Of a stretch of DNA of 62,114 nt, positions 1 through 62,114 are shown piece after piece. Within the stretch, counting starts at the first letter, position 1; each line of letters opens with the position of its first letter. The stretch is taken from positions 1 through 62,114 of the forward strand of contig JAPLRU010000045.1 in NCBI GenBank assembly GCA_026399025.1, given 5' to 3'. A program made the translations under genes and the position numbers. Source of the stretch: Methylobacter sp. (GTDB lineage: Bacteria > Pseudomonadota > Gammaproteobacteria > Methylococcales > Methylomonadaceae). Below the pieces are notes generated by a model. The model had not been told where the DNA came from and made no database searches. It saw only the letters and a program-made list of their open reading frames with translations.

Positions 1-102
1 ACTTGTGTATAACGACGAGCACAGGAACGTGGGAACGATTCGAGTCGGTGGGGTATTTATTGCGAGTTACCTTAAGTCGTTCGAGGGAAATCATCGAGAC
101 TG

Positions 103-1059
103 CTACAAACCTTGCACCAACATCAGCCAAGGCGTGATATGCCTTATTGTTAACGGCAACGATTGTTCCAGCATTGCCGTGACCTCGCCGGGATTATCCA
201 ACGGAAATGCGCCGCTGACACGCAATTGCGACAACCGCTTATTGGTCATGACGATTTTGCCGGGGTAATAACGGTTTAGATCGGCAATAACGGCGGCCAG
301 GGGTTGGCTTTTAACAATCAGTTTGCCGCGTTGCCAGGCGCTATTTTGTTTGAGATCAACCGTTTCGATAGTTGCCAAGCCTTTGCCGATGCGGTAACGC
401 GCCTGTTGACCGGCTTCAATGCGGGCATTGTCCAAGTAGGCCGCATCGTGCGGCGCTTTGATGCTGACCGCATGCTCCAGTACCGTTACGCGGGTGTCTT
501 GTTCGTCATCGAGCACCTCAAAAATCGTTCCCAACGCTTTGACGACCGCATGATCGGTAGTGACTTCAAAAGGCCTTTGCGGGTCGTGCGCAACAGTAAA
601 TTGCGCTTGTCCGCGCAGCAGCTTGATATGCCGCCCGGTTGCATTCAGTTCTACCGCCAGCGCGGTATCGGTATTAAGTATGACCTGACTGCCATCGCTT
701 AAGGTAATGTTTTTTTGTTCGCCGACGGCGGTATGGTAATCGCTTCGCCAGCGCTCGGTAAAAGCGGAAAATGGCGTAATCAGCGCGCAAAAGATCAGGG
801 CTGCCGCCAAACTTGCCGCTTGCCGTCGATTAATGAGGCGCGGCTGTATTGCCGGTGCTTTGGTCTCAGTGGCTTGAAACGCCAGCCCCATCTCCAGCCA
901 TAATTGTTCGGCGTCCCGATAAGCGTTTCGATGCGCCGCACTCCGATTTTGCCACTGTTGCGCCTGTTGCAGGTTGGCTTCCGTTGCCTCGCCTGAATGC
1001 AGCAATATGACCCATTCTATGGCTTGGTCCGATAATGCGGTTATTTCAGATATAGACAC
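103..1059 (-). CDS. FecR-family anti-sigma factor / transmembrane sensor
   Basis: The 318-residue product is a FecR-type regulator. It holds a partner ECF sigma factor at the inner membrane and receives the signal from the N-terminal domain of a TonB-dependent receptor. Residues about 8-50 form the cytoplasmic DUF4880-like sigma-binding part (DQAIEWVILLHSGEA), one membrane helix lies near residues 80-100, and the periplasmic FecR domain follows (VGEQKNITLSDGSQVILNTD), with a C-terminal DUF4974-like part. The start is GTG, with AGGA six bases upstream. It lies 89 bases downstream of its sigma factor gene, in the same direction. The receptor gene would be expected next, to the left of the window edge, and cannot be seen. 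Confidence 0.93.
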   Translation of the reverse strand: MSISEITALSDQAIEWVILLHSGEATEANLQQAQQWQNRSAAHRNAYRDAEQLWLEMGLAFQATETKAPAIQPRLINRRQAASLAAALIFCALITPFSAFTERWRSDYHTAVGEQKNITLSDGSQVILNTDTALAVELNATGRHIKLLRGQAQFTVAHDPQRPFEVTTDHAVVKALGTIFEVLDDEQDTRVTVLEHAVSIKAPHDAAYLDNARIEAGQQARYRIGKGLATIETVDLKQNSAWQRGKLIVKSQPLAAVIADLNRYYPGKIVMTNKRLSQLRVSGAFPLDNPGEVTAMLEQSLPLTIRHITPWLMLVQGL

Positions 1060-1148
1060 GGTTGATCCTAAATATTTTGGGAGGACGTTTTATAAATATG
1101 ACGTTTAAGCGCGGGTTTGTTGCCGTTATTGTACACAAAATAGCTTGT

Positions 1149-1673
1149 TCATCGGTTTTTCAAGCGGTCGCGGCAATGAGTCATCGCCCTGAACAGATGT
1201 TTGGCGACCATACTGGTCGATAGTTGCAGTTGCTCGGCAATTTCGGCGTGGGAATAGCCTTCGACGCGATTGAGATAAAACGCCTGTCGGCATTTGTAAG
1301 GCAATTCTTCCAAGGCTGCGTTAATAATATCGAGGCGCTGTAAGGCCATGCACTGTTCATCGGGTTCCGATACGGTATCGGCAATGGCATGCAAGACTGC
1401 TTCATCGCTATCGTGCGGCATTCGGTTGCCGGCGCTGCGCTGGTAATCAATCACCAGATTCGCCACGATACGAAACACAAAGGCACGCGGATTATCGACG
1501 TTGTCCAGTGACGGGTAGTGTTGCAGGCGCAAATAAGCATCTTGCAAAATATCCTCTGAAATATCCGTGCTGCCGAGTTTGCGGGTGATAAAGTGGCTTA
1601 GTTCAGAACGATGCTGATTAATGAGAAACGCAAAAGGGTCAACAGGAAATTTCAGCAAGTTGGTTTTGGACAT
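1149..1673 (-). CDS. FecI-like ECF RNA polymerase sigma factor
   Basis: A 174-residue ECF sigma factor of the FecI type, which directs transcription of iron or siderophore uptake genes. Region 2 is visible near residues 25-90 (DILQDAYLRLQHYP, then the RAFVFRIVANLVIDYQR helix). Region 4 lies near residues 115-170, with the helix-turn-helix around YSHAEIAEQLQLSTSMVAKHL. The ATG at 1673 is preferred over an in-frame TTG two codons upstream. The FecR gene follows in the same direction, giving the usual fecI-fecR order. A second such pair lies at 4.9-6.5 kb and is clearly related (EELP and EGxxxxxIxExL motifs), so the two are probably old paralogues. Confidence 0.93.
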   Translation of the reverse strand: MSKTNLLKFPVDPFAFLINQHRSELSHFITRKLGSTDISEDILQDAYLRLQHYPSLDNVDNPRAFVFRIVANLVIDYQRSAGNRMPHDSDEAVLHAIADTVSEPDEQCMALQRLDIINAALEELPYKCRQAFYLNRVEGYSHAEIAEQLQLSTSMVAKHLFRAMTHCRDRLKNR

Positions 1674-2090
1674 AAGCAAAAGCGCGGTAGGTAGTGAACC
1701 TTAGCGATAAGCATTGTTTATGCCATAACTTCAAAGCTTTGCCGGTGTTGATGGCTCAGGAAAATTAAAGGCGCTTGGCGCTGTGTCATATGACGTGGTT
1801 TAGGTGATATGCCGCAGTTTTTTGATAGGTCCATCGCTCCTCTTAAGTTGCTTGCCGCATTGAGTTAAGCCAACATTTCCGCGAGTTTGTTGGCTTGAGT
1901 GATAGCGGGATAGCTGGATTGGGCTTTTCATTTAAAGCCGGGACAGTTTGATGATGCAGTAGGAGCCCGCACTCTTGTTTTGTCCCGTTTTAAATGGAAA
2001 GCTTTGGATTGAATGCTATAAAACAATCGGTATCAACGCTGGGTTTCGCGTTACTCCACCCAGGCTACGGATCTAATCAGATTGCACGCA
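1674..2090. other. Intergenic gap with one imperfect inverted repeat
   Basis: No coding sequence was found between the sigma factor gene and the PepSY protein gene. The sigma factor promoter must lie just right of 1673, but no clear -35/-10 pair was recognised. The right part holds the inverted repeat listed separately. Confidence 0.5.
1923..2002. repeat. Imperfect inverted repeat
   Basis: Two arms of about 22 bases pair with a few mismatches: GCTTTTCATTTAAAGCCGGG-ACA at 1923-1945 and TGTCCCGTTTTAAATGGAAAGC at 1981-2002 (each written here only to show pairing). About 35 bases lie between them. It may be a REP-like element or a terminator for the PepSY gene to its right, which is transcribed toward it. 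Confidence 0.5.
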
Positions 2091-3332
2091 TTAAACAATA
2101 TGGCGATGCAATTTAGCCCGGCGTTTTTGCAGCCAACGGAGCAGCCCGGTAATGAACAATACCGGGCATGCCAAGCCGGATAAAAATACTAGAATCCGCC
2201 CGGTCCAACCGAAAGCCCTGCCGCTGTGTAGCGGCCATTGCCATTCGACAAAGGTTTGCCCGGCGGTAGCGCGGGTAGTGGGATCTTGCACTTTCAAAAT
2301 CGTGCCGTTGTATTGATCGATACTTACCTGCCGTTCCGACCAGAACCGGCTGAGTTCCTGCACATTGATGATGCTAATACGATAAACGCCTACCTCGCCC
2401 TCGGGAAAACTCAGCCAATCGATTCGACCTTCAGGATAACGGCTTCTAACAATGCTGAGTGCCAGTGCCAAATCAATCGGCTGTTTACCAACAGCCGGCA
2501 ATGAATGCGGGCTATCCATAAAACCTTGAGTACCGGGCGACAGCTGTTTGACCAGCGCCATGAATTGATCGGGCAAATTCATGTAAACGCCTGAAAGCAG
2601 CACCACGAATAAAACCGGGAATGTGTAGAATCCCGAGGTTTGATGCAAATCATGATTAAAGCGTTCGGCGCTGGCGCGGGATTTAATGGTCAAGACCCGC
2701 CGCCAGTTTCCCGTTAACGGCCACCACACAATCAGGCCGGTGAGCACCGAAAACAGCAGAATGACGCCCATGATGCCGACAATAATCCCCCCGATTTCGC
2801 CGGACAGCAGCGCAAAATGCAAACGGAACACAAACGGAATCAAAGCGCTGGGGAACATATCCTCGGCCTTTTTGATCAAATGTGTGCCCAATACTTGCGC
2901 TGTATAAGGATTGACGTGCACCTGCCATTCGTCTGTTTCATCCTCGACCGCAGTAGGAACGGCGAAGCCAAGCCTATAGGAGGATGCTGTGTCGGCAGGA
3001 TAATTGACAAACTTTAGCTTTGCCTGGGAAGGCATGGCCGCGATGGCGGCAGACTGAATTTCGGCAATAGAACGGTAAGCCGCTTCGCCTTGGGCCGATG
3101 CTTGTACGGTTCTTAAATCGGCGTTTAAAACGTTATCGATTTCTTCGTAAAATACCAGAATACTGCCGGTGACGCCGAACACCGTCAGGAAAAATCCCAG
3201 CAGCAAGCCCAGCCATAAATGCACGCTGAGCCAAAGTTTCCGGCGTTTTTTTAAGCGCAACAGGCGTTGTTGCTCGGCATCGGTACTATTGAATGCCTCA
3301 CCTTGCGGTAAATCAAGCGCAAATCGTTTCAT
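2091..3332 (-). CDS. PepSY-associated inner-membrane protein
   Basis: The 413-residue product belongs to the PepSY_TM family, often encoded beside TonB-dependent siderophore receptors. Some members are thought to reduce or release iron from siderophores in the periplasm. The first membrane helix is near residues 35-58 (LWLGLLLGFFLTVFGVTGSI). A PepSY-like periplasmic part with HVNPYTAQVLG follows, then helices near 190-210 and 240-260, a second PepSY region, and a final helix near 385-405 ending in a basic tail. The ATG at 3332 has GAGG five bases upstream and is preferred to a start five codons earlier. The location between two iron-type sigma/anti-sigma pairs supports an iron-uptake role. 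Confidence 0.88.
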   Translation of the reverse strand: MKRFALDLPQGEAFNSTDAEQQRLLRLKKRRKLWLSVHLWLGLLLGFFLTVFGVTGSILVFYEEIDNVLNADLRTVQASAQGEAAYRSIAEIQSAAIAAMPSQAKLKFVNYPADTASSYRLGFAVPTAVEDETDEWQVHVNPYTAQVLGTHLIKKAEDMFPSALIPFVFRLHFALLSGEIGGIIVGIMGVILLFSVLTGLIVWWPLTGNWRRVLTIKSRASAERFNHDLHQTSGFYTFPVLFVVLLSGVYMNLPDQFMALVKQLSPGTQGFMDSPHSLPAVGKQPIDLALALSIVRSRYPEGRIDWLSFPEGEVGVYRISIINVQELSRFWSERQVSIDQYNGTILKVQDPTTRATAGQTFVEWQWPLHSGRAFGWTGRILVFLSGLACPVLFITGLLRWLQKRRAKLHRHIV

Positions 3333-3809
3333 ATTTTCCTCATGCATTGAATCAAGCTCCAGGCGTTGTCATAACAACGAACAAAAAAACAGTGTTACTT
3401 GATAAGACGTTTGAAGATGTAGAAATACGCATCTTTAAATTGAAATTAACCTGAGCGGGATTGGTAACGCTAACCGAGAGCAAATTTTTCAGAATGTTGC
3501 GAACGATCTTTCTGAGCCGAACGGGGCATATTGCCTCGTCCGCAAGTTTCACGTTGATTAACGCAGTCGGGAGGCATCGCGAAAACGTTAAGGACGGGCT
3601 TGCAAATCCATACGCGCCAACTTAAGGAAAAACGGCGGCTGGACGGGTTATTTAACCCGTCCACACGTTTAATAGTTCAATGCAACTCATTGATTGAAGG
3701 CTCTTTAAACGTTACGGTCGGGGCGAATGCCCCGACCGGCGCCTTCCAACTTTCAACGCCTTAGCTCTTAAGTTGGCGCGTATGGGTTGCAATTCCCGTC
3801 CCGCCTATT
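3333..3809. other. Intergenic gap, nothing recognised
   Basis: The stretch between the PepSY gene and the receptor pseudogene has only short overlapping open frames without family resemblance. I see no RNA gene or clear regulatory site. If the receptor gene was once co-transcribed with the PepSY gene, this gap is its linker. Confidence 0.4.
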
Positions 3810-4630
3810 TTAGAAATCCAAACGAACAGAGCCGATAAATGAAATAGGCTCAGCGGGCAGTGCTTTGCCGCCGCGCCTTTGACCACTTCAACCCGCTCAA
3901 TATTGGCAAGGGTCAGACGGCTGGCCGGCCATCTGAAGCCGTCCAGGTAATTGTTAAACTGGGTATTGAAGCCGCGGATCAGGAAAGTTTCGGCAAAACC
4001 ACCGAAACTTAAGCCTTGGAACACGCCGCTGACGTTTTTAATCGCATCGCCGACCTGGATGCTTTGCTGATCCTGCATGACTGCCCTGGGTACGACTTGA
4101 ATGGAGATCGGTGTTTCCATGATCGGCGTATCGGTCTTGGTGGCGGTGGCGGCATTGGAACGGTTGTAGTCGGAGTTGTAAGGATCATTTGGCTCAAAAT
4201 CCCTGTTCCCTTTTACCGTCATCGGTTTCAATGTGGCCGGATCGGCTTTATTGTGCTGCTCCGGCGCAGGCTTGGGCTCAATGATAGCCGTATTGTTATC
4301 GATAATTCGGTAAACCAAGCCTGAATTTTTCAACAGCCTATTCAGGCCCTGGTCGATCGAAAGCTTTTCTTGTAACGCCGGTGATTTCAGATCGCGGGCT
4401 AAATCGGCATTGAACACCAGTTTGATATTGGTCTGATCGGCAAATTCGGTCAGTGCTTCGTTCAACGTTCCCGCCGGGATTGCATAAGCGTGAACGGTAT
4501 CTTGCGGATTTTCCGCGGCGGCGGCATGGCTTGCGAGGACTAAAGCCAGAGCCGTAAAGGCGAAGGGTATGGGTTTTTTTTCACAAAAGCTCCTGAATGT
4601 TAAGGCACAATGCCGATTATTGGCGTACAC
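3810..4630 (-). pseudogene. TonB-dependent siderophore receptor with the beta-barrel deleted
   Basis: The open frame gives 289 residues where a receptor of this class has about 800. Visible in order are a signal peptide (FAFTALALVLASHAAA), an STN signalling domain (residues about 45-120) and a plug domain up to VEVVKGAAA. The frame then runs into unrelated sequence. In another frame the bases right after the plug encode GKALPAEPISFIGSVRLDF and a stop at 3810-3812, which reads as the last barrel strand of a siderophore receptor. The simplest reading is an internal, out-of-frame deletion of the whole barrel. A second lesion is likely at the start: a GTG at 4582-4584 has a good AGGAG site but is out of frame with the signal peptide by one base in a run of eight A. 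The protein cannot import a ligand, although its STN domain remains. Confidence 0.85.
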
Positions 4631-4875
4631 AACAAAAGACGTATCAGTGAAAAAATCAGGAACTCAGTAAATGGATTTTATTGGCCGGTACCCATCGCTA
4701 AAGGATCAAGTGCGGCATATCGCGCACCCGAATAGGTTATATGCCATAGCGACAGGTAGGTGTTTTTTATGTGACTGAATTTTATACTTATTTTTATGGC
4801 ACCATAATTGCTTTTAGAGTAGAAGCATTGTTGGGTATATCGCCTAACACCTGTTCCCGCTTCAATATCTTGATT

Positions 4876-5394
4876 ATGATTTCTACGATTGAAACATTCG
4901 GCCAATTCTTTTTGGAAACCCGTGAAGATTTGACCCGATTTTTTCTGCGCCGCTTGCATTGTCCCGCCACCGCAGCCGACTTGGCTCAGGAAACTTATCT
5001 GCGTCTCCATGTCTCAGAGCAAAGCGTGCCAAGCCAAAACCGCCGGGCGCCGGCATTTTCTATTGCCGGCAATCTGGTGGTCGATCATGTCCGTAAGGAA
5101 CGCGTCCGCGCTAACTATGCCCCCAATCAGAATGACGAGGTCGATTTTTTGGAGCTTGTTCCCTGTAACGATCCCGATTCCGAGCAAAGGACAATGATGT
5201 GGCAAGATCTGGACCGGGTACAAACAGCGTTGGAGGAATTGCCGGAAGACTGCCGGACCGCTTTATACCTGAGCGCAGTCGAAGGTTTAACCTACGCCCG
5301 GATCGGCGAGCGCCTAGGCATATCGGAACGCATGGTCGGTAAGCGTATTGCCCAGGCGCTAAAGCATTGCCGGGTCCGCTGCGATGAATCTTGA
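4876..5394 (+). CDS. FecI-like ECF RNA polymerase sigma factor
   Basis: A 172-residue ECF sigma factor of the FecI group. Region 2 is near residues 8-70 (DLAQETYLRLHV) and region 4 near residues 105-165 (EELPEDCRTALYLSAVEGLTYARIGERLGI). The open frame extends 35 codons further upstream, but the family normally begins close to the ATG at 4876, so I chose that. It is divergent from the broken receptor gene and is followed by its FecR partner. With the receptor barrel lost, this sigma factor may now have no cognate ligand-sensing input nearby. Confidence 0.9.
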   Translation: MISTIETFGQFFLETREDLTRFFLRRLHCPATAADLAQETYLRLHVSEQSVPSQNRRAPAFSIAGNLVVDHVRKERVRANYAPNQNDEVDFLELVPCNDPDSEQRTMMWQDLDRVQTALEELPEDCRTALYLSAVEGLTYARIGERLGISERMVGKRIAQALKHCRVRCDES

Positions 5395-5467
5395 ACCGGG
5401 AAATGATGTCTTTCCGCATCGCCGTGGTTTATTTTTGCTGTTCTTCCCTATTAAAGACTCCTTGTTA

Positions 5468-6454
5468 ATGAATACCGAACCAGAACATTCAGGCGAGACA
5501 CTTGCCGACGAGGCCATCGATTGGTTGGTGCTGCTGCGCTCAGGCTCGGTCAGCGCCGAAACGCGGTGCGAATTCGAGCGGTGGCTGCAACAGGACGGCG
5601 CGCACCAAACGGCATTTGCCGAAGCGGAGAGTTTGTGGGGCACGACTGCCCAGGTACTTAAGGCAAAGCAGACCGCCGACGTAGCTCTGCAAGGTCTGAA
5701 TGCGAGGGGTAACATCAAGCCCTCCCGCCGGAGTTCATGGAGCTTGGGCTTGGCAACGGCGGCGTCTTTGTTGTTGGGGGTTGGGATGGCGTGGTCGCCA
5801 CTGGCCGATTGGATGCTGAGCGATTATTCAACGGTGGTCGGCGAACAAAAAAAAGTTGTGCTGGCTGACGGCAGTTCGGTGTTCTTGAATACCGATACCG
5901 CCATTGCTTTGGATTTGTCGAGAAAGCTCAGGCGAGTCGAGTTGCTGAAAGGCCAGGCTGAATTTAGAGTTGCCAAGGATGCCGCCCGCCCGTTCGAAGT
6001 AGTGGCTGGAAATACGACAGTTCGTGCGCTGGGAACCGTGTTTGAGGTGTTCGAACAGGCATCCGGTGCGGTCGATATAACCGTGAGCGAGCATGCGGTA
6101 AGTGTGCGTTTGCCCGGCAAGTCCGGGGTGGAGCCGGTGCGCGTCGTCGAGAGCGAGCGTCTGCATTATGCCGGATACGGCGAGTTAAACCGGGCCGAAC
6201 CGGCCAATCTTAACCAGGCCAACGCTTGGCAGCGCGGCAAGCTTATTTTTCGCGATCAGCCGTTGACCGAGGTCGTTGCCGAGCTAAATCGCTATGCCAG
6301 GACGCACATTGTGCTGAAAGGCGCCGAAATTGGGCGGTTGCGCGTCAGCGGTGTGTTTCCGATTGACGACGCCGCAGTGTTGGGCGCATTGCAGAAAGCG
6401 TTTCCGATTCGTTCCGCGCGCTTGGGCCCTTGGCTGGTTATTCTGTATTCCTGA
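5468..6454 (+). CDS. FecR-family anti-sigma factor / transmembrane sensor
   Basis: The 328-residue product is a FecR paralogue of the one at the left edge. Residues about 12-60 are the cytoplasmic sigma-binding part (DEAIDWLVLLRSGSVS). A membrane helix lies near 95-115, the FecR domain near 125-225 (VVGEQKKVVLADGSSVFLNTD), and the C-terminal domain follows (NAWQRGKLIFRDQPLTEVV). I place the start at the ATG at 5468, which matches the family's N-terminus, rather than at an upstream ATG that overlaps the sigma gene. The gene follows its sigma factor by 73 bases and ends in a hairpin. Confidence 0.9.
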   Translation: MNTEPEHSGETLADEAIDWLVLLRSGSVSAETRCEFERWLQQDGAHQTAFAEAESLWGTTAQVLKAKQTADVALQGLNARGNIKPSRRSSWSLGLATAASLLLGVGMAWSPLADWMLSDYSTVVGEQKKVVLADGSSVFLNTDTAIALDLSRKLRRVELLKGQAEFRVAKDAARPFEVVAGNTTVRALGTVFEVFEQASGAVDITVSEHAVSVRLPGKSGVEPVRVVESERLHYAGYGELNRAEPANLNQANAWQRGKLIFRDQPLTEVVAELNRYARTHIVLKGAEIGRLRVSGVFPIDDAAVLGALQKAFPIRSARLGPWLVILYS

Positions 6455-6494
6455 AAAAGGGTTAATTCAGTTTTCCACAGCGTAGCCCTTTTTC
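6453..6494 (+). terminator. Probable terminator hairpin after fecR
   Basis: GAAAAAGGG at 6453-6461 pairs perfectly with CCCTTTTTC at 6486-6494 around a 24-base loop. It begins at the fecR stop codon. The T-run sits inside the stem, so it is not a textbook intrinsic terminator, but the position supports that role. Confidence 0.5.
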
Positions 6495-6728
6495 CTTAAA
6501 ATCAGCCTTATTATGCGCTTGTTCCAACAGATAAAATTTCAGCTTGATAATCAACAAGGACTGCATCGACGTACTTCTTTTGATGAAGAATCGGGCTTCG
6601 TCAGCCACCGCAAAGAGGAAAACCCGCAGAGTCGTTTACCGCCGATTGTCAGTGTCGGGTTAAATAACGCATCGGCATCGTCGGCCGGCAACAGACCGAT
6701 GAAAATTATTAGCCGGGGGGGGAGTGGA

Positions 6729-7412
6729 ATGTTTGGCAATCTGTTTGCCAAGCGGCGAACGGTCAAAATGCTGACCTTAAGTTCGATTATAGTCGTGCTG
6801 CTGCATGGATTGGGGTTGATATGGCTAGGTTTTTTTGCCGAACAGGTCGCCCCTGTCCGTCCTGTAGCGATGGAAGTTACGATAATTCCTGTTTCGGCGC
6901 CCAAACCCAAGATTGCCCCGCCGCCACCTCCTACAGCGCAACCGGCGGCTAAAATAAAGCCGTCCCCGAAAAAAATTCAACCCAAGCCAACGCTTAAAAA
7001 AAGGCCTGTGGTGCAGGAACCGGCCGATTTTGCGCCGAAGCAACAGGTTTTTGAAACGCAACCCGTTACACAAAACACGAACGTGACCGCAACGCCCGAC
7101 ATAGCGCCACCGGCTAAAATCGAGCCGTTTATCGAATCCGCTATCAGCGCCGACTATGAAGAAAACCCCAAACCCGACTATCCTTCCCTGGCAAAAAGCA
7201 TGGGGTGGCAAGGGAAAGTGCTGCTAAGGGTGCTAGTTTCCGAGGAGGGCTTAAGTGTCGCAGTAGAAATTGAACATAGCAGCGGCTATGAAATACTTGA
7301 CGAGTCGGCCGTTGAAGCTCTCAAACAATGGCGGTTCACCCCGGCCAAACGCGGTGAAACAGCTGTTGCCGGTTCGGTCATCGTGCCGATTATTTTTACG
7401 TTGCAGGATTAA
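6729..7412 (+). CDS. TonB energy transducer
   Basis: The 227-residue protein has the three parts of TonB: one N-terminal membrane anchor (LTLSSIIVVLLHGLGLIWLG), a proline/lysine-rich periplasmic spacer (residues about 50-120, with PPPPP and repeated KP) and a C-terminal domain. The C-terminal domain shows PDYPSLAKSMGWQGKVLLRV, GYEILDESAVEAL and QWRFTPAKRG. It couples the proton-motive force through ExbB/ExbD to outer-membrane receptors. No exbB or exbD is in the window. The ATG at 6729 has a purine-rich site (GGGGGGAGTGG) and puts the anchor at the N-terminus. The frame is open back to 6513, which would add 72 residues that are not TonB-like. Confidence 0.88.
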   Translation: MFGNLFAKRRTVKMLTLSSIIVVLLHGLGLIWLGFFAEQVAPVRPVAMEVTIIPVSAPKPKIAPPPPPTAQPAAKIKPSPKKIQPKPTLKKRPVVQEPADFAPKQQVFETQPVTQNTNVTATPDIAPPAKIEPFIESAISADYEENPKPDYPSLAKSMGWQGKVLLRVLVSEEGLSVAVEIEHSSGYEILDESAVEALKQWRFTPAKRGETAVAGSVIVPIIFTLQD

Positions 7413-7909
7413 GATCGGTCGTGATTAATGCCGCTCCGGAGCACGGGTTATTCACTGCCTCTGTGTAGTATTCATGATTCAGTAGGTTCTCGATAGTACA
7501 GTGCAATCATGAGTTATAGAGTCCGGAGTGAATAAAGCGATATCGTTTCCACGCCGGAGCGTCACTGCCATTAAGTTAAGGATGGACAGTCCCTTCTCCC
7601 GCCGGGAGAAGGTTAGGATGAGGGGATCAAATAAGGCTTTTTTCCTTATTTTTATTCTCCTCACCCCAACCCTCTCCAGCAGGATGCCTACATGGATGTA
7701 GGTAAGTAGAGCAATGCAGGAGCAATTGCCGAGAGGGAGCTTGCCGGAGCGTGGGAACGATAGCAGATCCTCTCCAGACTTTGTGTCGCTCTATTAATTC
7801 CGGGCGCTATATAACTTAAATATCAGGCGGCAACATGCACACGCCTAACGGGTGAGTGCTTATCAATGGCGGCGACAGGCCGGTTTAGGGCGTGGTGCTG
7901 TGACGCGTC
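7413..7909. repeat. Intergenic gap filled with dispersed palindromic repeats
   Basis: No gene is visible. The segment at 7546-7583 (CCGGAGCGTCACTGCC followed by TTAAGTTAAGG) recurs near 25185-25212. The segment at 7608-7676 is an inverted repeat (GGTTAGGATGAGGGGAT pairing with CTCACCCCAACCCTC around an AT-rich centre) and recurs near 25035-25108. GGAGCGTGGGAACGAT near 7746 also resembles bases 28-42 of the window. These look like non-coding dispersed repeats rather than transposase-encoding elements. Confidence 0.65.
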
Positions 7910-10069
7910 TTATTCGGCCACTAATGTTCGGAATACCGTCGACCAAGGTAAAACCGGCGAACTGTATAAATAGCCTTGTCCTTCGTCACAACCTAAATCT
8001 CTAAGCCGGTTTTGCTGGGCGTTCGATTCAATGCCCATCGCGATAACTTGTAAATGTAAACCATGGCCTAAGGCGATCACCGCGCGGGCAATGTCTTCAT
8101 CATTAGCGTTATTCAAGACATCAACAACAAATGAACTGTTAATTTTTAATTTTTTGACCGGAATGCGTTTTAAATTATTAAACGAAAAACAGCCGATGCC
8201 AAAATCATCGATAGTCAAGTCTATGCCCGCTGCAACTAACTGATTAAGCGCTTTGATGGTTTGATCGGAATGGTCCATAAAACTGCTGCCGGTAAGCTCC
8301 AGCTCAAGGTAGCAAGGATCCAGTCCGATCGAATGTAATACCCGCTCAACCGTAGCAACGAAATCGGAGCGCAAGAATTGGATGGCGGAAACATTGACGA
8401 CCATTTTATTGATCTTTAAGCCCTCATCCAACCAACGGCGCATCTGCATACACGCATTTTTTAATACCCATTCGCCCAGCGCGACAATAAATCCGCTTTC
8501 TTCGGCTATGGGAATAAAGTGTTTGGGCGGCAGTAAACCCTCGGTCGGATGCATCCAGCGCACTAAAGACTCGACGCCGACCAGTTTTCCGGTTTTAAGA
8601 CAAACTTGCGGTTGGTAATACAAAATCAGTTCATGCCGCTCCAGCGATTGGCGTAATGCCCGTTCCCTCGACATTTTTTCGAAAGCTTCGGTGGTCAGCT
8701 CCATGCTGTAATATTGAAAGTTGTTCCGGCCTTCTTTCTTGGCGCGGTACATGGCCGCATCGGCATTCTTGATCAAAGTGTCGGTATCCTGCCCGTCCTG
8801 TGGAAATAAACTGATGCCGACACTGGTCGATATTTTTAACCGGTGTCCTTTAATATAAGCGGGCGCGTTAAAGGTTTCGATCAGCTTTTGCGCGAGCTTG
8901 GCGGGATTTTTAGCATCGGGAATATTTTCCATAAACACGACGAATTCATCGCCGGCATAGCGTGAAACCGTGTCTTCTTTCCTGACCAGGTTTTTGATGC
9001 GTTTTGCGACTTCTCTTAATAAACCGTCACCGACTTCATGACCGTAAGTGTCGTTAATGCCCTTAAAACGATCAAGATCAAGAAACAATACGGCTGCCTG
9101 CGAGCCTTCCCGCAATGCGGTTTGTAAGGAATGGTCGATGCGATCTTTCAGCAATAGCCGATTGGGTAATTTGGTTAAAGGATCATGGTAGGCCAAAAAA
9201 CCCAGATGATCCTGAGCTTTCTTAAAATGCGTGATATCCATGAATACATGAACACAATGGGACACTTCGCCGTTTGCATCTTTTACTTCGCTAATGGTTG
9301 TCCACGAAGGAAAATCCGGATTGGTTTTACGGCGCCGCCAGATTTCACCCTGCCAACTATTTAGCCCTGTGCCAGGGGCGTTTAAGTCGTCGTCACTTGT
9401 TAAATGATGTTTCTTTGCGTGTAAAAAACGCGCGTTTTTGCCGTAAACATCTTGTTGGCTAAAACCGGTCAGGGTGGTGAAGGCTTCATTAACCGAAATG
9501 ATTTTTTTGTGTTTATCGGTCACAAATATGCCTTCTCCGATAGTGTTAAAAATGACCGAGGCCATACTCAGTTTGCCTTCAGACTGCTTTTGCCGAGTAA
9601 TATCGGTCAAGGTCATTAAAATCTGATGCGGCTGATGCTCGTTCATTCTGAATTCGGGGACTGCGTGAACGACAAGCCAAATGTAATTTTGCCGCGCGGA
9701 ATTGAACAAGCCCATAATCACGCCCTCGACCGGCTTTCCAGTATGCAAGGCCTGCATTGGCGGCTGTTGTTCCTCGGGAAAAATGGAGCCGTCTTCCTTG
9801 ATCACTTTAAAGCAGGAATCGGCAAACTTACGCCCGACAATAACGTCGCGAGGTAAGCCGAGAAGCTGCTCTGCGGCTTGGTTGACGGCGATTACCACGC
9901 CTGTTCGGTCCAGGTAAATAACGCCCTGATCGATATTCTCGAATAAGCTGCGGTATTTGGCTTCGCTAATCCGTAAGGTATCGATGGCCAGTTTGCTATT
10001 TGTAAGTTGCGGGATCATTAAAAAAAACGAACTAAACATGCCAATATCTTCCTTAAGTTTTTCAAACAT
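7910..10069 (-). CDS. PAS-PAS-GGDEF-EAL protein with degenerate EAL domain
   Basis: A 719-residue cyclic-di-GMP signalling protein. Two PAS domains lie near residues 35-155 (YRSLFENIDQGVIYLDRTGVVI) and 165-290, followed by GGDEF near 300-455 and EAL near 475-715. The GGDEF signature is RYAGDEFV, with one Gly replaced by Ala, a variant that can be active. The EAL domain looks inactive: LTES is LTGS, KID is KIN and AEGVE is AMGIE, although ESL and DDFG remain. There is no clear signal peptide or membrane segment, so it is probably cytosolic. AAGGAG lies ten bases before the ATG at 10069, which I prefer to an ATG 23 codons upstream. Its likely net activity is diguanylate cyclase, with the EAL part sensory. 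Confidence 0.93.
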   Translation of the reverse strand: MFEKLKEDIGMFSSFFLMIPQLTNSKLAIDTLRISEAKYRSLFENIDQGVIYLDRTGVVIAVNQAAEQLLGLPRDVIVGRKFADSCFKVIKEDGSIFPEEQQPPMQALHTGKPVEGVIMGLFNSARQNYIWLVVHAVPEFRMNEHQPHQILMTLTDITRQKQSEGKLSMASVIFNTIGEGIFVTDKHKKIISVNEAFTTLTGFSQQDVYGKNARFLHAKKHHLTSDDDLNAPGTGLNSWQGEIWRRRKTNPDFPSWTTISEVKDANGEVSHCVHVFMDITHFKKAQDHLGFLAYHDPLTKLPNRLLLKDRIDHSLQTALREGSQAAVLFLDLDRFKGINDTYGHEVGDGLLREVAKRIKNLVRKEDTVSRYAGDEFVVFMENIPDAKNPAKLAQKLIETFNAPAYIKGHRLKISTSVGISLFPQDGQDTDTLIKNADAAMYRAKKEGRNNFQYYSMELTTEAFEKMSRERALRQSLERHELILYYQPQVCLKTGKLVGVESLVRWMHPTEGLLPPKHFIPIAEESGFIVALGEWVLKNACMQMRRWLDEGLKINKMVVNVSAIQFLRSDFVATVERVLHSIGLDPCYLELELTGSSFMDHSDQTIKALNQLVAAGIDLTIDDFGIGCFSFNNLKRIPVKKLKINSSFVVDVLNNANDEDIARAVIALGHGLHLQVIAMGIESNAQQNRLRDLGCDEGQGYLYSSPVLPWSTVFRTLVAE

Positions 10070-10308
10070 TGCATTTGTACTCCTTGGATAATAAAAATAT
10101 CTTTTATCACGATAATTTTTAATGATCTTTTGGAACACCCCAGAGTAGCGCGCAACAAGACGAACCCTGAAACAAGACGCCGGGAACTAAGACCTCGCTA
10201 AAAAAGGTGAGCTTGACCCAGTCACCCGAAATGAAATATGCCGTTTTAGGCGCTACAGCCAGTCTAAGCCGCGCAGTACTCAAGCCTGCTTTTAAAACGT
10301 TGATGCAG

Positions 10309-10506
10309 TCACATTTCTACAGAAAAAAATCGGGTGGTTTTATCTTCCGCATGTGTATTTTTCTTTGATTTTGTTTTGAGCAATTTGTAATACTCGGCTT
10401 CTTCATTCATAAATTGCATTTCCTTGAGTTCAATATCGATCCCGGAAATTTTATGTTGCCAGGGTATATTCAACTGTCGCTCATCGTTTTCTATATTAGG
10501 TGTCAT
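10309..10506 (-). CDS. Small hypothetical protein
   Basis: A 65-residue charged protein that I do not recognise. It is rich in Glu and Lys (DERQLNIPWQH, NEEAEYYKLLKTKSKKN) and has no membrane segment. GGAG lies eight bases upstream of the ATG at 10506, which supports translation; an upstream in-frame ATG at 10614 has no such site. The gene stands alone between the cyclic-di-GMP protein and the sensor kinase. It could be spurious. Confidence 0.4.
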   Translation of the reverse strand: MTPNIENDERQLNIPWQHKISGIDIELKEMQFMNEEAEYYKLLKTKSKKNTHAEDKTTRFFSVEM

Positions 10507-11162
10507 GTTAGTCTCCGGACTCTCCAGCGGTGGTCTCCGGTTAAATCTTATAATAAAGAAAATGACTGCAAAATTCGTATACATACCTAAGTGGTTTAGC
10601 TTATGTATTTCCACACACTAATATCGTACATTATGAGCTAGTGTTTAAGATTATGAGGTAGATGAGGTTGTTCAGTTGCTTTCATCGATCTCAACTTAAG
10701 GTATTGCTATGAAATTATTCTTTTCTAAGCAGAAGCCCTGATTACGCTCATGCAATAACGGGCTTTGTGTTTTCAAGGCAACCTCGTTACTTACATTTCA
10801 TGGTTTTTCGGTTTAAATTGATGACGGGGGCTGTTCAACTGCTCTTTTTGACAAAGAGGATTGTATGGCGCCAATGCTGAGGCATTAGAAGTCATTATCA
10901 ATGAACTCCTTAATAGGCTGCTAAAAGGCTGAATGCCCCATAGGCCGGAATTTTATGGAGGACTGGGTTGTGTCAAGCTGAACGGTAAATTCGGTTTTCC
11001 CGTCTTTATTTCAACAATTTTAACAATACTTATAGAGTAAGCCGGTAAAGTCCGGCATAGTCAAAAGTAGTGAATAAATAAGATAATTTTGCGAAAAAAC
11101 GCAGGCTTATTCCGGGGGAGGGCGCCCCGGAACCGAATATTAATTATGAACGACTTAAATAT
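10507..11162. other. Intergenic gap upstream of the sensor kinase
   Basis: No convincing gene is present. The only structure seen is the hairpin at 11110-11132, listed separately. No riboswitch family was recognised. The kinase promoter probably lies in the right half. Confidence 0.4.
11110..11132. repeat. Stem-loop just upstream of the sensor kinase gene
   Basis: TTCCGGGG (11110-11117) pairs perfectly with CCCCGGAA (11125-11132) around a seven-base loop, 30 bases before the kinase start. The left flank, GCAGGCTTATTCCGG, also forms one arm of the palindrome at 61156-61193. It therefore looks like part of a dispersed repeat rather than a gene-specific regulator. Confidence 0.5.
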
Positions 11163-13043
11163 ATGAATGCTATGGGTATTAACAGGAAAGCGGAAGCCTT
11201 GTTAGATAAGCACCGCGAAACTATCCGAAAACAGGCGGAAATCATGCTTTCTCATTCCGGGGCCGATATTGCACGAATGTCTACTGAGGATGTTCAAAAG
11301 CTGCTATTTGAGTTTCAGGTTCATCAAATAGAGCTGAAAATGCAAAATGAAGAATTAAACCGGGCGCATCAAGATCTGACCGCATCTCGCGATAATTACG
11401 CACAACTTTACGACTCATCGCCTGTCGGTTATCTGACGCTGAATGAAACCGGGATTATTCAAAAAAACAATGTTGCGGCGGCCGCTTTGCTGGGTTGTTC
11501 AAAAAAAGAGCTGATCAACCAGCGCTTCGGAAAATTTATTCATCCTTCGGATCAAGATAATTATTACTTGTTTCTGCGTAAACTTTTAGAGCCGAAAAAC
11601 GCTCCAATCCTTAACGCTAAAATTAGCGACAGCGTCGACGCGCCGGATCATCCGGAATGCCAATACTTCCAACTTTGCAAGAAGGTCCCAGCGCAATCCT
11701 GCGATAAAACCAGTCCCACAACTTATGTGGAATGCTATGCAAGAGTTATTTACAACGACAAAAACGCATTACAGATCTGTCTGACCATTAACAACATAAC
11801 CGAACGCAAGCAAGCGCAAGAAACCATCGCCAGTCTTAATGAGAGGTTGGAAGAAAAGATTCGCCGGCAGACCAATGCGTTGACCGCCAGCAATCTGAGT
11901 TTAATGAAGAAAGTTGAAGAGCTGCGTCGTTCCCGGCATCAATTAGTGGAGCGTGAGGCCAAGCTTAATTCCATTTTTAATGCTTCGGTAGAAGGTATTA
12001 TTACTATCGATATGTCCGATATGATCGTATCCGCTAACGCCGCAGTGGAAACTATTTTCGGTTATAAACCGGAGGAACTGATCGGTTGCTACATTAGCAA
12101 GCTGATGCCGTCATCGCAAAACGATTGCAACAATTTAACCCGAGGCCTGTTATGTGTCGGTCAAATTCAGGAGATTGAAGGGATTCGTAAAGATGGTTCG
12201 ATAGTGCCTCTGGATTTGTCGGTTGCGGAGTTTTCGATCGATAACGAGCACTATTTTACCAATATTGTGCGCGATGTGAGTTTGCGCAAACACCGCGAGC
12301 AACGGGACAAGGAGCACTTGGACGAGCTTGCCCATGTCACCCGTCTTGGGCTGATGGGAGAAATGGCCTCAGGTATTGCTCATGAAGTTAACCAGCCTTT
12401 GTCGGCTATCTCCAGTTATACCCAAGTCAGTTTAAATCTTATTAATTCCGAAGAGCCTGATTTAATAAAATTGACGGATATTTTGCATAAAACCCAACAA
12501 CAGGCTTTAAGAGCGGGGCGGATCATTCATCGCATGAGGGAGTTCGTTAAATCTCATGCCAAACACCGATCAATGACCGATCTTAATGCTTTGATCCATG
12601 ACGCGGTCAGTCTGTGCATCGCCGAACTTAAACAAAATGACATTAAGCTGATATTTGAACTGGAAAGCCATTTACCGTCTGTCGATGTCGATCATGTTCA
12701 AATTGAGCAGGTCATCATCAACCTGATCAGAAATAGCATTGAGGCCTTACAGCATTTACCCGCCAAACAACAACGCCAGATAACCATTCATAGCCGTTTA
12801 ACCTTGAATGACGGCATTCAAGTGAGGGTGAAGGACAATGGGCCGGGACTTAATGAAGAACAGCAACAAAAAATTTTGACACCTTTTTATACGACCAAAA
12901 TTGATGGCATGGGCATGGGCTTATCCATCAGTCGTTCACTTATCGAAGCCCATGAAGGTACATTGCATTTCAATAGCCAAGTTGGAAAAGGCACCACTTT
13001 TTATTTCACCTTACCCATACGGAGAAAATCAGATGAGCGTTAA
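11163..13043 (+). CDS. PAS-containing sensor histidine kinase (FixL/NtrB-like)
   Basis: A 626-residue kinase. An N-terminal helical segment (FQVHQIELKMQNEELNRAHQDL) leads into a PAS domain (residues about 75-220), a coiled linker, a second PAS domain (about 265-375), a HisKA domain with the phospho-accepting His in GIAHEVNQPLSA (near residue 405) and an HATPase domain with NLIRNSIEAL, DNGPGL and GMGMGLSISRSL. No transmembrane helix is seen, so it senses in the cytosol. The downstream regulator gene overlaps it by 11 bases, so the pair is translationally coupled and almost certainly cognate. I see no haem-specific residue that would make it an oxygen sensor. Confidence 0.93.
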   Translation: MNAMGINRKAEALLDKHRETIRKQAEIMLSHSGADIARMSTEDVQKLLFEFQVHQIELKMQNEELNRAHQDLTASRDNYAQLYDSSPVGYLTLNETGIIQKNNVAAAALLGCSKKELINQRFGKFIHPSDQDNYYLFLRKLLEPKNAPILNAKISDSVDAPDHPECQYFQLCKKVPAQSCDKTSPTTYVECYARVIYNDKNALQICLTINNITERKQAQETIASLNERLEEKIRRQTNALTASNLSLMKKVEELRRSRHQLVEREAKLNSIFNASVEGIITIDMSDMIVSANAAVETIFGYKPEELIGCYISKLMPSSQNDCNNLTRGLLCVGQIQEIEGIRKDGSIVPLDLSVAEFSIDNEHYFTNIVRDVSLRKHREQRDKEHLDELAHVTRLGLMGEMASGIAHEVNQPLSAISSYTQVSLNLINSEEPDLIKLTDILHKTQQQALRAGRIIHRMREFVKSHAKHRSMTDLNALIHDAVSLCIAELKQNDIKLIFELESHLPSVDVDHVQIEQVIINLIRNSIEALQHLPAKQQRQITIHSRLTLNDGIQVRVKDNGPGLNEEQQQKILTPFYTTKIDGMGMGLSISRSLIEAHEGTLHFNSQVGKGTTFYFTLPIRRKSDER

Positions 13044-13683
13044 TAACTCAACACCTGTCATTTATTTAGTGGATGATGAATTCGCAATACGCGATTCGCT
13101 AACTTTATTGATTGAATCAACCGGACAAACAGTTCGGAGTTTCGATTCCGCCGAAGCTTTTTTGAATGATTATGACCCTGCGCATCCAGGATGCCTGCTG
13201 TTGGATGTCAGAATGCCGTTAATGAGCGGACATGATCTTCAGAACGAGTTATTGAACCGAAACATTAGCATTCCTATTATATTCATCAGCGGTCATGCCG
13301 ATATCGCCGACTCGGCCAAAGCCTTCAGGGCCGGTGCCGTTGATTTTCTGGAAAAGCCTTTTGATAATGGGGTATTGCTGGAACGCATCAATGAGGCTGT
13401 AAAAAAGGATATCGTGTTCAGGGAAGAGCGGGTCAAGAAACGCCGTATCCAAGATCGCATCGATCATTTAACCGCTCGGGAAAAAGAAGTTTTGGGTCTG
13501 ATCGTTAAAAGCCATTCCAACAAAGAATCCGCAAAAATACTCAATATCAGCAATCGCACCGTGGATGTGCATCGGGCAAGCATTATGGAAAAGATGCAGG
13601 CTGAAAATGTTGCCGAGCTGATAACGATGGTCATGTATTGTGAAGCGCCCAATAAGTACGTACAGGAAGAAAGGTTTCGTTAG
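13033..13683 (+). CDS. FixJ/TtrR-like LuxR-type response regulator
   Basis: A 216-residue regulator. The receiver domain covers residues about 8-125, with VDDE, the phospho-accepting Asp in LLLDVRMPLMSG and the conserved Lys in FLEKPFD. The C-terminal LuxR HTH covers about 145-205 (LTAREKEVLGLIV, NRTVDVHRASIMEKM). The ATG at 13033 lies inside the end of the kinase gene; the longer open frame upstream is not receiver-like. It is expected to activate genes in response to the adjacent kinase. No target operator could be identified here. Confidence 0.93.
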   Translation: MSVNNSTPVIYLVDDEFAIRDSLTLLIESTGQTVRSFDSAEAFLNDYDPAHPGCLLLDVRMPLMSGHDLQNELLNRNISIPIIFISGHADIADSAKAFRAGAVDFLEKPFDNGVLLERINEAVKKDIVFREERVKKRRIQDRIDHLTAREKEVLGLIVKSHSNKESAKILNISNRTVDVHRASIMEKMQAENVAELITMVMYCEAPNKYVQEERFR

Positions 13684-14175
13684 CGCTGAGTCCGCTAACT
13701 GAACATTGATTTACCATTCAAACAGGTTTTGTTCTGTAGGCGTCATACGCTATAAGCTTTAGCTCCAAACACATAAAGTTATGCTGAATTCAACAAAAAT
13801 AGAACGCAGATGACGCCGATAGTTATGATTAACGCCGATTTTTTTACGGCTTATCCGTGTTTATCATAATTATCTGCGTCATCTGCGTTTCATTGTCTGA
13901 GGTTTTTGCCGTTTACTTTATTGCATTATCATTTGCAATGACGGTGCAACCGGAGTGCGGGCTTCGCTTGCCGGTATAGGTAAAATCGACACTCCAGCGA
14001 CGATGTAATAAATGACGATAGTGTCTTTTAGTCGGCGAATTCATCAAAATTGACGCTGCCGTAATGACGGCTAAGGCCTTTTATCGAGGCGATAAAGACT
14101 GTAACTAAAACAATAGACAGTATATAATCCCACGGTTTTATTCAATCATTTACTAAATTCATACCGGAAAAAAAC
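13684..14175. other. Intergenic gap before secA
   Basis: No gene is visible. A long inverted repeat lies at 13803-13890. Nearer to secA, a TATAAT hexamer at 14123-14128 is a plausible -10 box, but the -35 region is weak. The regulator gene to the left probably ends its transcript at the inverted repeat. Confidence 0.5.
13803..13890. repeat. Long imperfect inverted repeat
   Basis: Arms at 13803-13830 (AACGCAGATGACG then CCGATAGTTATGATT) and 13861-13890 (TTATCATAATTATCTG then CGTCATCTGCGTTT) pair over most of their length. The centre contains a run of seven T. It resembles the class of short dispersed palindromes found elsewhere in this window and may also terminate transcription after the response regulator. 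Confidence 0.6.
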
Positions 14176-16908
14176 ATGCTGGGTAAGTTGGTTAGATTTG
14201 TTATAGGGAGCCGTAACGACAGGCTGATAAAGAAGAAAAAGTCGTTGGTCAAGAAGATCAATGCTCTGGCTTCTGATTACGAAAAATTATCCGATGATGC
14301 GTTAAAAGCAAAAACACAGGAGTTTCGTGATCGCTTGGCGCAAGGCGAAAAACTGGACAATCTGCTGCCGGAAGCATTTGCGACAGTCAGGGAGGCATCG
14401 ACCAGAGTCTTCGGTATGCGCCATTTCGATGTGCAATTGATCGGCGGCATGATTCTTCATGACGGCAAAATCGCCGAAATGAAAACCGGCGAGGGTAAAA
14501 CCCTGATGGCGACCTTGGCGGCTTACTTGAATGCTTTGCCGGGACGCGGCGTCCATGTCGTTACCGTTAACGATTATCTGGCCAAGCGCGACTCCGAATG
14601 GATGGGCAAGCTTTACGGCTTTCTGGGCTTAACCACCGGCGTGATTATCAGCCAAATGGAAAGCGATGCTCGGCGCCAATCGTATGCTTCGGACATCACT
14701 TACGGAACTAACAACGAATTCGGTTTCGATTATTTGCGCGACAATATGGCTTTCAGTTTGGAACAGAAAGTCCAGCGCGATTTAAGTTTTGCCATTGTCG
14801 ATGAGGTGGATTCGATCCTTATCGATGAAGCGAGAACGCCGCTGATTATCTCGGGTCCTACCGAAGAAAGCACTGAAATCTACACCAAGGTCAATGAAAT
14901 CATCCCCTCTTTGACCAAACAGGAAAAAGAAAACGGACCGGGCGATTATTCGGTCGATGAAAAAGTTCGCCAGTTGTACCTGACCGAAGAGGGCCATGAA
15001 CGGGTTGAGCGTTTGATGGTCGAACATGGCTTGATGGTGGACGGCAGCAGTTTGTATGACGCGACCAATATCCGTCTGATGCACTATCTGACCGCTTCCT
15101 TGCGTGGTCATGTGTTATTTAAAAAAGATGTGGACTATATCGTCGCCAATGATGAAGTCATTATCGTCGATGAATTTACCGGCCGGATTATGCCCGGACG
15201 GCGCTGGTCGGAGGGTTTGCATCAGGCCATTGAAGCTAAAGAGCATGTTTCGATTCAAAATGAAAACCAAACCTTGGCCTCGATTACTTTCCAGAACTAT
15301 TTCCGCTTGTATGAAAAATTATCCGGTATGACCGGTACGGCGGATACCGAAGCGTTCGAGTTGAACAAGATTTACGGCCTTGAAGTTGTCGTCATTCCTA
15401 CGCATCGCAACATGATTCGTAGGGATTTGGGCGACGTCGTGTTCCTGACCGCCGATGAAAAATATAGCGCCGTTGCCGATGATATTAAAGAGTGCGTGAG
15501 TCGTGGACAGCCGGTGTTGGTGGGAACCACGTCGATTGAAAATTCCGAGCGGCTGTCCGCGTTATTGAATAAGCTGGGCATTAAACACGAAGTGCTGAAT
15601 GCCAAACAACACGAACGCGAAGCGCATATTATTGAACAGGCCGGTATGCCGGGAGCGGTGACTATCGCCACCAACATGGCCGGACGGGGTACCGATATTG
15701 TACTCGGCGGAAATTTGGACGCGGAATTGGCGGCGTTGGGCGAAGATGCCACCGATGCCGATAAAGAACGTGTTCGCGGCGCTTGGTTGGATCGGCACGA
15801 GCAGGTTATCGCTACCGGCGGTTTGCATGTTATCGGTTCCGAGCGTCATGAGTCGCGCCGTATCGACAACCAGTTAAGAGGCCGCTCGGGCCGTCAGGGC
15901 GATCCCGGTTCAACCCGTTTCTATTTGTCGCTGCAAGACGATTTAATGCGTATTTTTGCATCGGATCGGGTGGCGGGTTTAATGCAAAAATTAGGCATGG
16001 GCAACGGCGAAGCGATTGAGCATCCTTGGGTAACGCGCTCTATTGAAAGCGCTCAGCGCAAGGTTGAAAACCGCAACTTCGATGTGCGTAAAGAAATTTT
16101 GGCCTATGACGATGTCGCCAACGATCAGCGCAAGGTTGTGTATGCGCAACGTAATGAATTGATGGCGGCGGAGGAAATATCCGGCATTATCACAGCTATT
16201 CGTGAAGATGTGGTCAATAACGTAATCACTCAATATATTCCGCCCAAAACTATGGTGGAGCAATGGGATACCAAAGGTTTGGAAGAACATTTGCACCAGG
16301 AATTTAATGTTGAAATTCCGGTGCGAAAAATGCTGGATGAAGACCATTCATTGCAGGAAGAGTCCTTACGCAAACGCATTATTGCTATCCTGGAACAAAA
16401 CCATAAAGATAAAGAACAGCAGATGACCAAGGAGGTGTTGCATCACTTCGAGAAGTCGGTGATGTTGCAAGTGTTGGACAACAGCTGGAAAGAACATCTG
16501 GCGGCAATGGATTATCTACGTCAGGGCATACACTTTAGAGGCTACGCGCAAAAAGACCCGAAACAGGAATACAAGCGTGAAGCGTTCGAAATGTTTACCA
16601 ATTTGCTTGAACATATCAAATACGAAGTGATAGGGATTTTGTTTAAAGTTCAGGTCAGGCAGGAAGAAGACGTTTACGCTATGGATGAGCAGATGCAAGC
16701 TCCCCGAGAAATGCATTTTGAGCATGCGCAGGCGCCGACTCTGGATGCTTATGAAGAGCCGTTAATTGAACAGCCGCAACCTGAACAGGAAGAAGTTATT
16801 GCGGCAGAACAGCCGTTTGTTAGGGAAGGCAATAAAGTGGGCCGTAACGATCCTTGCCCTTGTGGTTCAGGTAAAAAGTTTAAACAGTGTCACGGTAAGT
16901 TAAGCTGA
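14176..16908 (+). CDS. secA: Preprotein translocase ATPase SecA
   Basis: A full-length 910-residue SecA, the cytosolic ATPase that drives unfolded precursors through SecYEG. The Walker A motif MKTGEGKT is near residue 103, the DEAD-type box in [19 protein letters not shown] near residue 210, and the second helicase motor includes NMAGRGTDI and [13 protein letters not shown]. The C-terminal zinc-binding tail has Cys894, Cys896, Cys905 and His906, which binds SecB and lipids. Start and length match the family. It stands alone here, without the lpxC or M23 peptidase genes that often precede it. It is the likely exporter for the signal-peptide proteins further right. Confidence 0.99.
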
Positions 16909-16931
16909 TTTAACGGGTTAAAACATATCGC

Positions 16932-16972
16932 CACGAAGGCTACGAAGAAATAAAAAATTCGTGCCCTTCGTG
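16932..16972. terminator. Inverted repeat between convergent secA and PBP1A genes
   Basis: CACGAAGGCTACGAA (16932-16946) pairs with TTCGTGCCCTTCGTG (16958-16972) at 13 of 15 positions, with an AT-rich loop. Its place between two converging genes suggests a bidirectional terminator. A related CACGAAG hairpin occupies the convergent suhB/rimI gap near 41.15 kb. Confidence 0.55.
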
Positions 16973-17031
16973 TCTTCCGGCGATACATAAACCATACTTT
17001 AATAAAAGCGTCTGTACTACCTAATGCTATT

Positions 17032-19335
17032 TCAAAACAGGCTTTCTGTCGTCTTTTCATCGGACCGATCGGCATCGGGTGACGAGTTACCGGACGATGC
17101 GAAACGGGCCGGTACATGTTCCGCTTGGAAAAACTCCCATATCCCTCCCTTATTCGCAGATGCGGTTAGCAAGCCGGTTTCCGGGCTTATAAACGCCTTC
17201 ACTATTCCTTCCGGCATTTCCAGAGGAGTTTCCGGCCTGTCTTTTAGAGCAACTCGCATAAACTCTATCCACATCGGCAATGCGGCTACACCCCCTGTTT
17301 CAGCACTCCCCAGCGGAGAAAAGTCGTCGAAACCAACCCATGCGGTGGCGACATTGGATTGTGCGTAACCATTAAACCAAGCGTCGCGTTGTTCATTGGT
17401 GGTTCCGGTTTTTCCGGCAAGGTCTTGCCGGCCCAGTACTTTTGCGCCCGTTGCGGTGCCGTGTTGGACCACGTCCCTTAATAGCGAATTCATTAAAAAA
17501 CAGATTTGCGGTGTAATAATTCTAGGTGCGTAGCTGCGATTTAATAATTGATTGCTATCGCATGAAGGGCAAGCGGTGGCAGGTTTGGCCTGGTAAATGC
17601 TTTCCCCTTCATTTGATTCAATGCGTTCAATAAAATAAGGCTTGATCAGGAAACCGCCGTTGGCGAAGGTGGCGTAAACTCTTGCCATTTGTAGCGGCGA
17701 CGCATAGCCGCTGCCCAGTGCCAAAGACAGGGTTTTAGGTATTTGTTCTTCAGTAAAGCCAAAGCGCAATGCGGTTGCGACGGCTTTTTCAATGCCCATT
17801 TCTTTCAATAAGCGGATGGAAATAATATTTCTTGAGTGGGTGATAGCAGCTCGGATGCTGGTGGGGCCGTAGAATCTTTTGTTGTAATTCTCCGGTCGCC
17901 ATTCGTTTTCTTGCCCCGGAATGTCGATGACTAAAGGTGCATCGTTAATAAGACTGGCCGGGGTGTAGCCTTGCTCAAGCGCAGTGGTGTAAATGATGGG
18001 CTTGAAGCCTGAGCCCGGCTGCCTTTTTGATTGCGTGGCCCGGTTGTATTTGTTGCGGAAAAAGTCGAAGCCTCCGGTTAATGCTAAAATGGCGCCATTG
18101 GTAGGATTTAATGAAACAAACGCGCCTTCTACTTCGGGTACTTGGGTTAAGGCCCAACTGCCATTCGGCAATTGACGAACCCGGACAATATCGCCGGTTC
18201 TCAATAGACCGGAGCTTATGCTGCCGGTCCATTTCATGTTTTCCTTCGGTATTTCAATCAGCGTTTGGTCTTGAAGGCCGGCCGTTGCGAGATTGCTGTT
18301 TACACTCAAAACGAGGGCCGGCAAAGTATCGCCGATGACAGGGAGTTCATGGAAATCGGTGTCTTTGTTAACGCTTGGGCGACGGTATCCGTGGCGTTCG
18401 TCATACCCATGCAAGGTGTTGTTAAGCGCCTGGTTGGCTGTAGTTTGCAAGGCGCCGTTTAGGGTGGTATAGACTTTGAACCCGGACGTGTAAGCTTGTT
18501 CGCCATAGAGTTCGAGCATTTTTTGGCGGACCATTTCGGCTAAATACAGCGCTGAAATTTCAGGCGTTACAAATTGCAGCTTTGCGGTAGACCGTTGCTT
18601 TAACGCGTCGTCATAGTCCGATTGAGTGATATGCTTAAGCTCAAGCATGCGGTGCAACACATAATTGCGCCTTTCAAGGGCTCGGGCCTCGTTAGTGATA
18701 GGGTTGTACAGGGACGGCGCTTTAGGCAAGCCGGCAATCATGGCGTACTCCGCCAAACTCAGGTCGGTTAAGGCTTTGCCGTAATAGACCTGAGCCGCGG
18801 CGGCAATGCCGTAAGCCCGATGACCCATGAAAATTTGGTTTAAATAAAGCTCCAGTATTTTATCTTTTGAATACTCGTGTTCTATTTTTAACGCGAGCAT
18901 GATTTCCTTTAACTTGCGGGTATAGGTTTTTTCATTGTTAAGCAGGAAGTTGCGGGTAACCTGCATGGTGATCGTGCTGCCGCCCTGCTTTTTCTTGCCG
19001 GTTAAGGCAAGTTGCAGGCCGGCTCGGAGCAGACCGTTAAAGTCGACGCCGGGATGTTCGTAAAAGCTGTCGTCTTCAGCGGCAAGAAAGGCATTAATAA
19101 GTTGTTGAGGGACGTCTTCTATGTTGACAGGGATGCGTTTCTTCTCGCCGAATTGGGCGATCAGCAAATTATCGCTGGTGTAGATGCTTAAAGGGGTCTG
19201 GTATTGGACATTATGCAGGGTTTTAATATCGGGTAAATCGGCTGAGAGCTTGTTATATAAAAGGATAGCCGGTAGTGTAGCGGACAAGGTTGCGCTCAGA
19301 AAAAAAATAGTCAGCCATTTTAGAATTTTAGCCAC
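17032..19335 (-). CDS. mrcA: Penicillin-binding protein 1A (bifunctional)
   Basis: A 767-residue class A penicillin-binding protein that polymerises glycan strands and crosslinks peptides at the inner membrane. An N-terminal signal anchor (residues about 5-27) is followed by the GT51 transglycosylase domain with EDDSFYEHPGVDF and KEIMLALKIEHEYSKDKILELYLN, then by the transpeptidase domain. That domain has SxxK in GSGFKP, SxN in THSRN and KTGTT. The start is GTG at 19335. It is somewhat shorter than the E. coli enzyme. It is divergent from pilM, the common arrangement in gammaproteobacteria. Confidence 0.97.
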   Translation of the reverse strand: MAKILKWLTIFFLSATLSATLPAILLYNKLSADLPDIKTLHNVQYQTPLSIYTSDNLLIAQFGEKKRIPVNIEDVPQQLINAFLAAEDDSFYEHPGVDFNGLLRAGLQLALTGKKKQGGSTITMQVTRNFLLNNEKTYTRKLKEIMLALKIEHEYSKDKILELYLNQIFMGHRAYGIAAAAQVYYGKALTDLSLAEYAMIAGLPKAPSLYNPITNEARALERRNYVLHRMLELKHITQSDYDDALKQRSTAKLQFVTPEISALYLAEMVRQKMLELYGEQAYTSGFKVYTTLNGALQTTANQALNNTLHGYDERHGYRRPSVNKDTDFHELPVIGDTLPALVLSVNSNLATAGLQDQTLIEIPKENMKWTGSISSGLLRTGDIVRVRQLPNGSWALTQVPEVEGAFVSLNPTNGAILALTGGFDFFRNKYNRATQSKRQPGSGFKPIIYTTALEQGYTPASLINDAPLVIDIPGQENEWRPENYNKRFYGPTSIRAAITHSRNIISIRLLKEMGIEKAVATALRFGFTEEQIPKTLSLALGSGYASPLQMARVYATFANGGFLIKPYFIERIESNEGESIYQAKPATACPSCDSNQLLNRSYAPRIITPQICFLMNSLLRDVVQHGTATGAKVLGRQDLAGKTGTTNEQRDAWFNGYAQSNVATAWVGFDDFSPLGSAETGGVAALPMWIEFMRVALKDRPETPLEMPEGIVKAFISPETGLLTASANKGGIWEFFQAEHVPARFASSGNSSPDADRSDEKTTESLF

Positions 19336-19576
19336 AAGTCATCCAGGGAACGGTGCGGAATTGATAAAAACGGTAGGTGTTCGGCTTACAAACGGCGATC
19401 CTGCCGTGTTTTCGCTGTAGATAAAAAGCAACAGGTCCAACAAATTAAATAGGCATTTTAAGCATCAAAACAAAAAAGGCTACTATACTTTCGCCAATCA
19501 ATGGGTTTTGTGATCTTGATTGCTTATATTGCAGCCGACAGATCACGATATCGTCAAGTTTTTCAAGGGTTAGTTC

Positions 19577-20638
19577 ATGAGCTGGTTTAGTAAGAAACAG
19601 AGTGCCGTTCTAGGTATTGACATCAGTACTGCGGCGATAAAATTGCTCGAATTGAGCAAAGTCGGCGCTCGTTACCGGGTTGAAAGTTATGCGGTCGCGC
19701 CTTTGCCGCAAGACGCTGTTATCGACAAAAATATAGCAAATATTGAAGTGATAGCCGATGCGATAAAAATCGCGTTAAAGCAATCCGGATCAAAGCTAAA
19801 GCAAGCCTCGGTTGCTGTTGCAGGATCTTCGGTAATGACCAAAGTGATACCGATGCCGGCTTCCTTAAGCGATGAGGAAATGGAAGAGCAAATCATGGTG
19901 GAAGCCGACCAGTATGTGCCTTATTCGCTGGACGAGGTGAATTTCGATTTTGAAGTGCAGGGCGAAAATGAGAGTAACCCTGAAATGGTTAATGTGTTGC
20001 TGGCCGCATCGCGCAAGGAAATTATTGAAGACCGTGTCGAAGTGTTGGCCAAGGCGGGCTTAAAGGCCAAAATTGTCGATGTCGAGGCCTTTGCGATGGA
20101 AAATGCGTTCGCCTTGTTGATAGACCAATTGCCGGATGGCGTGGAAGGCCAAACGGTTGCGATTGTCGATATCGGCGCGACGATGACCGCGTTAAATGTT
20201 TTGTACAGTTGCCGTACCGTGTACACCCGAGACCAAGGCTTTGGCGGTAAACAATTGACGGAAGAGATTCAGCGCCGCTATGGCTTAACTTATGAAGAGG
20301 CCGGTTTGGCAAAAAAGCTGGGCGGTTTGCCGGATAATTACACCGTGGATGTGCTTGACCCGTTTAGACGGGCAATGGTTCAGCAAATCCAGCGTTCGAT
20401 ACAGTTTTTTGTGTCATCAAGCGCCAATAGGCGTATCGACAGTCTTATCCTGGCAGGCGGTTGCGCATCAATACCGGGTATTGAAAAAATGGTTCAACAA
20501 GCGCTGGGGGTGCCTACGGTTATAGCCAATCCCTTTATCAATATGTCTTTATCAAGTAAGGTAAAACCGCAGTCCTTGAGCAATGACGCTTCGGCTATGA
20601 TGATCGCCTGCGGCTTGGCATTAAGGAGTTTCGACTAA
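19577..20638 (+). CDS. pilM: Type IV pilus assembly protein PilM
   Basis: A 353-residue actin-like ATPase-fold protein of the pilus alignment subcomplex. The phosphate-1 motif is GIDISTAAIKLLELSK (residues about 13-28) and a second nucleotide-binding motif is VDIGATMTALNVL. It binds the short cytoplasmic N-terminus of PilN. The stop and the pilN start overlap (TAATG), and five pil genes run in one operon pilM-N-O-P-Q that builds the envelope-spanning pilus machine. Confidence 0.97.
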   Translation: MSWFSKKQSAVLGIDISTAAIKLLELSKVGARYRVESYAVAPLPQDAVIDKNIANIEVIADAIKIALKQSGSKLKQASVAVAGSSVMTKVIPMPASLSDEEMEEQIMVEADQYVPYSLDEVNFDFEVQGENESNPEMVNVLLAASRKEIIEDRVEVLAKAGLKAKIVDVEAFAMENAFALLIDQLPDGVEGQTVAIVDIGATMTALNVLYSCRTVYTRDQGFGGKQLTEEIQRRYGLTYEEAGLAKKLGGLPDNYTVDVLDPFRRAMVQQIQRSIQFFVSSSANRRIDSLILAGGCASIPGIEKMVQQALGVPTVIANPFINMSLSSKVKPQSLSNDASAMMIACGLALRSFD

Positions 20639-21267
20639 TGGCAAAAATCAATTTATTGCCTTGGCGCGAAGAACTCCGCGCGCAGAAAAAACAGGATTTT
20701 ATCAATGCTATTGGCGTGGCTGTGGTGTTTACCGCCCTTATTTTTGGCTGCGTTCATCTGTATATCGATGGCTTAAAGGCGCATCAAGAACAGAGAAACA
20801 AGCTGATTCAGGACGAAATAGCCTTATTGGATATAAAAATTGCCAAAATTAAAACGATTGAGGAGCAAAAAAGTAAGTTGCTGACCAAAATTGAACTGAT
20901 TCAAAAATTGCAGGAAAGTCGTCCGGAAATCGTGCATTTGTTTGACGAGCTTCCCAAGGTAACGCCTGACGGCGTTTTTCTGACTAAATTTACTCAAGTC
21001 GGTGCCGAACTCTCGTTTGACGGTAAGTCGCAATCGAATGCGCGCGTTTCCGCGTTCATGAGAGCGATCGAAGCCTCGGCTTGGCTGAATAACCCGGCGC
21101 TTACTGTGATTCAAACAGGGAATAAAGACAAGGTCAGCCACGATCAGTTAAGCGATTTTACGCTGCATGCCAAACAAGGTAATAAGAATGCGCAAGCAGC
21201 GCCGGCTGCGGAGGGCGGAAGCGCCGCAAACGCCAAGCAACCGAAGCGGCCGGCTGGGAGCAAGTAA
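20638..21267 (+). CDS. pilN: Type IV pilus assembly protein PilN
   Basis: A 209-residue inner-membrane protein. It begins with the conserved cytoplasmic motif INLLPWREELR (residues 4-14), which docks into PilM. One membrane helix follows (about 23-43), then a coiled coil and a small periplasmic ferredoxin-like domain. The C-terminus is a Gly/Ala/Lys-rich tail. It pairs with PilO. Its first base overlaps the end of pilM and its last base overlaps the start of pilO, so translation is coupled. Confidence 0.96.
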   Translation: MAKINLLPWREELRAQKKQDFINAIGVAVVFTALIFGCVHLYIDGLKAHQEQRNKLIQDEIALLDIKIAKIKTIEEQKSKLLTKIELIQKLQESRPEIVHLFDELPKVTPDGVFLTKFTQVGAELSFDGKSQSNARVSAFMRAIEASAWLNNPALTVIQTGNKDKVSHDQLSDFTLHAKQGNKNAQAAPAAEGGSAANAKQPKRPAGSK

Positions 21268-21893
21268 TGAATCTGTCGGAAATTAATTGGGATCCTAATG
21301 AGGCGGGGACTTGGCCGTTACCGATCAAAGCCGCAACCATTGGAATTATCTGCGTACTGGTGTTCGGCGCCGGCATTTATTTTGACACGATGGATCAATT
21401 GAAAGCGCTTGAAGCTTCCGAGAAAAAAGAGCTGGAATTGAAGCAGTCGTTTGAGACCAAACAAAAAAAATCAATCACGCTTCAAGACTATCAGGATCAA
21501 TTGGCGCAAATCGAAACAGAACTGGATGATATGATTCGGCAAATGCCCACTCAAGAAGAAGTGGCGAGCCTGTTGATCGACATCTCTCAGACCGGATTGG
21601 CCAGCGGCCTTGAATTCAGGTTATTCAAGCCCGGCGCGCCGGTGCGCAAAGACTTCTATTCAGAGCTGCCGATTAGTATTGAAGTCATCGGTAAATACGA
21701 AGAACTGGGCTTGTTTGTGAGCGGTTTGGCCTCATTACCCCGCATCGTTACGGTACACGACGTCAACATTATTCCCGAAGGTAAAGACGGTAAAGCCGGG
21801 GAAATGAAAATGAATGCAACGGTCAAGACTTATAACGAAGGAAGCGGCGAAGCGCCAACGCCGGACGTCAAAAAGAAAAGAGGGAAAAAGTAA
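21267..21893 (+). CDS. pilO: Type IV pilus assembly protein PilO
   Basis: A 208-residue bitopic inner-membrane protein. The membrane helix is near residues 18-38 (ATIGIICVLVFGAGIYF), followed by a periplasmic coiled coil and a ferredoxin-like domain (IDISQTGLASGLEFRLF, GKYEELGLFVSGLASLPRIV). It forms a heterodimer with PilN and contacts the lipoprotein PilP. Start and stop overlap both neighbours by one base. Confidence 0.96.
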   Translation: MNLSEINWDPNEAGTWPLPIKAATIGIICVLVFGAGIYFDTMDQLKALEASEKKELELKQSFETKQKKSITLQDYQDQLAQIETELDDMIRQMPTQEEVASLLIDISQTGLASGLEFRLFKPGAPVRKDFYSELPISIEVIGKYEELGLFVSGLASLPRIVTVHDVNIIPEGKDGKAGEMKMNATVKTYNEGSGEAPTPDVKKKRGKK

Positions 21894-22507
21894 TGGACTA
21901 CTCTAAATTGCTGCAAAAGCGAATTTATTCGCGTTTTTTAAAGTCTGGCGCACGACTACTGCAATGGCTGCAGTTAAGCTCAGGTCCCTCTTTGCGAATC
22001 AATTGCGTCGTTTTTATGATTTTACTGTCGGGCTGCGGCAGTGATGATTTTTCGGATTTAACTCGTTATATTGCAGAAGTTAAGGCGCGGCCAAAGGAAG
22101 CTATTAAACCTTTGCCTGAAATTAAGGTGATTGAGCCTTTTCTGTTTAAGCCGGAAGGCCTGCGTGACCCGTTTAAGCCGCTGGAGCAGCCTGAACAGAA
22201 CGAGGGGGCCGATGTTTCAACGGCTAGCGGTATTAAACCGGATACCACACGGCGTAAAGAAGAACTGGAGGCTTTTCCTTTGGATGGTCTAAAAATGGTA
22301 GGGACGGTCAACATGAAGTCGAATTTATGGGGATTGGTAAAAGCGAGTGACGGCACTATTTATCGGGTCAAGGTTGGGAATTATATGGGTAAAAATTACG
22401 GAAAAATTATACGTATAGTCAGCGATAAAATTGAATTAATGGAAATAGTCCCCGACAAACCGGGAACATGGCGGGAACAACCGTCTTCAATAGCGTTGAC
22501 AGAGTGA
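21893..22507 (+). CDS. pilP: Type IV pilus lipoprotein PilP
   Basis: A 204-residue lipoprotein that links PilN/PilO to the secretin PilQ. The lipobox is MILLSGC near residues 42-48, so the N-terminal extension before it is unusually long; an internal ATG near 22016, just before the ILLSGC segment, could be an alternative start but leaves almost no signal peptide. The C-terminal domain has the family motif LDGLKMVGTVNMKSNLWGLV. It overlaps pilO by one base and sits 16 bases before pilQ. Confidence 0.95.
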   Translation: MDYSKLLQKRIYSRFLKSGARLLQWLQLSSGPSLRINCVVFMILLSGCGSDDFSDLTRYIAEVKARPKEAIKPLPEIKVIEPFLFKPEGLRDPFKPLEQPEQNEGADVSTASGIKPDTTRRKEELEAFPLDGLKMVGTVNMKSNLWGLVKASDGTIYRVKVGNYMGKNYGKIIRIVSDKIELMEIVPDKPGTWREQPSSIALTE

Positions 22508-22523
22508 TGGGACAGGATAAAAA

Positions 22524-24917
22524 ATGAATAATAAGCAAGGTGGCCTTACGATGAACTCTTACAGCATGCGAGTAAATTTGCGAGCAAAAACATTCTATTT
22601 ATATATTGGACTCGGGCTGTTCTTATTTGTTTTCCAAATCGCATCTGTCAAAGCCGGTGATCTGGCGATATCGGCAATAAATTTTGCGACTCAGGCCGGC
22701 GATAAATTGCAGATTGAAATGGAAATGACCGGGGCTGCGATGACGCCCACACTATTTAAAACGGATAATCCCGCTCGTATCGCTTTGGACTTTGTCGGCG
22801 TAAAAAGCGCGCTGCCCAAGAAAATGTACCCTATTAATCAGGGCGTAGCGAACAGCATTTATGTGGTGGAAGCGGCGGGCAGAGTTCGTGTCGTTGTTAA
22901 TCTGGTGGAATCGACTCCGTTTGAAACCAAGGTCGTCGGCAATAAAGTATTACTGACTTTGACTTCCGCAAAGACCGCGCCAGCTCTTGTCGCATCGAAA
23001 CCTACTAGTGCAAAGCCTGCAACGCCTGTTACAACCAAGGCAACTAATGCGGTCGTTTCCGCGTTAGTGCCGGCCCAAGATATCAGCGGCTTCGATTTTA
23101 AGCGTGGCGATAGAGGGGAAGGGCGCATATTAGTTTCACTCGCCAACCCGAATACTATCGTTAATTCCAAAAAAGAAGGCGGAAAAGTCATTGTCAGCTT
23201 TCTTAACACTCGCTTGCCCGCTGGCTTGGCTAAAAGGTTGGATGTTTCGGAGTTTGCAACGCCTGTTAAGTTTGTCGATACGATTTCATCCGATCAGCAA
23301 ACCACCCTTACGGTGACGACGCAAAATGAACTTTACGATTATTCGGTGTTTCAAGCGGATGGCTTATTGACTGTCGAGTTTCGTCCTTTAAGCAATGAAG
23401 AGAAAGATGCGTTGGAGAGGTCGCGTACCAAATATACCGGCGACAGATTGTCTTTAAATTTCCAGGAAATCGAAATACGCAGTGTTATCGCTATTTTAGC
23501 TGAGTTTACCGGACAGAATGTGGTCGCCGGCGACGATGTAACGGGTACAATTACTTTAAAGTTGGATGACGTGCCTTGGGATGAAGCGTTGGACTTTATT
23601 ATGATGACCAAGGAGTTGGGCAAATATGAATCGGGTACGGTCACGCTGATTTCAACCTTGGATAAAATTAAGGACTACAAGAAGAAACAACAGGAAACCG
23701 AGAAAGTCGTTGAACAATTGGATCCGTTGGTCACTGAATATATTAAAATCAATTACGCTAAAGCCCAGGATTTTAGAAAACTGTTGAATGGCTTTGACTC
23801 CGGTATTTTCGGCAGTTGCGGAGTGACCGGCAGTACATCGGGATCGTCCGCGTCTTCCGGTAGTTCATCTTCCGCGTCTTCCGCGTCTGCTTCGGGTGGT
23901 TCTTCGGGAGGAGGCCAAACCGGGCAAAGCCAAGGAGCCGGGGCCGGTGCTGCCGGGATCGAAAACGACAAGTTAGGTTTGCTTTCCGCTCGCGGCTCGG
24001 TCGTGGTGGATGCCCGAACTAACACCTTGATTGTTCGCGAAACGACAAAACGTCTGGAAGAGGTCAAGAAACTGATACGCAAGCTTGATATTCCGGTGCG
24101 TCAAGTGATGATCGAGGCGCGGGTGGTTATTGCCAATGACAATTTTACTGAAAATTTAGGTGTCAGGTTTGGTGCGGCAAAACAAAATGGCAACTCATTT
24201 GCCATCGGCGGCGCTGGAAGACCGGGGGGGGAAATAGTAAATCCACCAACCCCGGTAGTCGGCATGGGTAACGGTGCAGTCAACGCGGCAGGAACTCCCG
24301 ATAACACCAATATGCTGGTTGATTTGGGTGTGGCTGCGTTGACATCCACTCCCCCCGGCGCTTTGGGAATGACTCTCGCCCGAGGGGCCGATTACGTGTT
24401 GAACCTTGAACTTCAGGCCTTACAAATTGAAGGAAAAGGTGAAATAGTCTCCAACCCCAGGGTCATGACAATGGATCGTTGCACGGCCGTGATGAAGCAA
24501 GGCGTCCAAATTCCGGTTACGACGCCTCCGACGGCAAATTCGCCGGCAACCGTTACTTATATAGATGCAACGCTTGAATTAAATGCAACGCCGCAGATTA
24601 CCCCCAGCGGATCGGTGGTTATGAATCTGCTGGTAAAGAAAGACAATGCGAATAGCACCAGTAACCCTGTGTCGGGTAACCCCGGAATCGATACCAGACA
24701 GATTAAAACATCGGTGCTTGTTGAAGATGGCGAGACCGTTGTTCTAGGCGGTGTTTATGAAGGTACTGAAGCTTACGGCAAGAATAAAATCCCGTTTTTC
24801 GCCGATTTACCGGGTATTGGATTTTTATTTACCAATTCAACAACTAATAAAACCAAGCAGGAATTATTGATTTTTGTCACGCCTAAAATTATGAAAGATA
24901 CGGTAGCCGGCGATTGA
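22524..24917 (+). CDS. pilQ: Type IV pilus secretin PilQ
   Basis: A 797-residue outer-membrane secretin that forms the pilus exit pore. After a signal peptide (about 18-42) come two AMIN domains that bind peptidoglycan (residues about 50-150 and 190-290), a secretin/TonB short N-terminal domain (LSLNFQEIEIRSVIAILAEF), a NolW-like domain and the secretin barrel (QVMIEARVVIANDNF to the C-terminus). A low-complexity Ser/Gly linker near residues 433-475 interrupts the NolW region. An ATG at 22551 with AAGGTGG upstream is an alternative start. The aroK and aroB genes that often follow pilQ are absent. Confidence 0.97.
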   Translation: MNNKQGGLTMNSYSMRVNLRAKTFYLYIGLGLFLFVFQIASVKAGDLAISAINFATQAGDKLQIEMEMTGAAMTPTLFKTDNPARIALDFVGVKSALPKKMYPINQGVANSIYVVEAAGRVRVVVNLVESTPFETKVVGNKVLLTLTSAKTAPALVASKPTSAKPATPVTTKATNAVVSALVPAQDISGFDFKRGDRGEGRILVSLANPNTIVNSKKEGGKVIVSFLNTRLPAGLAKRLDVSEFATPVKFVDTISSDQQTTLTVTTQNELYDYSVFQADGLLTVEFRPLSNEEKDALERSRTKYTGDRLSLNFQEIEIRSVIAILAEFTGQNVVAGDDVTGTITLKLDDVPWDEALDFIMMTKELGKYESGTVTLISTLDKIKDYKKKQQETEKVVEQLDPLVTEYIKINYAKAQDFRKLLNGFDSGIFGSCGVTGSTSGSSASSGSSSSASSASASGGSSGGGQTGQSQGAGAGAAGIENDKLGLLSARGSVVVDARTNTLIVRETTKRLEEVKKLIRKLDIPVRQVMIEARVVIANDNFTENLGVRFGAAKQNGNSFAIGGAGRPGGEIVNPPTPVVGMGNGAVNAAGTPDNTNMLVDLGVAALTSTPPGALGMTLARGADYVLNLELQALQIEGKGEIVSNPRVMTMDRCTAVMKQGVQIPVTTPPTANSPATVTYIDATLELNATPQITPSGSVVMNLLVKKDNANSTSNPVSGNPGIDTRQIKTSVLVEDGETVVLGGVYEGTEAYGKNKIPFFADLPGIGFLFTNSTTNKTKQELLIFVTPKIMKDTVAGD

Positions 24918-25559
24918 GTGTTTGTATTTAGGTGGCGTATAGAGTCCGTAGCTAATATAGTGACATTTGCTCCTTCTCCCTCAGGGACGACTCCATGGAT
25001 GGAGGAGGTAGAGCAACGCATGGAGCAGTTGCCGAGAAGGTTGGGATGAGGGGATATAAATAAGTATTTTTCCTTATTTTAAATCCCCTCACCCAACCCT
25101 CTCCCGCTGGAGAGGGCTTTGCGTCGCTTTATCAACTGAGGCATCTATAACAAGAAAAAATACGAAAGGCAGTGCTCACAGGCCGGAGTGTCACTGCCGT
25201 TAAGTTAAGCATAATGTACCTGCGGCCTTTGCACAGCGATTGCAGCGTTGCAGCGCCCTCATCGCAGGCATGGCCCGCTCCTACAACGCTTACCTCGGCG
25301 TTTTTCCCAATAATTCAAGTGCTGGAGTATCCGGCTTCATTTGCCGCCGCACCGGGTTATCCACTCGTGTAATGTCATCCGATTGTTATGATACGCATAG
25401 CGTATTTTTTGGGGTTCAGCGTTCCGGCTTATGCGCCCTTTTCTGCTCTCAGCAAAGAAATATTAATGAAATCCAGTCTTACGATGCTGTATAAAAGCCA
25501 TCGTTAGCCAATGAAAAAAACTATTAACTATGAGTTGCCGATATAAAGGAGCAGAACAA
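24918..25559. repeat. Intergenic gap with dispersed repeats
   Basis: No gene is visible over 640 bases. The part near 25035-25108 matches the inverted repeat at 7608-7676 (GATGAGGGGAT and ATCCCCTCACCCAACCCTC). The part at 25185-25212 (CCGGAGTGTCACTGCC then TTAAGTTAAG) matches 7555-7583. CATGGATGGAGG and GAGCAACGCATGGAGCAG also have counterparts near 7690-7725. The order of the blocks differs from the first locus, so these are composite repeats. Confidence 0.6.
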
Positions 25560-27167
25560 ATGAATTCCCAAACCAAAACATCCGGACTCGATCATTTGAT
25601 GTTCGATAATCGTTTTATTCGCGAGTTACCTGCCGACCCGCAAACCGTGAATAGCCGCCGTCAAGTCTTCGGCGCTTGTTATTCTCGGATCATGCCGGCT
25701 CCGGTCGCTCATCCGCAAAGGGTCGCTTATTCCAGGGAGATTGCGGAATTATTAGATTTGACTACGGAAGATTGTGAGTCCGCCATATTTACCCAAGTGT
25801 TTGTCGGTAATCGTCTGTTACCCGGTATGGATCCTTACGCAACGTGTTACGGCGGACATCAGTTCGGCAATTGGGCCGGTCAACTCGGTGACGGTCGCGC
25901 TATTAATCTCGGGGAAGTAGTTAACAAAAATGGCGAGCACTTTACCTTGCAACTGAAAGGCGCGGGTGAAACCCCTTATTCAAGAAGCGCTGACGGTTTG
26001 GCGGTGTTGCGCTCGTCGGTGCGCGAATTTTTATGCAGTGAAGCTATGCATCATCTGGGGGTGCCGACGACGCGGGCATTGAGTTTGATACTGACCGGCG
26101 AAGAAGTTATCCGGGATATGTTTTACAACGGCAATCCCCAGCCCGAACCGGGTGCCGTGGTTTGCCGGGTTGCGCCGTCGTTTACCCGCTTCGGTAATTT
26201 CCAGATTTTTGCCGCCAGAGGCGAGCTTGAGTTACTGAAAAAGCTGGTGGACTACACCATTCGCACCGATTTTCCGCATTTAGGCGAACCCTCATTCGAG
26301 GTTTATCTTAAGTGGTTCGAAGAAGTCTGCCGCAGAACTGCGGAAATGATAGTCCACTGGCAGCGGGTCGGCTTTGTTCATGGCGTGATGAATACCGACA
26401 ATATGTCGATACTCGGCTTAACAATAGATTACGGCCCCTACGGCTGGCTGGAAAATTACGATCCCAACTGGACGCCCAATACCACCGATGCAACCGATCG
26501 TCGCTATCGTTTCGGTAACCAGCCGCAAATCGCTTTCTGGAATTTGGGACAACTGGCTAATGCCGTTTATTCGCTGATTGAGCAGGTTGAACCTCTGCAA
26601 CAGGCCATCAATACTTATAAAGATAGCTTCGAGCGAGGCTGGCAAAACATGGTTGCCTCCAAGCTGGGACTTGATGCGTTTGACCCGTATGTCGATAACG
26701 AGCTGAATACCGAATTGTTGATCCTGTTGCAATTGGTTGAAACCGATATGACCATTTTTTACCGCAACCTTGCGTTGTTGAGCATGGACACTGAACTCAG
26801 CGACGAGGCTTTAATGGTGCCGTTGATGGAGGCTTATTATGTACCGGAGCAATTAAACGAGGACTACAAAACGCGTCTTGGCAATTGGCTCAGGCGTTAT
26901 ATAGAACGGATTCAAGCTTCCGGCATGGATGATGCCGAACGGCGCAAGCGCATGAACGCAGTCAATCCCAAATACGTGTTGAGGAATTATCTGGCTCAAT
27001 TGGCGATAGACAAAGCGGAGCAGGGCGATTTCTCGATGGTGAATGAATTACTGGAACTATTGCGGCATCCCTACGATGAACAGCCGGGTAAAGAAGAGTT
27101 TGCGTTAAAACGCCCGGATTGGGCACGGCAACGAGCGGGATGTTCGATGTTGTCGTGTAGTTCTTAA
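25560..27167 (+). CDS. selO: SelO/YdiU family protein AMPylase
   Basis: A 535-residue pseudokinase-fold enzyme that transfers AMP from ATP to Ser, Thr or Tyr of target proteins and is linked to redox stress. Conserved blocks are YGGHQFGNWAGQLGDGRA, LKGAGETPYSRSADG, VHGVMNTDNMSILGLTIDYG and the C-terminal SCSS, where eukaryotic homologues carry selenocysteine. The tail also has an extra Cys (AGCSMLSCSS). The ATG at 25560 has AAAGGAG nine bases upstream and is preferred to an ATG ten codons earlier. It stands alone. Confidence 0.96.
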   Translation: MNSQTKTSGLDHLMFDNRFIRELPADPQTVNSRRQVFGACYSRIMPAPVAHPQRVAYSREIAELLDLTTEDCESAIFTQVFVGNRLLPGMDPYATCYGGHQFGNWAGQLGDGRAINLGEVVNKNGEHFTLQLKGAGETPYSRSADGLAVLRSSVREFLCSEAMHHLGVPTTRALSLILTGEEVIRDMFYNGNPQPEPGAVVCRVAPSFTRFGNFQIFAARGELELLKKLVDYTIRTDFPHLGEPSFEVYLKWFEEVCRRTAEMIVHWQRVGFVHGVMNTDNMSILGLTIDYGPYGWLENYDPNWTPNTTDATDRRYRFGNQPQIAFWNLGQLANAVYSLIEQVEPLQQAINTYKDSFERGWQNMVASKLGLDAFDPYVDNELNTELLILLQLVETDMTIFYRNLALLSMDTELSDEALMVPLMEAYYVPEQLNEDYKTRLGNWLRRYIERIQASGMDDAERRKRMNAVNPKYVLRNYLAQLAIDKAEQGDFSMVNELLELLRHPYDEQPGKEEFALKRPDWARQRAGCSMLSCSS

Positions 27168-27619
27168 ATCCTGCTTTGTAAAGTTACAGCGTTTTCAGCG
27201 CCAGCTTCGCGACACGGGAAGCTGGAAAGCATTCCCAGGCTATACATTTTTAGACCAATAATCATGCTAAACCATGTTGATTTTAAAGGTTTTTAATGGG
27301 TAGCGTTGAGGGGGTAACGGCTGAAAGTCTATAGGATTCGGGAACGGGCAAAATTTCACTACGAAGTTTTAACAAGTACCCTGTTGTGCCGATGAAATTT
27401 AGGGCGCCCTATCGCCTATTGAAACCTGGTGCTCAGTCTCTAAAGTAGTTTAAATAATCCGGCTAACTAACTATTTTTTAAAAAGTATCTTGAAAATCAG
27501 TCTTTTCAATCGTTAAAAATAGATTATAATAATCCAGCGCTTTAAGGGCAGGATGCTCAGATCGGAGTCGCACTCAATCATTTTTTACAACATTCATTTT
27601 ACGACAGAAGAAAACAGTT
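27168..27619. other. Intergenic gap after selO
   Basis: It holds one hairpin at 27201-27225, listed separately. The rest shows no gene or recognised regulatory site. Confidence 0.4.
27201..27225. terminator. Hairpin downstream of selO
   Basis: CCAGCTTC (27201-27208) pairs perfectly with GAAGCTGG (27218-27225). No T-run follows. The same CCAGCTTC/GAAGCTGG pair is the core of the palindrome at 29073-29109, so it may be a dispersed repeat used as a transcript end. Confidence 0.5.
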
Positions 27620-27844
27620 ATGAGCAGTGTTTGGGCGGTAGGCAATCATGTGAAGGTTCAGGGTATGCCCAATGATTATAGAATACTCTCTTATAATTTT
27701 ATCTTGGATGGTTATGTTGAAATGATTCTGGAATCATCCGAAGGCAACAGATTCTTTTTAAAGCGCAGAAAATCGCAAATTTCTTATATTAAGGATGAAT
27801 ATTTCTTTGACGCCGGTTCTAACGATAAAAACTATCACCATTAG
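27620..27844 (+). CDS. Small hypothetical protein
   Basis: A 74-residue protein of unknown function, rich in Tyr and predicted beta strands (VWAVGNHVKVQG, EMILESSEGNRFFLKRRKS). It has no signal peptide or membrane segment. Upstream purines (AGAAGAAAA) could serve as a ribosome site. Its composition is protein-like, but I recognise no family. It stands alone and points toward the EAL gene. Confidence 0.5.
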   Translation: MSSVWAVGNHVKVQGMPNDYRILSYNFILDGYVEMILESSEGNRFFLKRRKSQISYIKDEYFFDAGSNDKNYHH

Positions 27845-27965
27845 AAACGCTTCGACGCATGTTTTTATGTTGAACGGGAATACCCGGTAACAACATCGAA
27901 ACCCCATTTAGACAACTCCACCCTATTGATCCTCTAAACCGGTTTTGTCCGGTTCTGCAAAATCA

Positions 27966-29021
27966 CTATCCCAATAACTGCAATTGCGGCACAGCACTCG
28001 GTTTTCCGAACAGATAGCCTTGCATCTTACTGATACCTTGAGCCATTAAATAATCACGCTCGGCTTCCGTTTCAACGCCTTCCGCCAATATCTCAATGTT
28101 ATTGGCTTTCGAAATGGCGGCTAAAGCCGACACAATAGATTGTTTAATCGGTAATTGGTGAATATTTTGGATCAGGGTGCGATCAATCTTGATTAAATCC
28201 GGTAACAACTCCGCGAGTAAATTCAGTCCGGCATAACCGGAACCCATATCATCCAATGCCGTTTTAAAGCCTTTTTTACGATAAAAATCTAAAATTGATT
28301 TTAAGTGGGTAAAGTCTTTTACATTTTCCGTTTCTACGACTTCAAACATAATTCGCGCCGGATCAATACCGAGTTTTTGGGCCCAGGATACCGTATCGCG
28401 TAGGCACATTTCGGGGTTATAAATAGCGGTAGGCAGGAAGTTAATCGAAATACGTCCCTGCACTTTAGCCGCAACAGCCTGATGCAGCGCCATTTCACGC
28501 GCTAAACGATCCAGATTAAACAATAAATTGGCGTTCTTGGCCTGTTCCAATAAGGTTTCCGGACCGACTACGGAACCATCCGCCCGCAAGCCGCGCATTA
28601 AACATTCGTAGCCGTAAATTTCCCCTTTTAACACATCAACCAGCGGCTGAAAGACAATCTGTAAGGCGCGATGATTTAACACATAGAGCAAATCATCGGC
28701 AGCCAACAAGCCACCCCAATGATTCAAAGATTTTAGTTTGTTGAGTAAAGAAAAGCTGATTGCTTCCCCCGGTTGCAAAACCACGGCATTAATAGAAAGC
28801 ATTTCCAGCTCTGAAAAATACCGATGCGCGCAGAGCTCTCGGATTAACCGGGCTGTATCGTCGGTGATAATCGTTAACAAGTCCTCAACTTGTTCTGCGC
28901 TATGGTTTAACTCTTCAAGCACCGTTATAAAATTTTCCCTGAATATCTCATCGGGAAAAGTAAACATAATCTTGCCGGCACCGGAAGGAATGCCAGGCAA
29001 TTGGCGACATGTGCATACCAT
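27966..29021 (-). CDS. EAL-domain cyclic-di-GMP phosphodiesterase
   Basis: A 351-residue protein with an uncharacterised N-terminal region of about 100 residues and an EAL domain near 105-350. All expected catalytic residues are present: ECL for EAL, SINF with the Asn, FEVVETEN with the second Glu, DDMGSGYAG, LIKID and LAEGVET. It should hydrolyse cyclic-di-GMP to pGpG. There is no signal peptide or membrane helix. A Cys pair (CTC) sits near the N-terminus. The ATG at 29021 has GAGG seven bases upstream. Confidence 0.92.
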   Translation of the reverse strand: MVCTCRQLPGIPSGAGKIMFTFPDEIFRENFITVLEELNHSAEQVEDLLTIITDDTARLIRELCAHRYFSELEMLSINAVVLQPGEAISFSLLNKLKSLNHWGGLLAADDLLYVLNHRALQIVFQPLVDVLKGEIYGYECLMRGLRADGSVVGPETLLEQAKNANLLFNLDRLAREMALHQAVAAKVQGRISINFLPTAIYNPEMCLRDTVSWAQKLGIDPARIMFEVVETENVKDFTHLKSILDFYRKKGFKTALDDMGSGYAGLNLLAELLPDLIKIDRTLIQNIHQLPIKQSIVSALAAISKANNIEILAEGVETEAERDYLMAQGISKMQGYLFGKPSAVPQLQLLG

Positions 29022-29072
29022 AAACACCTCGTTGTATCGGTTTCCAATCTCCAGGTTGGAAATCTTAAAGGC

Positions 29073-29109
29073 GAAGCTCCAGCTTCATGCAACAGGAAGC
29101 TGGAGCTTC
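29073..29109. repeat. Perfect 14-bp palindrome
   Basis: GAAGCTCCAGCTTC (29073-29086) and GAAGCTGGAGCTTC (29096-29109) are perfect inverted repeats around a nine-base loop. It lies between the EAL gene and dapE. It shares its core with the hairpin after selO. Confidence 0.6.
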
Positions 29110-29235
29110 CAAGACTTGAGCTTAAGGCCCAAAGATATGTTCAATACTGTCGGCTTTAAGGCGTTCTCTGCGCGAATAACCGGTTCGTTTGCTTTGACAA
29201 GCCTAGGGTTAAGTCAACAGTATATGGCGCATATC

Positions 29236-31282
<2,047 letters not shown>

Positions 31283-31301
31283 CGTTGACTCTATAGCGGC
31301 T

Positions 31302-31544
31302 TTACAATTGGCTGTTCAGCAATTCATCTATGCTGGGTAGTTGTTTGTCGGTTTTGCAGCGGATTTTGTACAGATCGACGAATTCCATAAAGGCTTGTTC
31401 CAGATCGGCCAGGATTTCTTCTTCGTTTTCACGCTCATCGTCCGGAACATCGGGCGAATCCAAATACTCGTGTTGCAAGGCCACTTCGCTGTTCAAAGCC
31501 AGCGTGGCGTAAATAATCGCATTGTTTGATAGGGTGTCGCTCAT
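31302..31544 (-). CDS. Small acidic hypothetical protein
   Basis: An 80-residue, strongly acidic protein (DDERENEEEILADLEQAF) with no membrane segment. I recognise no family. It is tightly placed, 19 bases before the flavoreductase fusion gene and 44 bases after the YehS-like gene, so it is very likely translated as part of the dap cluster. Confidence 0.65.
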   Translation of the reverse strand: MSDTLSNNAIIYATLALNSEVALQHEYLDSPDVPDDERENEEEILADLEQAFMEFVDLYKIRCKTDKQLPSIDELLNSQL

Positions 31545-31588
31545 GATATTGACCTTGGTTAAGTTATGGGGATATAGAAAAGCGGTGA

Positions 31589-32059
31589 TCAGTCCTGCTC
31601 TCTAAACCGAATAGTAAGACCTTGTAAAAAATTCCTTAAAATCTGATCGCCGCATTCGCGGTGATGTTTATGGCCTTTTTGTCTGAAAAAAGAGCTAAGT
31701 TCGCCTTTTGACAGTTCAAAATCAGCCAGTTTTAAGGTGCTCAGCATGTCTTCTTCTTTAAATTCCAGAGCGATTCTCAGTTTTTTGAGAATGGTGTTGT
31801 TGGTTAACGGTTCCGGTTTTTTTAGCTGCGCCGGAGGATTTTCCTGTCTGCCTCTTCTATAGATAATCAGGCCGTCTAAAAAGTGCTCCAGCAGCTTATT
31901 GTTCAGCGGAACGTAATCGGCTTCATTGTCTTTTTTGAGCAGCTTGAGCAACTCGTCTCGTGTTATCGCTACGTCGCTTAAAGCAAAGATTTCGATCATG
32001 GTCGGGTCTTTAAGCTCTAAAGCGTAACGTACCCGGCGTAATACATCGTTGTTTATCAT
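31589..32059 (-). CDS. YehS-like protein (DUF1456, two repeats)
   Basis: A 156-residue cytosolic protein with two copies of the DUF1456 domain. The first begins NDVLRRVRYALELKDPTMIEIFALSD (shown in part) near residue 3 and the second begins TILKKLRIALEFKE near residue 90. The family is conserved in gammaproteobacteria and its function is not known. It lies between the Uma2 nuclease gene and a small acidic ORF in the leftward cluster. Confidence 0.88.
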   Translation of the reverse strand: MINNDVLRRVRYALELKDPTMIEIFALSDVAITRDELLKLLKKDNEADYVPLNNKLLEHFLDGLIIYRRGRQENPPAQLKKPEPLTNNTILKKLRIALEFKEEDMLSTLKLADFELSKGELSSFFRQKGHKHHRECGDQILRNFLQGLTIRFREQD

Positions 32060-32078
32060 GCTTTGTTATGTGCTAAGG

Positions 32079-32699
32079 TTAGGTTGACTGCTCATGGTTA
32101 GGAGGCTGAACAGTTGCTTGGTTTTTTTCCTGCAAGAAAGCGAGTACGTCATCATTATTAACTTGATAATAAATGTCTTCAACGAGGACGGTAATGCCTA
32201 ATGATTCAAAAGTAATCGCATCGCCAAGATAGTAATAAAAAGATTGCCAATGCTCTTTCTTTCTAAAAACTTCAATTTCCGCGATGGTTTGATCGATTAA
32301 AACATACTCTTCCAATGTCGGGATATTTTGGTATTTCAATCGTTTGGCGGTTTTGTCGAACTTTCGGGTCGATGGCGACAGCACTTCGACAATAATGACC
32401 GGCGATTGTTTGTAATAGTCCGAGTCATCACTATTCTGACAAACCACCATCACATCGGGATAGAAAAAATCGTTAGCTACCTTCACTTTCATGTCGGCTA
32501 TAAAAGTTCTGCAAGGCGTACCTTTTAATTGGCTCTTCAGTTCAGCAAATATATTGCCTGCCAGTAAATTATGAGCTTCACTCGCCCCAGCCATTGCATA
32601 AGCTTCACCATCAATGAACTCGTGTTTAAATTCAGCAACAAGCTCGCCTTGTAGATACTCTTCTTCGCTTATCTTGTTGTTTGCGTAGTTCAAGTTCAT
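32079..32699 (-). CDS. Uma2-family endonuclease-like protein
   Basis: A 206-residue protein of the Uma2 (DUF820) family, which has a PD-(D/E)xK nuclease fold. Visible family features are EYLQGE, EFIDGEAYAMAGAS, FYPDVMVVC with the metal-binding Asp, VIIVEVLSPSTRKFD with the Glu, and KRLKYQNIPTLEEYVLID. These proteins are common as scattered copies in cyanobacteria and methanotrophs, and their substrate is unknown. It is inserted between dapD and the YehS-like gene and may be a mobile-type passenger in the operon. Confidence 0.9.
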   Translation of the reverse strand: MNLNYANNKISEEEYLQGELVAEFKHEFIDGEAYAMAGASEAHNLLAGNIFAELKSQLKGTPCRTFIADMKVKVANDFFYPDVMVVCQNSDDSDYYKQSPVIIVEVLSPSTRKFDKTAKRLKYQNIPTLEEYVLIDQTIAEIEVFRKKEHWQSFYYYLGDAITFESLGITVLVEDIYYQVNNDDVLAFLQEKNQATVQPPNHEQST

Positions 32700-32745
32700 T
32701 GTTGCTCTCCTTTTTTAGCGCGGGGCAAGTGTCGAGTTTATGTAA

Positions 32746-33564
32746 TTAATCTCTCAACAACTCGTTAATGCCGGTTTTGCTGCGGGTTCTTTCGTCGACT
32801 TGTTTGATGATGACGGCGCAGTACAGGCTGTATTTGCCGTCCGCAGAAGGCAGGTTGCCGGAGACGACGACCGATCCGGCCGGAATGCGGCCATAGCTGA
32901 TTTCGCCGGTCATGCGGTTGTAAATTTTGGTGCTTTGGCCGATATAAACGCCCATCGAAATGACCGAGCCTTGTTCGACGATAACGCCTTCGACGATTTC
33001 CGAGCGCGCGCCGATGAAGCAGTTGTCTTCGATGATGGTCGGACCGGCTTGCAAAGGTTCCAAAACGCCGCCGATGCCGACGCCGCCGGACAAATGCACG
33101 TTCTTGCCGATTTGCGCGCAAGAACCGACTGTAACCCAGGTATCGACCATCGTGCCGCTATCGACGTAGCCGCCGATGTTTACATAAGACGGCATCAAGA
33201 TAGCGCCCGGTGCGATGTAGGAACCGCGGCGGGCAACTGCGTTCGGTACGACGCGCACGCCGGCCTGGGCGAAATCTTCTTCGCTGTAATTGGCGAATTT
33301 GCTGTCGACTTTGTCGTAATAACGGGTGTTGCCGCCGTCCATTAGCCGGTTTTCGTTGATCCTGAACGACAATAATACGGCTTTTTTCAGCCATTGATTG
33401 GTGACCCATTCGCCGCTGGTTTTTTCGGCGACGCGGGCTTTGCCGCTGTCCAGCAGGTTGATTGCTTGTTCTACGGCTGAGCGCACTTCTGCGGAAACGG
33501 TTGCAGGCGTAATGTCGGCACGGTTTTCAAAAGCGTCGTTAATGGTAGTTTCTAGTTGTGACAT
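32746..33564 (-). CDS. dapD: Tetrahydrodipicolinate N-succinyltransferase
   Basis: A 272-residue enzyme that transfers succinyl from succinyl-CoA to tetrahydrodipicolinate. An N-terminal helical part is followed by a left-handed beta-helix of hexapeptide repeats ([33 protein letters not shown]). Length matches the trimeric family enzyme. It starts nine bases after the dapC stop codon in the leftward cluster. Confidence 0.98.
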
Positions 33565-33572
33565 AGTTCTTC

Positions 33573-34814
33573 TTATAAAGAGTTAAGGAAAATTTTTATG
33601 CGTTGCGCGGCGTCTATGCATTCATCTAAAGGCGCAACCAGTGCAATTCTGACGTGGTTAAGGCCGGGATTGATGCCGTCAAAATCACGGGATAAATAAC
33701 TGCCGGGCAGCACGGTGATGTTTTGCTGCGCGAACAGCTGTTTGGCAAATTCGGTATCGGAAATCCCCCTCAATCCCCCTTTGGAAAAGGGGGAAGCCGC
33801 AGGCAGGGGGATTTTCAACCAGACATAGAAACTGGCCGGCGGCTTGATGACAGTGCAAACATCACCCAAAATGTCGATGAATGCTGAGAATTTCTCGCGG
33901 TACAAACGGCGGTTTTCGATGACGTGGCGCTCATCCCGCCAAGCTTGAATGCCGGCATGTTGAGTAGGCAAGGGCATTGCACAGCCGTGATAAGTCCGGT
34001 ATTGAAAGTAATGTTTCAAAATTTCCGCATCGCCCGCGACAAATCCGGAGCGCAAACCCGGCGCGTTGGAGCGTTTGGATAAGCTGTGGAAGATAACGCA
34101 GCGTTTGAATGCGGTGTTGCCCATGTTATAGGCCGTTTGCAGCAAACCCGGCGGCGGGTTGTTTTCGTCGTCGTAGATTTCGCTGTAGCATTCGTCGGAA
34201 GCAATCACAAAATCATATTTTTCCGCCAGCTTGAGTAATTTTTCGTGACCGGCTTGATCGATCACCGAGCCGGTCGGATTGCCGGGCGAGCATATGTAAA
34301 TCAACTGACAACGCTGCCATATTTCATCCGGCACCGCATCGAAATCCGGCAAATAGCCGGAGTCTTCCACTGTGTTCAGATAATACGGTTCAGCGCCCGC
34401 CAGCAAAGCCGCGCCTTCGTAAATCTGGTAAAACGGGTTCGGCATAATCACGACAGGCAAGTTCTTAGTCGAATCGATAAGGCACTGAGCAAATGAAAAC
34501 AACGCTTCGCGCGTACCGTTGACCGGTAAAACCTGGGTTTCAGGGTTAACAGCCTCCGCCGGAATCTTAAAACGCCGGCTGATCCATCCGGCTATCGTTT
34601 GTCTCAATTCCGGTATGCCTTTAGTGGTCGGGTAGTTAGCCAAGCCATGCAGATGAGTTAACAGCGCTTCTTGAATTAAATGCGGCGTGGCATGAGTGGG
34701 TTCGCCCATAGAGAGGGCGATATGCGGCTTGTCTATGGGCGGAATAATGCCTTGTTTAAGTTGAGCCAGTTTTTCGAACGGATAGGGATGTAAATGTTTT
34801 AAATTAGGAGTCAT
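33573..34814 (-). CDS. dapC: Succinyldiaminopimelate transaminase with a repeat-encoded insertion
   Basis: A 413-residue PLP-dependent class I aminotransferase that acts between DapD and DapE. The PLP lysine is in [16 protein letters not shown], and [13 protein letters not shown] and [11 protein letters not shown] are further fold-type I motifs. About 16 extra residues ([16 protein letters not shown]) sit between VWLKIP and [12 protein letters not shown], where I expect the family to be continuous. They are encoded by a palindromic repeat at 33762-33815. The frame stays open, so the enzyme is probably still made. The gene starts three bases after the upstream M48 peptidase gene ends. Confidence 0.95.
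33762..33815. repeat. Palindromic repeat inserted in frame in dapC
   Basis: The element begins AAATCCCCCTCAATCCCCCT and ends CAGGCAGGGGGATTT, so its ends are inverted copies (AAATCCCCCT / AGGGGGATTT). An internal CCCCCTTTGG/AAAAGGGGG pair forms a second dyad. It adds a multiple of three to the gene, and its translation is rich in Gly, Ser and Pro. Confidence 0.75.
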
Positions 34815-34817
34815 TAA

Positions 34818-35600
34818 TTAGCTGCAATGCGGTTGTTTGCCCATAGACTGAGCTTGCTGGAACAGTCCCATGGCTTCCGGCATGTGTTGTTCCAATTCCT
34901 GAATACGAGTGGCATGGGAAGGGTGAGTCGACAAGAACTCTATCGGCTGCTGACCTTGCGATGCTTGTTCCATTTTTTGCCACAAGCCGATGCTTTGTCT
35001 AGGATCAAAGCCCGCTTTAGCCATTAAATTCAGGCCGATCCGGTCGGCTTCGCTTTCATGGATACGGCTATAAGGCATCAAGATGCCGTATTGCGCGCCG
35101 ACGCCTAATAAGCCGATTGCAGTTTGTCCGAGCGCGGTTTGCGGTGCGCTGACCGCCTGAATGAGGCTCATACCCTGACTGACCGCCATTTGCTGTGAAG
35201 CCCGCTCATTACTGTGCTTGGCCAGGACATGGCCGACTTCGTGACCGATAACCGCAGCCAATTGATCGGGATTATCGACCAATGTAATCATTCCGGTATG
35301 TACGCCGATTTTATTACCGGGCAATGCAAACGCATTGGGTGTTTTATCATTGAACACCACGACTTCCCATTGGCCGCCGGTTTCCTGGGTAATGGCCCTG
35401 GCTATGCAGTTTGCTGATTGATTGTAAGCAGGGTTGTTACTGATAGGTTTTTTTTGCTTTAAATCATTAAAGGCTTGCAAGCCCATTTGGTCAACTTGCT
35501 GCTCCGATAAGAACATAAACTGGCTTCTGCCGGTGGGGCTGGTTGCACAGGCGGTTATCAGGCCGATAATGATGAGCGCAGGGGATAGTTTTTTAAACAT
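34818..35600 (-). CDS. M48-family metallopeptidase lipoprotein
   Basis: A 260-residue periplasmic lipoprotein with a lipobox (LITAC, Cys near residue 17) and the zinc motif HEVGH in AAVIGHEVGHVLAKHSNE. A second Glu ligand is in IHESEADRIGL. It resembles LoiP/YcaL-type proteases that police outer-membrane assembly. The ATG at 35600 has GGAGG seven bases upstream, and the longer open frame upstream is not signal-like. It is the first gene of the leftward dap cluster, which it joins with a three-base gap, but a functional link is not obvious. Confidence 0.93.
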   Translation of the reverse strand: MFKKLSPALIIIGLITACATSPTGRSQFMFLSEQQVDQMGLQAFNDLKQKKPISNNPAYNQSANCIARAITQETGGQWEVVVFNDKTPNAFALPGNKIGVHTGMITLVDNPDQLAAVIGHEVGHVLAKHSNERASQQMAVSQGMSLIQAVSAPQTALGQTAIGLLGVGAQYGILMPYSRIHESEADRIGLNLMAKAGFDPRQSIGLWQKMEQASQGQQPIEFLSTHPSHATRIQELEQHMPEAMGLFQQAQSMGKQPHCS

Positions 35601-35674
35601 AAAGAACCTCCAGTCGTTTATATATGACAGCCATTTTAACGTAAGTTTTTTATGCAGGTTAAAAAATGTAGCGA

Positions 35675-36517
35675 TTATGCCGCTAATTTTGGATTTACCA
35701 GTTCGAGTACGGCAATTTCCGGGTAACAATTAAATCTGACCGGCAAGGTCGACCAACCGATTCCACGACTTATAAAAAGCGGGGTTTTCGGGGTGCTGAT
35801 AAGGCCGCTGGAATAGGCTTTGTTTTCTACCGGTAGCCGACGCGCACCCAAAAAAGGCAGTACAACTTGTCCCCCGTGGGTATGGCCGCTTAATACTAAA
35901 GATAACGGCGTTTGAAAGTCGCTATCGACTGAATCCGGGTTATGCGACAAAAGTATTTTGCAATCGTCTTGATCCGAGCAGGAAAAAGCCTCATTGATTT
36001 TTAGTTCGTCTTCCCAAAAGTCGCCCGCTCCGCCCAGCAAGATTCTTTCTCGGCCTTTGTAAATCGGCTTGCATTGGTGACGAATATTCTGTCCCGATCT
36101 TTCCAGCCAATACAGCGACCTAGCGGTGTCGGCCCAATGATCATGATTGCCCAATACCGAATAGACGCCGTATCGCGCTGTCAGCTTGGATAACACAGGC
36201 CATACTTTGTCGATTTCTTCAATCGTATTTCTTTGATGTACGTAATCACCGGTACAGACAATGATGTCCGTGTTTAGCCGGTTGGCTCGGTGAACTATTT
36301 CTTCAACAAACGATGGCGAGACTAAAGCGCCCAAATGCACATCGGTCAGATGCGCAAGCGTAAAGCCGTGAAACGAAAGCGGCAAATTAGGGATGGGGAT
36401 TTTATACCGGTTCAGTTGCACGAGGTTTCGTTCAATGAATATCGGGTAGCTTCCGACGAGAACAACTGCGCCTGTGGAAAGCGCCAATTTAAGAAAAGAT
36501 CTTCTATTCATGGGCAT
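35675..36517 (-). CDS. Calcineurin-like metallophosphoesterase
   Basis: A 280-residue protein with a twin-arginine-like N-terminus (MNRRSFLKLALSTGAVVLVG) and the metallophosphoesterase ligand motifs in order: LTDVHLG, GDYV, GNHDHW, LSHNPD and SGHTHGGQ. It resembles YaeI/YkuE-type enzymes, some of which act on lipid phosphates at the membrane. The exported location is inferred from the signal. It is followed by the M48 lipoprotein gene and preceded by iscA. Confidence 0.92.
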   Translation of the reverse strand: MPMNRRSFLKLALSTGAVVLVGSYPIFIERNLVQLNRYKIPIPNLPLSFHGFTLAHLTDVHLGALVSPSFVEEIVHRANRLNTDIIVCTGDYVHQRNTIEEIDKVWPVLSKLTARYGVYSVLGNHDHWADTARSLYWLERSGQNIRHQCKPIYKGRERILLGGAGDFWEDELKINEAFSCSDQDDCKILLSHNPDSVDSDFQTPLSLVLSGHTHGGQVVLPFLGARRLPVENKAYSSGLISTPKTPLFISRGIGWSTLPVRFNCYPEIAVLELVNPKLAA

Positions 36518-36637
36518 AGGCTCCGAGGCAAAAACTTCGCGGTCTGTGTAGTAAAAACTCTTTAGCTATTACCTAAGGCGATGTTCGATAAAAAATCTAT
36601 GCTGTATGTTCGGGATGCTTTTTGTAGACTTGACCCC

Positions 36638-36961
36638 TCAAACAGAAAAGCTCTCGCCGCAGCCGCAAGTACCTTTTACGTTCGGATTATTGAACTGGAA
36701 GGCTTCGTTAATGCCTTCCCTGCGGTAATCCAGTTCTATACCATCGACGAACTCCAGGTCATTTGCAGCAACGACGACTTTTACGTCGAAATTTTCAAAT
36801 ACGGCATCGCCTTCATTAAGTGCATCGGCGTAATCAATGGTATACGCATAACCCGAACAACCGGATTTTTTTACGCCCAGTTTTAAGCCTAGGCCTTTAC
36901 CGCGTTTTTCTAACTGTTTTTTAATTTGCCGAGCGGCAGTTTCAGTTAATGAGACAGACAT
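36638..36961 (-). CDS. iscA: A-type iron-sulfur carrier protein IscA
   Basis: A 107-residue A-type carrier that receives iron-sulfur clusters and passes them to target enzymes. The three ligand cysteines are Cys35 (SGCSG), Cys99 and Cys101 (CGCGESF). Length and C-terminus fit IscA better than ErpA. It follows iscS by nine bases, and no iscU separates them. Confidence 0.93.
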   Translation of the reverse strand: MSVSLTETAARQIKKQLEKRGKGLGLKLGVKKSGCSGYAYTIDYADALNEGDAVFENFDVKVVVAANDLEFVDGIELDYRREGINEAFQFNNPNVKGTCGCGESFSV

Positions 36962-36970
36962 ACAACCTCT

Positions 36971-38083
36971 TTATCCAGTTTCGATTAAGGATTTTAATTG
37001 TTTAATAAATTCAAAAATTTCAGCTTCAGTGTTGGCTTTGCCCACACTGATGCGAATCGCACTTTTTGCCTGAGCAGGCTCAATACCCATCGCGACCAAG
37101 ACCGGACTGGGTTCTCTTTGACCGCTGGCGCAGGCCGAGCCGCTGGAAACGGCGATGCCTTTTTGATCCAATCGCATCAGCAACATTTCACCGTCAATGC
37201 CTTGAATGCCTACCTGGACGGTATTGACCAGCCGTTCTGTCCGTTCTGCAAAAATAGTCAGGCCGGGAATTGCGCTTAAGCCATGCTCCAACAGTGTTCT
37301 CAGTTTTAACAGGCGCGCATGGCGTTCGGCAAGTTCAATTTTGGCCAATTCCGCGGCTTTGCCAAAGCCGACGATGGCGGCGACATTTTCAGTTCCGGCC
37401 CTCAGTCCTTGCTCTTGCCCGCCGCCCAACAGCATGGGCTTTATTAGCGCTGCCGGTTTTTCCAATACCAGCGCGCCGCAGCCTTTTGGGCCGTAGATTT
37501 TATGGCTGGACAGCGACATCAAATGCACGCCGAGCCGATTAAAATCCAGCGGGATTTTGCCCAACGCCTGCACCGCATCGGTATGAACTTTGATGCCGTG
37601 CGTTTTTAATTGATCGGCGTAATGTGCAATATTTTGTATTACGCCGGTCTCATTATTAGCCAGCATCATAGAAACCAGGCCGGGCTTTAGTGATATAGCT
37701 TCGTCGATAGCGCTCTGTGTTATCAGGCCGTTTGCATCGACCTTCAGCAGAGCCAGTTCATGCCCTTGGCTTTTTAAATGTAAGGCAGGCTCCATAACCG
37801 ACGGATGTTCAATGGCTGAAACCGCCAGCCCGGCCTGAGGATCAAGCGTTGCCAAAGCGAGATTATTGGCTTCGGTGCCGCCGCCGGTAAAAATAATTTG
37901 TCCCGGCTGAACGCCAACCAGTGCCGCAAGTTGCTCACGAGCGGCATCAATGGCGCTGCCGGCGATTCTGCCGAGACGATATAAGCTGGAAGGATTACCG
38001 TAGAATGTTTTCAGGAAGGGAAGCATCGCTTCCAGAACGCGATCATCTATGGGGGTGGTCGCGTTATGGTCGAGATAGATCAT
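36971..38083 (-). CDS. iscS: Cysteine desulfurase
   Basis: A 370-residue PLP enzyme that converts cysteine to alanine and delivers persulfide sulfur for iron-sulfur clusters and tRNA thiolation. The PLP lysine is in SLSSHKIYGPKG and the mobile active-site Cys in SSGSACASGQREPS. It is about 30 residues shorter than E. coli IscS and lacks its C-terminal scaffold-binding tail, which suits the missing iscU. It is 12 bases downstream of iscR. Confidence 0.94.
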   Translation of the reverse strand: MIYLDHNATTPIDDRVLEAMLPFLKTFYGNPSSLYRLGRIAGSAIDAAREQLAALVGVQPGQIIFTGGGTEANNLALATLDPQAGLAVSAIEHPSVMEPALHLKSQGHELALLKVDANGLITQSAIDEAISLKPGLVSMMLANNETGVIQNIAHYADQLKTHGIKVHTDAVQALGKIPLDFNRLGVHLMSLSSHKIYGPKGCGALVLEKPAALIKPMLLGGGQEQGLRAGTENVAAIVGFGKAAELAKIELAERHARLLKLRTLLEHGLSAIPGLTIFAERTERLVNTVQVGIQGIDGEMLLMRLDQKGIAVSSGSACASGQREPSPVLVAMGIEPAQAKSAIRISVGKANTEAEIFEFIKQLKSLIETG

Positions 38084-38095
38084 TCAGCTTGCGTG

Positions 38096-38569
38096 TTATT
38101 CGGGATGGCGATAAATTTCAATGGTTTGCTGGGCATCATGCTGCTGTCTTTTTGCAACTTCCTGAACCTGGTTTTTTTCCAGCAAGTGGGCTAAAGAAAT
38201 ACCTTCCAAATAATTTCTAATCTGTTCGCTCAAACCCATCCACAAATTATGGGTTAAACAGGCTTGATCTTTTTGGCAATTGGCTTCGCCGCCGCATTTG
38301 GTTGAATCCAGAGGTTCATCGACAGCCGCAATGATCTCGGCAATATTGATGTCGCTGGCTTTGCGGCACAGTTTGTAACCGCCGCCCGGTCCGCGCACGC
38401 CTTTTACCATACCGGCTCGGCGCAGGCGGGCAAAAAGTTGTTCCAGATAAGACAGGGAAATGGTTTGACGAGCCGCAATGTCAGTCAGCGTTACCGGCTG
38501 AATTTGACTGTGAAAAGCCAAATCCAACATTGCAGTAACCGCATAGCGGCCTTTAGTAGTTAAGCGCAC
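38096..38569 (-). CDS. iscR: Rrf2-family iron-sulfur regulator IscR
   Basis: A 157-residue Rrf2 repressor that senses the cell's iron-sulfur state. The winged HTH starts MRLTTKGRYAVTAMLDLA, and the cluster ligands are C-GGEAN-C-QKDQA-C, exactly the C-x5-C-x5-C spacing of IscR. It heads the iscR-iscS-iscA operon and should repress its own promoter when its [2Fe-2S] cluster is filled. Confidence 0.96.
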   Translation of the reverse strand: MRLTTKGRYAVTAMLDLAFHSQIQPVTLTDIAARQTISLSYLEQLFARLRRAGMVKGVRGPGGGYKLCRKASDINIAEIIAAVDEPLDSTKCGGEANCQKDQACLTHNLWMGLSEQIRNYLEGISLAHLLEKNQVQEVAKRQQHDAQQTIEIYRHPE

Positions 38570-38607
38570 AATAGTATCCTCTAAATAAATACCGTTAAGA
38601 TATTATT

Positions 38608-38639
38608 ACTATACTTAACCTAGCAAAATAGTCAACTAT
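38608..38639 (-). promoter_or_regulatory. iscR promoter with an IscR-like half-site
   Basis: On the minus strand a -35 TTGACT (38630-38635) and a -10 TATAGT (38608-38613) are 16 bases apart, about 40 bases before the iscR start codon. The -35 lies within ATAGTTGACT, which matches the left half of the type 1 IscR site. The right half (AAGTAT) fits only with altered spacing. This supports autoregulation. Confidence 0.6.
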
Positions 38640-38724
38640 TATACCCTTGGCCGTTACAGGTTTATACCGAAGTGGGGTTATCCATGCCGGTGAACGGGGG
38701 TATGCGAGTCGGCTTAAAATCTTT

Positions 38725-39492
38725 TTAGTGTTCATTTTTTCCATAGCCATCCTCAATTTCGCAGCCGTCCAATGTGGAAATGGGCAATTCGGGATATTTA
38801 ATACCGGCCTCGTTGAGCGCTTTTTGCAGGGTTTCTATTTGCCGATCCATTATGTGAATATGATCCAGCATATGATTAATCGCATAAGCGATGGGATCGG
38901 GCATATCGGTGGTTGCACCGTAAGCATGAAAACCCATTTTGTAAGCAATCTTGTCGCGTTCGGCTGCCGCGGCTTTGCTTTTAGGATCGACGATATGCGC
39001 CGGAATGCCAACGACGGTTGCATCCGCCGGTACCGGTTTTAACACGACCGAGTTCGAACCAACACGAGCGTTTTCACCTATAACTATGGGGCCTAAAACT
39101 TTGGCTCCCGCACCGATGACCACGCCGTTATGCAAAGTCGGATGACGCTTGCCTTTATCCCAACTGGTTCCGCCCAAAGTGACGCCATGATATAACGTGC
39201 AGTCGTCGCCGATAACGGCGGTTTCACCGATCACCACGCCCATGCCGTGATCGATAAAAAAACGCCTGCCGATGAGCGCGCCGGGGTGGATTTCGATGCC
39301 GGTCAGCCAGCGGCCGATATGGGCAATAAACCGGGCCGGCCATCTGAATCCGGCCAGCCAGAAAAAATGACTGAGCCGATGAATTAAAACCGCATGAAAA
39401 CCGGGGTAGGTGGTAATCACTTCAAACACCGACTGCGCCGCAGGATCGCGTTCAAAGACGCAGGCAATATCTTCTTTTAGTCGATTAAGCAT
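38725..39492 (-). CDS. cysE: Serine O-acetyltransferase
   Basis: A 255-residue enzyme that makes O-acetylserine for cysteine synthesis. An N-terminal helical part ([20 protein letters not shown]) is followed by a left-handed beta-helix ([43 protein letters not shown]). It overlaps trmJ by eight bases. The trmJ-cysE-iscR-iscS order links cysteine supply to sulfur transfer. Confidence 0.97.
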
Positions 39493-40225
39493 CGTTATTC
39501 CTCTTGTGGCCTTGAGACATCCGCAAGATGCCCCGGAGTATGTCCAGTTCCTTGGTATCCAGTTGCACCCGGTTATAGATCCGGCGTAAACGGCGCATAA
39601 TGGATTTCGATTTGGCCGGGTGCATAAAGCCTATATCGGTTAATGCTTCGGCCATATGGTTATAAAAGGATTCCATTTGCGCTGCCGAAGCTAACGCTTG
39701 TTCACCTTTGTCGCCGACAAAAATTTGCTCTTGCGGCGCCAAGCCGGAAGTCACGAATAATTCATAACAAACGACCTGTACGGCCGCAGCGATATTCAAC
39801 GAGCTGTATTCGCTGTTGCAGGGAATACGCAGCAAAAAGTGGCATAGATCCAGCTCGTGATTTTTTAGACCTGAATTTTCCCGGCCGAAAACGATAGCGA
39901 CTTTGTTGCCGGGTTCATTGATCAGCACTTTTTCGGCGCATTCTCTGGGCGTCATTTCCGGCCAGCTGATAGTTCGGCCACGGGCGCTGGCGCCAATCAC
40001 CAGTTGGCAATCGGCTATGGCGTCTTGCAAAGTCGGGCAAACGGTTGCGCCGGCCAATACATCATCCGCGCCGGAAGCTCTGGAAGTGGCGTCGGCGCTG
40101 GGAAATATTTTAGGCGCCACCAGCCAAAGATTATGCATTTTCATGTTTTTCATGGCGCGGGCAACGGCGCCGATATTTCCCGGATGCGTCGTTTCGACCA
40201 GCACAATTTTTATAGTAGACAGCAA
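39485..40225 (-). CDS. trmJ: tRNA (cytidine/uridine-32 2'-O)-methyltransferase TrmJ
   Basis: A 246-residue SpoU-class (SPOUT) methyltransferase. Motifs are [19 protein letters not shown] near residue 10, [18 protein letters not shown] near residue 115 and [18 protein letters not shown] near residue 140. These form the knotted AdoMet site. It is divergent from suhB, a common arrangement in gammaproteobacteria. Confidence 0.95.
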
Positions 40226-40312
40226 GGCGTCGTCCTGGGTTAAAAAAAGAGCCTAAGTTTAGCAAAAGATTTGGTATCCTATGGCATTTTCTGTGCTTAT
40301 AAGAATCCGCCT

Positions 40313-41107
40313 ATGCAACCCATGTTAAACACCGCCGTCCGTGCCGCAAGAGCGGCCGGCGACTTGATCCTCCGCTCATCCGACAATATCGGTCACCTAA
40401 AAGTCGACCAAAAAGGTAGAAACGATTATGCCAGCGAGATTGATCGCATGGCCGAACGGGAAATCATCAATATTATTAAGACGGCCTATCCCGAGCACAG
40501 CATTCTGGCCGAAGAAAGTGGTGCGCAGCAAGGTAACGACTTTGTTTGGGTGATCGATCCGCTGGACGGCACCACCAATTTTTTACACGGTTTTCCGCAA
40601 TACGCCGTTTCTATCGCTTTAAAGCATAAAGGCAGGATTGAAGTCGGCGTTATTTATGACCCTTTACGCGATGAATTGTTTACCGCAAAACGCGGCGGCG
40701 GCGCGATGTTAAACAACCGTCGCCTTCGGGTGACGAATCAAACGACTTTAAAAGGCGCGTTAATCGGCACCGGTTTTCCGTTTAAATCCAATCTGCATAT
40801 GGACGCTTATTTGGGCATGTTTCGCGCGCTGGCGACCGATTCGGCGGGGCTTCGCCGTGCGGGCGCGGCGGCGCTTGATTTGGCTTATGTGGCTGCCGGA
40901 AGATTAGACGGCTTTTGGGAAATCGGCCTAATGGAATGGGATATGGCCGCAGGCATTTTGTTGATCAAGGAAGCGGGCGGCGTGGTTACCGATTTTTCTT
41001 TTAATGACAACTACTTGGAATCAGGCAACCTGATTGCCGCCAGCCCGAAAATGCATCAAGTCATGTATCAGCTGATTGAGCCGCATGTTACCGATAATTT
41101 GAAGTAG
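40313..41107 (+). CDS. suhB: Inositol-1-monophosphatase family protein SuhB
   Basis: A 264-residue Mg-dependent phosphatase of the SuhB type, which also takes part in rRNA antitermination in E. coli. Metal ligands are in LAEESG, WVIDPLDGTTNF and WDMAAGILLIKEAGG. The ATG at 40313 gives the family's N-terminus (MQPMLNTAVRAARAAG), while an upstream in-frame ATG does not. Confidence 0.96.
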   Translation: MQPMLNTAVRAARAAGDLILRSSDNIGHLKVDQKGRNDYASEIDRMAEREIINIIKTAYPEHSILAEESGAQQGNDFVWVIDPLDGTTNFLHGFPQYAVSIALKHKGRIEVGVIYDPLRDELFTAKRGGGAMLNNRRLRVTNQTTLKGALIGTGFPFKSNLHMDAYLGMFRALATDSAGLRRAGAAALDLAYVAAGRLDGFWEIGLMEWDMAAGILLIKEAGGVVTDFSFNDNYLESGNLIAASPKMHQVMYQLIEPHVTDNLK

Positions 41108-41129
41108 TCGGTTTCAATTTACCCCCTAT

Positions 41130-41189
41130 CACCACGAAGACACGAGGAATACGGAGTTTTTATTTTGTTTTTTCGTGACCTTCGCGGTG
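41130..41189. terminator. Inverted repeat between convergent suhB and rimI
   Basis: CACCACGAAGACACGA (41130-41145) pairs imperfectly with TCGTGACCTTCGCGGTG (41173-41189) around a T-rich loop. It lies between converging genes and resembles the repeat at 16932-16972. Confidence 0.55.
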
Positions 41190-41204
41190 AATTGATTTTA
41201 CGCT

Positions 41205-41744
41205 TTAAAAAATCTGCAACGCCAGCATGATGGCATCTTCGCGGCCGTTTTCGGATTGATAATAGCCTTTTCTGACACCGATTTCGTTAAAGCCCATGTC
41301 CTGATAAAGCGCAATAGCGGCGGTATTGGACGGCCTGACTTCCAGAAACATGGTTTCCGCCCGGCCTCTGGCCGTTTCGATAAGATGTTCCAGCATTTTA
41401 CGGCCTATCCCTTGTCCCTGTTCGGCGGGCGCGACGCAAATGTTTAAAATATGCGCCTCGCCGACTGCCATGGCTAATATGCTGTAGCCCAAGACAGTAT
41501 CCTCTTCTTCACACACCCAGCAATTATAATTGGCTTTAAAGCAATCCCTAAAAATGTCCTCTTCCCAGGGAAATTGATAGCTTGCTTTTTCAATCGCTAT
41601 CACTTGGGCTAAATCGGAACTTCTCATTCTTCTCAGGCGCATTAAATCTTTTCTGCCTACCGAGTCAGGAAATAATTTGGCGTAGAACTCTTTATCGGCA
41701 TCGTAAACCACAAAATCTTTTATTTTTTCTAACATTACCCGCAT
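41205..41744 (-). CDS. rimI: Ribosomal protein S18-alanine N-acetyltransferase RimI
   Basis: A 179-residue GNAT acetyltransferase. Residues about 37-179 match RimI (RRMRSSDLAQVIAIEKASYQFPW, acetyl-CoA loop QGQGIG, LEVRPSNTAAIALYQDMGF). The first 35 residues are an extension not typical of RimI, and an internal ATG at 41642 (MRLRRMRSS) would give the usual length. It lies two bases after the UDG gene in the leftward direction. Confidence 0.88.
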   Translation of the reverse strand: MRVMLEKIKDFVVYDADKEFYAKLFPDSVGRKDLMRLRRMRSSDLAQVIAIEKASYQFPWEEDIFRDCFKANYNCWVCEEEDTVLGYSILAMAVGEAHILNICVAPAEQGQGIGRKMLEHLIETARGRAETMFLEVRPSNTAAIALYQDMGFNEIGVRKGYYQSENGREDAIMLALQIF

Positions 41745-41746
41745 GA

Positions 41747-42436
41747 TTAACCTTTCTTATTTTTATATGTTATTAGCGCGAGCTTTAAATCCGCCCAGGC
41801 TTTACGCTTGTCCAGCAATGTTCTTAACAAGTACGCAGGGTGATAGACTACAACAACCGGCGTATCATTTAAAGCGTATGTTTTGCCTCTGAGTTTGCTG
41901 AGCGGCTCATTCGTATTGAGCAACGCTTGTGCGGCCACTCGTCCTAACACCACGATGATTTTTGGTTTGACCAGCGCTATTTGCCGCAGCAGGTAAGGCT
42001 TGCAGGTGTCAATTTCGGTCGGTGTCGGATCGCGGTTAGCGGGAGGGCGGCATTTGACAATATTCGCGATAAAGACATCTTCCCGATCAAGGCCTATGGC
42101 TCTGAGCATTTCCGTTAACAGCAGACCCGCGTTGCCGACAAAAGGCAGGCCTTGTTGATCTTCGTTTTGTCCCGGTCCTTCCCCGATAAACATCCAGTCG
42201 GCGTTTTTATTGCCCGAGCCGAAAACGGTTTGGCTGCGGGTTTTACATAAATCGCATTTTGTGCAGGGAGACACTTCCGCTTGCAATGCTTCCCAAGTGT
42301 CGGTGGGGATTTCCGGCAAGGCGTTATCGACGCTAACATCCGGCACCGTCATGTGCTCGGGATGGGTAAAAGCTCTGGGCACCCAAACATCGATGCCCAT
42401 CGCTTCCAGATATTGCAGACGCGTTGCGTTGTCCAT
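41747..42436 (-). CDS. Type 4 uracil-DNA glycosylase
   Basis: A 229-residue [4Fe-4S] uracil-DNA glycosylase that removes uracil from DNA. The cluster Cys motif is CTKCDLCKTR near residue 58, and the catalytic region is FIGEGPGQNEDQQGLPFVGNAG. VVVYHPAYLLR near the C-terminus is the DNA-clamping loop. It precedes rimI, a frequent pairing. Confidence 0.94.
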   Translation of the reverse strand: MDNATRLQYLEAMGIDVWVPRAFTHPEHMTVPDVSVDNALPEIPTDTWEALQAEVSPCTKCDLCKTRSQTVFGSGNKNADWMFIGEGPGQNEDQQGLPFVGNAGLLLTEMLRAIGLDREDVFIANIVKCRPPANRDPTPTEIDTCKPYLLRQIALVKPKIIVVLGRVAAQALLNTNEPLSKLRGKTYALNDTPVVVVYHPAYLLRTLLDKRKAWADLKLALITYKNKKG

Positions 42437-42495
42437 TTACTTATTGTTCCCACGCCGGAGCGTGAAAATAATGAGTCTTCCGCCTTTCATCTCAA

Positions 42496-44040
42496 TCAAA
42501 CATCCCCTTTCTGAGGATGCCGACGTTGATCGGGGCTTTGCAATTTATTCACGGCATTGATATAAGCCTTGGCGGAAGCAATCACAATATCGGTATCCGC
42601 ACCCAAGCCGTTAACAATCCGGCCCGCTTTTTCCAAACGAATAGTCACTTCGCCCTGAGCATCGGTACCGTTGGTAATGCTGTTAACCGAATAAAGCTCC
42701 AACGTGGCGTTGGTCTGCACCAGTTTTTCAATCGCTTTTAAACTGGCGTCGACCGCGCCGCCGCCATCGGCATTGCCGGTGACTTCTTTATTGTCCATCC
42801 GTAGCGTAATGGTGGCATTGGGTATTTCACCGGTTTCCGAGCACACTTTTAACGCGATCAGTTTGACATGCTCATCATCCGCTTCAAAACCGGCTTCCGA
42901 AATCAAGGTTTGCAAATCCTCATCGAAAATTTCGTGCTTTTTGTCGGCCAACTGCTTAAAGCGGGCAAAAGCCTCGTTCAACTCTTCTTCCGAATCGAAT
43001 TCAAAGCCCAGTTCGGTAATACGGCTTTTAAACGCATTCCGGCCCGAATGTTTGCCCAACACCATCCGGTTTGCGCTCCAACCGACATCTTCAGCGCGCA
43101 TGATTTCATAGGTCTCGCGACTTTTTAATACGCCGTCCTGATGAATTCCCGCCTCATGGGCAAAGGCGTTGGCGCCGACAATAGCCTTGTTAGGCTGAAC
43201 CGGAAAACCGGTGATCGACGACACCAATTTCGAGCAAGTCAAAATTTCACGGGTATCGATGCCGGTTTGGCAGGCAAACACATCCTTGCGGGTGCGCACC
43301 GCCATCACCACTTCTTCCAGCGACGCGTTACCGGCGCGCTCGCCTAAGCCGTTAATGGTGCATTCCACTTGGCGTGCGCCGTTCATGACCGCCGACAAGG
43401 AGTTGGCAACCGCAAGGCCCAAATCATTATGGCAATGCACCGAAAAAATAGCCTTGTCTGAATTCGGGATGCGCCGAATTAAGTTGGCTATAGTCGCGCC
43501 GAATTGATCGGGAACGCTGTAACCCACGGTATCCGGGATATTCAGTGTGGTCGCGCCGGCATCGATAACCGCCTCAAGAATCCGGCACAAAAAGTCCTCT
43601 TCCGAGCGCCCGGCATCTTCCGGGGAAAATTCGACATTATCGGTATATTGCCGCGCCCGTTTGACCGCCTTGACCGCGTATTCGATGACCTGTTCCGGCT
43701 GCATCTGCAACTTCATTTGCATATGGATCGGCGAGGTGGCGATAAAGGTATGAATGCGCGACTGCTTGGCGCCTTTAAGCGCCTCGCCCGCGCGGTCAAT
43801 ATCTTTGTCCAGCGCTCTGGCCAGTCCGCACACCACACTGTTTTTGATGACCTTGGCAACCGCCTGCACGGCTTCGAAATCGCCGGGACTGGCTGCGGGA
43901 AAACCGGCCTCGATCACATCGACCTTTAACCGTTCCAATGCCTTGGCAATCCTGATTTTCTCATCGCGCGTCATCGATGCGCCGGGGCTTTGCTCGCCAT
44001 CGCGCAAAGTCGTATCGAATATAATTAACTTGTCTTTCAT
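42496..44040 (-). CDS. leuA: 2-isopropylmalate synthase
   Basis: A 514-residue enzyme for the first step of leucine synthesis. The N-terminal TIM barrel has [15 protein letters not shown] and the metal-binding [12 protein letters not shown], and the C-terminal leucine-binding LeuA dimer domain covers about 390-510. The ATG at 44040 has GGAGT six bases upstream and is preferred to an upstream ATG. The gene follows pssA after a 347-base gap. Confidence 0.98.
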
Positions 44041-44387
44041 AAAAAACTCCATTCTCGGCAATTATTCCCTGCATCGTCTCGGCAATAGCTTCTGCATTCA
44101 CCACAGTGATGTGGTTTGTGCCGACACTGTAGGAGCAAATATCTATCCATGCAGTCGATGAAGGGCTATCAACAGTGACGTTGATACACAAACATAGGGA
44201 TTTAAATCATTAATATAGAAAAAAGATAGCTGCCCGTCAGGGCAGGAATCTTAACAGCAGGCCTAGCCGCGCGCGCAAAACGGTTCCGGCGGACTTTGCG
44301 ACAGAAAAGGGATTTTGAAATGCGGGATGGATTCGAGTAAACATGGTCGTGACTATACCCGAACGGCTATGCGGCCTCAAGCGGATT
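44041..44387. other. Gap between pssA and leuA
   Basis: No gene and no leucine-rich leader peptide were seen. A short hairpin, CTGCCC-GTCA-GGGCAG, lies at 44231-44246. The leuA promoter is probably here. Confidence 0.4.
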
Positions 44388-45128
44388 TTAAGATTTACGC
44401 TCCTGCAATTTGCGTTTGCGCATGATTAAAGTAATAGCCGGGCCTGAAATCGCGTAGCCTAAAAACAACGCGAACAACATCACTTGCGGCTGCGCCATCA
44501 CAAAAGCGATAGCCAGCATTACGGCAATAGCGACAATAAAAGGCACTCTGCCTTTTAAATCGATGCTTTTGAAACTGGAGTAACGAAAATTACTCACCAT
44601 CAGCAAACCGGTGCTGACCGTTAACACCAGCGCAAAATATTTGAACAACTCAATATCGTAATCATACTCCAGGCAAATCCAGATAAATCCGGCCAAAATA
44701 GCGGCGGCGGCTGGGCTGGGCAGTCCTTGGAAATAATTTTTATCGGCGGTGGCAAGTTGAGTGTTAAAGCGCGCCAAGCGTAATGCGCCGCCCGCCATAT
44801 GGACAAACGCCGCAAATAAACCCACTTTGCCGAGGCTGGAAAACGCCCATAAATACATGACCAAAGCCGGCGCCGCGCCAAAGGAAACCATGTCCGAAAG
44901 ACTGTCGTATTGAGCGCCGAATTCGCTTTGGGTATTGGTCAGTCTTGCCACCCGGCCATCCAGGCCGTCCAAAATCATCGCGACAAAAATGGCAACAACA
45001 GCGGTTTCGTAACGTCCGCCCATTGCCGAAGTAATCGCATAGAAACCGGAAAACAAAGCTCCCGTGGTAAACAAGTTAGGTAATAAATAAATTCCGCGTC
45101 GACGAGTGAAACGTTTTTCTGGAAGCAT
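44388..45128 (-). CDS. pssA: CDP-diacylglycerol-serine O-phosphatidyltransferase
   Basis: A 246-residue integral membrane enzyme that makes phosphatidylserine, the precursor of phosphatidylethanolamine. The CDP-alcohol phosphatidyltransferase motif is visible as DGLDGRVAR, then eight residues, then GAQYDSLSD. About six membrane helices are expected. It is of the membrane type found with leuA in many proteobacteria. Confidence 0.96.
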   Translation of the reverse strand: MLPEKRFTRRRGIYLLPNLFTTGALFSGFYAITSAMGGRYETAVVAIFVAMILDGLDGRVARLTNTQSEFGAQYDSLSDMVSFGAAPALVMYLWAFSSLGKVGLFAAFVHMAGGALRLARFNTQLATADKNYFQGLPSPAAAAILAGFIWICLEYDYDIELFKYFALVLTVSTGLLMVSNFRYSSFKSIDLKGRVPFIVAIAVMLAIAFVMAQPQVMLFALFLGYAISGPAITLIMRKRKLQERKS

Positions 45129-45330
45129 ATTTTAATCAATCCTTTAGGTTTAGGAGGTCGGTAAAAAAACATCGCGCCGAATTATACAATGAGCCTGCAA
45201 AGTGCACCTAGCTTAATCAGAAACCGGATTGGCCGCAGTTCGGTCGTATTTTGCAATTTTTAAGATAATTTTGTCTAAATAATGGGGAAGTCTTTTTTGT
45301 GAGTTATTGCTCATTCACGGGCTATTCAAT

Positions 45331-45750
45331 TTAAAGAGGCAATAAATTAAAAAACGGTTTTGTGTTTTTCCAGCGATAAGTATGAAAATCACGTTTATCG
45401 GTGCTTAATATTCGACCATGCTCCAAATGTTCAGCCAACAAAACTAAAGACGCATCGGCAAAATCCATGGGTAAATCGGCATATTGTTGCATTAAAGCAA
45501 AAATTCTTTGCTTGTGATGAAGTGTATCTATTTGAAAAATAGTAAATATATCCTGCTGGTAGCTCTCTATAAAAGCAAGCATTAAGTGTTTTCCGCGCCG
45601 CTTAAGTAATAAATGACAAACTTCGGTGATTACAGGGTAAGTGGTGATAAGCGGCTCATTAATTTGGGCTAATGTTTTAACCGCGATTTGATGATGATTG
45701 TCATCAGGATTGACTAACGCCACCCAAAAACCGCTATCGGTGATGATCAT
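45331..45750 (-). CDS. PIN-domain toxin (VapC-like)
   Basis: A 139-residue PIN-domain protein, expected to be an RNase. The acidic metal ligands are Asp5 (IITDSGF), the Glu in VITEVCHLLL, the Asp in MDFADASLVLL and the Asp in LSTDKRDF. The start overlaps the antitoxin stop by four bases (ATGA), typical of a toxin-antitoxin pair. Confidence 0.9.
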   Translation of the reverse strand: MIITDSGFWVALVNPDDNHHQIAVKTLAQINEPLITTYPVITEVCHLLLKRRGKHLMLAFIESYQQDIFTIFQIDTLHHKQRIFALMQQYADLPMDFADASLVLLAEHLEHGRILSTDKRDFHTYRWKNTKPFFNLLPL

Positions 45751-45998
45751 GTTTTATCGCTCCAATCCAGATAGCTTTTGTAGTTTTCCGATAAATCGGA
45801 AACGTCCGGCATACCGCCTAAATAGCCTGTTTTTTGCAAAATAGCTAAAACTCTTTCGCCTTCCGTTAGGTTGCTTTTTTTACTGTAAAACTCATCAATG
45901 GCAAAAGCTATAAATTCAGAGGTGTTTATTTTTAATTTCTTTTCAAGCTCTAACAATTTCTCAAAGTGTTGGCTGTCGAGTTCGGCGGTAATTTGCAT
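45747..45998 (-). CDS. Antitoxin of the PIN toxin
   Basis: An 83-residue protein with a ribbon-helix-helix-like N-terminus (MQITAELDSQHFEKLLELEK) and an acidic C-terminal tail (DVSDLSENYKSYLDW), which would wrap around the toxin. It is upstream of, and overlaps, the PIN gene. Confidence 0.8.
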   Translation of the reverse strand: MQITAELDSQHFEKLLELEKKLKINTSEFIAFAIDEFYSKKSNLTEGERVLAILQKTGYLGGMPDVSDLSENYKSYLDWSDKT

Positions 45999-46392
45999 GG
46001 TTTAGCCCTCGTTTTTGTTTGCGGGTATTTTAACCCAAGTTTAGAAAACCTAGTGCTATATAGCATAATTGGTTGATTTTTAATTAAAAAAAACACGCCG
46101 TGTCTTGTGTATTTTTCCAAAATCAAGCTAGCTCATGCACAATACAATACCTGCCTCCAAGCTTTTCAGCACTTTTTCATAGGTGGGGCGACTGGGCACT
46201 TATTCTGAAGTAAAACCAGTCACCAAAACACCTACTCGAAAAGCCAACCAAGCAAATTCAACTGGATAATACCCGACAAATGTAGGGCGACATATTTGTA
46301 TATGTCGTGCGACATTTGTGGAGTATTTTTTTAAAAGAAAAAGGGGCAAAATTAAACCATTATCGATGAAATAGGCAGTAACGCTTTAATTC
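45999..46392. other. Divergent intergenic region at the left edge of the AT-rich island
   Basis: This region separates the toxin-antitoxin pair from the first island operon. Base composition becomes AT-rich here. The only feature recognised is the shared regulatory element at 46273-46328, listed separately. Confidence 0.5.
46273..46328 (+). promoter_or_regulatory. Shared regulatory element, copy 1
   Basis: CCGACAAATGT (46273-46283) is followed 24 bases later by a 32-base block (46297-46328) containing the dyad TGTCG-TG-CGACA and ending GTGGAGTATTT. The second copy at 52418-52472 has the same left box, and its 32-base block differs at one base. The element ends 64 bases before the start codon of the first operon. 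CGACA/TGTCG half-sites suggest an operator for a dimeric regulator, most likely the LuxR-type regulator encoded nearby. Confidence 0.75.
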
Positions 46393-47547
46393 ATGAAACA
46401 TAAATCTTATTACAGCAATTTTCTATCAAAATGGGCGAGCACTATGAATATGATGAGTAATAGCGCACTAGATGCAAGCATTAGTCAATTTAAGTTTCAG
46501 TATTATTGCTCGAAAATCGCAATAGGTTTTTTTGCCACAGTCTATTTATTGGCAGGACTGGGCATGTTAGTGGTTTCATTCTGGTTAGAAACCGAGGTGT
46601 TTTTAAGCCTACTGGGCGAAACCGCTTTTATTTCCTACTTGACCGCCGCAGGTCTGGAAGGTGCGAAGCTGGGTACTATCATCGTTTACGATTTTATTGA
46701 CCGTAAAAATGAAGCTGACCCTAATGTCGCTACCTTCAGCCATCAACTAAAAAACGCCGCGCTATTAATATTTAAACGCTTCTTCCAGTTGTCTTTGTTT
46801 CTAATTTCCATGCTTTGTGTAATGACTGTTATCTCCAAACAATTTGATAACCCAAAGCAGGCAGAAGTAAAGGAAAACGATTTGGCAAAGTCGCAAGCCA
46901 ATTATGACCGTAGTAAAGCCGAATTAATTACATCACAAGATAAAGAGCAACAACAACTAGCCGCCCAACAGGAAAAAGAACTGGCAAACATTACCGCCCG
47001 TTATCAGCCCTTGATAGACCAAGAATTAAATGGTTTTGAAACAGAGCGCCACAATATTGGACGTAACGGTGTGGCAATAGGTGGAAAGTATCAATCCCAT
47101 GAAAAAACCTTAGCCATACACAACGACAACTTGCAAAAAGAGTTAAATGCACAAAAAAGTTTAGCAGCAGAGCAAACCTATGAACAAAATCTCCGCCATC
47201 AAGAAAAACTTGCCGCACTTAGCAATCAATTTGCAACCGACCAAAACAACCTTGAACACCATAATTATGATGGCGATCAGCGCGTTGAGCATAAAAACAT
47301 TCATGCTGTAGTAAAAACCATGAACGCAGTGCTACCAATAGTTGGATTTAAACAGCAAATCCAGCCGATAGATTTTGTCGCCCTCTTTGCCCTGATGCTT
47401 TCCGCCATTATCGAATGCGCCATTTTTCTGGCTCTATCATCATTCGTAGCTGTATTTTTTCCTCATGATTTCACAGTCATTGAGCTGGAAATGCAGAAAG
47501 CGCAAAAAAAAACTTCACGCTATGGCTTAAGTCCAGAAACTACCTGA
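46393..47547 (+). CDS. Membrane protein with large coiled-coil domain
   Basis: A 384-residue protein I do not recognise. Membrane helices lie near residues 42-62, 70-90 and 125-147, followed by a charged coiled coil (about 155-295, rich in Gln, Glu, Lys and Ala) and a last helix near 325-350. The C-terminal tail is short and basic. The coiled coil lies between helices 3 and 4 and would be a large soluble domain on one face of the membrane. The start has no strong ribosome site, and an ATG at 46444 is an alternative. First gene of an operon preceded by the shared regulatory element. Confidence 0.75.
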   Translation: MKHKSYYSNFLSKWASTMNMMSNSALDASISQFKFQYYCSKIAIGFFATVYLLAGLGMLVVSFWLETEVFLSLLGETAFISYLTAAGLEGAKLGTIIVYDFIDRKNEADPNVATFSHQLKNAALLIFKRFFQLSLFLISMLCVMTVISKQFDNPKQAEVKENDLAKSQANYDRSKAELITSQDKEQQQLAAQQEKELANITARYQPLIDQELNGFETERHNIGRNGVAIGGKYQSHEKTLAIHNDNLQKELNAQKSLAAEQTYEQNLRHQEKLAALSNQFATDQNNLEHHNYDGDQRVEHKNIHAVVKTMNAVLPIVGFKQQIQPIDFVALFALMLSAIIECAIFLALSSFVAVFFPHDFTVIELEMQKAQKKTSRYGLSPETT

Positions 47548-47650
47548 ATGGATTAAAAACCCTGACCAAAAACCAAATGCAAGAACTACGAAAAATAAGC
47601 CAATCCTTAAAGAAAAGACATTTTTAACACAACAAACCGAAAGGTGAACC

Positions 47651-48193
47651 ATGAACGCACAAACCAAAAATACCCGCCTGGATGATTTTGAAAAACAAAC
47701 CAGCGATCTCGAAAACGAAATTACCCAAATGCCCAAAGCCATTAACGACAAGGGATTTCTTAGCACCTTATTCCACAATGACGAATACAAAAAAATTGCC
47801 GAAGCCCAACTCGCATTAGTCACCTGCCAAATTGAATACCGCCGCAAAGCCTTGGTGATGTATTCCAACCTGCGCATCGAACAACTGCGTAAATATTGTG
47901 AATCACAAGCCCAACGCGGCGGCATTGAACTCAATGTACAAACTGAAATGTACATCCGTGAACTGGTCTCAACACGCGAAGCTTGGGCGAATCGGGAAGT
48001 GGACAAGTTTTTGGAAAATTACGAAGCGGCGTATGACCGTATGGAAAAAATCCGTAGCCCGGTTGCCAAAGCCAAAGAAGAAGACCGTTTAAAAAAGACT
48101 CTGGAATCGTTTTATGACACCATTGAATACTTTAATGAAGAATTTAAAAAATCACTGACTTTTCAGGCGGGGCAAGTCCTGGTGATGGCATAA
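47651..48193 (+). CDS. Helical hypothetical protein
   Basis: A 180-residue, mostly helical, highly charged protein with no signal peptide and no membrane segment (DDFEKQTSDLENEITQMPKA, REAWANREVDKFLENYEAAY). AAGGTG precedes the ATG at the right distance. The family is not recognised. Its place between two membrane-protein genes suggests a cytosolic partner of the coiled-coil protein. Confidence 0.7.
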   Translation: MNAQTKNTRLDDFEKQTSDLENEITQMPKAINDKGFLSTLFHNDEYKKIAEAQLALVTCQIEYRRKALVMYSNLRIEQLRKYCESQAQRGGIELNVQTEMYIRELVSTREAWANREVDKFLENYEAAYDRMEKIRSPVAKAKEEDRLKKTLESFYDTIEYFNEEFKKSLTFQAGQVLVMA

Positions 48194-48223
48194 CCATAAT
48201 CCTAAAATATAGGTAATTGACAA

Positions 48224-48775
48224 ATGAACGAACCTTTGCGAACAAAAGAAGAAGAAAATAAAATTACAGAGTTTTACTCAGAAAGGCTGAAATTTCTTTG
48301 GGAACAATACAATAAAATAATAGGTTTTGGTATTTTATTATCAGGTATTACTTTAATTTTATTAGTTTCTGTCATACTTAATTCAGAGACAAGAGAAATA
48401 ATAAAAACTATTTGTGATAATGACAAAGGTAATTGTTTAAATCCTTTTTTTATAAAAACAGCAATATTGACTTTATTTATATCAACTGTTTGCTTTATAG
48501 GTTGCCGATGGTGTAGCCAAATACTAATGGAAAGGCAAATTTATGGTAAAGCGGATGATGCTTTGTATTACTTTGAGAATATTTTAGAAAACGAAACCGT
48601 TTTACCTTCTGCTTTAACACCCAAAAAATATACACCACAGCCAGTTGGTGAGCGTAGCGGCTTATTAAGAATGGTAGGGAATTTAAATGAACTGGCAAAA
48701 TGGACTGGGGTTTTATTAACTATTGTCGGTTGGATTTCTACACTTTGTTACCTGTTCCCACTTCTGGACATTTAA
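48224..48775 (+). CDS. Two-helix membrane protein
   Basis: A 183-residue, very AT-rich gene for an unrecognised membrane protein. Helices lie near residues 34-52 (GFGILLSGITLILLVSVIL) and 77-95 (IKTAILTLFISTVCFIGC), with a third near 158-178. A Cys pair (ICDNDKGNC) lies between the first two. It ends one base before the kinase start codon, so translation is probably coupled. Confidence 0.7.
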   Translation: MNEPLRTKEEENKITEFYSERLKFLWEQYNKIIGFGILLSGITLILLVSVILNSETREIIKTICDNDKGNCLNPFFIKTAILTLFISTVCFIGCRWCSQILMERQIYGKADDALYYFENILENETVLPSALTPKKYTPQPVGERSGLLRMVGNLNELAKWTGVLLTIVGWISTLCYLFPLLDI

Positions 48776-48776
48776 G

Positions 48777-51680
48777 ATGAATACTTCATTAGCTGGTAAA
48801 AAAATTGATAAAGATTATTTTAATGAAAATTTTGATAATTATGATTTGCGTGGAACTGATTTTTCTGGAGTAAATATAACAGGTACTAAATTTTGTGGGG
48901 CATTACTGGGGCGCACGTTAAAAACGACATATTGGTTATTAATCTTACAATCTATTTTACTATTAGCTGCAAGTTATTTTGTTGTTTATGGCAACGCTTT
49001 TGCTGCCTGGTTTATTGAAGTTCAACTCAAGGCATTTGATATTTACTCTGGTTTTAATTTATTTTTTATATTCGTCTTTTATGCCTTAGGTTTTTCATGT
49101 GCTATATTTTTGTCATTGAAATACAAAAAATGGGCTTTTCCAGCCTTTTTTTCTATTGTCCTTATTGTGGCAGCACTTGCAGCCGTAAAAGCTGAAAAAG
49201 TAGTCGAAGCTAAAGAACGTACTATTTCAACTTCGATTCAAGCGGATGTTCCTATAGGCGATGGTTTTGTACCTGCAATAAAGTCCGGGGATAAAACAGG
49301 CGTTGGCGCCAGAGCTGTTGATGGTCCAGCTGCCGTAGCAGGGGCTATCGTTGGCGCAGGGCTTGGGACACTGTTAGTTTTGGTGGTTGTAGCTTCAATT
49401 CTTGCTGGCTCAGGTGCAGATAGAGATACTAAAGTTCGCAATCTATTCATCATCGTATCTATAGTAGGTGCTGGTATTTCAGTATGGGGTTTTACTTACG
49501 CCATAGGGGATTCTATAGCCAAAGGTAAATTTGAAGATATTGATGCAGCAAGGGGCATGGCTGAAATAATTGCCTGGGCAGGCGCAGGTTCTGGTCTTGT
49601 ATTTATGCTATTCGGTTTGTATTTAGGCAACCGTGCTAGTAAAGACGAAGAATCAGAATTTCTATTTCTGCGTCATTTTGGTGTTGAGCTTAATGCTATA
49701 GGCGGCACTGAATTTGCCAATACGACGCTGCATGATTGTGATTTTAGTGGTGTTGATTTAAAGCATGTGCGTTTTATAAATGCAGGTTTTCAAGGTTGTA
49801 ACTTTCGAGATGCAAAAAATGCACATTTAGCCTCAACCCGTGACACTCCATTGGAATTTAAAAACGTTCGTGAGTTAGTGATTAATAGGAGATTACCAGA
49901 TAACAAATTTGATCGTTTGGATCTGAAAGCTAAAAATTTAAATCAGCAAGGGCTGGACTTTAGCAATTTGGATTTACGAAATGCTGATTTCTCAAATGCA
50001 AATATAAGTTTCGCTGATTTTACCAACTGTGATTTGCGTGGTGCTGATTTGAGCGAAGTTAATGCTATAGGTACACGCTTTAACTATTGCAAATTGACAG
50101 GGGCTTGTATTCAACACTGGAATATTGACAGCCGCACCGAATTGGATGGTATCGATTGTGATTTTGTTTACATCAACTTAAATCCAAGGTTGCGCAATTC
50201 CAATGGTGAGTTTGTGCGCAATCTTCCTATAAATAAAAATGATAGATTTGATCGCAACCCTCCAAATGGTAAATTTGCTATTGGCGATTTTACTAAAATA
50301 TATATGGAGATTGCTAATACCATTGACTTTATTGTTCCGAACCAAGCTGAACTCAATGCGTTAATAAGAGCAGTTGAAAATATTAATGTCGAAGCCAATA
50401 GTGAAAAAGTTACTGTTCAGGATATTCGATTCAATAAGAAAGAAGGAACAATTGTTGTAAAGCTCGAAGTCCCTCCAGAAATTGATCGTGAACAAATTTA
50501 TGATGAAGTAAATGAAGCTAAAGAAAAAATTATCCAACTGGAAAGGGAATTAAAGGCAAAAGAGATAGAGCTTAAAAAACAAGAGGACGATACAAAAAGT
50601 ATCTTACATGAAATTGGCAATAAAACTGTATCTATGGATTTTGCACTTGATAATATTAAGAATATTATTTTGCATAGCGACCCAGAAAAGGCTATTGAAA
50701 TTATTAAAGAAGCGATAATAGCCAATGAAACAACTCAAATATTCATTAAGGAGCTAGTGAATACTGGCATTAATAAAATTGAACTCAGTAATTTTGATGT
50801 ATGCTTGTTAATAGATGATATTATTAAAGAAAATACGCTACGTGCCAGTTATGCAAAGGTAAATATACACCCATTAGAAAATCGTAATTTTAATGCAATA
50901 GTCCACAGTAATCGCCTTTACTTAAAACGTGTTTTAACCGAACTTGTTACCAACGGCATTAAATATGCAGATACTTCAAAAGGCGAAGCGGCAATGGTTG
51001 CTTTTGACATTATTAGTCATGAGCATAGTGTGCATATTGACATTATTGACAACGGCATAGGTATTCCACTAAACGAACAAGAAAACATTTGGAAAGATGG
51101 ATTTCGAGTTAGTACAGAGCTAGATATTTATGGTTCAGGTTTAGGTTTGGCTTTCGTTAGAACCATAAATGAATTGAATAATCATCACATAAAACTAAAT
51201 TGTTCAAAACCTGGCGTAGGTACGCGCTTTAGTCTAAAACTGCCCAAGGGTGAAGTGATTGATGTTGAAAAGCCAGTGTTTACCGAATCGGATTATCCAT
51301 TATATGGACTCTATGTGCTTTTAATTGAAAATAATCAATTAGTAAAAGAATCTAGGATTTCTTTACTGGAAGCCAATGGCGCAGAATACGAAGTAGTCGC
51401 CTCAATAAAAGAGCTAAACGCATTATTACCAACGCTAGTTCGTTACCCTGATGTTGTAGTAACTAATTATTACTTACCTGATAACTGTACCGCTGTTGAT
51501 GTCATTACAGTATTAAAAACAGAGTATTCCCATGACACTCCAATCCTGATAGTAGCAAATGAAACCATCGACTTAAGCATTGATTTAAATTGTAAAAAAA
51601 TATTAATAAACCCAGTAGAAGACCAACAATTACTTACAGAAATTATTCGTCTTGATTCCGATCATCAGACTTCGGTTTAG
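48777..51680 (+). CDS. Membrane histidine kinase with pentapeptide repeats and pseudo-receiver
   Basis: A 967-residue protein of unusual build. A short pentapeptide block (NYDLRGTDFSGVNITGTKF) precedes about six membrane helices (residues 50-300). A second pentapeptide block follows (about 320-490; LDFSNLDLRNADFSNANISF), then a coiled coil (about 570-620), a HisKA-like segment with ILHEIGNK and an HATPase domain (ELVTNGIKYAD, DNGIGIP, GSGLGLAFVR). The C-terminal receiver-like domain (about 845-955) lacks all key residues: VDDE is IENN, the phospho-accepting Asp is Asn in VVVTNYYLPD, and the Lys is Asn in ILINPVE. The last 38 bases overlap the convergent regulator gene. Confidence 0.85.
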   Translation: MNTSLAGKKIDKDYFNENFDNYDLRGTDFSGVNITGTKFCGALLGRTLKTTYWLLILQSILLLAASYFVVYGNAFAAWFIEVQLKAFDIYSGFNLFFIFVFYALGFSCAIFLSLKYKKWAFPAFFSIVLIVAALAAVKAEKVVEAKERTISTSIQADVPIGDGFVPAIKSGDKTGVGARAVDGPAAVAGAIVGAGLGTLLVLVVVASILAGSGADRDTKVRNLFIIVSIVGAGISVWGFTYAIGDSIAKGKFEDIDAARGMAEIIAWAGAGSGLVFMLFGLYLGNRASKDEESEFLFLRHFGVELNAIGGTEFANTTLHDCDFSGVDLKHVRFINAGFQGCNFRDAKNAHLASTRDTPLEFKNVRELVINRRLPDNKFDRLDLKAKNLNQQGLDFSNLDLRNADFSNANISFADFTNCDLRGADLSEVNAIGTRFNYCKLTGACIQHWNIDSRTELDGIDCDFVYINLNPRLRNSNGEFVRNLPINKNDRFDRNPPNGKFAIGDFTKIYMEIANTIDFIVPNQAELNALIRAVENINVEANSEKVTVQDIRFNKKEGTIVVKLEVPPEIDREQIYDEVNEAKEKIIQLERELKAKEIELKKQEDDTKSILHEIGNKTVSMDFALDNIKNIILHSDPEKAIEIIKEAIIANETTQIFIKELVNTGINKIELSNFDVCLLIDDIIKENTLRASYAKVNIHPLENRNFNAIVHSNRLYLKRVLTELVTNGIKYADTSKGEAAMVAFDIISHEHSVHIDIIDNGIGIPLNEQENIWKDGFRVSTELDIYGSGLGLAFVRTINELNNHHIKLNCSKPGVGTRFSLKLPKGEVIDVEKPVFTESDYPLYGLYVLLIENNQLVKESRISLLEANGAEYEVVASIKELNALLPTLVRYPDVVVTNYYLPDNCTAVDVITVLKTEYSHDTPILIVANETIDLSIDLNCKKILINPVEDQQLLTEIIRLDSDHQTSV

Positions 51681-52389
51681 GTATATCAATACCTAACTGT
51701 GCAATTCTAACTATTAACTGACCTTTGTTTTTTACTTTAAATTTTTTGTATAAACTTGCACCATAGTCACGCGCCGTACCTTCACTTATAGCAGGATTCA
51801 TTTTACCTGCTATTACCTTATACAAATCACCGATACAAATATAATATAATATTTCTTTTTCTTTTGGCGTTATGTGAAAATCTTCTAGTTTATTGGTCAA
51901 TAAAGGTTTGTTTTCTTTAGCAACGATAGATAATGGTAAAAATACTCTATTTTTTTGTAGCACTGTTTCTAATGCTTCCTGCAATACATTTTTATCATTT
52001 ATTGTTTTTACAATATAACCTGATGCTCCTTCATCCAAACATTTCATAATTAATTCTTTATCTTCATGAAAAGATAACATAATAGACCTTACATTCAACT
52101 CATTTGAGCGAATATAGTTAAGTACATCTAAACCTGTTTTGTCACTATCATTTTTTTTGTCACTAAGTAAATCTGTCCTTAATAGCCCGTTTGTCGGGTG
52201 TTTTAATTCAATATCTAAAAACGCAAAATCAATATTTACACTTGAAAGTATATTAACAGCCTGCTCATAACTTGCGGCTTCGTGAATATTTACAGTTGGC
52301 ATTGACTTTTCCAGTATTGCCCTAAAACCTGCTCTGATTAATTCGACATCTTCCAGTAAAAGCACCTCTATATTTTGGGTGTCATTCAT
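51643..52389 (-). CDS. LuxR-type response regulator
   Basis: A 248-residue NarL/LuxR-type regulator. The receiver covers residues about 7-140 (LLLEDVELIRAGF, phospho-accepting Asp in FAFLDIEL, Lys in GYIVKTIND) and includes an insertion with KHPTNGLLRTDLL. The HTH is near 175-240 (ITPKEKEILYYICIGDLYKV, SEGTARDYGASLYKKF). It is convergent with the kinase gene and overlaps it by 38 bases. Its start lies 29 bases from the second copy of the shared regulatory element, so autoregulation and control of both operons is likely. Confidence 0.9.
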   Translation of the reverse strand: MNDTQNIEVLLLEDVELIRAGFRAILEKSMPTVNIHEAASYEQAVNILSSVNIDFAFLDIELKHPTNGLLRTDLLSDKKNDSDKTGLDVLNYIRSNELNVRSIMLSFHEDKELIMKCLDEGASGYIVKTINDKNVLQEALETVLQKNRVFLPLSIVAKENKPLLTNKLEDFHITPKEKEILYYICIGDLYKVIAGKMNPAISEGTARDYGASLYKKFKVKNKGQLIVRIAQLGIDIPKPKSDDRNQDE

Positions 52390-52417
52390 TTTATCCTCGC
52401 TATTTAAATTACATTAT

Positions 52418-52472
52418 CCGACAAATGTCGGGTAATTGTCTGTATGTGTCGTGCGACATTTGTGGAGTATTT
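52418..52472 (+). promoter_or_regulatory. Shared regulatory element, copy 2
   Basis: CCGACAAATGT (52418-52428) continues as CGACA-AA-TGTCG, a perfect dyad, followed by the 32-base block at 52441-52472 with TGTCG-TG-CGACA and GTGGAGTATTT. It ends 63 bases before the start codon of the small exported protein, almost the same spacing as copy 1. It lies between the divergent regulator gene and the peptide operon, so it can serve both. Confidence 0.75.
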
Positions 52473-52535
52473 ATTTTTTATAATGAAGTTCATAATTAAA
52501 TCGTCATTTTATTAATTATTTTTAAGGGGTAAGTT

Positions 52536-52871
52536 ATGAACAACAATTATAAAAAACTAACGTTTGTAAAAATAACAGCTCTGCTTTTGGCATTCACCTT
52601 TTCAAATCTAGTGTTTGCTGGTACATCAGAAATGCGTGCAACTACACCGGGGCAAGACTGCCTAAATAGAGGTAAGACAGTTGGTATTGTTGCAGCGGGT
52701 GCCGTTATTTTGGACTGTATATTCCTTGGTTGTGCTGTCACCTTAGCTTCTGCCGCTATGCTACCTGTAGAAATTCCTGTGGCAGCGGCTGTAATTGGAA
52801 CACCTATTGTTGCTGGTGCTTCTGGGTGTGCCGAAGGTGCTGTTGAAAATGTTATTGTAAACAGTCAATAG
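52536..52871 (+). CDS. Small exported Cys/Gly-rich protein
   Basis: A 111-residue protein with a signal peptide (about residues 1-28, ending NLVFA). The mature part is hydrophobic and rich in Ala, Gly and Val (VGIVAAGAVILDCIFLGCAV), with four Cys at 42, 61, 66 and 98. AGGGG precedes the ATG. It is the first gene of the radical SAM operon. It could be a second substrate, a membrane-active peptide precursor or an accessory factor; no family is recognised. Confidence 0.65.
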   Translation: MNNNYKKLTFVKITALLLAFTFSNLVFAGTSEMRATTPGQDCLNRGKTVGIVAAGAVILDCIFLGCAVTLASAAMLPVEIPVAAAVIGTPIVAGASGCAEGAVENVIVNSQ

Positions 52872-52943
52872 ATAAGACTAAATAACCGACAGCTGTACAG
52901 TATTGCATACAATTAGCCTATATAGACTAAGGAAAAAACTAAC

Positions 52944-54089
52944 ATGCTTAAGTATTTGATTATAAAAATAACAGGTAAATGCAACTTGGGTTGTGATTAT
53001 TGCTATTACATGACTGACCTTGCCGCCCAGTTCCGCAAGAGAGTTAAACAGGAAACTATTTTTCAGATTTATCAAAATTATGTGGATTATGCCAGAGAAA
53101 ACGCATTAAAGCAGGTTACTTTTTGTTGGCATGGCGGTGAGCCAACGCTACTAGGTAAAGATTTTTTTCGCTCGATTTTGGCGAAACAGTCCGACTATTT
53201 CAATGGTGATATTCAAGTACGAAACCTCATACAATCCAACGGAACACTGCTTGATGATGAATGGGCGGAGCTATTTAATCGCCATAACTTTTCTATCGGT
53301 ATTAGCATTGACGGTTCACCTATTTCTCACGATAGCGCACGTCCATATCATAATGGACGTGGCTCTTATACAGACGTTGTTAATAGCTTGCGCGTGTTGA
53401 CAAAAAATAACGTCCGTTTTGGCGCACTGACTGTCATTGATCCAAACCTGAATGGTCATGATGTTTTTGAACATCATTACGGCTTGGGTATCCGTGGTAT
53501 GGACTTCCTTTTACCAATTTTCACCAAAGAAAGCTTTGAAGAAATTTATGGTCACGATGCAGTAATTAAATTTGCCCGTTTTATGTGTGAACTTTTTGAT
53601 GCCTGGGTTGAAAAAGATGACCCCAGCGTTAGCATTGGTGGCTTAGAAAACCTGACTCGCTTGGTTGTCGGTGGTAAATCTAACCATTGCAACACTGCAA
53701 ACAAATGTGACCAGTACATAACTATTGAGCCGAACGGGGACGTGGGTATCTGTGAAAATGCGCGTGTCATTCCTAATCAAAATAACAACACAGTAGACAC
53801 TTATTTAACCAAAACGAATATTCACACTCACTCATTTGCTGAGATTGAAAAGGCGGTTGCCGTTAATTTTGCAACCCATGAATATAATCGTCGTGGCGAG
53901 ACTTGTCTTACTTGTTCGGTAAAAGATATTTGCAACTCAGGATGTTCCGTGCATCGCTACCGTAGCAGCGAAAATAATTTTCAAAATCCAAGTTTTTTCT
54001 GTGACCTGTATAAAACGGTCATCAGTCATATTGCTGACTTTTACCAATATGAAATCGGAGAATCTAAAACAGGAGGCGTTATGGTTTAA
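52944..54089 (+). CDS. Radical SAM/SPASM peptide-modifying enzyme
   Basis: A 381-residue radical SAM enzyme. The AdoMet cluster ligands are Cys13, Cys17 and Cys20 (CNLGCDYC), followed by WHGGEPTLL. The SPASM domain has a perfect C-x9-G-x4-C (Cys255, Cys270), then C-x2-C-x5-C-x3-C (Cys321, 324, 330, 334) and a last Cys near 353. This ligand pattern is shared by sulfatase-maturing enzymes and by peptide maturases such as those of the GrrM, XyeB and FxsB type. No sulfatase is nearby, whereas two short Trp-containing peptide genes follow at once, so a RiPP maturase forming crosslinks is favoured. Confidence 0.9.
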   Translation: MLKYLIIKITGKCNLGCDYCYYMTDLAAQFRKRVKQETIFQIYQNYVDYARENALKQVTFCWHGGEPTLLGKDFFRSILAKQSDYFNGDIQVRNLIQSNGTLLDDEWAELFNRHNFSIGISIDGSPISHDSARPYHNGRGSYTDVVNSLRVLTKNNVRFGALTVIDPNLNGHDVFEHHYGLGIRGMDFLLPIFTKESFEEIYGHDAVIKFARFMCELFDAWVEKDDPSVSIGGLENLTRLVVGGKSNHCNTANKCDQYITIEPNGDVGICENARVIPNQNNNTVDTYLTKTNIHTHSFAEIEKAVAVNFATHEYNRRGETCLTCSVKDICNSGCSVHRYRSSENNFQNPSFFCDLYKTVISHIADFYQYEIGESKTGGVMV

Positions 54090-54156
54090 ATTAATATGAG
54101 GTAAAAGCCAAAAAATAAATTTCCGAAAAATTCTTAATCCTTAAAAGGGCAATATC

Positions 54157-54372
54157 ATGAAAAAAATAACTGTAGGTACATTGGTTTTCGTTGGTAGTCT
54201 TGCAGCAGCTAATGTTGATGCTGCGGTCAATGCCGATCAAGTTCAAAACAATGTGTTACGCCGAATCGTTGGTGAAGCTCAACAATCAATGGTTATGGGT
54301 GATAAAAATGTAATCCAAGAATGGCAGCAAACCTGGGCGCAAGCTGTACCGCCTTCACCACTTGGCTGGTAG
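54157..54372 (+). CDS. Candidate radical-SAM-modified exported peptide precursor
   Basis: A 71-residue peptide with a Sec-type signal (KKITVGTLVFVGSLAAANVDA), a middle segment DQVQNNVLRRIVGEAQQ and a C-terminal EWQQTWAQAVPPSPLGW. The C-terminus holds W56-Q-Q58 and W60-A-Q62 and ends Gly-Trp. The paralogue just downstream keeps the middle segment and the W-x-Q pattern. AAAGGG precedes the start. A precursor role is inferred from size, position 67 bases after the radical SAM gene and the repeated aromatic motif. Confidence 0.75.
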   Translation: MKKITVGTLVFVGSLAAANVDAAVNADQVQNNVLRRIVGEAQQSMVMGDKNVIQEWQQTWAQAVPPSPLGW

Positions 54373-54378
54373 GTAGTA

Positions 54379-54409
54379 GGTTGGGCAACAGCTTTATCGT
54401 TGCCCAACC
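54379..54409 (+). promoter_or_regulatory. Hairpin between the two peptide genes
   Basis: GGTTGGGCAAC (54379-54389) pairs perfectly with GTTGCCCAACC (54399-54409) around a nine-base loop, directly after the first peptide gene. No T-run follows, so it may be an mRNA-stabilising or partial-termination hairpin that raises the first peptide's yield over downstream genes. Confidence 0.55.
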
Positions 54410-54433
54410 ATTGATTCTTAAAAAGGAAATATC

Positions 54434-54659
54434 ATGAAAAAAAATAAGTGTATGTACTCTGACTCTTGTTGGCACTCTTACAGCGGTTAATGTCTATGCC
54501 GAGGTTAAGGTTAATACCGATCAAATCCAAAATAAAGTATTACGTCGAATCGTTAGCGAAGTGCAGCAACCAGCAGTAAATGATGATAAGACCAAACCAC
54601 CAGAGTGGGAGCAAGTGCAAGAATACCAAGATTGGATGCAAGCTCACGATGGCTGGTAA
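54434..54659 (+). pseudogene. Second peptide precursor, frameshifted in an A8 tract
   Basis: AAGGA and an ATG are followed by eight A, where the first peptide gene has seven. As written, the frame stops after about 18 codons. With one A fewer it encodes 74 residues: signal KKISVCTLTLVGTLTAVNVY, middle DQIQNKVLRRIVSEVQQ and a C-terminus with W58-E-Q60, Y64-Q-D66, W67-M-Q69 and a final Gly-Trp. The conserved downstream frame suggests a recent loss, a phase-variable tract, transcriptional slippage or a sequencing error rather than old decay. Confidence 0.75.
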
Positions 54660-54809
54660 TTTGTAGATTGGGATGAGCTAGCGAACCGCCATAAAATGTT
54701 GAGATTCGTATCTCACCACAATTTACCGAGTTGTTTAACCTTTAAGCGACTGATATCAGCTTGCTTAATTTGTTTGTTAGCCTTTAACGAAATTTACCGA
54801 GAAACAGTC

Positions 54810-55880
54810 ATGCAGAAAAAACATGTCCTCGTAGTTTTTTTAGTATTCGCATTTCTTAGCGGTTGTAGTAGCGTACAACAACCCAAAAACGGCGATGCTA
54901 AAGCAGAATACGAATATGCTTTTCAACTTCAAACAGAAAAGCGTGATTACGCAAGTGCGCGTTATTGGTACGAGCTATCCGCTAAACATGGAAATAAGTG
55001 GGCGCAAAATAATTTAAATATGCCACCCTTTGCACCAGCTACTATAGAAATCGTTGATAATCAAACTACCGCTACATCACAATCAGGGGCATCGAATTCA
55101 CTGGCATTAGGCAACAAAGTTTTAGCACACAATGTCTCAGTTAAACTTAATAATATTGACGATTTAGGAATCGTATTTGTGCAAAATTCCGACGGAAATA
55201 TTAAGCAAGTTTCATTAGCTGAATGGTCTGCTCGTTTTCTTTCTGGATCTCCAGGTTCAGCCAAGGAATCATTAAATAAACACCTTAAACCTGGTCAAAA
55301 CCTAGTGTTTTTCATACTTCATAACAAGTCTTTTAATTATGGGTCTGGTAAATGGACTTACGATTTTAGCTTGATTGGTGATGGTACTGTTTTATTTCAT
55401 AAAGCTAATGGAAAAAATGGCGGCTCAGTTGGTATTCAAGATTGGGTAGCCTTTAGTGTTGAGAGTCGCACAGACGGTACATTTTTAATTGGACAAGCCT
55501 CGGAATATCAAGTTAGTAAAATATCGCCAAAAGTGGCTAACATAAATGCAGACTTGATAAAAAATCATGGGCATGAAAGTAGTTCAGATGTTGTCGCTGC
55601 TGTAATAGGTGTTGGGCTAGGCGCTGGAGCAGTGGCTTTAGCAGTATCCAGTGATTCTAGTAGTGATTCAAGCGATACGGTAAATAACGATAGAAACTAT
55701 TCTAACTATCTGACTCAAAATTCTAAAGATAAGAAAGAACAAGTAAAAGCTGATAAAAATAATGATTTTATTGAAACGGTAAAGCCTCAAGAACAGAAAG
55801 AAACTCCTAAACAAACCCCTTCAATACCAACACCTCCAATTAGCCCATTTTACGGCGACTGCCATGGTACAGATTGCTAA
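54810..55880 (+). CDS. Lipoprotein with Sel1-like repeat
   Basis: A 356-residue lipoprotein (lipobox AFLSGC, Cys near residue 19). A single Sel1/TPR-like repeat lies near residues 35-65 (YEYAFQLQTEKRDYASARYW). It is followed by a beta-rich region with a hydrophobic Gly/Ala stretch near 255-280 (VVAAVIGVGLGAGAVALAVS), a Ser/Asp linker, and a Lys/Glu/Pro-rich tail ending YGDCHGTDC. The ATG at 54810 fits the signal peptide, and the upstream extension does not. It is the last gene of the AT-rich island. The middle region is not recognised. Confidence 0.75.
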   Translation: MQKKHVLVVFLVFAFLSGCSSVQQPKNGDAKAEYEYAFQLQTEKRDYASARYWYELSAKHGNKWAQNNLNMPPFAPATIEIVDNQTTATSQSGASNSLALGNKVLAHNVSVKLNNIDDLGIVFVQNSDGNIKQVSLAEWSARFLSGSPGSAKESLNKHLKPGQNLVFFILHNKSFNYGSGKWTYDFSLIGDGTVLFHKANGKNGGSVGIQDWVAFSVESRTDGTFLIGQASEYQVSKISPKVANINADLIKNHGHESSSDVVAAVIGVGLGAGAVALAVSSDSSSDSSDTVNNDRNYSNYLTQNSKDKKEQVKADKNNDFIETVKPQEQKETPKQTPSIPTPPISPFYGDCHGTDC

Positions 55881-56006
55881 TAGGGATTGAAGTCCAACTG
55901 TACGAAAACAGACGTTAGCGCCCGGTACCGGTCAAATCTGGCGCTAATTCCAGCATCCAATATTCGCCAGCAATTTGCTCTTGCATCCTATAGATAGGCA
56001 CGCGGA

Positions 56007-56316
56007 TCACGCTGCATAGACGACTTCGCGGCTTCGATTGACACTGGCTTGGACATAGGGCATTACGCATAGCAGCGGTTTCCGCCAGATCGACCGCGTA
56101 GCCCAGAATTTGCGACAAGTCAGCTTGTAATTCAAAAAAAGCTTTTAGCGTAGGGCCGATGGCAGAGGGCGAGAACTCCACCAAGAAATCGGCATCGCTG
56201 CTTTCCGGGACGAAATCGGTCCCACTGCGGCAAAACGAACACTTCAAGCCGTTGTACGCTATAGCGTTGGCAGAGTTCAGCGGTAGCGGACTGGTGTTGA
56301 CGAATAAAGGGGGCAT
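56007..56316 (-). pseudogene. Decayed nucleotidyltransferase (MntA-like antitoxin) gene
   Basis: The pieces of a small minimal-nucleotidyltransferase protein are spread over frames. One frame gives ELCQRYSVQRLEVF, a second gives GTDFVPESSDADFLVEF and GYAVDLAETAAMRN, and a third gives PYVQASVNRSREVVYAA then a stop at 56007. A run of five C at the start is also one base short. At least two frameshifts separate parts that are continuous in the family. No HEPN partner gene is visible. It marks the right edge of the island. Confidence 0.8.
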
Positions 56317-56460
56317 TTTTAATGCCTCGTTAGTTTTAAGTGGAGAATGGCATATAAATTCATATCACCCTGCATCAGGTAACCGAACAGCACGATGATC
56401 ACTTAAAACATCCAAAGCCCCAGTGCTCAAGGCGCGCGGAACGCCTCAGATTAACACCCC

Positions 56461-57447
56461 CTAAAACGTAGACTTAATCCGCATCAACGTCCCGTCGCCA
56501 AACAGCATTTTTAACGCTTCCACCATCGCCGGATCGAACATAACGCCGGAATGCGCTTCAATATGCGTCAATGCTTCTTCCATCGGCCAAGGCTTTTTAT
56601 AAGGCCGTTGCGTCGTCAGTGCGTCGAAAACATCGGCAAGTTTTACAATACGCGCCGACAGCGGAATATCTTCGCCTTTTACGCGATTCGGATAACCGCT
56701 GCCGTCATAGTTTTCATGATGACCCGCGGAAATTTCCCGTGCAGTCTCGTAAAACGGGTTGTTGCCTAAAATGCGCACTCCGGCGAGCGGATGTTCGCGC
56801 ATAATATCCCACTCTTCGGCCGTCAATTTATCCGGTTTTTTCAAGATGGCGTCGGGCGTGGCCAGTTTGCCTATGTCATGCAACATGCTCATTAAGCCCA
56901 TGTGCGCGGCTGTGGCGCTATCGACGCCGATGGCGATTGCCAGCGCTTCGGTATAATGCTGGACACGGTATAGATGACTGGAGGTATCCTGATCTTTGCC
57001 CTCCGCCGCTAAACATAACATCACTACCGCGTCTTTATAGGCGGTTTCCAATTGATCGCGCGCGGTATCCAAATCGCGCTTTAATACCAACGCTTCCAAC
57101 GCCCGCACCACGGTCAAATTGAGTTCGGCCGGGTCCCAGGGCTTAGTGACATATTTGTAAATATGCGCATCATTCACACAGGTCATCAACGATTCAACGT
57201 CGGCATAACCGGTCAGTAAAATACGAATGGCGTTAGGCTGAATTTGCAAGGCATGGCTTAATACTTGGTCGCCGCTGATATTGGGCATGCGTTGGTCGCA
57301 AATAATTAAGTCGACCGGATGCATATTTAAAAACGCAATCCCTTCTTCGCCGCCATTGGCTGAGAACGTTTTATAACCTTTACGAAAGCTGCGCGTTAAT
57401 GTCGCCAGCACATCGGGATCATCATCAACCAGTAACAGCGTATGCAT
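56461..57447 (-). CDS. HD-GYP response regulator (c-di-GMP phosphodiesterase)
   Basis: A 328-residue regulator. The receiver covers residues 1-120 (LLLVDDDPDVLATLTRSF, phospho-accepting Asp in LIICDQRMPNISG, Lys in YKYVTKPWD). The HD-GYP domain covers about 140-320, with HDIGKLATPDAIL and HHENYDGSGYP, the signature of an active phosphodiesterase. It is the last gene of a four-gene leftward signalling operon, two bases after its kinase. Confidence 0.95.
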   Translation of the reverse strand: MHTLLLVDDDPDVLATLTRSFRKGYKTFSANGGEEGIAFLNMHPVDLIICDQRMPNISGDQVLSHALQIQPNAIRILLTGYADVESLMTCVNDAHIYKYVTKPWDPAELNLTVVRALEALVLKRDLDTARDQLETAYKDAVVMLCLAAEGKDQDTSSHLYRVQHYTEALAIAIGVDSATAAHMGLMSMLHDIGKLATPDAILKKPDKLTAEEWDIMREHPLAGVRILGNNPFYETAREISAGHHENYDGSGYPNRVKGEDIPLSARIVKLADVFDALTTQRPYKKPWPMEEALTHIEAHSGVMFDPAMVEALKMLFGDGTLMRIKSTF

Positions 57448-57449
57448 CT

Positions 57450-59378
57450 TTAAACGTCCTTAATTAAACGAAGTGGAATAGCAATAATAAAGCGCGTCCC
57501 GCGACCCGGCTCGGATTCAACCGTGAGCGTGCCTTGATGTTTTTCAATAATGCCGTAAGAAATCGATAAGCCAAGCCCGGTGCCTTCGCCGACTTCTTTA
57601 GTGGTAAAAAACGGGTCGAAGATTTTTTTCCTGACTTCATCGGTCATGCCGGTACCGGTGTCGGCGATAGTCACCAGTGCTTGATCGTTCACTTGGGCGG
57701 TGGTAATAAAAATGCTGCCTTTACCCGGAATGGCTTGTATCGCATTGGCGAGAATATTCATGAATACTTGATTGAGCTCGCCGGCATAGCATTCGACTAT
57801 CGCATTGAGCGCGTAATCTTTCTCGACGTTAATGCGGTCTTTATAATGATGATGCAGCATTTGCAAGGTTGAATCCAAGCCTTCTTCAAGTCGTACCGTT
57901 TTAATTTCGCCTTGATCGAGACGGGAAAAATTACGCAACGCCAGGACGATATTGCGAATGCGCTCCGCGGCTTGCTTTTGACTGCCCAGCAATTTATCTA
58001 AGTCTTCAGTAACAAAGGTGTAATCAATTTGTGCCAGATGAGCCTCCAGTTTTTGTGCGCCCGTTTCGTCCAGGCAACTTTGGGCAAATTCAACCGTGCT
58101 TTTAATCTCGTCAACATATTCTTCCAAAGGCGGCATATTGGCATAAATGGCGCCGATCGGGTTGTTGATTTCATGCGCAATACCGGCAACCAATTGACCC
58201 AACGACGCCATTTTCTCGGATTGTACTAATTTCGCTTGTGCGGACTGGAGTTTTAGCAGCGTGTCTTGTAATTGAGCCGTGCGATCAACAACTTGGCGTT
58301 CCAAACTGAGATTCAGGTTTTCCAGTTCCGTTTCCACCACCGAATATTTATAAAATATTTCGCCCAGGCGTGTAGTCATACGGTTAAACGCATCGCCTAA
58401 ATCCGCAACTTCATCGTGTCCGGAAACCGGCACTTTGATCGACAAATCGTTGGAGTCCTCAATCGTGCGAATGGTGGCGGTCAGTTTTTTAATCGGCGTA
58501 ACCAGAAGACGGCTGAGCAAGCCGACTAACGCAAGCATCGGTATGCCGACCAACGCGGCGGCAAGCAACAAATTCTTGGTCAGCTCGAGTAGCGGCTGAT
58601 GAGCGAGTTTTTCAGGCATGAATGCGGCAATCTGGAAGCTGAAATCGCCGACCGATACCGGTTTTGAAATCGAGCCCAGGTAGCTAACATCGTCAAAAAC
58701 CCACGAAGGGTGTTGTGAAAATTTATCATTTATCTCGATTGTTTTGATACCGTTAGCCGTAAAAAGGTCGGCGCTGCCCTGATTGCCTTCATGAGCTTTA
58801 TGCAGCGCAAAACTGCTCTCATTCGGCGCAAGTAGCCGGCTAATATCATCCCAAGGATGAGTCATGACTAAATAGCCCTGCGTTTTTAATTGCGGCGGTT
58901 TTAACGCAGTGACATGAGCAATAACGCTGCCTTTAATAAAAGGTACTTCATGTTTGAATATTAATGAATAGTCCTGCTGCGTCTGCCATGCCGCCGGTAA
59001 TGGGGTTTTTAATATGTTCTGTTGTGTCGAGGCGATCAGTACGCCCGCCGCATTGAATACGTAAAGATCGCCCTGCAACTGATAATATTGTTTAAGGCTT
59101 AGCAGTTCGGTGGTAATACGTTTGTCTAAATCGTCGACCACCACATCCAGCATCACCGACGAGGCTCGCCAGGACAGCAAATTAGTGCGCTCGAACAGTA
59201 ATGCATTACTGATTTCAGCGGCTTTATGATCGGCAATGCCGGTCAGGTTACGTTCAATCTGCTGATTGATTTTTTCGCCGAATTGGTAAAACACTACCGC
59301 GCTCAATGTGGTGGTGACTAATAACACGATAAAACTGAAAAACAGCGTCAAACGAGCTGACAGCGAAAAATGCGACAT
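57450..59378 (-). CDS. Membrane sensor histidine kinase
   Basis: A 642-residue kinase. Helices near residues 10-30 and 270-295 enclose a periplasmic sensor domain of about 240 residues with dCache-like build. A HAMP domain follows ([20 protein letters not shown]), then a coiled coil, HisKA with His in [15 protein letters not shown] and HATPase with [16 protein letters not shown] and [13 protein letters not shown]. Its cognate regulator is the HD-GYP protein. The periplasmic ligand is unknown, and the small periplasmic protein upstream may present it. Confidence 0.95.
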
Positions 59379-59501
59379 GAATTTACTCGGTAACTACTTA
59401 AAAAGTTAGAAAATAGAGGCGAAAGGCAAAGGGTGAAAGATGTTTTTCCGCCTTTAGTCTTTAGTCTTTCGCCTTTTGTCTTGTTGATCGTCGTACAGCG
59501 T

Positions 59502-59528
59502 GCTTCTTATTCTCATAAAATAAGAAGC
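59502..59528. terminator. Hairpin between the periplasmic protein and kinase genes
   Basis: GCTTCTTATT (59502-59511) pairs perfectly with AATAAGAAGC (59519-59528) around a seven-base loop. It follows the periplasmic protein gene and may partly terminate transcription, giving less kinase than binding protein. A second imperfect dyad (AAAGGCAAAGGGTGAAAG / TCTTTCGCCTTTTG) lies at about 59420-59480. Confidence 0.55.
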
Positions 59529-59540
59529 GGCTTTACCCGA

Positions 59541-59966
59541 TTACTTGCTTGAAAATTGCTGCAATATTTTGACTTGCGGACTTTGCGGTTTGGTTTCGAC
59601 ATAACCGATGGCGCCTTTAATCCGTTCCACAAACAAAATAACGGCTTGTTCGGAATTTTGGGTGACCGGTGGCGTCTCGCCTTTGAACAGCATTTTGTCC
59701 CAATAGCTGCCCAGTTTCTCCGGTGTGCTGTCAAAAATTTCGGCGGTAAAGCGGTTGCGCGCATCGGCTTGTGCGGGCAGGTTAATCGGCAAAATATCGT
59801 CGCCGTTTTCCCAATGCTTTTTCTTCAGTAGATAAATCGCCGCAATATCTTTTTTATCCAGTTGCGCGGCGGGCAAATCCTTATTAGCAATGATATATAA
59901 ATCCGCCGAGGCGATTGAAAACGGCATTAGCGCGGCGGTGAGTCCTAACATAAGCAATCGTTTCAT
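59541..59966 (-). CDS. Short PstS-like periplasmic protein
   Basis: A 141-residue protein with a signal peptide (LLMLGLTAALMPFSIASA). It resembles one lobe of phosphate-binding proteins (LYIIANKDLPAAQLDKKDIAAIY, GAIGYVETKPQSPQVKIL) and is about half the length of a full PstS. Such short versions are found with sensor kinases. It overlaps the porin gene stop codon by one base and is followed by the kinase, so it may be a periplasmic sensor subunit. Confidence 0.85.
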   Translation of the reverse strand: MKRLLMLGLTAALMPFSIASADLYIIANKDLPAAQLDKKDIAAIYLLKKKHWENGDDILPINLPAQADARNRFTAEIFDSTPEKLGSYWDKMLFKGETPPVTQNSEQAVILFVERIKGAIGYVETKPQSPQVKILQQFSSK

Positions 59967-60997
59967 TAGAATAACACCGCAATCGAACTGTAAAGGCCGG
60001 TTTGATTTTTATAAATACTGCCTTGAGTTTGCTGCCATTCAAGTTTGAACGATAACTGCGGCACGGGGCGATAGACAATGCCGCCTAACGCGGTATCGGT
60101 GGCGGCCGCTTTGTTGGCGAATTCAAAATGTTCGTAGCGGCCGATCAGGTTGAAGTGTCCGACCACCGGCACGGCCATTTGCAGATAGCCGCCCCAGTCA
60201 TGATCGCGATAATGGGCTTGGTGGGTGTCGACTTGGGTGAACAGTAACTCGCTTTCCAATTCAAACCACCGGTGTTGCCAATTGCCGTCTATGCCAATCG
60301 AATTACGGATTTCATCGCTACGTTCAACGTTGGCGTGTTGAAAAGCAACGCCCAGGTAATAATCCAAATCTTCATGCGCAATCCAGCGTGCGCCGACCAC
60401 CGATTGATAATGGCGTTCTTGTGAGTTTAAGGTTTTATGATTAAATTCTTCCACCGGTTGCCAATAGACTTCCAGCGCATGACCGGTTAACGCGTCGAAA
60501 TCGTGGCGTGCGCTAACGCCGGTAATATAATTGGCTCGGGAGTAAGTTGAGGTAACAGGGCGATTCGTCGTCCACACTAACGGCGCGGCGTGGATAATAT
60601 TCCAATGATTAATCGGTGCTAAAAATTTACCGGCGCGTAACGTGTCATTTTCTGTGACATGAATATCGTTATACAGTCGCTCAATGACCAGCTGTGCGCT
60701 ATTGAGTTGTGCGCCTTTGCCCGCTTCCCAAAGCGGAATGCTGTAAGCTTCGGCTTCTAAAAAGGGATTGAGCCAGCGATTGAATTTGCCGGAAACAAAC
60801 AAACTTAAGTCATCCAATTCAATGGCCGTGGGCGCGCTATTCGGCGAGCCGGTCGTTAATTTGGCATAACCCGAAAGCCTGATCGCATCGAGCCATGAGG
60901 CCGATTGTTCGGCATAGAGTGGCGGCATAAAGCACAGCATCGTTAAACTGAACGCACAGGTCAGCATGCGGCGATTGGAATTTGGAAAAAATGGCAT
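59966..60997 (-). CDS. Outer-membrane porin-like beta-barrel protein
   Basis: A 343-residue protein with a signal peptide (MLTCAFSLTMLCFMPPLYA) and alternating hydrophobic strands through to the terminal Phe (LYSSIAVLF), as in outer-membrane barrels. The order KLTTGSPNSAP, FLEAEAYSIPLWE, VVGARWIAHEDLDYYLG suggests an OprP/OprO-like phosphate-type porin or a related family, but I cannot be specific. First gene of the signalling operon. Confidence 0.75.
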   Translation of the reverse strand: MPFFPNSNRRMLTCAFSLTMLCFMPPLYAEQSASWLDAIRLSGYAKLTTGSPNSAPTAIELDDLSLFVSGKFNRWLNPFLEAEAYSIPLWEAGKGAQLNSAQLVIERLYNDIHVTENDTLRAGKFLAPINHWNIIHAAPLVWTTNRPVTSTYSRANYITGVSARHDFDALTGHALEVYWQPVEEFNHKTLNSQERHYQSVVGARWIAHEDLDYYLGVAFQHANVERSDEIRNSIGIDGNWQHRWFELESELLFTQVDTHQAHYRDHDWGGYLQMAVPVVGHFNLIGRYEHFEFANKAAATDTALGGIVYRPVPQLSFKLEWQQTQGSIYKNQTGLYSSIAVLF

Positions 60998-61155
60998 AGC
61001 CGTAAAAGGTCGGGAGATGAGTGTAGGGCGGTATTATACTCATCGCTGCTCAAAACTATCGATAGTTTGAGTAATTGAACGAGTCGGTTAATTTAGGCTT
61101 AATAGCTGAACAACACGCGCTTATTGCCCGAATTTGTAATTCGGTTGGGAGGTGG

Positions 61156-61193
61156 CCGGAATAAGCCTGTCGCGCAGGACAGGCTTATTCCGG
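61156..61193. repeat. Perfect 16-bp palindrome
   Basis: CCGGAATAAGCCTGTC (61156-61171) and GACAGGCTTATTCCGG (61178-61193) are perfect inverted copies around the loop GCGCAG. Half of this arm (AGGCTTATTCCGG) recurs at 11103-11115. It lies in a 294-base gap that holds no gene. Confidence 0.7.
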
Positions 61194-61291
61194 TCTACTT
61201 CGAGATAGCTATAACACTATGAGCAGGAGCTTGGGAGCGTTGGTTCCTATAGCTTCAACACGGCTTCTTAGCACTTCCGATGCCCGGTGAA

Positions 61292-62065
61292 TCACACGTT
61301 GAGGTTTTCATAATCATAAACAAGTTGTTCCAGAGCTTGTTTATCGTTTAAACACCGCTCTATTTTGGTAACGATCAATGCATCGTAATGACGGCATAAA
61401 ACCGCATCCGTAGGACGTGTAGGAACGAGTGCTTCGATCATGGTCAATACATGAGTCAAATAATGGCGTCTCAGTATTGAATCCTGGGGGATGTCGTATG
61501 TTGAATCGGAAATGGGATTTTCATCTGCTTGTGGGGCGGTAGCCGCGCTCTTACCGGCTTGCGTTGCCGGAGCTTCGCTAGTCGCGGCGGGTTTATTAGT
61601 CAGGTAATCATCAAGCAGCCGGTCCATTGCCTGCTTATTGTTCAAGCACTGTTCTATTTTAGCGAGCATCATTGCATCGTAATGACGGCATAACACGGCA
61701 TCCGTCGGACGCGCTGGAGCCAGGGCTTCAAGCAGGGCGCATACATGGGTTAAATAATGCCGTTTCAGTATTGAATCTTCAGGAAGGTTACTTTTATGTT
61801 CCGGCGAGGAAAGCGCAGTTTCACTTTGTTGCGGTTTTACCGAAGGCTCAGGCTTGCTTTCGGGCCGGTCGGTAGGCTCAAGTTCCGGCGCAACTTCATT
61901 CGTTTGCGGTTCTGTAGAAGGTTCAACATCGCTTAGCGTTTCAGGTGAAGAAACAACAGCCGTCTCATTCGTTTCCGGTTCTATAGAAGGCTCAACACCG
62001 CTTAGCGTTTCAGGTTCCGGCGAACAAACAACAGCTGCATTTGTTTGCGGGTAACTACTCGCCCC
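61292..62065 (-). CDS. Acidic repeat protein, start codon not visible
   Basis: An open frame of about 257 codons runs from the TAG at 62066-62068 to the stop at 61292. The N-terminal half is Pro/Glu/Thr-rich (VEPSTEPQTNE), encoded by a 69/72-base tandem repeat. The C-terminal half has two copies of a helical unit of about 65 residues (DSILxRHYLTHV ... LCRHYDA ... KIExCLNxKQA). No ATG, GTG or TTG occurs in frame near the beginning; the first GTG is near 61703 and ATGs follow at 61696. It is either the rest of the gene to its right, cut by an amber codon, or a shorter protein starting within the helical repeats. I recognise no family. Confidence 0.5.
   Translation of the reverse strand, partial: GASSYPQTNAAVVCSPEPETLSGVEPSIEPETNETAVVSSPETLSDVEPSTEPQTNEVAPELEPTDRPESKPEPSVKPQQSETALSSPEHKSNLPEDSILKRHYLTHVCALLEALAPARPTDAVLCRHYDAMMLAKIEQCLNNKQAMDRLLDDYLTNKPAATSEAPATQAGKSAATAPQADENPISDSTYDIPQDSILRRHYLTHVLTMIEALVPTRPTDAVLCRHYDALIVTKIERCLNDKQALEQLVYDYENLNV
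61896..62050. repeat. Tandem repeat of 69-72 bases
   Basis: Two and a part copies of a unit starting TCATTCGTTTGCGGTTC. Copies begin near 61896, 61965 and 62037, so the periods are 69 and 72 bases, both multiples of three. The minus-strand translation is Pro/Glu/Thr/Ser-rich. Confidence 0.7.
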
Positions 62066-62114
62066 CTAAATATCAAACTTACCCGCCAAAGCCAATTGCA
62101 CAGCAATGAGCGGG
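62066..62114 (-). CDS. C-terminal end of a protein continuing beyond the window
   Basis: The last codons read LIAVQLALAGKFDI then TAG. It is in the same frame as the acidic repeat ORF that follows, so the two may be parts of one gene separated by a stop codon. Too short to assign. Confidence 0.4.
   Translation of the reverse strand, partial: PLIAVQLALAGKFDI

Follow-up and report, generated by a model that had tools for sequence, protein, structure and literature searches.

A radical SAM/SPASM enzyme and its W-x-Q peptides: probably a rare, triceptide-like RiPP system of a new variant

Does the radical SAM enzyme encoded ahead of two short W-x-Q-bearing peptides in the window (the whole 62,114-nucleotide stretch of Methylobacter DNA that was analysed) modify these peptides, and if so, by which reaction? 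The radical SAM motif, the complete SPASM domain and the W-x-Q peptides lying directly behind the enzyme at both known loci are the basis for reading the locus as a RiPP system. As judged from its sequence, it is probably a rare, triceptide-like system and a new variant of its kind, the product of which would be W-x-Q cyclophanes. The host is a methane-oxidising bacterium.

The locus and its two peptides

The enzyme, a radical SAM/SPASM peptide maturase of 381 aa and candidate W-x-Q cyclophane synthase (52944..54089, on the plus strand as are all parts of the locus described here), was recognised by its ORF, its motifs and an independent relative at a second locus, L005, in a Methylovulum MAG. 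Its CxxxCxxC motif is formed by C13/C17/C20 and its SPASM ligands are spaced C255-x9-G265-x4-C270 and C321-x2-C324-x5-C330-x3-C334, with C249 and C353 in addition, so that the SPASM-type enzyme with full ligand spacing described in the earlier note is borne out by this ORF and its cysteine positions. The Pfam Radical_SAM model scores 60.1 bits (cut-off 29.5) and the SPASM model 20.6 bits, slightly below its cut-off of 21.5, the ligand spacing being complete nonetheless. A structure predicted from a two-row alignment has a mean pLDDT of 40.1, too low to be of use.

A 111-aa exported-looking ORF (52536..52871) ends 72 nt upstream of the enzyme and is possibly co-transcribed with it. Among 237 genomes of the family it occurs in its own genome and as one weak match with internal stops (E 6e-4), and it does not adjoin the enzyme in L005. 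Together with a lipoprotein-like ORF it lies outside the conserved pair, and of the system first drawn over 52536-55880 the enzyme and peptides stand but these two ORFs do not. Further upstream, an element at 52441..52507 shares 78% identity over 67 nt with 46297-46363 and is a candidate shared promoter or regulator site; when up to 3 mismatches are allowed, the genome has two copies of its 21-nt core, both within the window, compared with one match for the backward control. A sensor kinase and a response regulator also adjoin the locus. Among the scanned ORFs and proteins around it, which comprise part of the window's ORFs, none was recognisable as a dedicated protease or transporter.

Precursor peptide 1 (54157..54372; 71 aa), identified by its ORF, alignment and profile match, carries a signal-type N-terminus, a middle segment (DQVQNNVLRRIVGEAQQ; 54235..54285) that is a candidate enzyme-recognition leader, the triads WQQ and WAQ (54322..54342), and a GW end. 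Invariant in the middle segment of all three peptides, that of L005 included, are Q28, N31, V33, R35, R36, I37, V38, E40 and Q42. Precursor peptide 2 (54447..54659), identified by alignment and profile match, shows a signal-type stretch, the middle segment, WEQ, YQD, WMQ, and again a GW end. The Gly-Trp terminus noted earlier thus holds for both window peptides but is not conserved, as the L005 peptide ends in Gly-Cys. Peptide 2 differs from peptide 1 with pS 0.51 and pN 0.27, and the window and L005 enzymes differ with pS 0.81 and pN 0.18; both substitution patterns fit purifying selection. Between the peptides lies a stem-loop (54379..54409) with an 11-bp stem and no U-run; the surrounding 54368-54425 folds at -20.7 kcal/mol (z -4.68), and 0 of 200 shuffles folded equally well.

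The MKK/MNK start, hydrophobic stretch and V-x-A of the peptides were judged by eye, without a predictor, and in peptide 2 the start is out of frame. There, reading of the sequence at 54434..54446 gives an ATG at 54434 followed by eight A (54437-54444, compared with seven A at the corresponding place in peptide 1), and the frame from this ATG stops after 18 residues. The conserved frame, open for 70 residues, starts right after a TGA at 54435, and no ATG, GTG or TTG occurs in it between this upstream stop and the conserved part. Two related peptides with a common middle segment do follow the enzyme, as had been claimed, but the Sec-type signal also claimed for both lies, in peptide 2, in a frame with no usual start codon; because this frame is not joined to a start codon in this assembly, peptide 2 has no more than a putative signal peptide. 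That peptide 2 is a decaying copy has a real chance of being true, if somewhat below an even one: start and frame are out of step at the A8 run, but the remaining frame is unbroken and keeps all its motifs, the enzyme and peptide 1 are undamaged, and slippage on the A tract or a faulty assembly explains the offset equally well. Such decay is compatible with the other readings, their basis being peptide 1 and L005.

The W-x-Q pattern and the reaction it suggests

As the earlier note had observed, the four non-terminal Trp residues of the window peptides read WQQ, WAQ, WEQ and WMQ, with one YQD. Over all three peptides, Gln stands at +2 of every non-terminal Trp (7/7), at +1 of one (1/7) and at +3 of none (0/7); it is also frequent at -2 (5/9), which the +2 test does not account for. 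Six columns behind the middle segment are invariant, and two triads account for four of these with their W and Q (W56/Q58 and W60/Q62 in peptide 1). The third L005 triad, WPQ, aligns with the YQD of peptide 2 and is again aromatic-x-polar. Peptides 1 and 2 have two W-x-Q triads each and the L005 peptide three, their number and spacing varying, and no two triads overlap, as would be required for separate rings. Shuffling the three tails singly reached the observed W-x-Q count in 8424, 7851 and 181 of 200,000 trials, and 0 of 200,000 joint shuffles matched it, a figure that overstates independence because the three peptides are homologous. Of the features that mark triceptides by function, two are found here, a radical SAM enzyme with a SPASM/twitch domain adjoining a precursor peptide and a precursor tail with conserved aromatic-x-residue triads; the third, a C-C bond from a ring carbon of residue i to the C-beta of residue i+2, is predicted.

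It appears rather probable that the enzyme and its downstream peptides constitute a minimal RiPP system that makes Trp-Gln three-residue cyclophanes for export through Sec. In the cytoplasm, the enzyme would bind the precursor by its conserved middle segment, a 5'-deoxyadenosyl radical would abstract a β hydrogen from the Gln at +2, and the resulting carbon radical would attack the indole ring of the Trp, expectedly at C6 or C7, with an auxiliary cluster taking up the electron. Ring closure would turn each W-x-Q triad into a three-residue cyclophane at a loss of 2 Da, with two rings expected for peptide 1, two for peptide 2 (three if YQD reacts) and three for the L005 peptide. The modified peptide would exit via Sec, with signal peptidase cleaving after V-x-A, and what is left of the leader may undergo periplasmic trimming. 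An antibacterial or signalling peptide is a possible product, and regulated production would be in keeping with the adjoining kinase and regulator and with the promoter-like element that recurs at 46297-46363. With one enzyme and one 71-residue peptide, the pair is small enough to be tested directly in a laboratory strain.

A RiPP maturase acting on the same peptides by some other reaction, be it a crosslink other than Trp-Gln at i/i+2 (Trp-Trp or an ether) or the oxidation or epimerisation of one residue, is rather unlikely. The enzyme does fall outside the sampled clades of cyclophane maturases, with a full SPASM ligand set that is absent there, and radical SAM enzymes form many types of crosslink, among which passages of PMC9055067 mention the Thr-Gln C-O bond of a rotapeptide and a Lys-Trp bond, but an i/i+2 reaction would be expected to select just this constant placing of Gln at +2 of the Trp.

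The second locus bears on whether enzyme and peptides belong together at all. L005 has the same order of enzyme and then peptide, its enzyme sharing 71-72% and its peptide 46% identity with their window counterparts. The enzyme is found in 2 of 311 genomes of the order and strong peptide profile matches in 2 of 237 genomes of the family, the same two; the weak, partial profile matches in G580, G066 and G056 (E 3.7e-4 to 0.009, one interrupted by stops) are left out of this count. Nine further genomes match the enzyme at a generic level only (11 places at 143-155 bits; own match 856 bits). The earlier note had named a lack of conserved W-x-Q across genomes as grounds for abandoning its reading, and the motif is retained in the sole other enzyme-bearing genome, with number and spacing changed. 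That the peptides are instead small secreted proteins unrelated to the enzyme, serving for example in envelope stress and keeping W-x-Q by common descent only, is very improbable: the sequences are just three and all homologous, and two triads are therefore shared by descent, but the pair is kept in two genera despite near-saturated synonymous sites, strong enzyme and peptide matches are confined to the same two genomes, and the additional L005 triad reads W-x-Q again.

Carriage by phage or plasmid was considered and rejected, as the enzyme's best match in records of phages and plasmids has about 30% identity; among 339 pattern matches in viral contigs no close relative was confirmed, and peptide 1 had no match in plasmids. 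A defence role was likewise set aside, as PADLOC gives only weak viperin-type matches to the radical SAM core.

The enzyme among named maturases

The best NCBIfam model for both enzymes is the sulfatase maturase TIGR03942, on which the window enzyme scores 253 and the L005 enzyme 244 bits, both below the cut-off of 349, in contrast to another enzyme of the host genome, L002, that passes it with 408 bits. The window enzyme also remains under the cut-offs for XyeB (130/450), GrrM (115/310), FxsB (185/370), YhhB (204/445), AmcB (116/425), DynA (189/450) and DarE (128/650 bits), and the L005 enzyme likewise under all seven. In a tree with rows for FxsB, YhhB, GrrM and sulfatase maturases, and none for XyeB, DynA, DarE and AmcB, the window and L005 enzymes form their own clade (support 100/99), outside the FxsB/YhhB branch (9 rows, 97/96), toward which there is a weak pull (61/69), as well as outside the GrrM branch (3 rows, 100/100) and the annotated sulfatase-maturase clade (12 rows, 99/97). 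Measured by path, the row closest to the pair is the L013 enzyme, upstream of which lies a 76-aa ORF ending GWVNSFAKWCLRF, a candidate precursor (WVN, FAK); near L020 and L024 no candidate precursor was recognised in the filtered small-ORF list.

In the alignment, the H63-GGEP and the tail HRYR..FQNPSFFC..H of the enzyme are similar to the FxsB/YhhB rows, and position 63 is Gln in 11 of the 12 rows in the clade of the sulfatase maturases. Cys is missing from the columns of C249, C255, C270 and C334 in the sampled FxsB, YhhB and GrrM enzymes (7/7 rows), and their chemistry is therefore not simply transferable to the present enzyme. The Asp behind the third SPASM cysteine is catalytic in anaerobic sulfatase maturases and is found in 4k37 and in 12/12 rows of their clade; both window and L005 enzymes have a Glu (Glu271) directly behind C270. 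Among solved structures, two alone match at E 1e-10 or better, namely the anaerobic sulfatase maturase and ChlB, a cyclophane synthase according to a reference title in PMC12636437, and a profile search at 1e-5 adds the weaker relatives 5wgg and 6efn.

An anaerobic sulfatase maturase adjoining small secreted peptides by chance would account for the top-scoring model and the complete SPASM cysteines of that type, but scarcely merits credence, being disfavoured by score, by clade, by the Glu in place of Asp, and by neighbours, in that no frame of sulfatase size, in the 62-kb window or in 6782 bases of L005 (some 360 of them behind the peptide), contains [CS]xPxR. The sole match to this motif lies in a 122-residue stop-to-stop frame (33161-33526), and the cyclophane reading, for which a sulfatase neighbourhood had been named as a refutation, stands in this respect.

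With all eight SPASM cysteines kept, the enzyme would be a point of comparison for the relationship between sulfatase maturases and cyclophane synthases. The bolder proposal of a new triceptide class is unlikely as a whole; it would comprise Sec-exported Trp-Gln cyclophanes, a separate radical SAM lineage that, with its complete sulfatase-maturase-type SPASM, may be intermediate between the sulfatase maturases and the SPASM-reduced cyclophane synthases, and a second precursor switched by slippage at the A8 run.

Comparison with known systems

The triceptides (XncB, OscB/GrrM, MscB, FxsB, YxdB, HaaB, YhhB and ChlB) are alike in having a radical SAM/SPASM enzyme adjoining a short aromatic-x-residue precursor, and the radical SAM core and C-terminal tail here resemble the FxsB/YhhB rows, the shared reaction being presumed. 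They differ in that the window enzyme forms a separate clade, scores below the XyeB, GrrM, FxsB and YhhB cut-offs, and retains the full SPASM cysteines, and in the Gln at the third place of the triad. Gln is not among the triceptide partners named in the available portion of the review PMC11002830, and, if W-x-Q is crosslinked, the residue range of the three-residue cyclophane enzymes would extend to it. Neither W-x-Q radical SAM peptides nor this locus were found, by title or start of abstract, among the open-licence matches listed.

The view that signal peptide and crosslink motif resemble no known family proved too strong, and the layout is not unprecedented, because ORFs beside the GrrM-type enzymes L034 (Phaeobacter) and L051 of Pseudomonadota start with a signal-like N-terminus, continue with a short segment that contains Arg and have tails with W-x-N or F-x-N. 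GrrM enzymes also have Glu where the sulfatase maturases have Asp (3 aligned rows, L051 lying outside the alignment). They differ in their third residue (Asn there, Gln here), in a precursor that lies upstream of the enzyme rather than downstream, and in the low GrrM score of the window enzyme. Homology of the peptides to the L034 precursor was rejected, the layout alone being alike: none was detectable by hhalign (probability 1.3%; L051 outside the comparison).

With the anaerobic sulfatase-maturating enzymes there is a common set of eight SPASM cysteines and the top profile score, set against a score below cut-off, a place outside their clade, Glu for Asp, and no sulfatase motif nearby. A Sec-type signal on a RiPP precursor is termed rare in PMC12452194, and the present locus would, if read correctly, be one more case on this general route. 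The putative signal here would be a feature in common with the bufferins and other MNIO-modified RiPPs, which differ in their enzyme class and in their mostly Cys-containing motifs, the tails of peptides 1 and 2 having no Cys and that of L005 two.

Enzyme and peptide genes and their relative in Methylovulum

The radical SAM/SPASM enzyme of the window, part of a 5.23-Mb genome in 138 contigs, is encoded at 52944-54089 (381 aa), and its SPASM ligand spacing, in both sequence and alignment, agrees with that described in the earlier note. Peptide 1 follows at 54157-54372, and the open frame of peptide 2 runs from 54447 to a stop at 54657-54659; a strong stem-loop lacking a U-run (54379-54409) separates the two peptide genes. 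A scan of genome contigs returned one relative of the enzyme (71-72% identity), at locus L005 of a Methylovulum genome belonging to the same family as the window genome; we take both organisms to be methane-oxidising Gammaproteobacteria. Sixty bases 3' of the L005 enzyme gene lies a 73-residue peptide displaying the N-terminal pattern and middle segment of the window peptides and the tail QDWEQSWPQWSQ. L005 has no counterpart of the window's 111-aa ORF, sensor kinase or regulator, as judged from the ORF list and blastn over a record reaching approximately 360 bases past the peptide.

The enzyme was found in 2/151 family genomes (E 1e-40), 2/311 order genomes (E 1e-50), 1/369 class genomes (E 1e-50) and 10/398 phylum genomes (E 1e-40), the last comprising its own genome at 856 bits and nine others at 143-155 bits (11 places). 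The peptide profile matched 5/237 family genomes at E 0.01, with strong matches (E 7e-36 or better) only in the window and L005 genomes and partial matches in the remaining three (E 3.7e-4 to 0.009). Throughout the genomes scanned, strong enzyme and strong peptide matches always occurred together, never singly. The finding is real, and a second genome now stands behind it.

The W-x-Q triads and the start of peptide 2

Across the three tails, Gln occupies the +2 position of all seven non-terminal Trp residues while constituting 12 of 86 tail residues; at other offsets it is found at +1 in 1/7, at +3 in 0/7 and at -2 in 5/9 cases. The observed count was reached by 8424, 7851 and 181 of 200,000 shuffles of the individual tails, and joint shuffles brought all three tails to it in 0/200,000, a figure that is no clean probability because the three peptides are homologous. 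The stronger argument is that W and Q are retained even though synonymous sites between window and L005 are near saturation (pS 0.775-0.81), and that two triads supply, with their W and Q, four of the six columns left invariant past the middle segment in the three-peptide alignment. The third L005 triad, WPQ, aligns with a gap in peptide 1 and with the YQD of peptide 2, which makes YQD a possible third reactive triad.

The earlier note gave peptide 2 a Sec-type signal, a description that needs correction at the start of the peptide, where the conserved frame lacks a usual start codon. Eight A residues follow the ATG at 54434 (seven at the equivalent place in peptide 1), and translation from this ATG would end after 18 residues. 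The conserved frame is out of step with this ATG and lies immediately 3' of a TGA at 54435, behind which no in-frame ATG, GTG or TTG precedes the conserved part, itself preceded by AAA AAA ATA. Because start ATG and conserved frame are out of step, peptide 2 is either recently broken, read by slippage at the A run, initiated from an unusual start codon, or mis-assembled. Comparison of peptide 2 with peptide 1 (63 codons) gives pS 0.51 and pN 0.27, values compatible with purifying selection during most of its past.

Genomic surroundings

Between about 45.2 and 56.0 kb the GC content is 30-43%, rising to 43-52% past 56.0 kb. Similarity to same-genus genomes ends at 45219-45222 in 3/3 pssA loci and starts at 56458-56475 in 7/7 HD-GYP loci examined, these comparison loci extending only about 1500 bases past the gene, and the two flanks lie far apart in comparison genome G110 (33 kb and 2918 kb of contig 1). 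On these grounds, the stretch of about 45.2-56.0 kb is probably a strain-specific insertion or rearrangement. The lipoprotein-like ORF of the window had no match in genome G146 or four same-genus genomes, its one match in six being the window's own. At 45331-45998, a PIN-domain protein and the small partner gene upstream of it resemble a toxin-antitoxin pair.

A promoter-like 67-nt element with arms CGACAAATGT and ACATTTGTGG lies ahead of two transcription units inside the low-GC stretch, at 52441-52507 and, 78% identical, at 46297-46363. With ≤3 mismatches allowed, its 21-nt core occurs at these two sites and nowhere else in its own genome, where the backward control matches once; three further genomes lack the core. 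The element may be the operator of the response regulator encoded at 51643-52389 (receiver and GerE/LuxR-type domains), upon which converges, with an overlap of 38 bases, the gene of a pentapeptide-repeat protein bearing a histidine-kinase ATPase domain and a weak receiver match (48723-51680).

Comparison with sulfatase maturases and triceptide systems

Among the best 25 of 67 matched NCBIfam families, no cut-off was passed by the enzyme (bits/cut-off: TIGR03942 253/349, YhhB 204/445, DynA 189/450, FxsB 185/370), nor by its L005 relative among the best 25 of 74. PDB sequence relatives at E 1e-10 were the sulfatase-maturating enzyme (4k36/4k37) and ChlB (9gm3), which a reference title in PMC12636437 calls a multiple cyclophane synthase; 5wgg and 6efn were additional matches of a profile search at 1e-5. 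In a 26-row tree with several long branches and without XyeB, DynA, DarE and AmcB, the window and L005 enzymes form a separate clade (100/99, stem 1.79), outside the GrrM clade (100/100, 3 rows), the 9-row clade of FxsB/YhhB and relatives (97/96) and the 12-row clade with annotated sulfatase maturases (99/97), and are drawn weakly (61/69) to the FxsB side.

The aligned sequences show a mixture of sulfatase-maturase-type and FxsB/YhhB-type features. All eight auxiliary cysteines are shared with the sulfatase maturases, whereas the seven FxsB, YhhB and GrrM rows lack Cys at columns C249, C255, C270 and C334. Conversely, H63-GGEP is as in FxsB/YhhB, with Gln at position 63 in 11/12 rows of the sulfatase-maturase clade, and the C-terminal HRYR..FQNPSFFC..H is likewise FxsB/YhhB-like. 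Glu271, following C270 in both enzymes, corresponds to Asp in 12/12 sulfatase-maturase-clade rows and the four FxsB/YhhB rows, while the three GrrM rows and locus L033 also carry Glu. At L033 (2186-4398, Gloeobacter plasmid), a small ORF, a radical SAM protein and an ABC transporter gene are consecutive; on a Rhizobium plasmid (L023, 2450-4785), a radical SAM protein adjoins a HEXXH peptide-modification protein.

Signal-like starts with aromatic-x-Asn triads occur at two of the three GrrM loci with a recognisable precursor candidate. At the Phaeobacter locus L034, the candidate has 114 residues, a hydrophobic stretch at the N-terminus that ends in SAANA, the segment RLETIRQSV and the triads WLN, WSN and WNN; at L051 (1171-1455), a candidate of 94 residues combines eight F-x-N with RLSAIRTAY and a signal-like start. 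In the Nostoc candidate (L030), WDN and WND are present with no evident signal. A fourth GrrM locus (L029) has no candidate among its annotated neighbours, and homology between the window peptides and the L034 peptide was not detectable. YhhB and Haa precursors, judged by eye, are without a signal. At L013, a radical SAM/SPASM enzyme has upstream of it an ORF of 76 aa (2719-2949, minus strand) that ends GWVNSFAKWCLRF, with WVN and FAK close to the terminus, and is a candidate triceptide-type precursor.

The radical SAM motif, SPASM ligands, gene adjacency, substitution pattern and triad motif are legible in the sequence itself; the likeliest chemistry, which we infer, is a W-x-Q crosslink. The C-beta of the third residue would bond to the aromatic ring of the first, with a loss of 2 Da per triad, because the triceptide enzymes covered in the excerpt of PMC11002830 form such a bond. 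That excerpt pairs Trp with Arg, Asn or Asp, Phe with Asn or Ser, Tyr with Asp or Arg and His with Ala or Arg, and does not name Gln as a partner. By eye, a putative signal peptide with V-x-A precedes the mature part of the window peptides. Sec signals are a marked exception among the RiPP precursors of bacteria, and export of those bearing them has to wait for modification (PMC12452194, in part); the window peptides would face the identical timing problem of modification before export. The system is best regarded as a new and rare variant among the triceptide-like RiPP systems.
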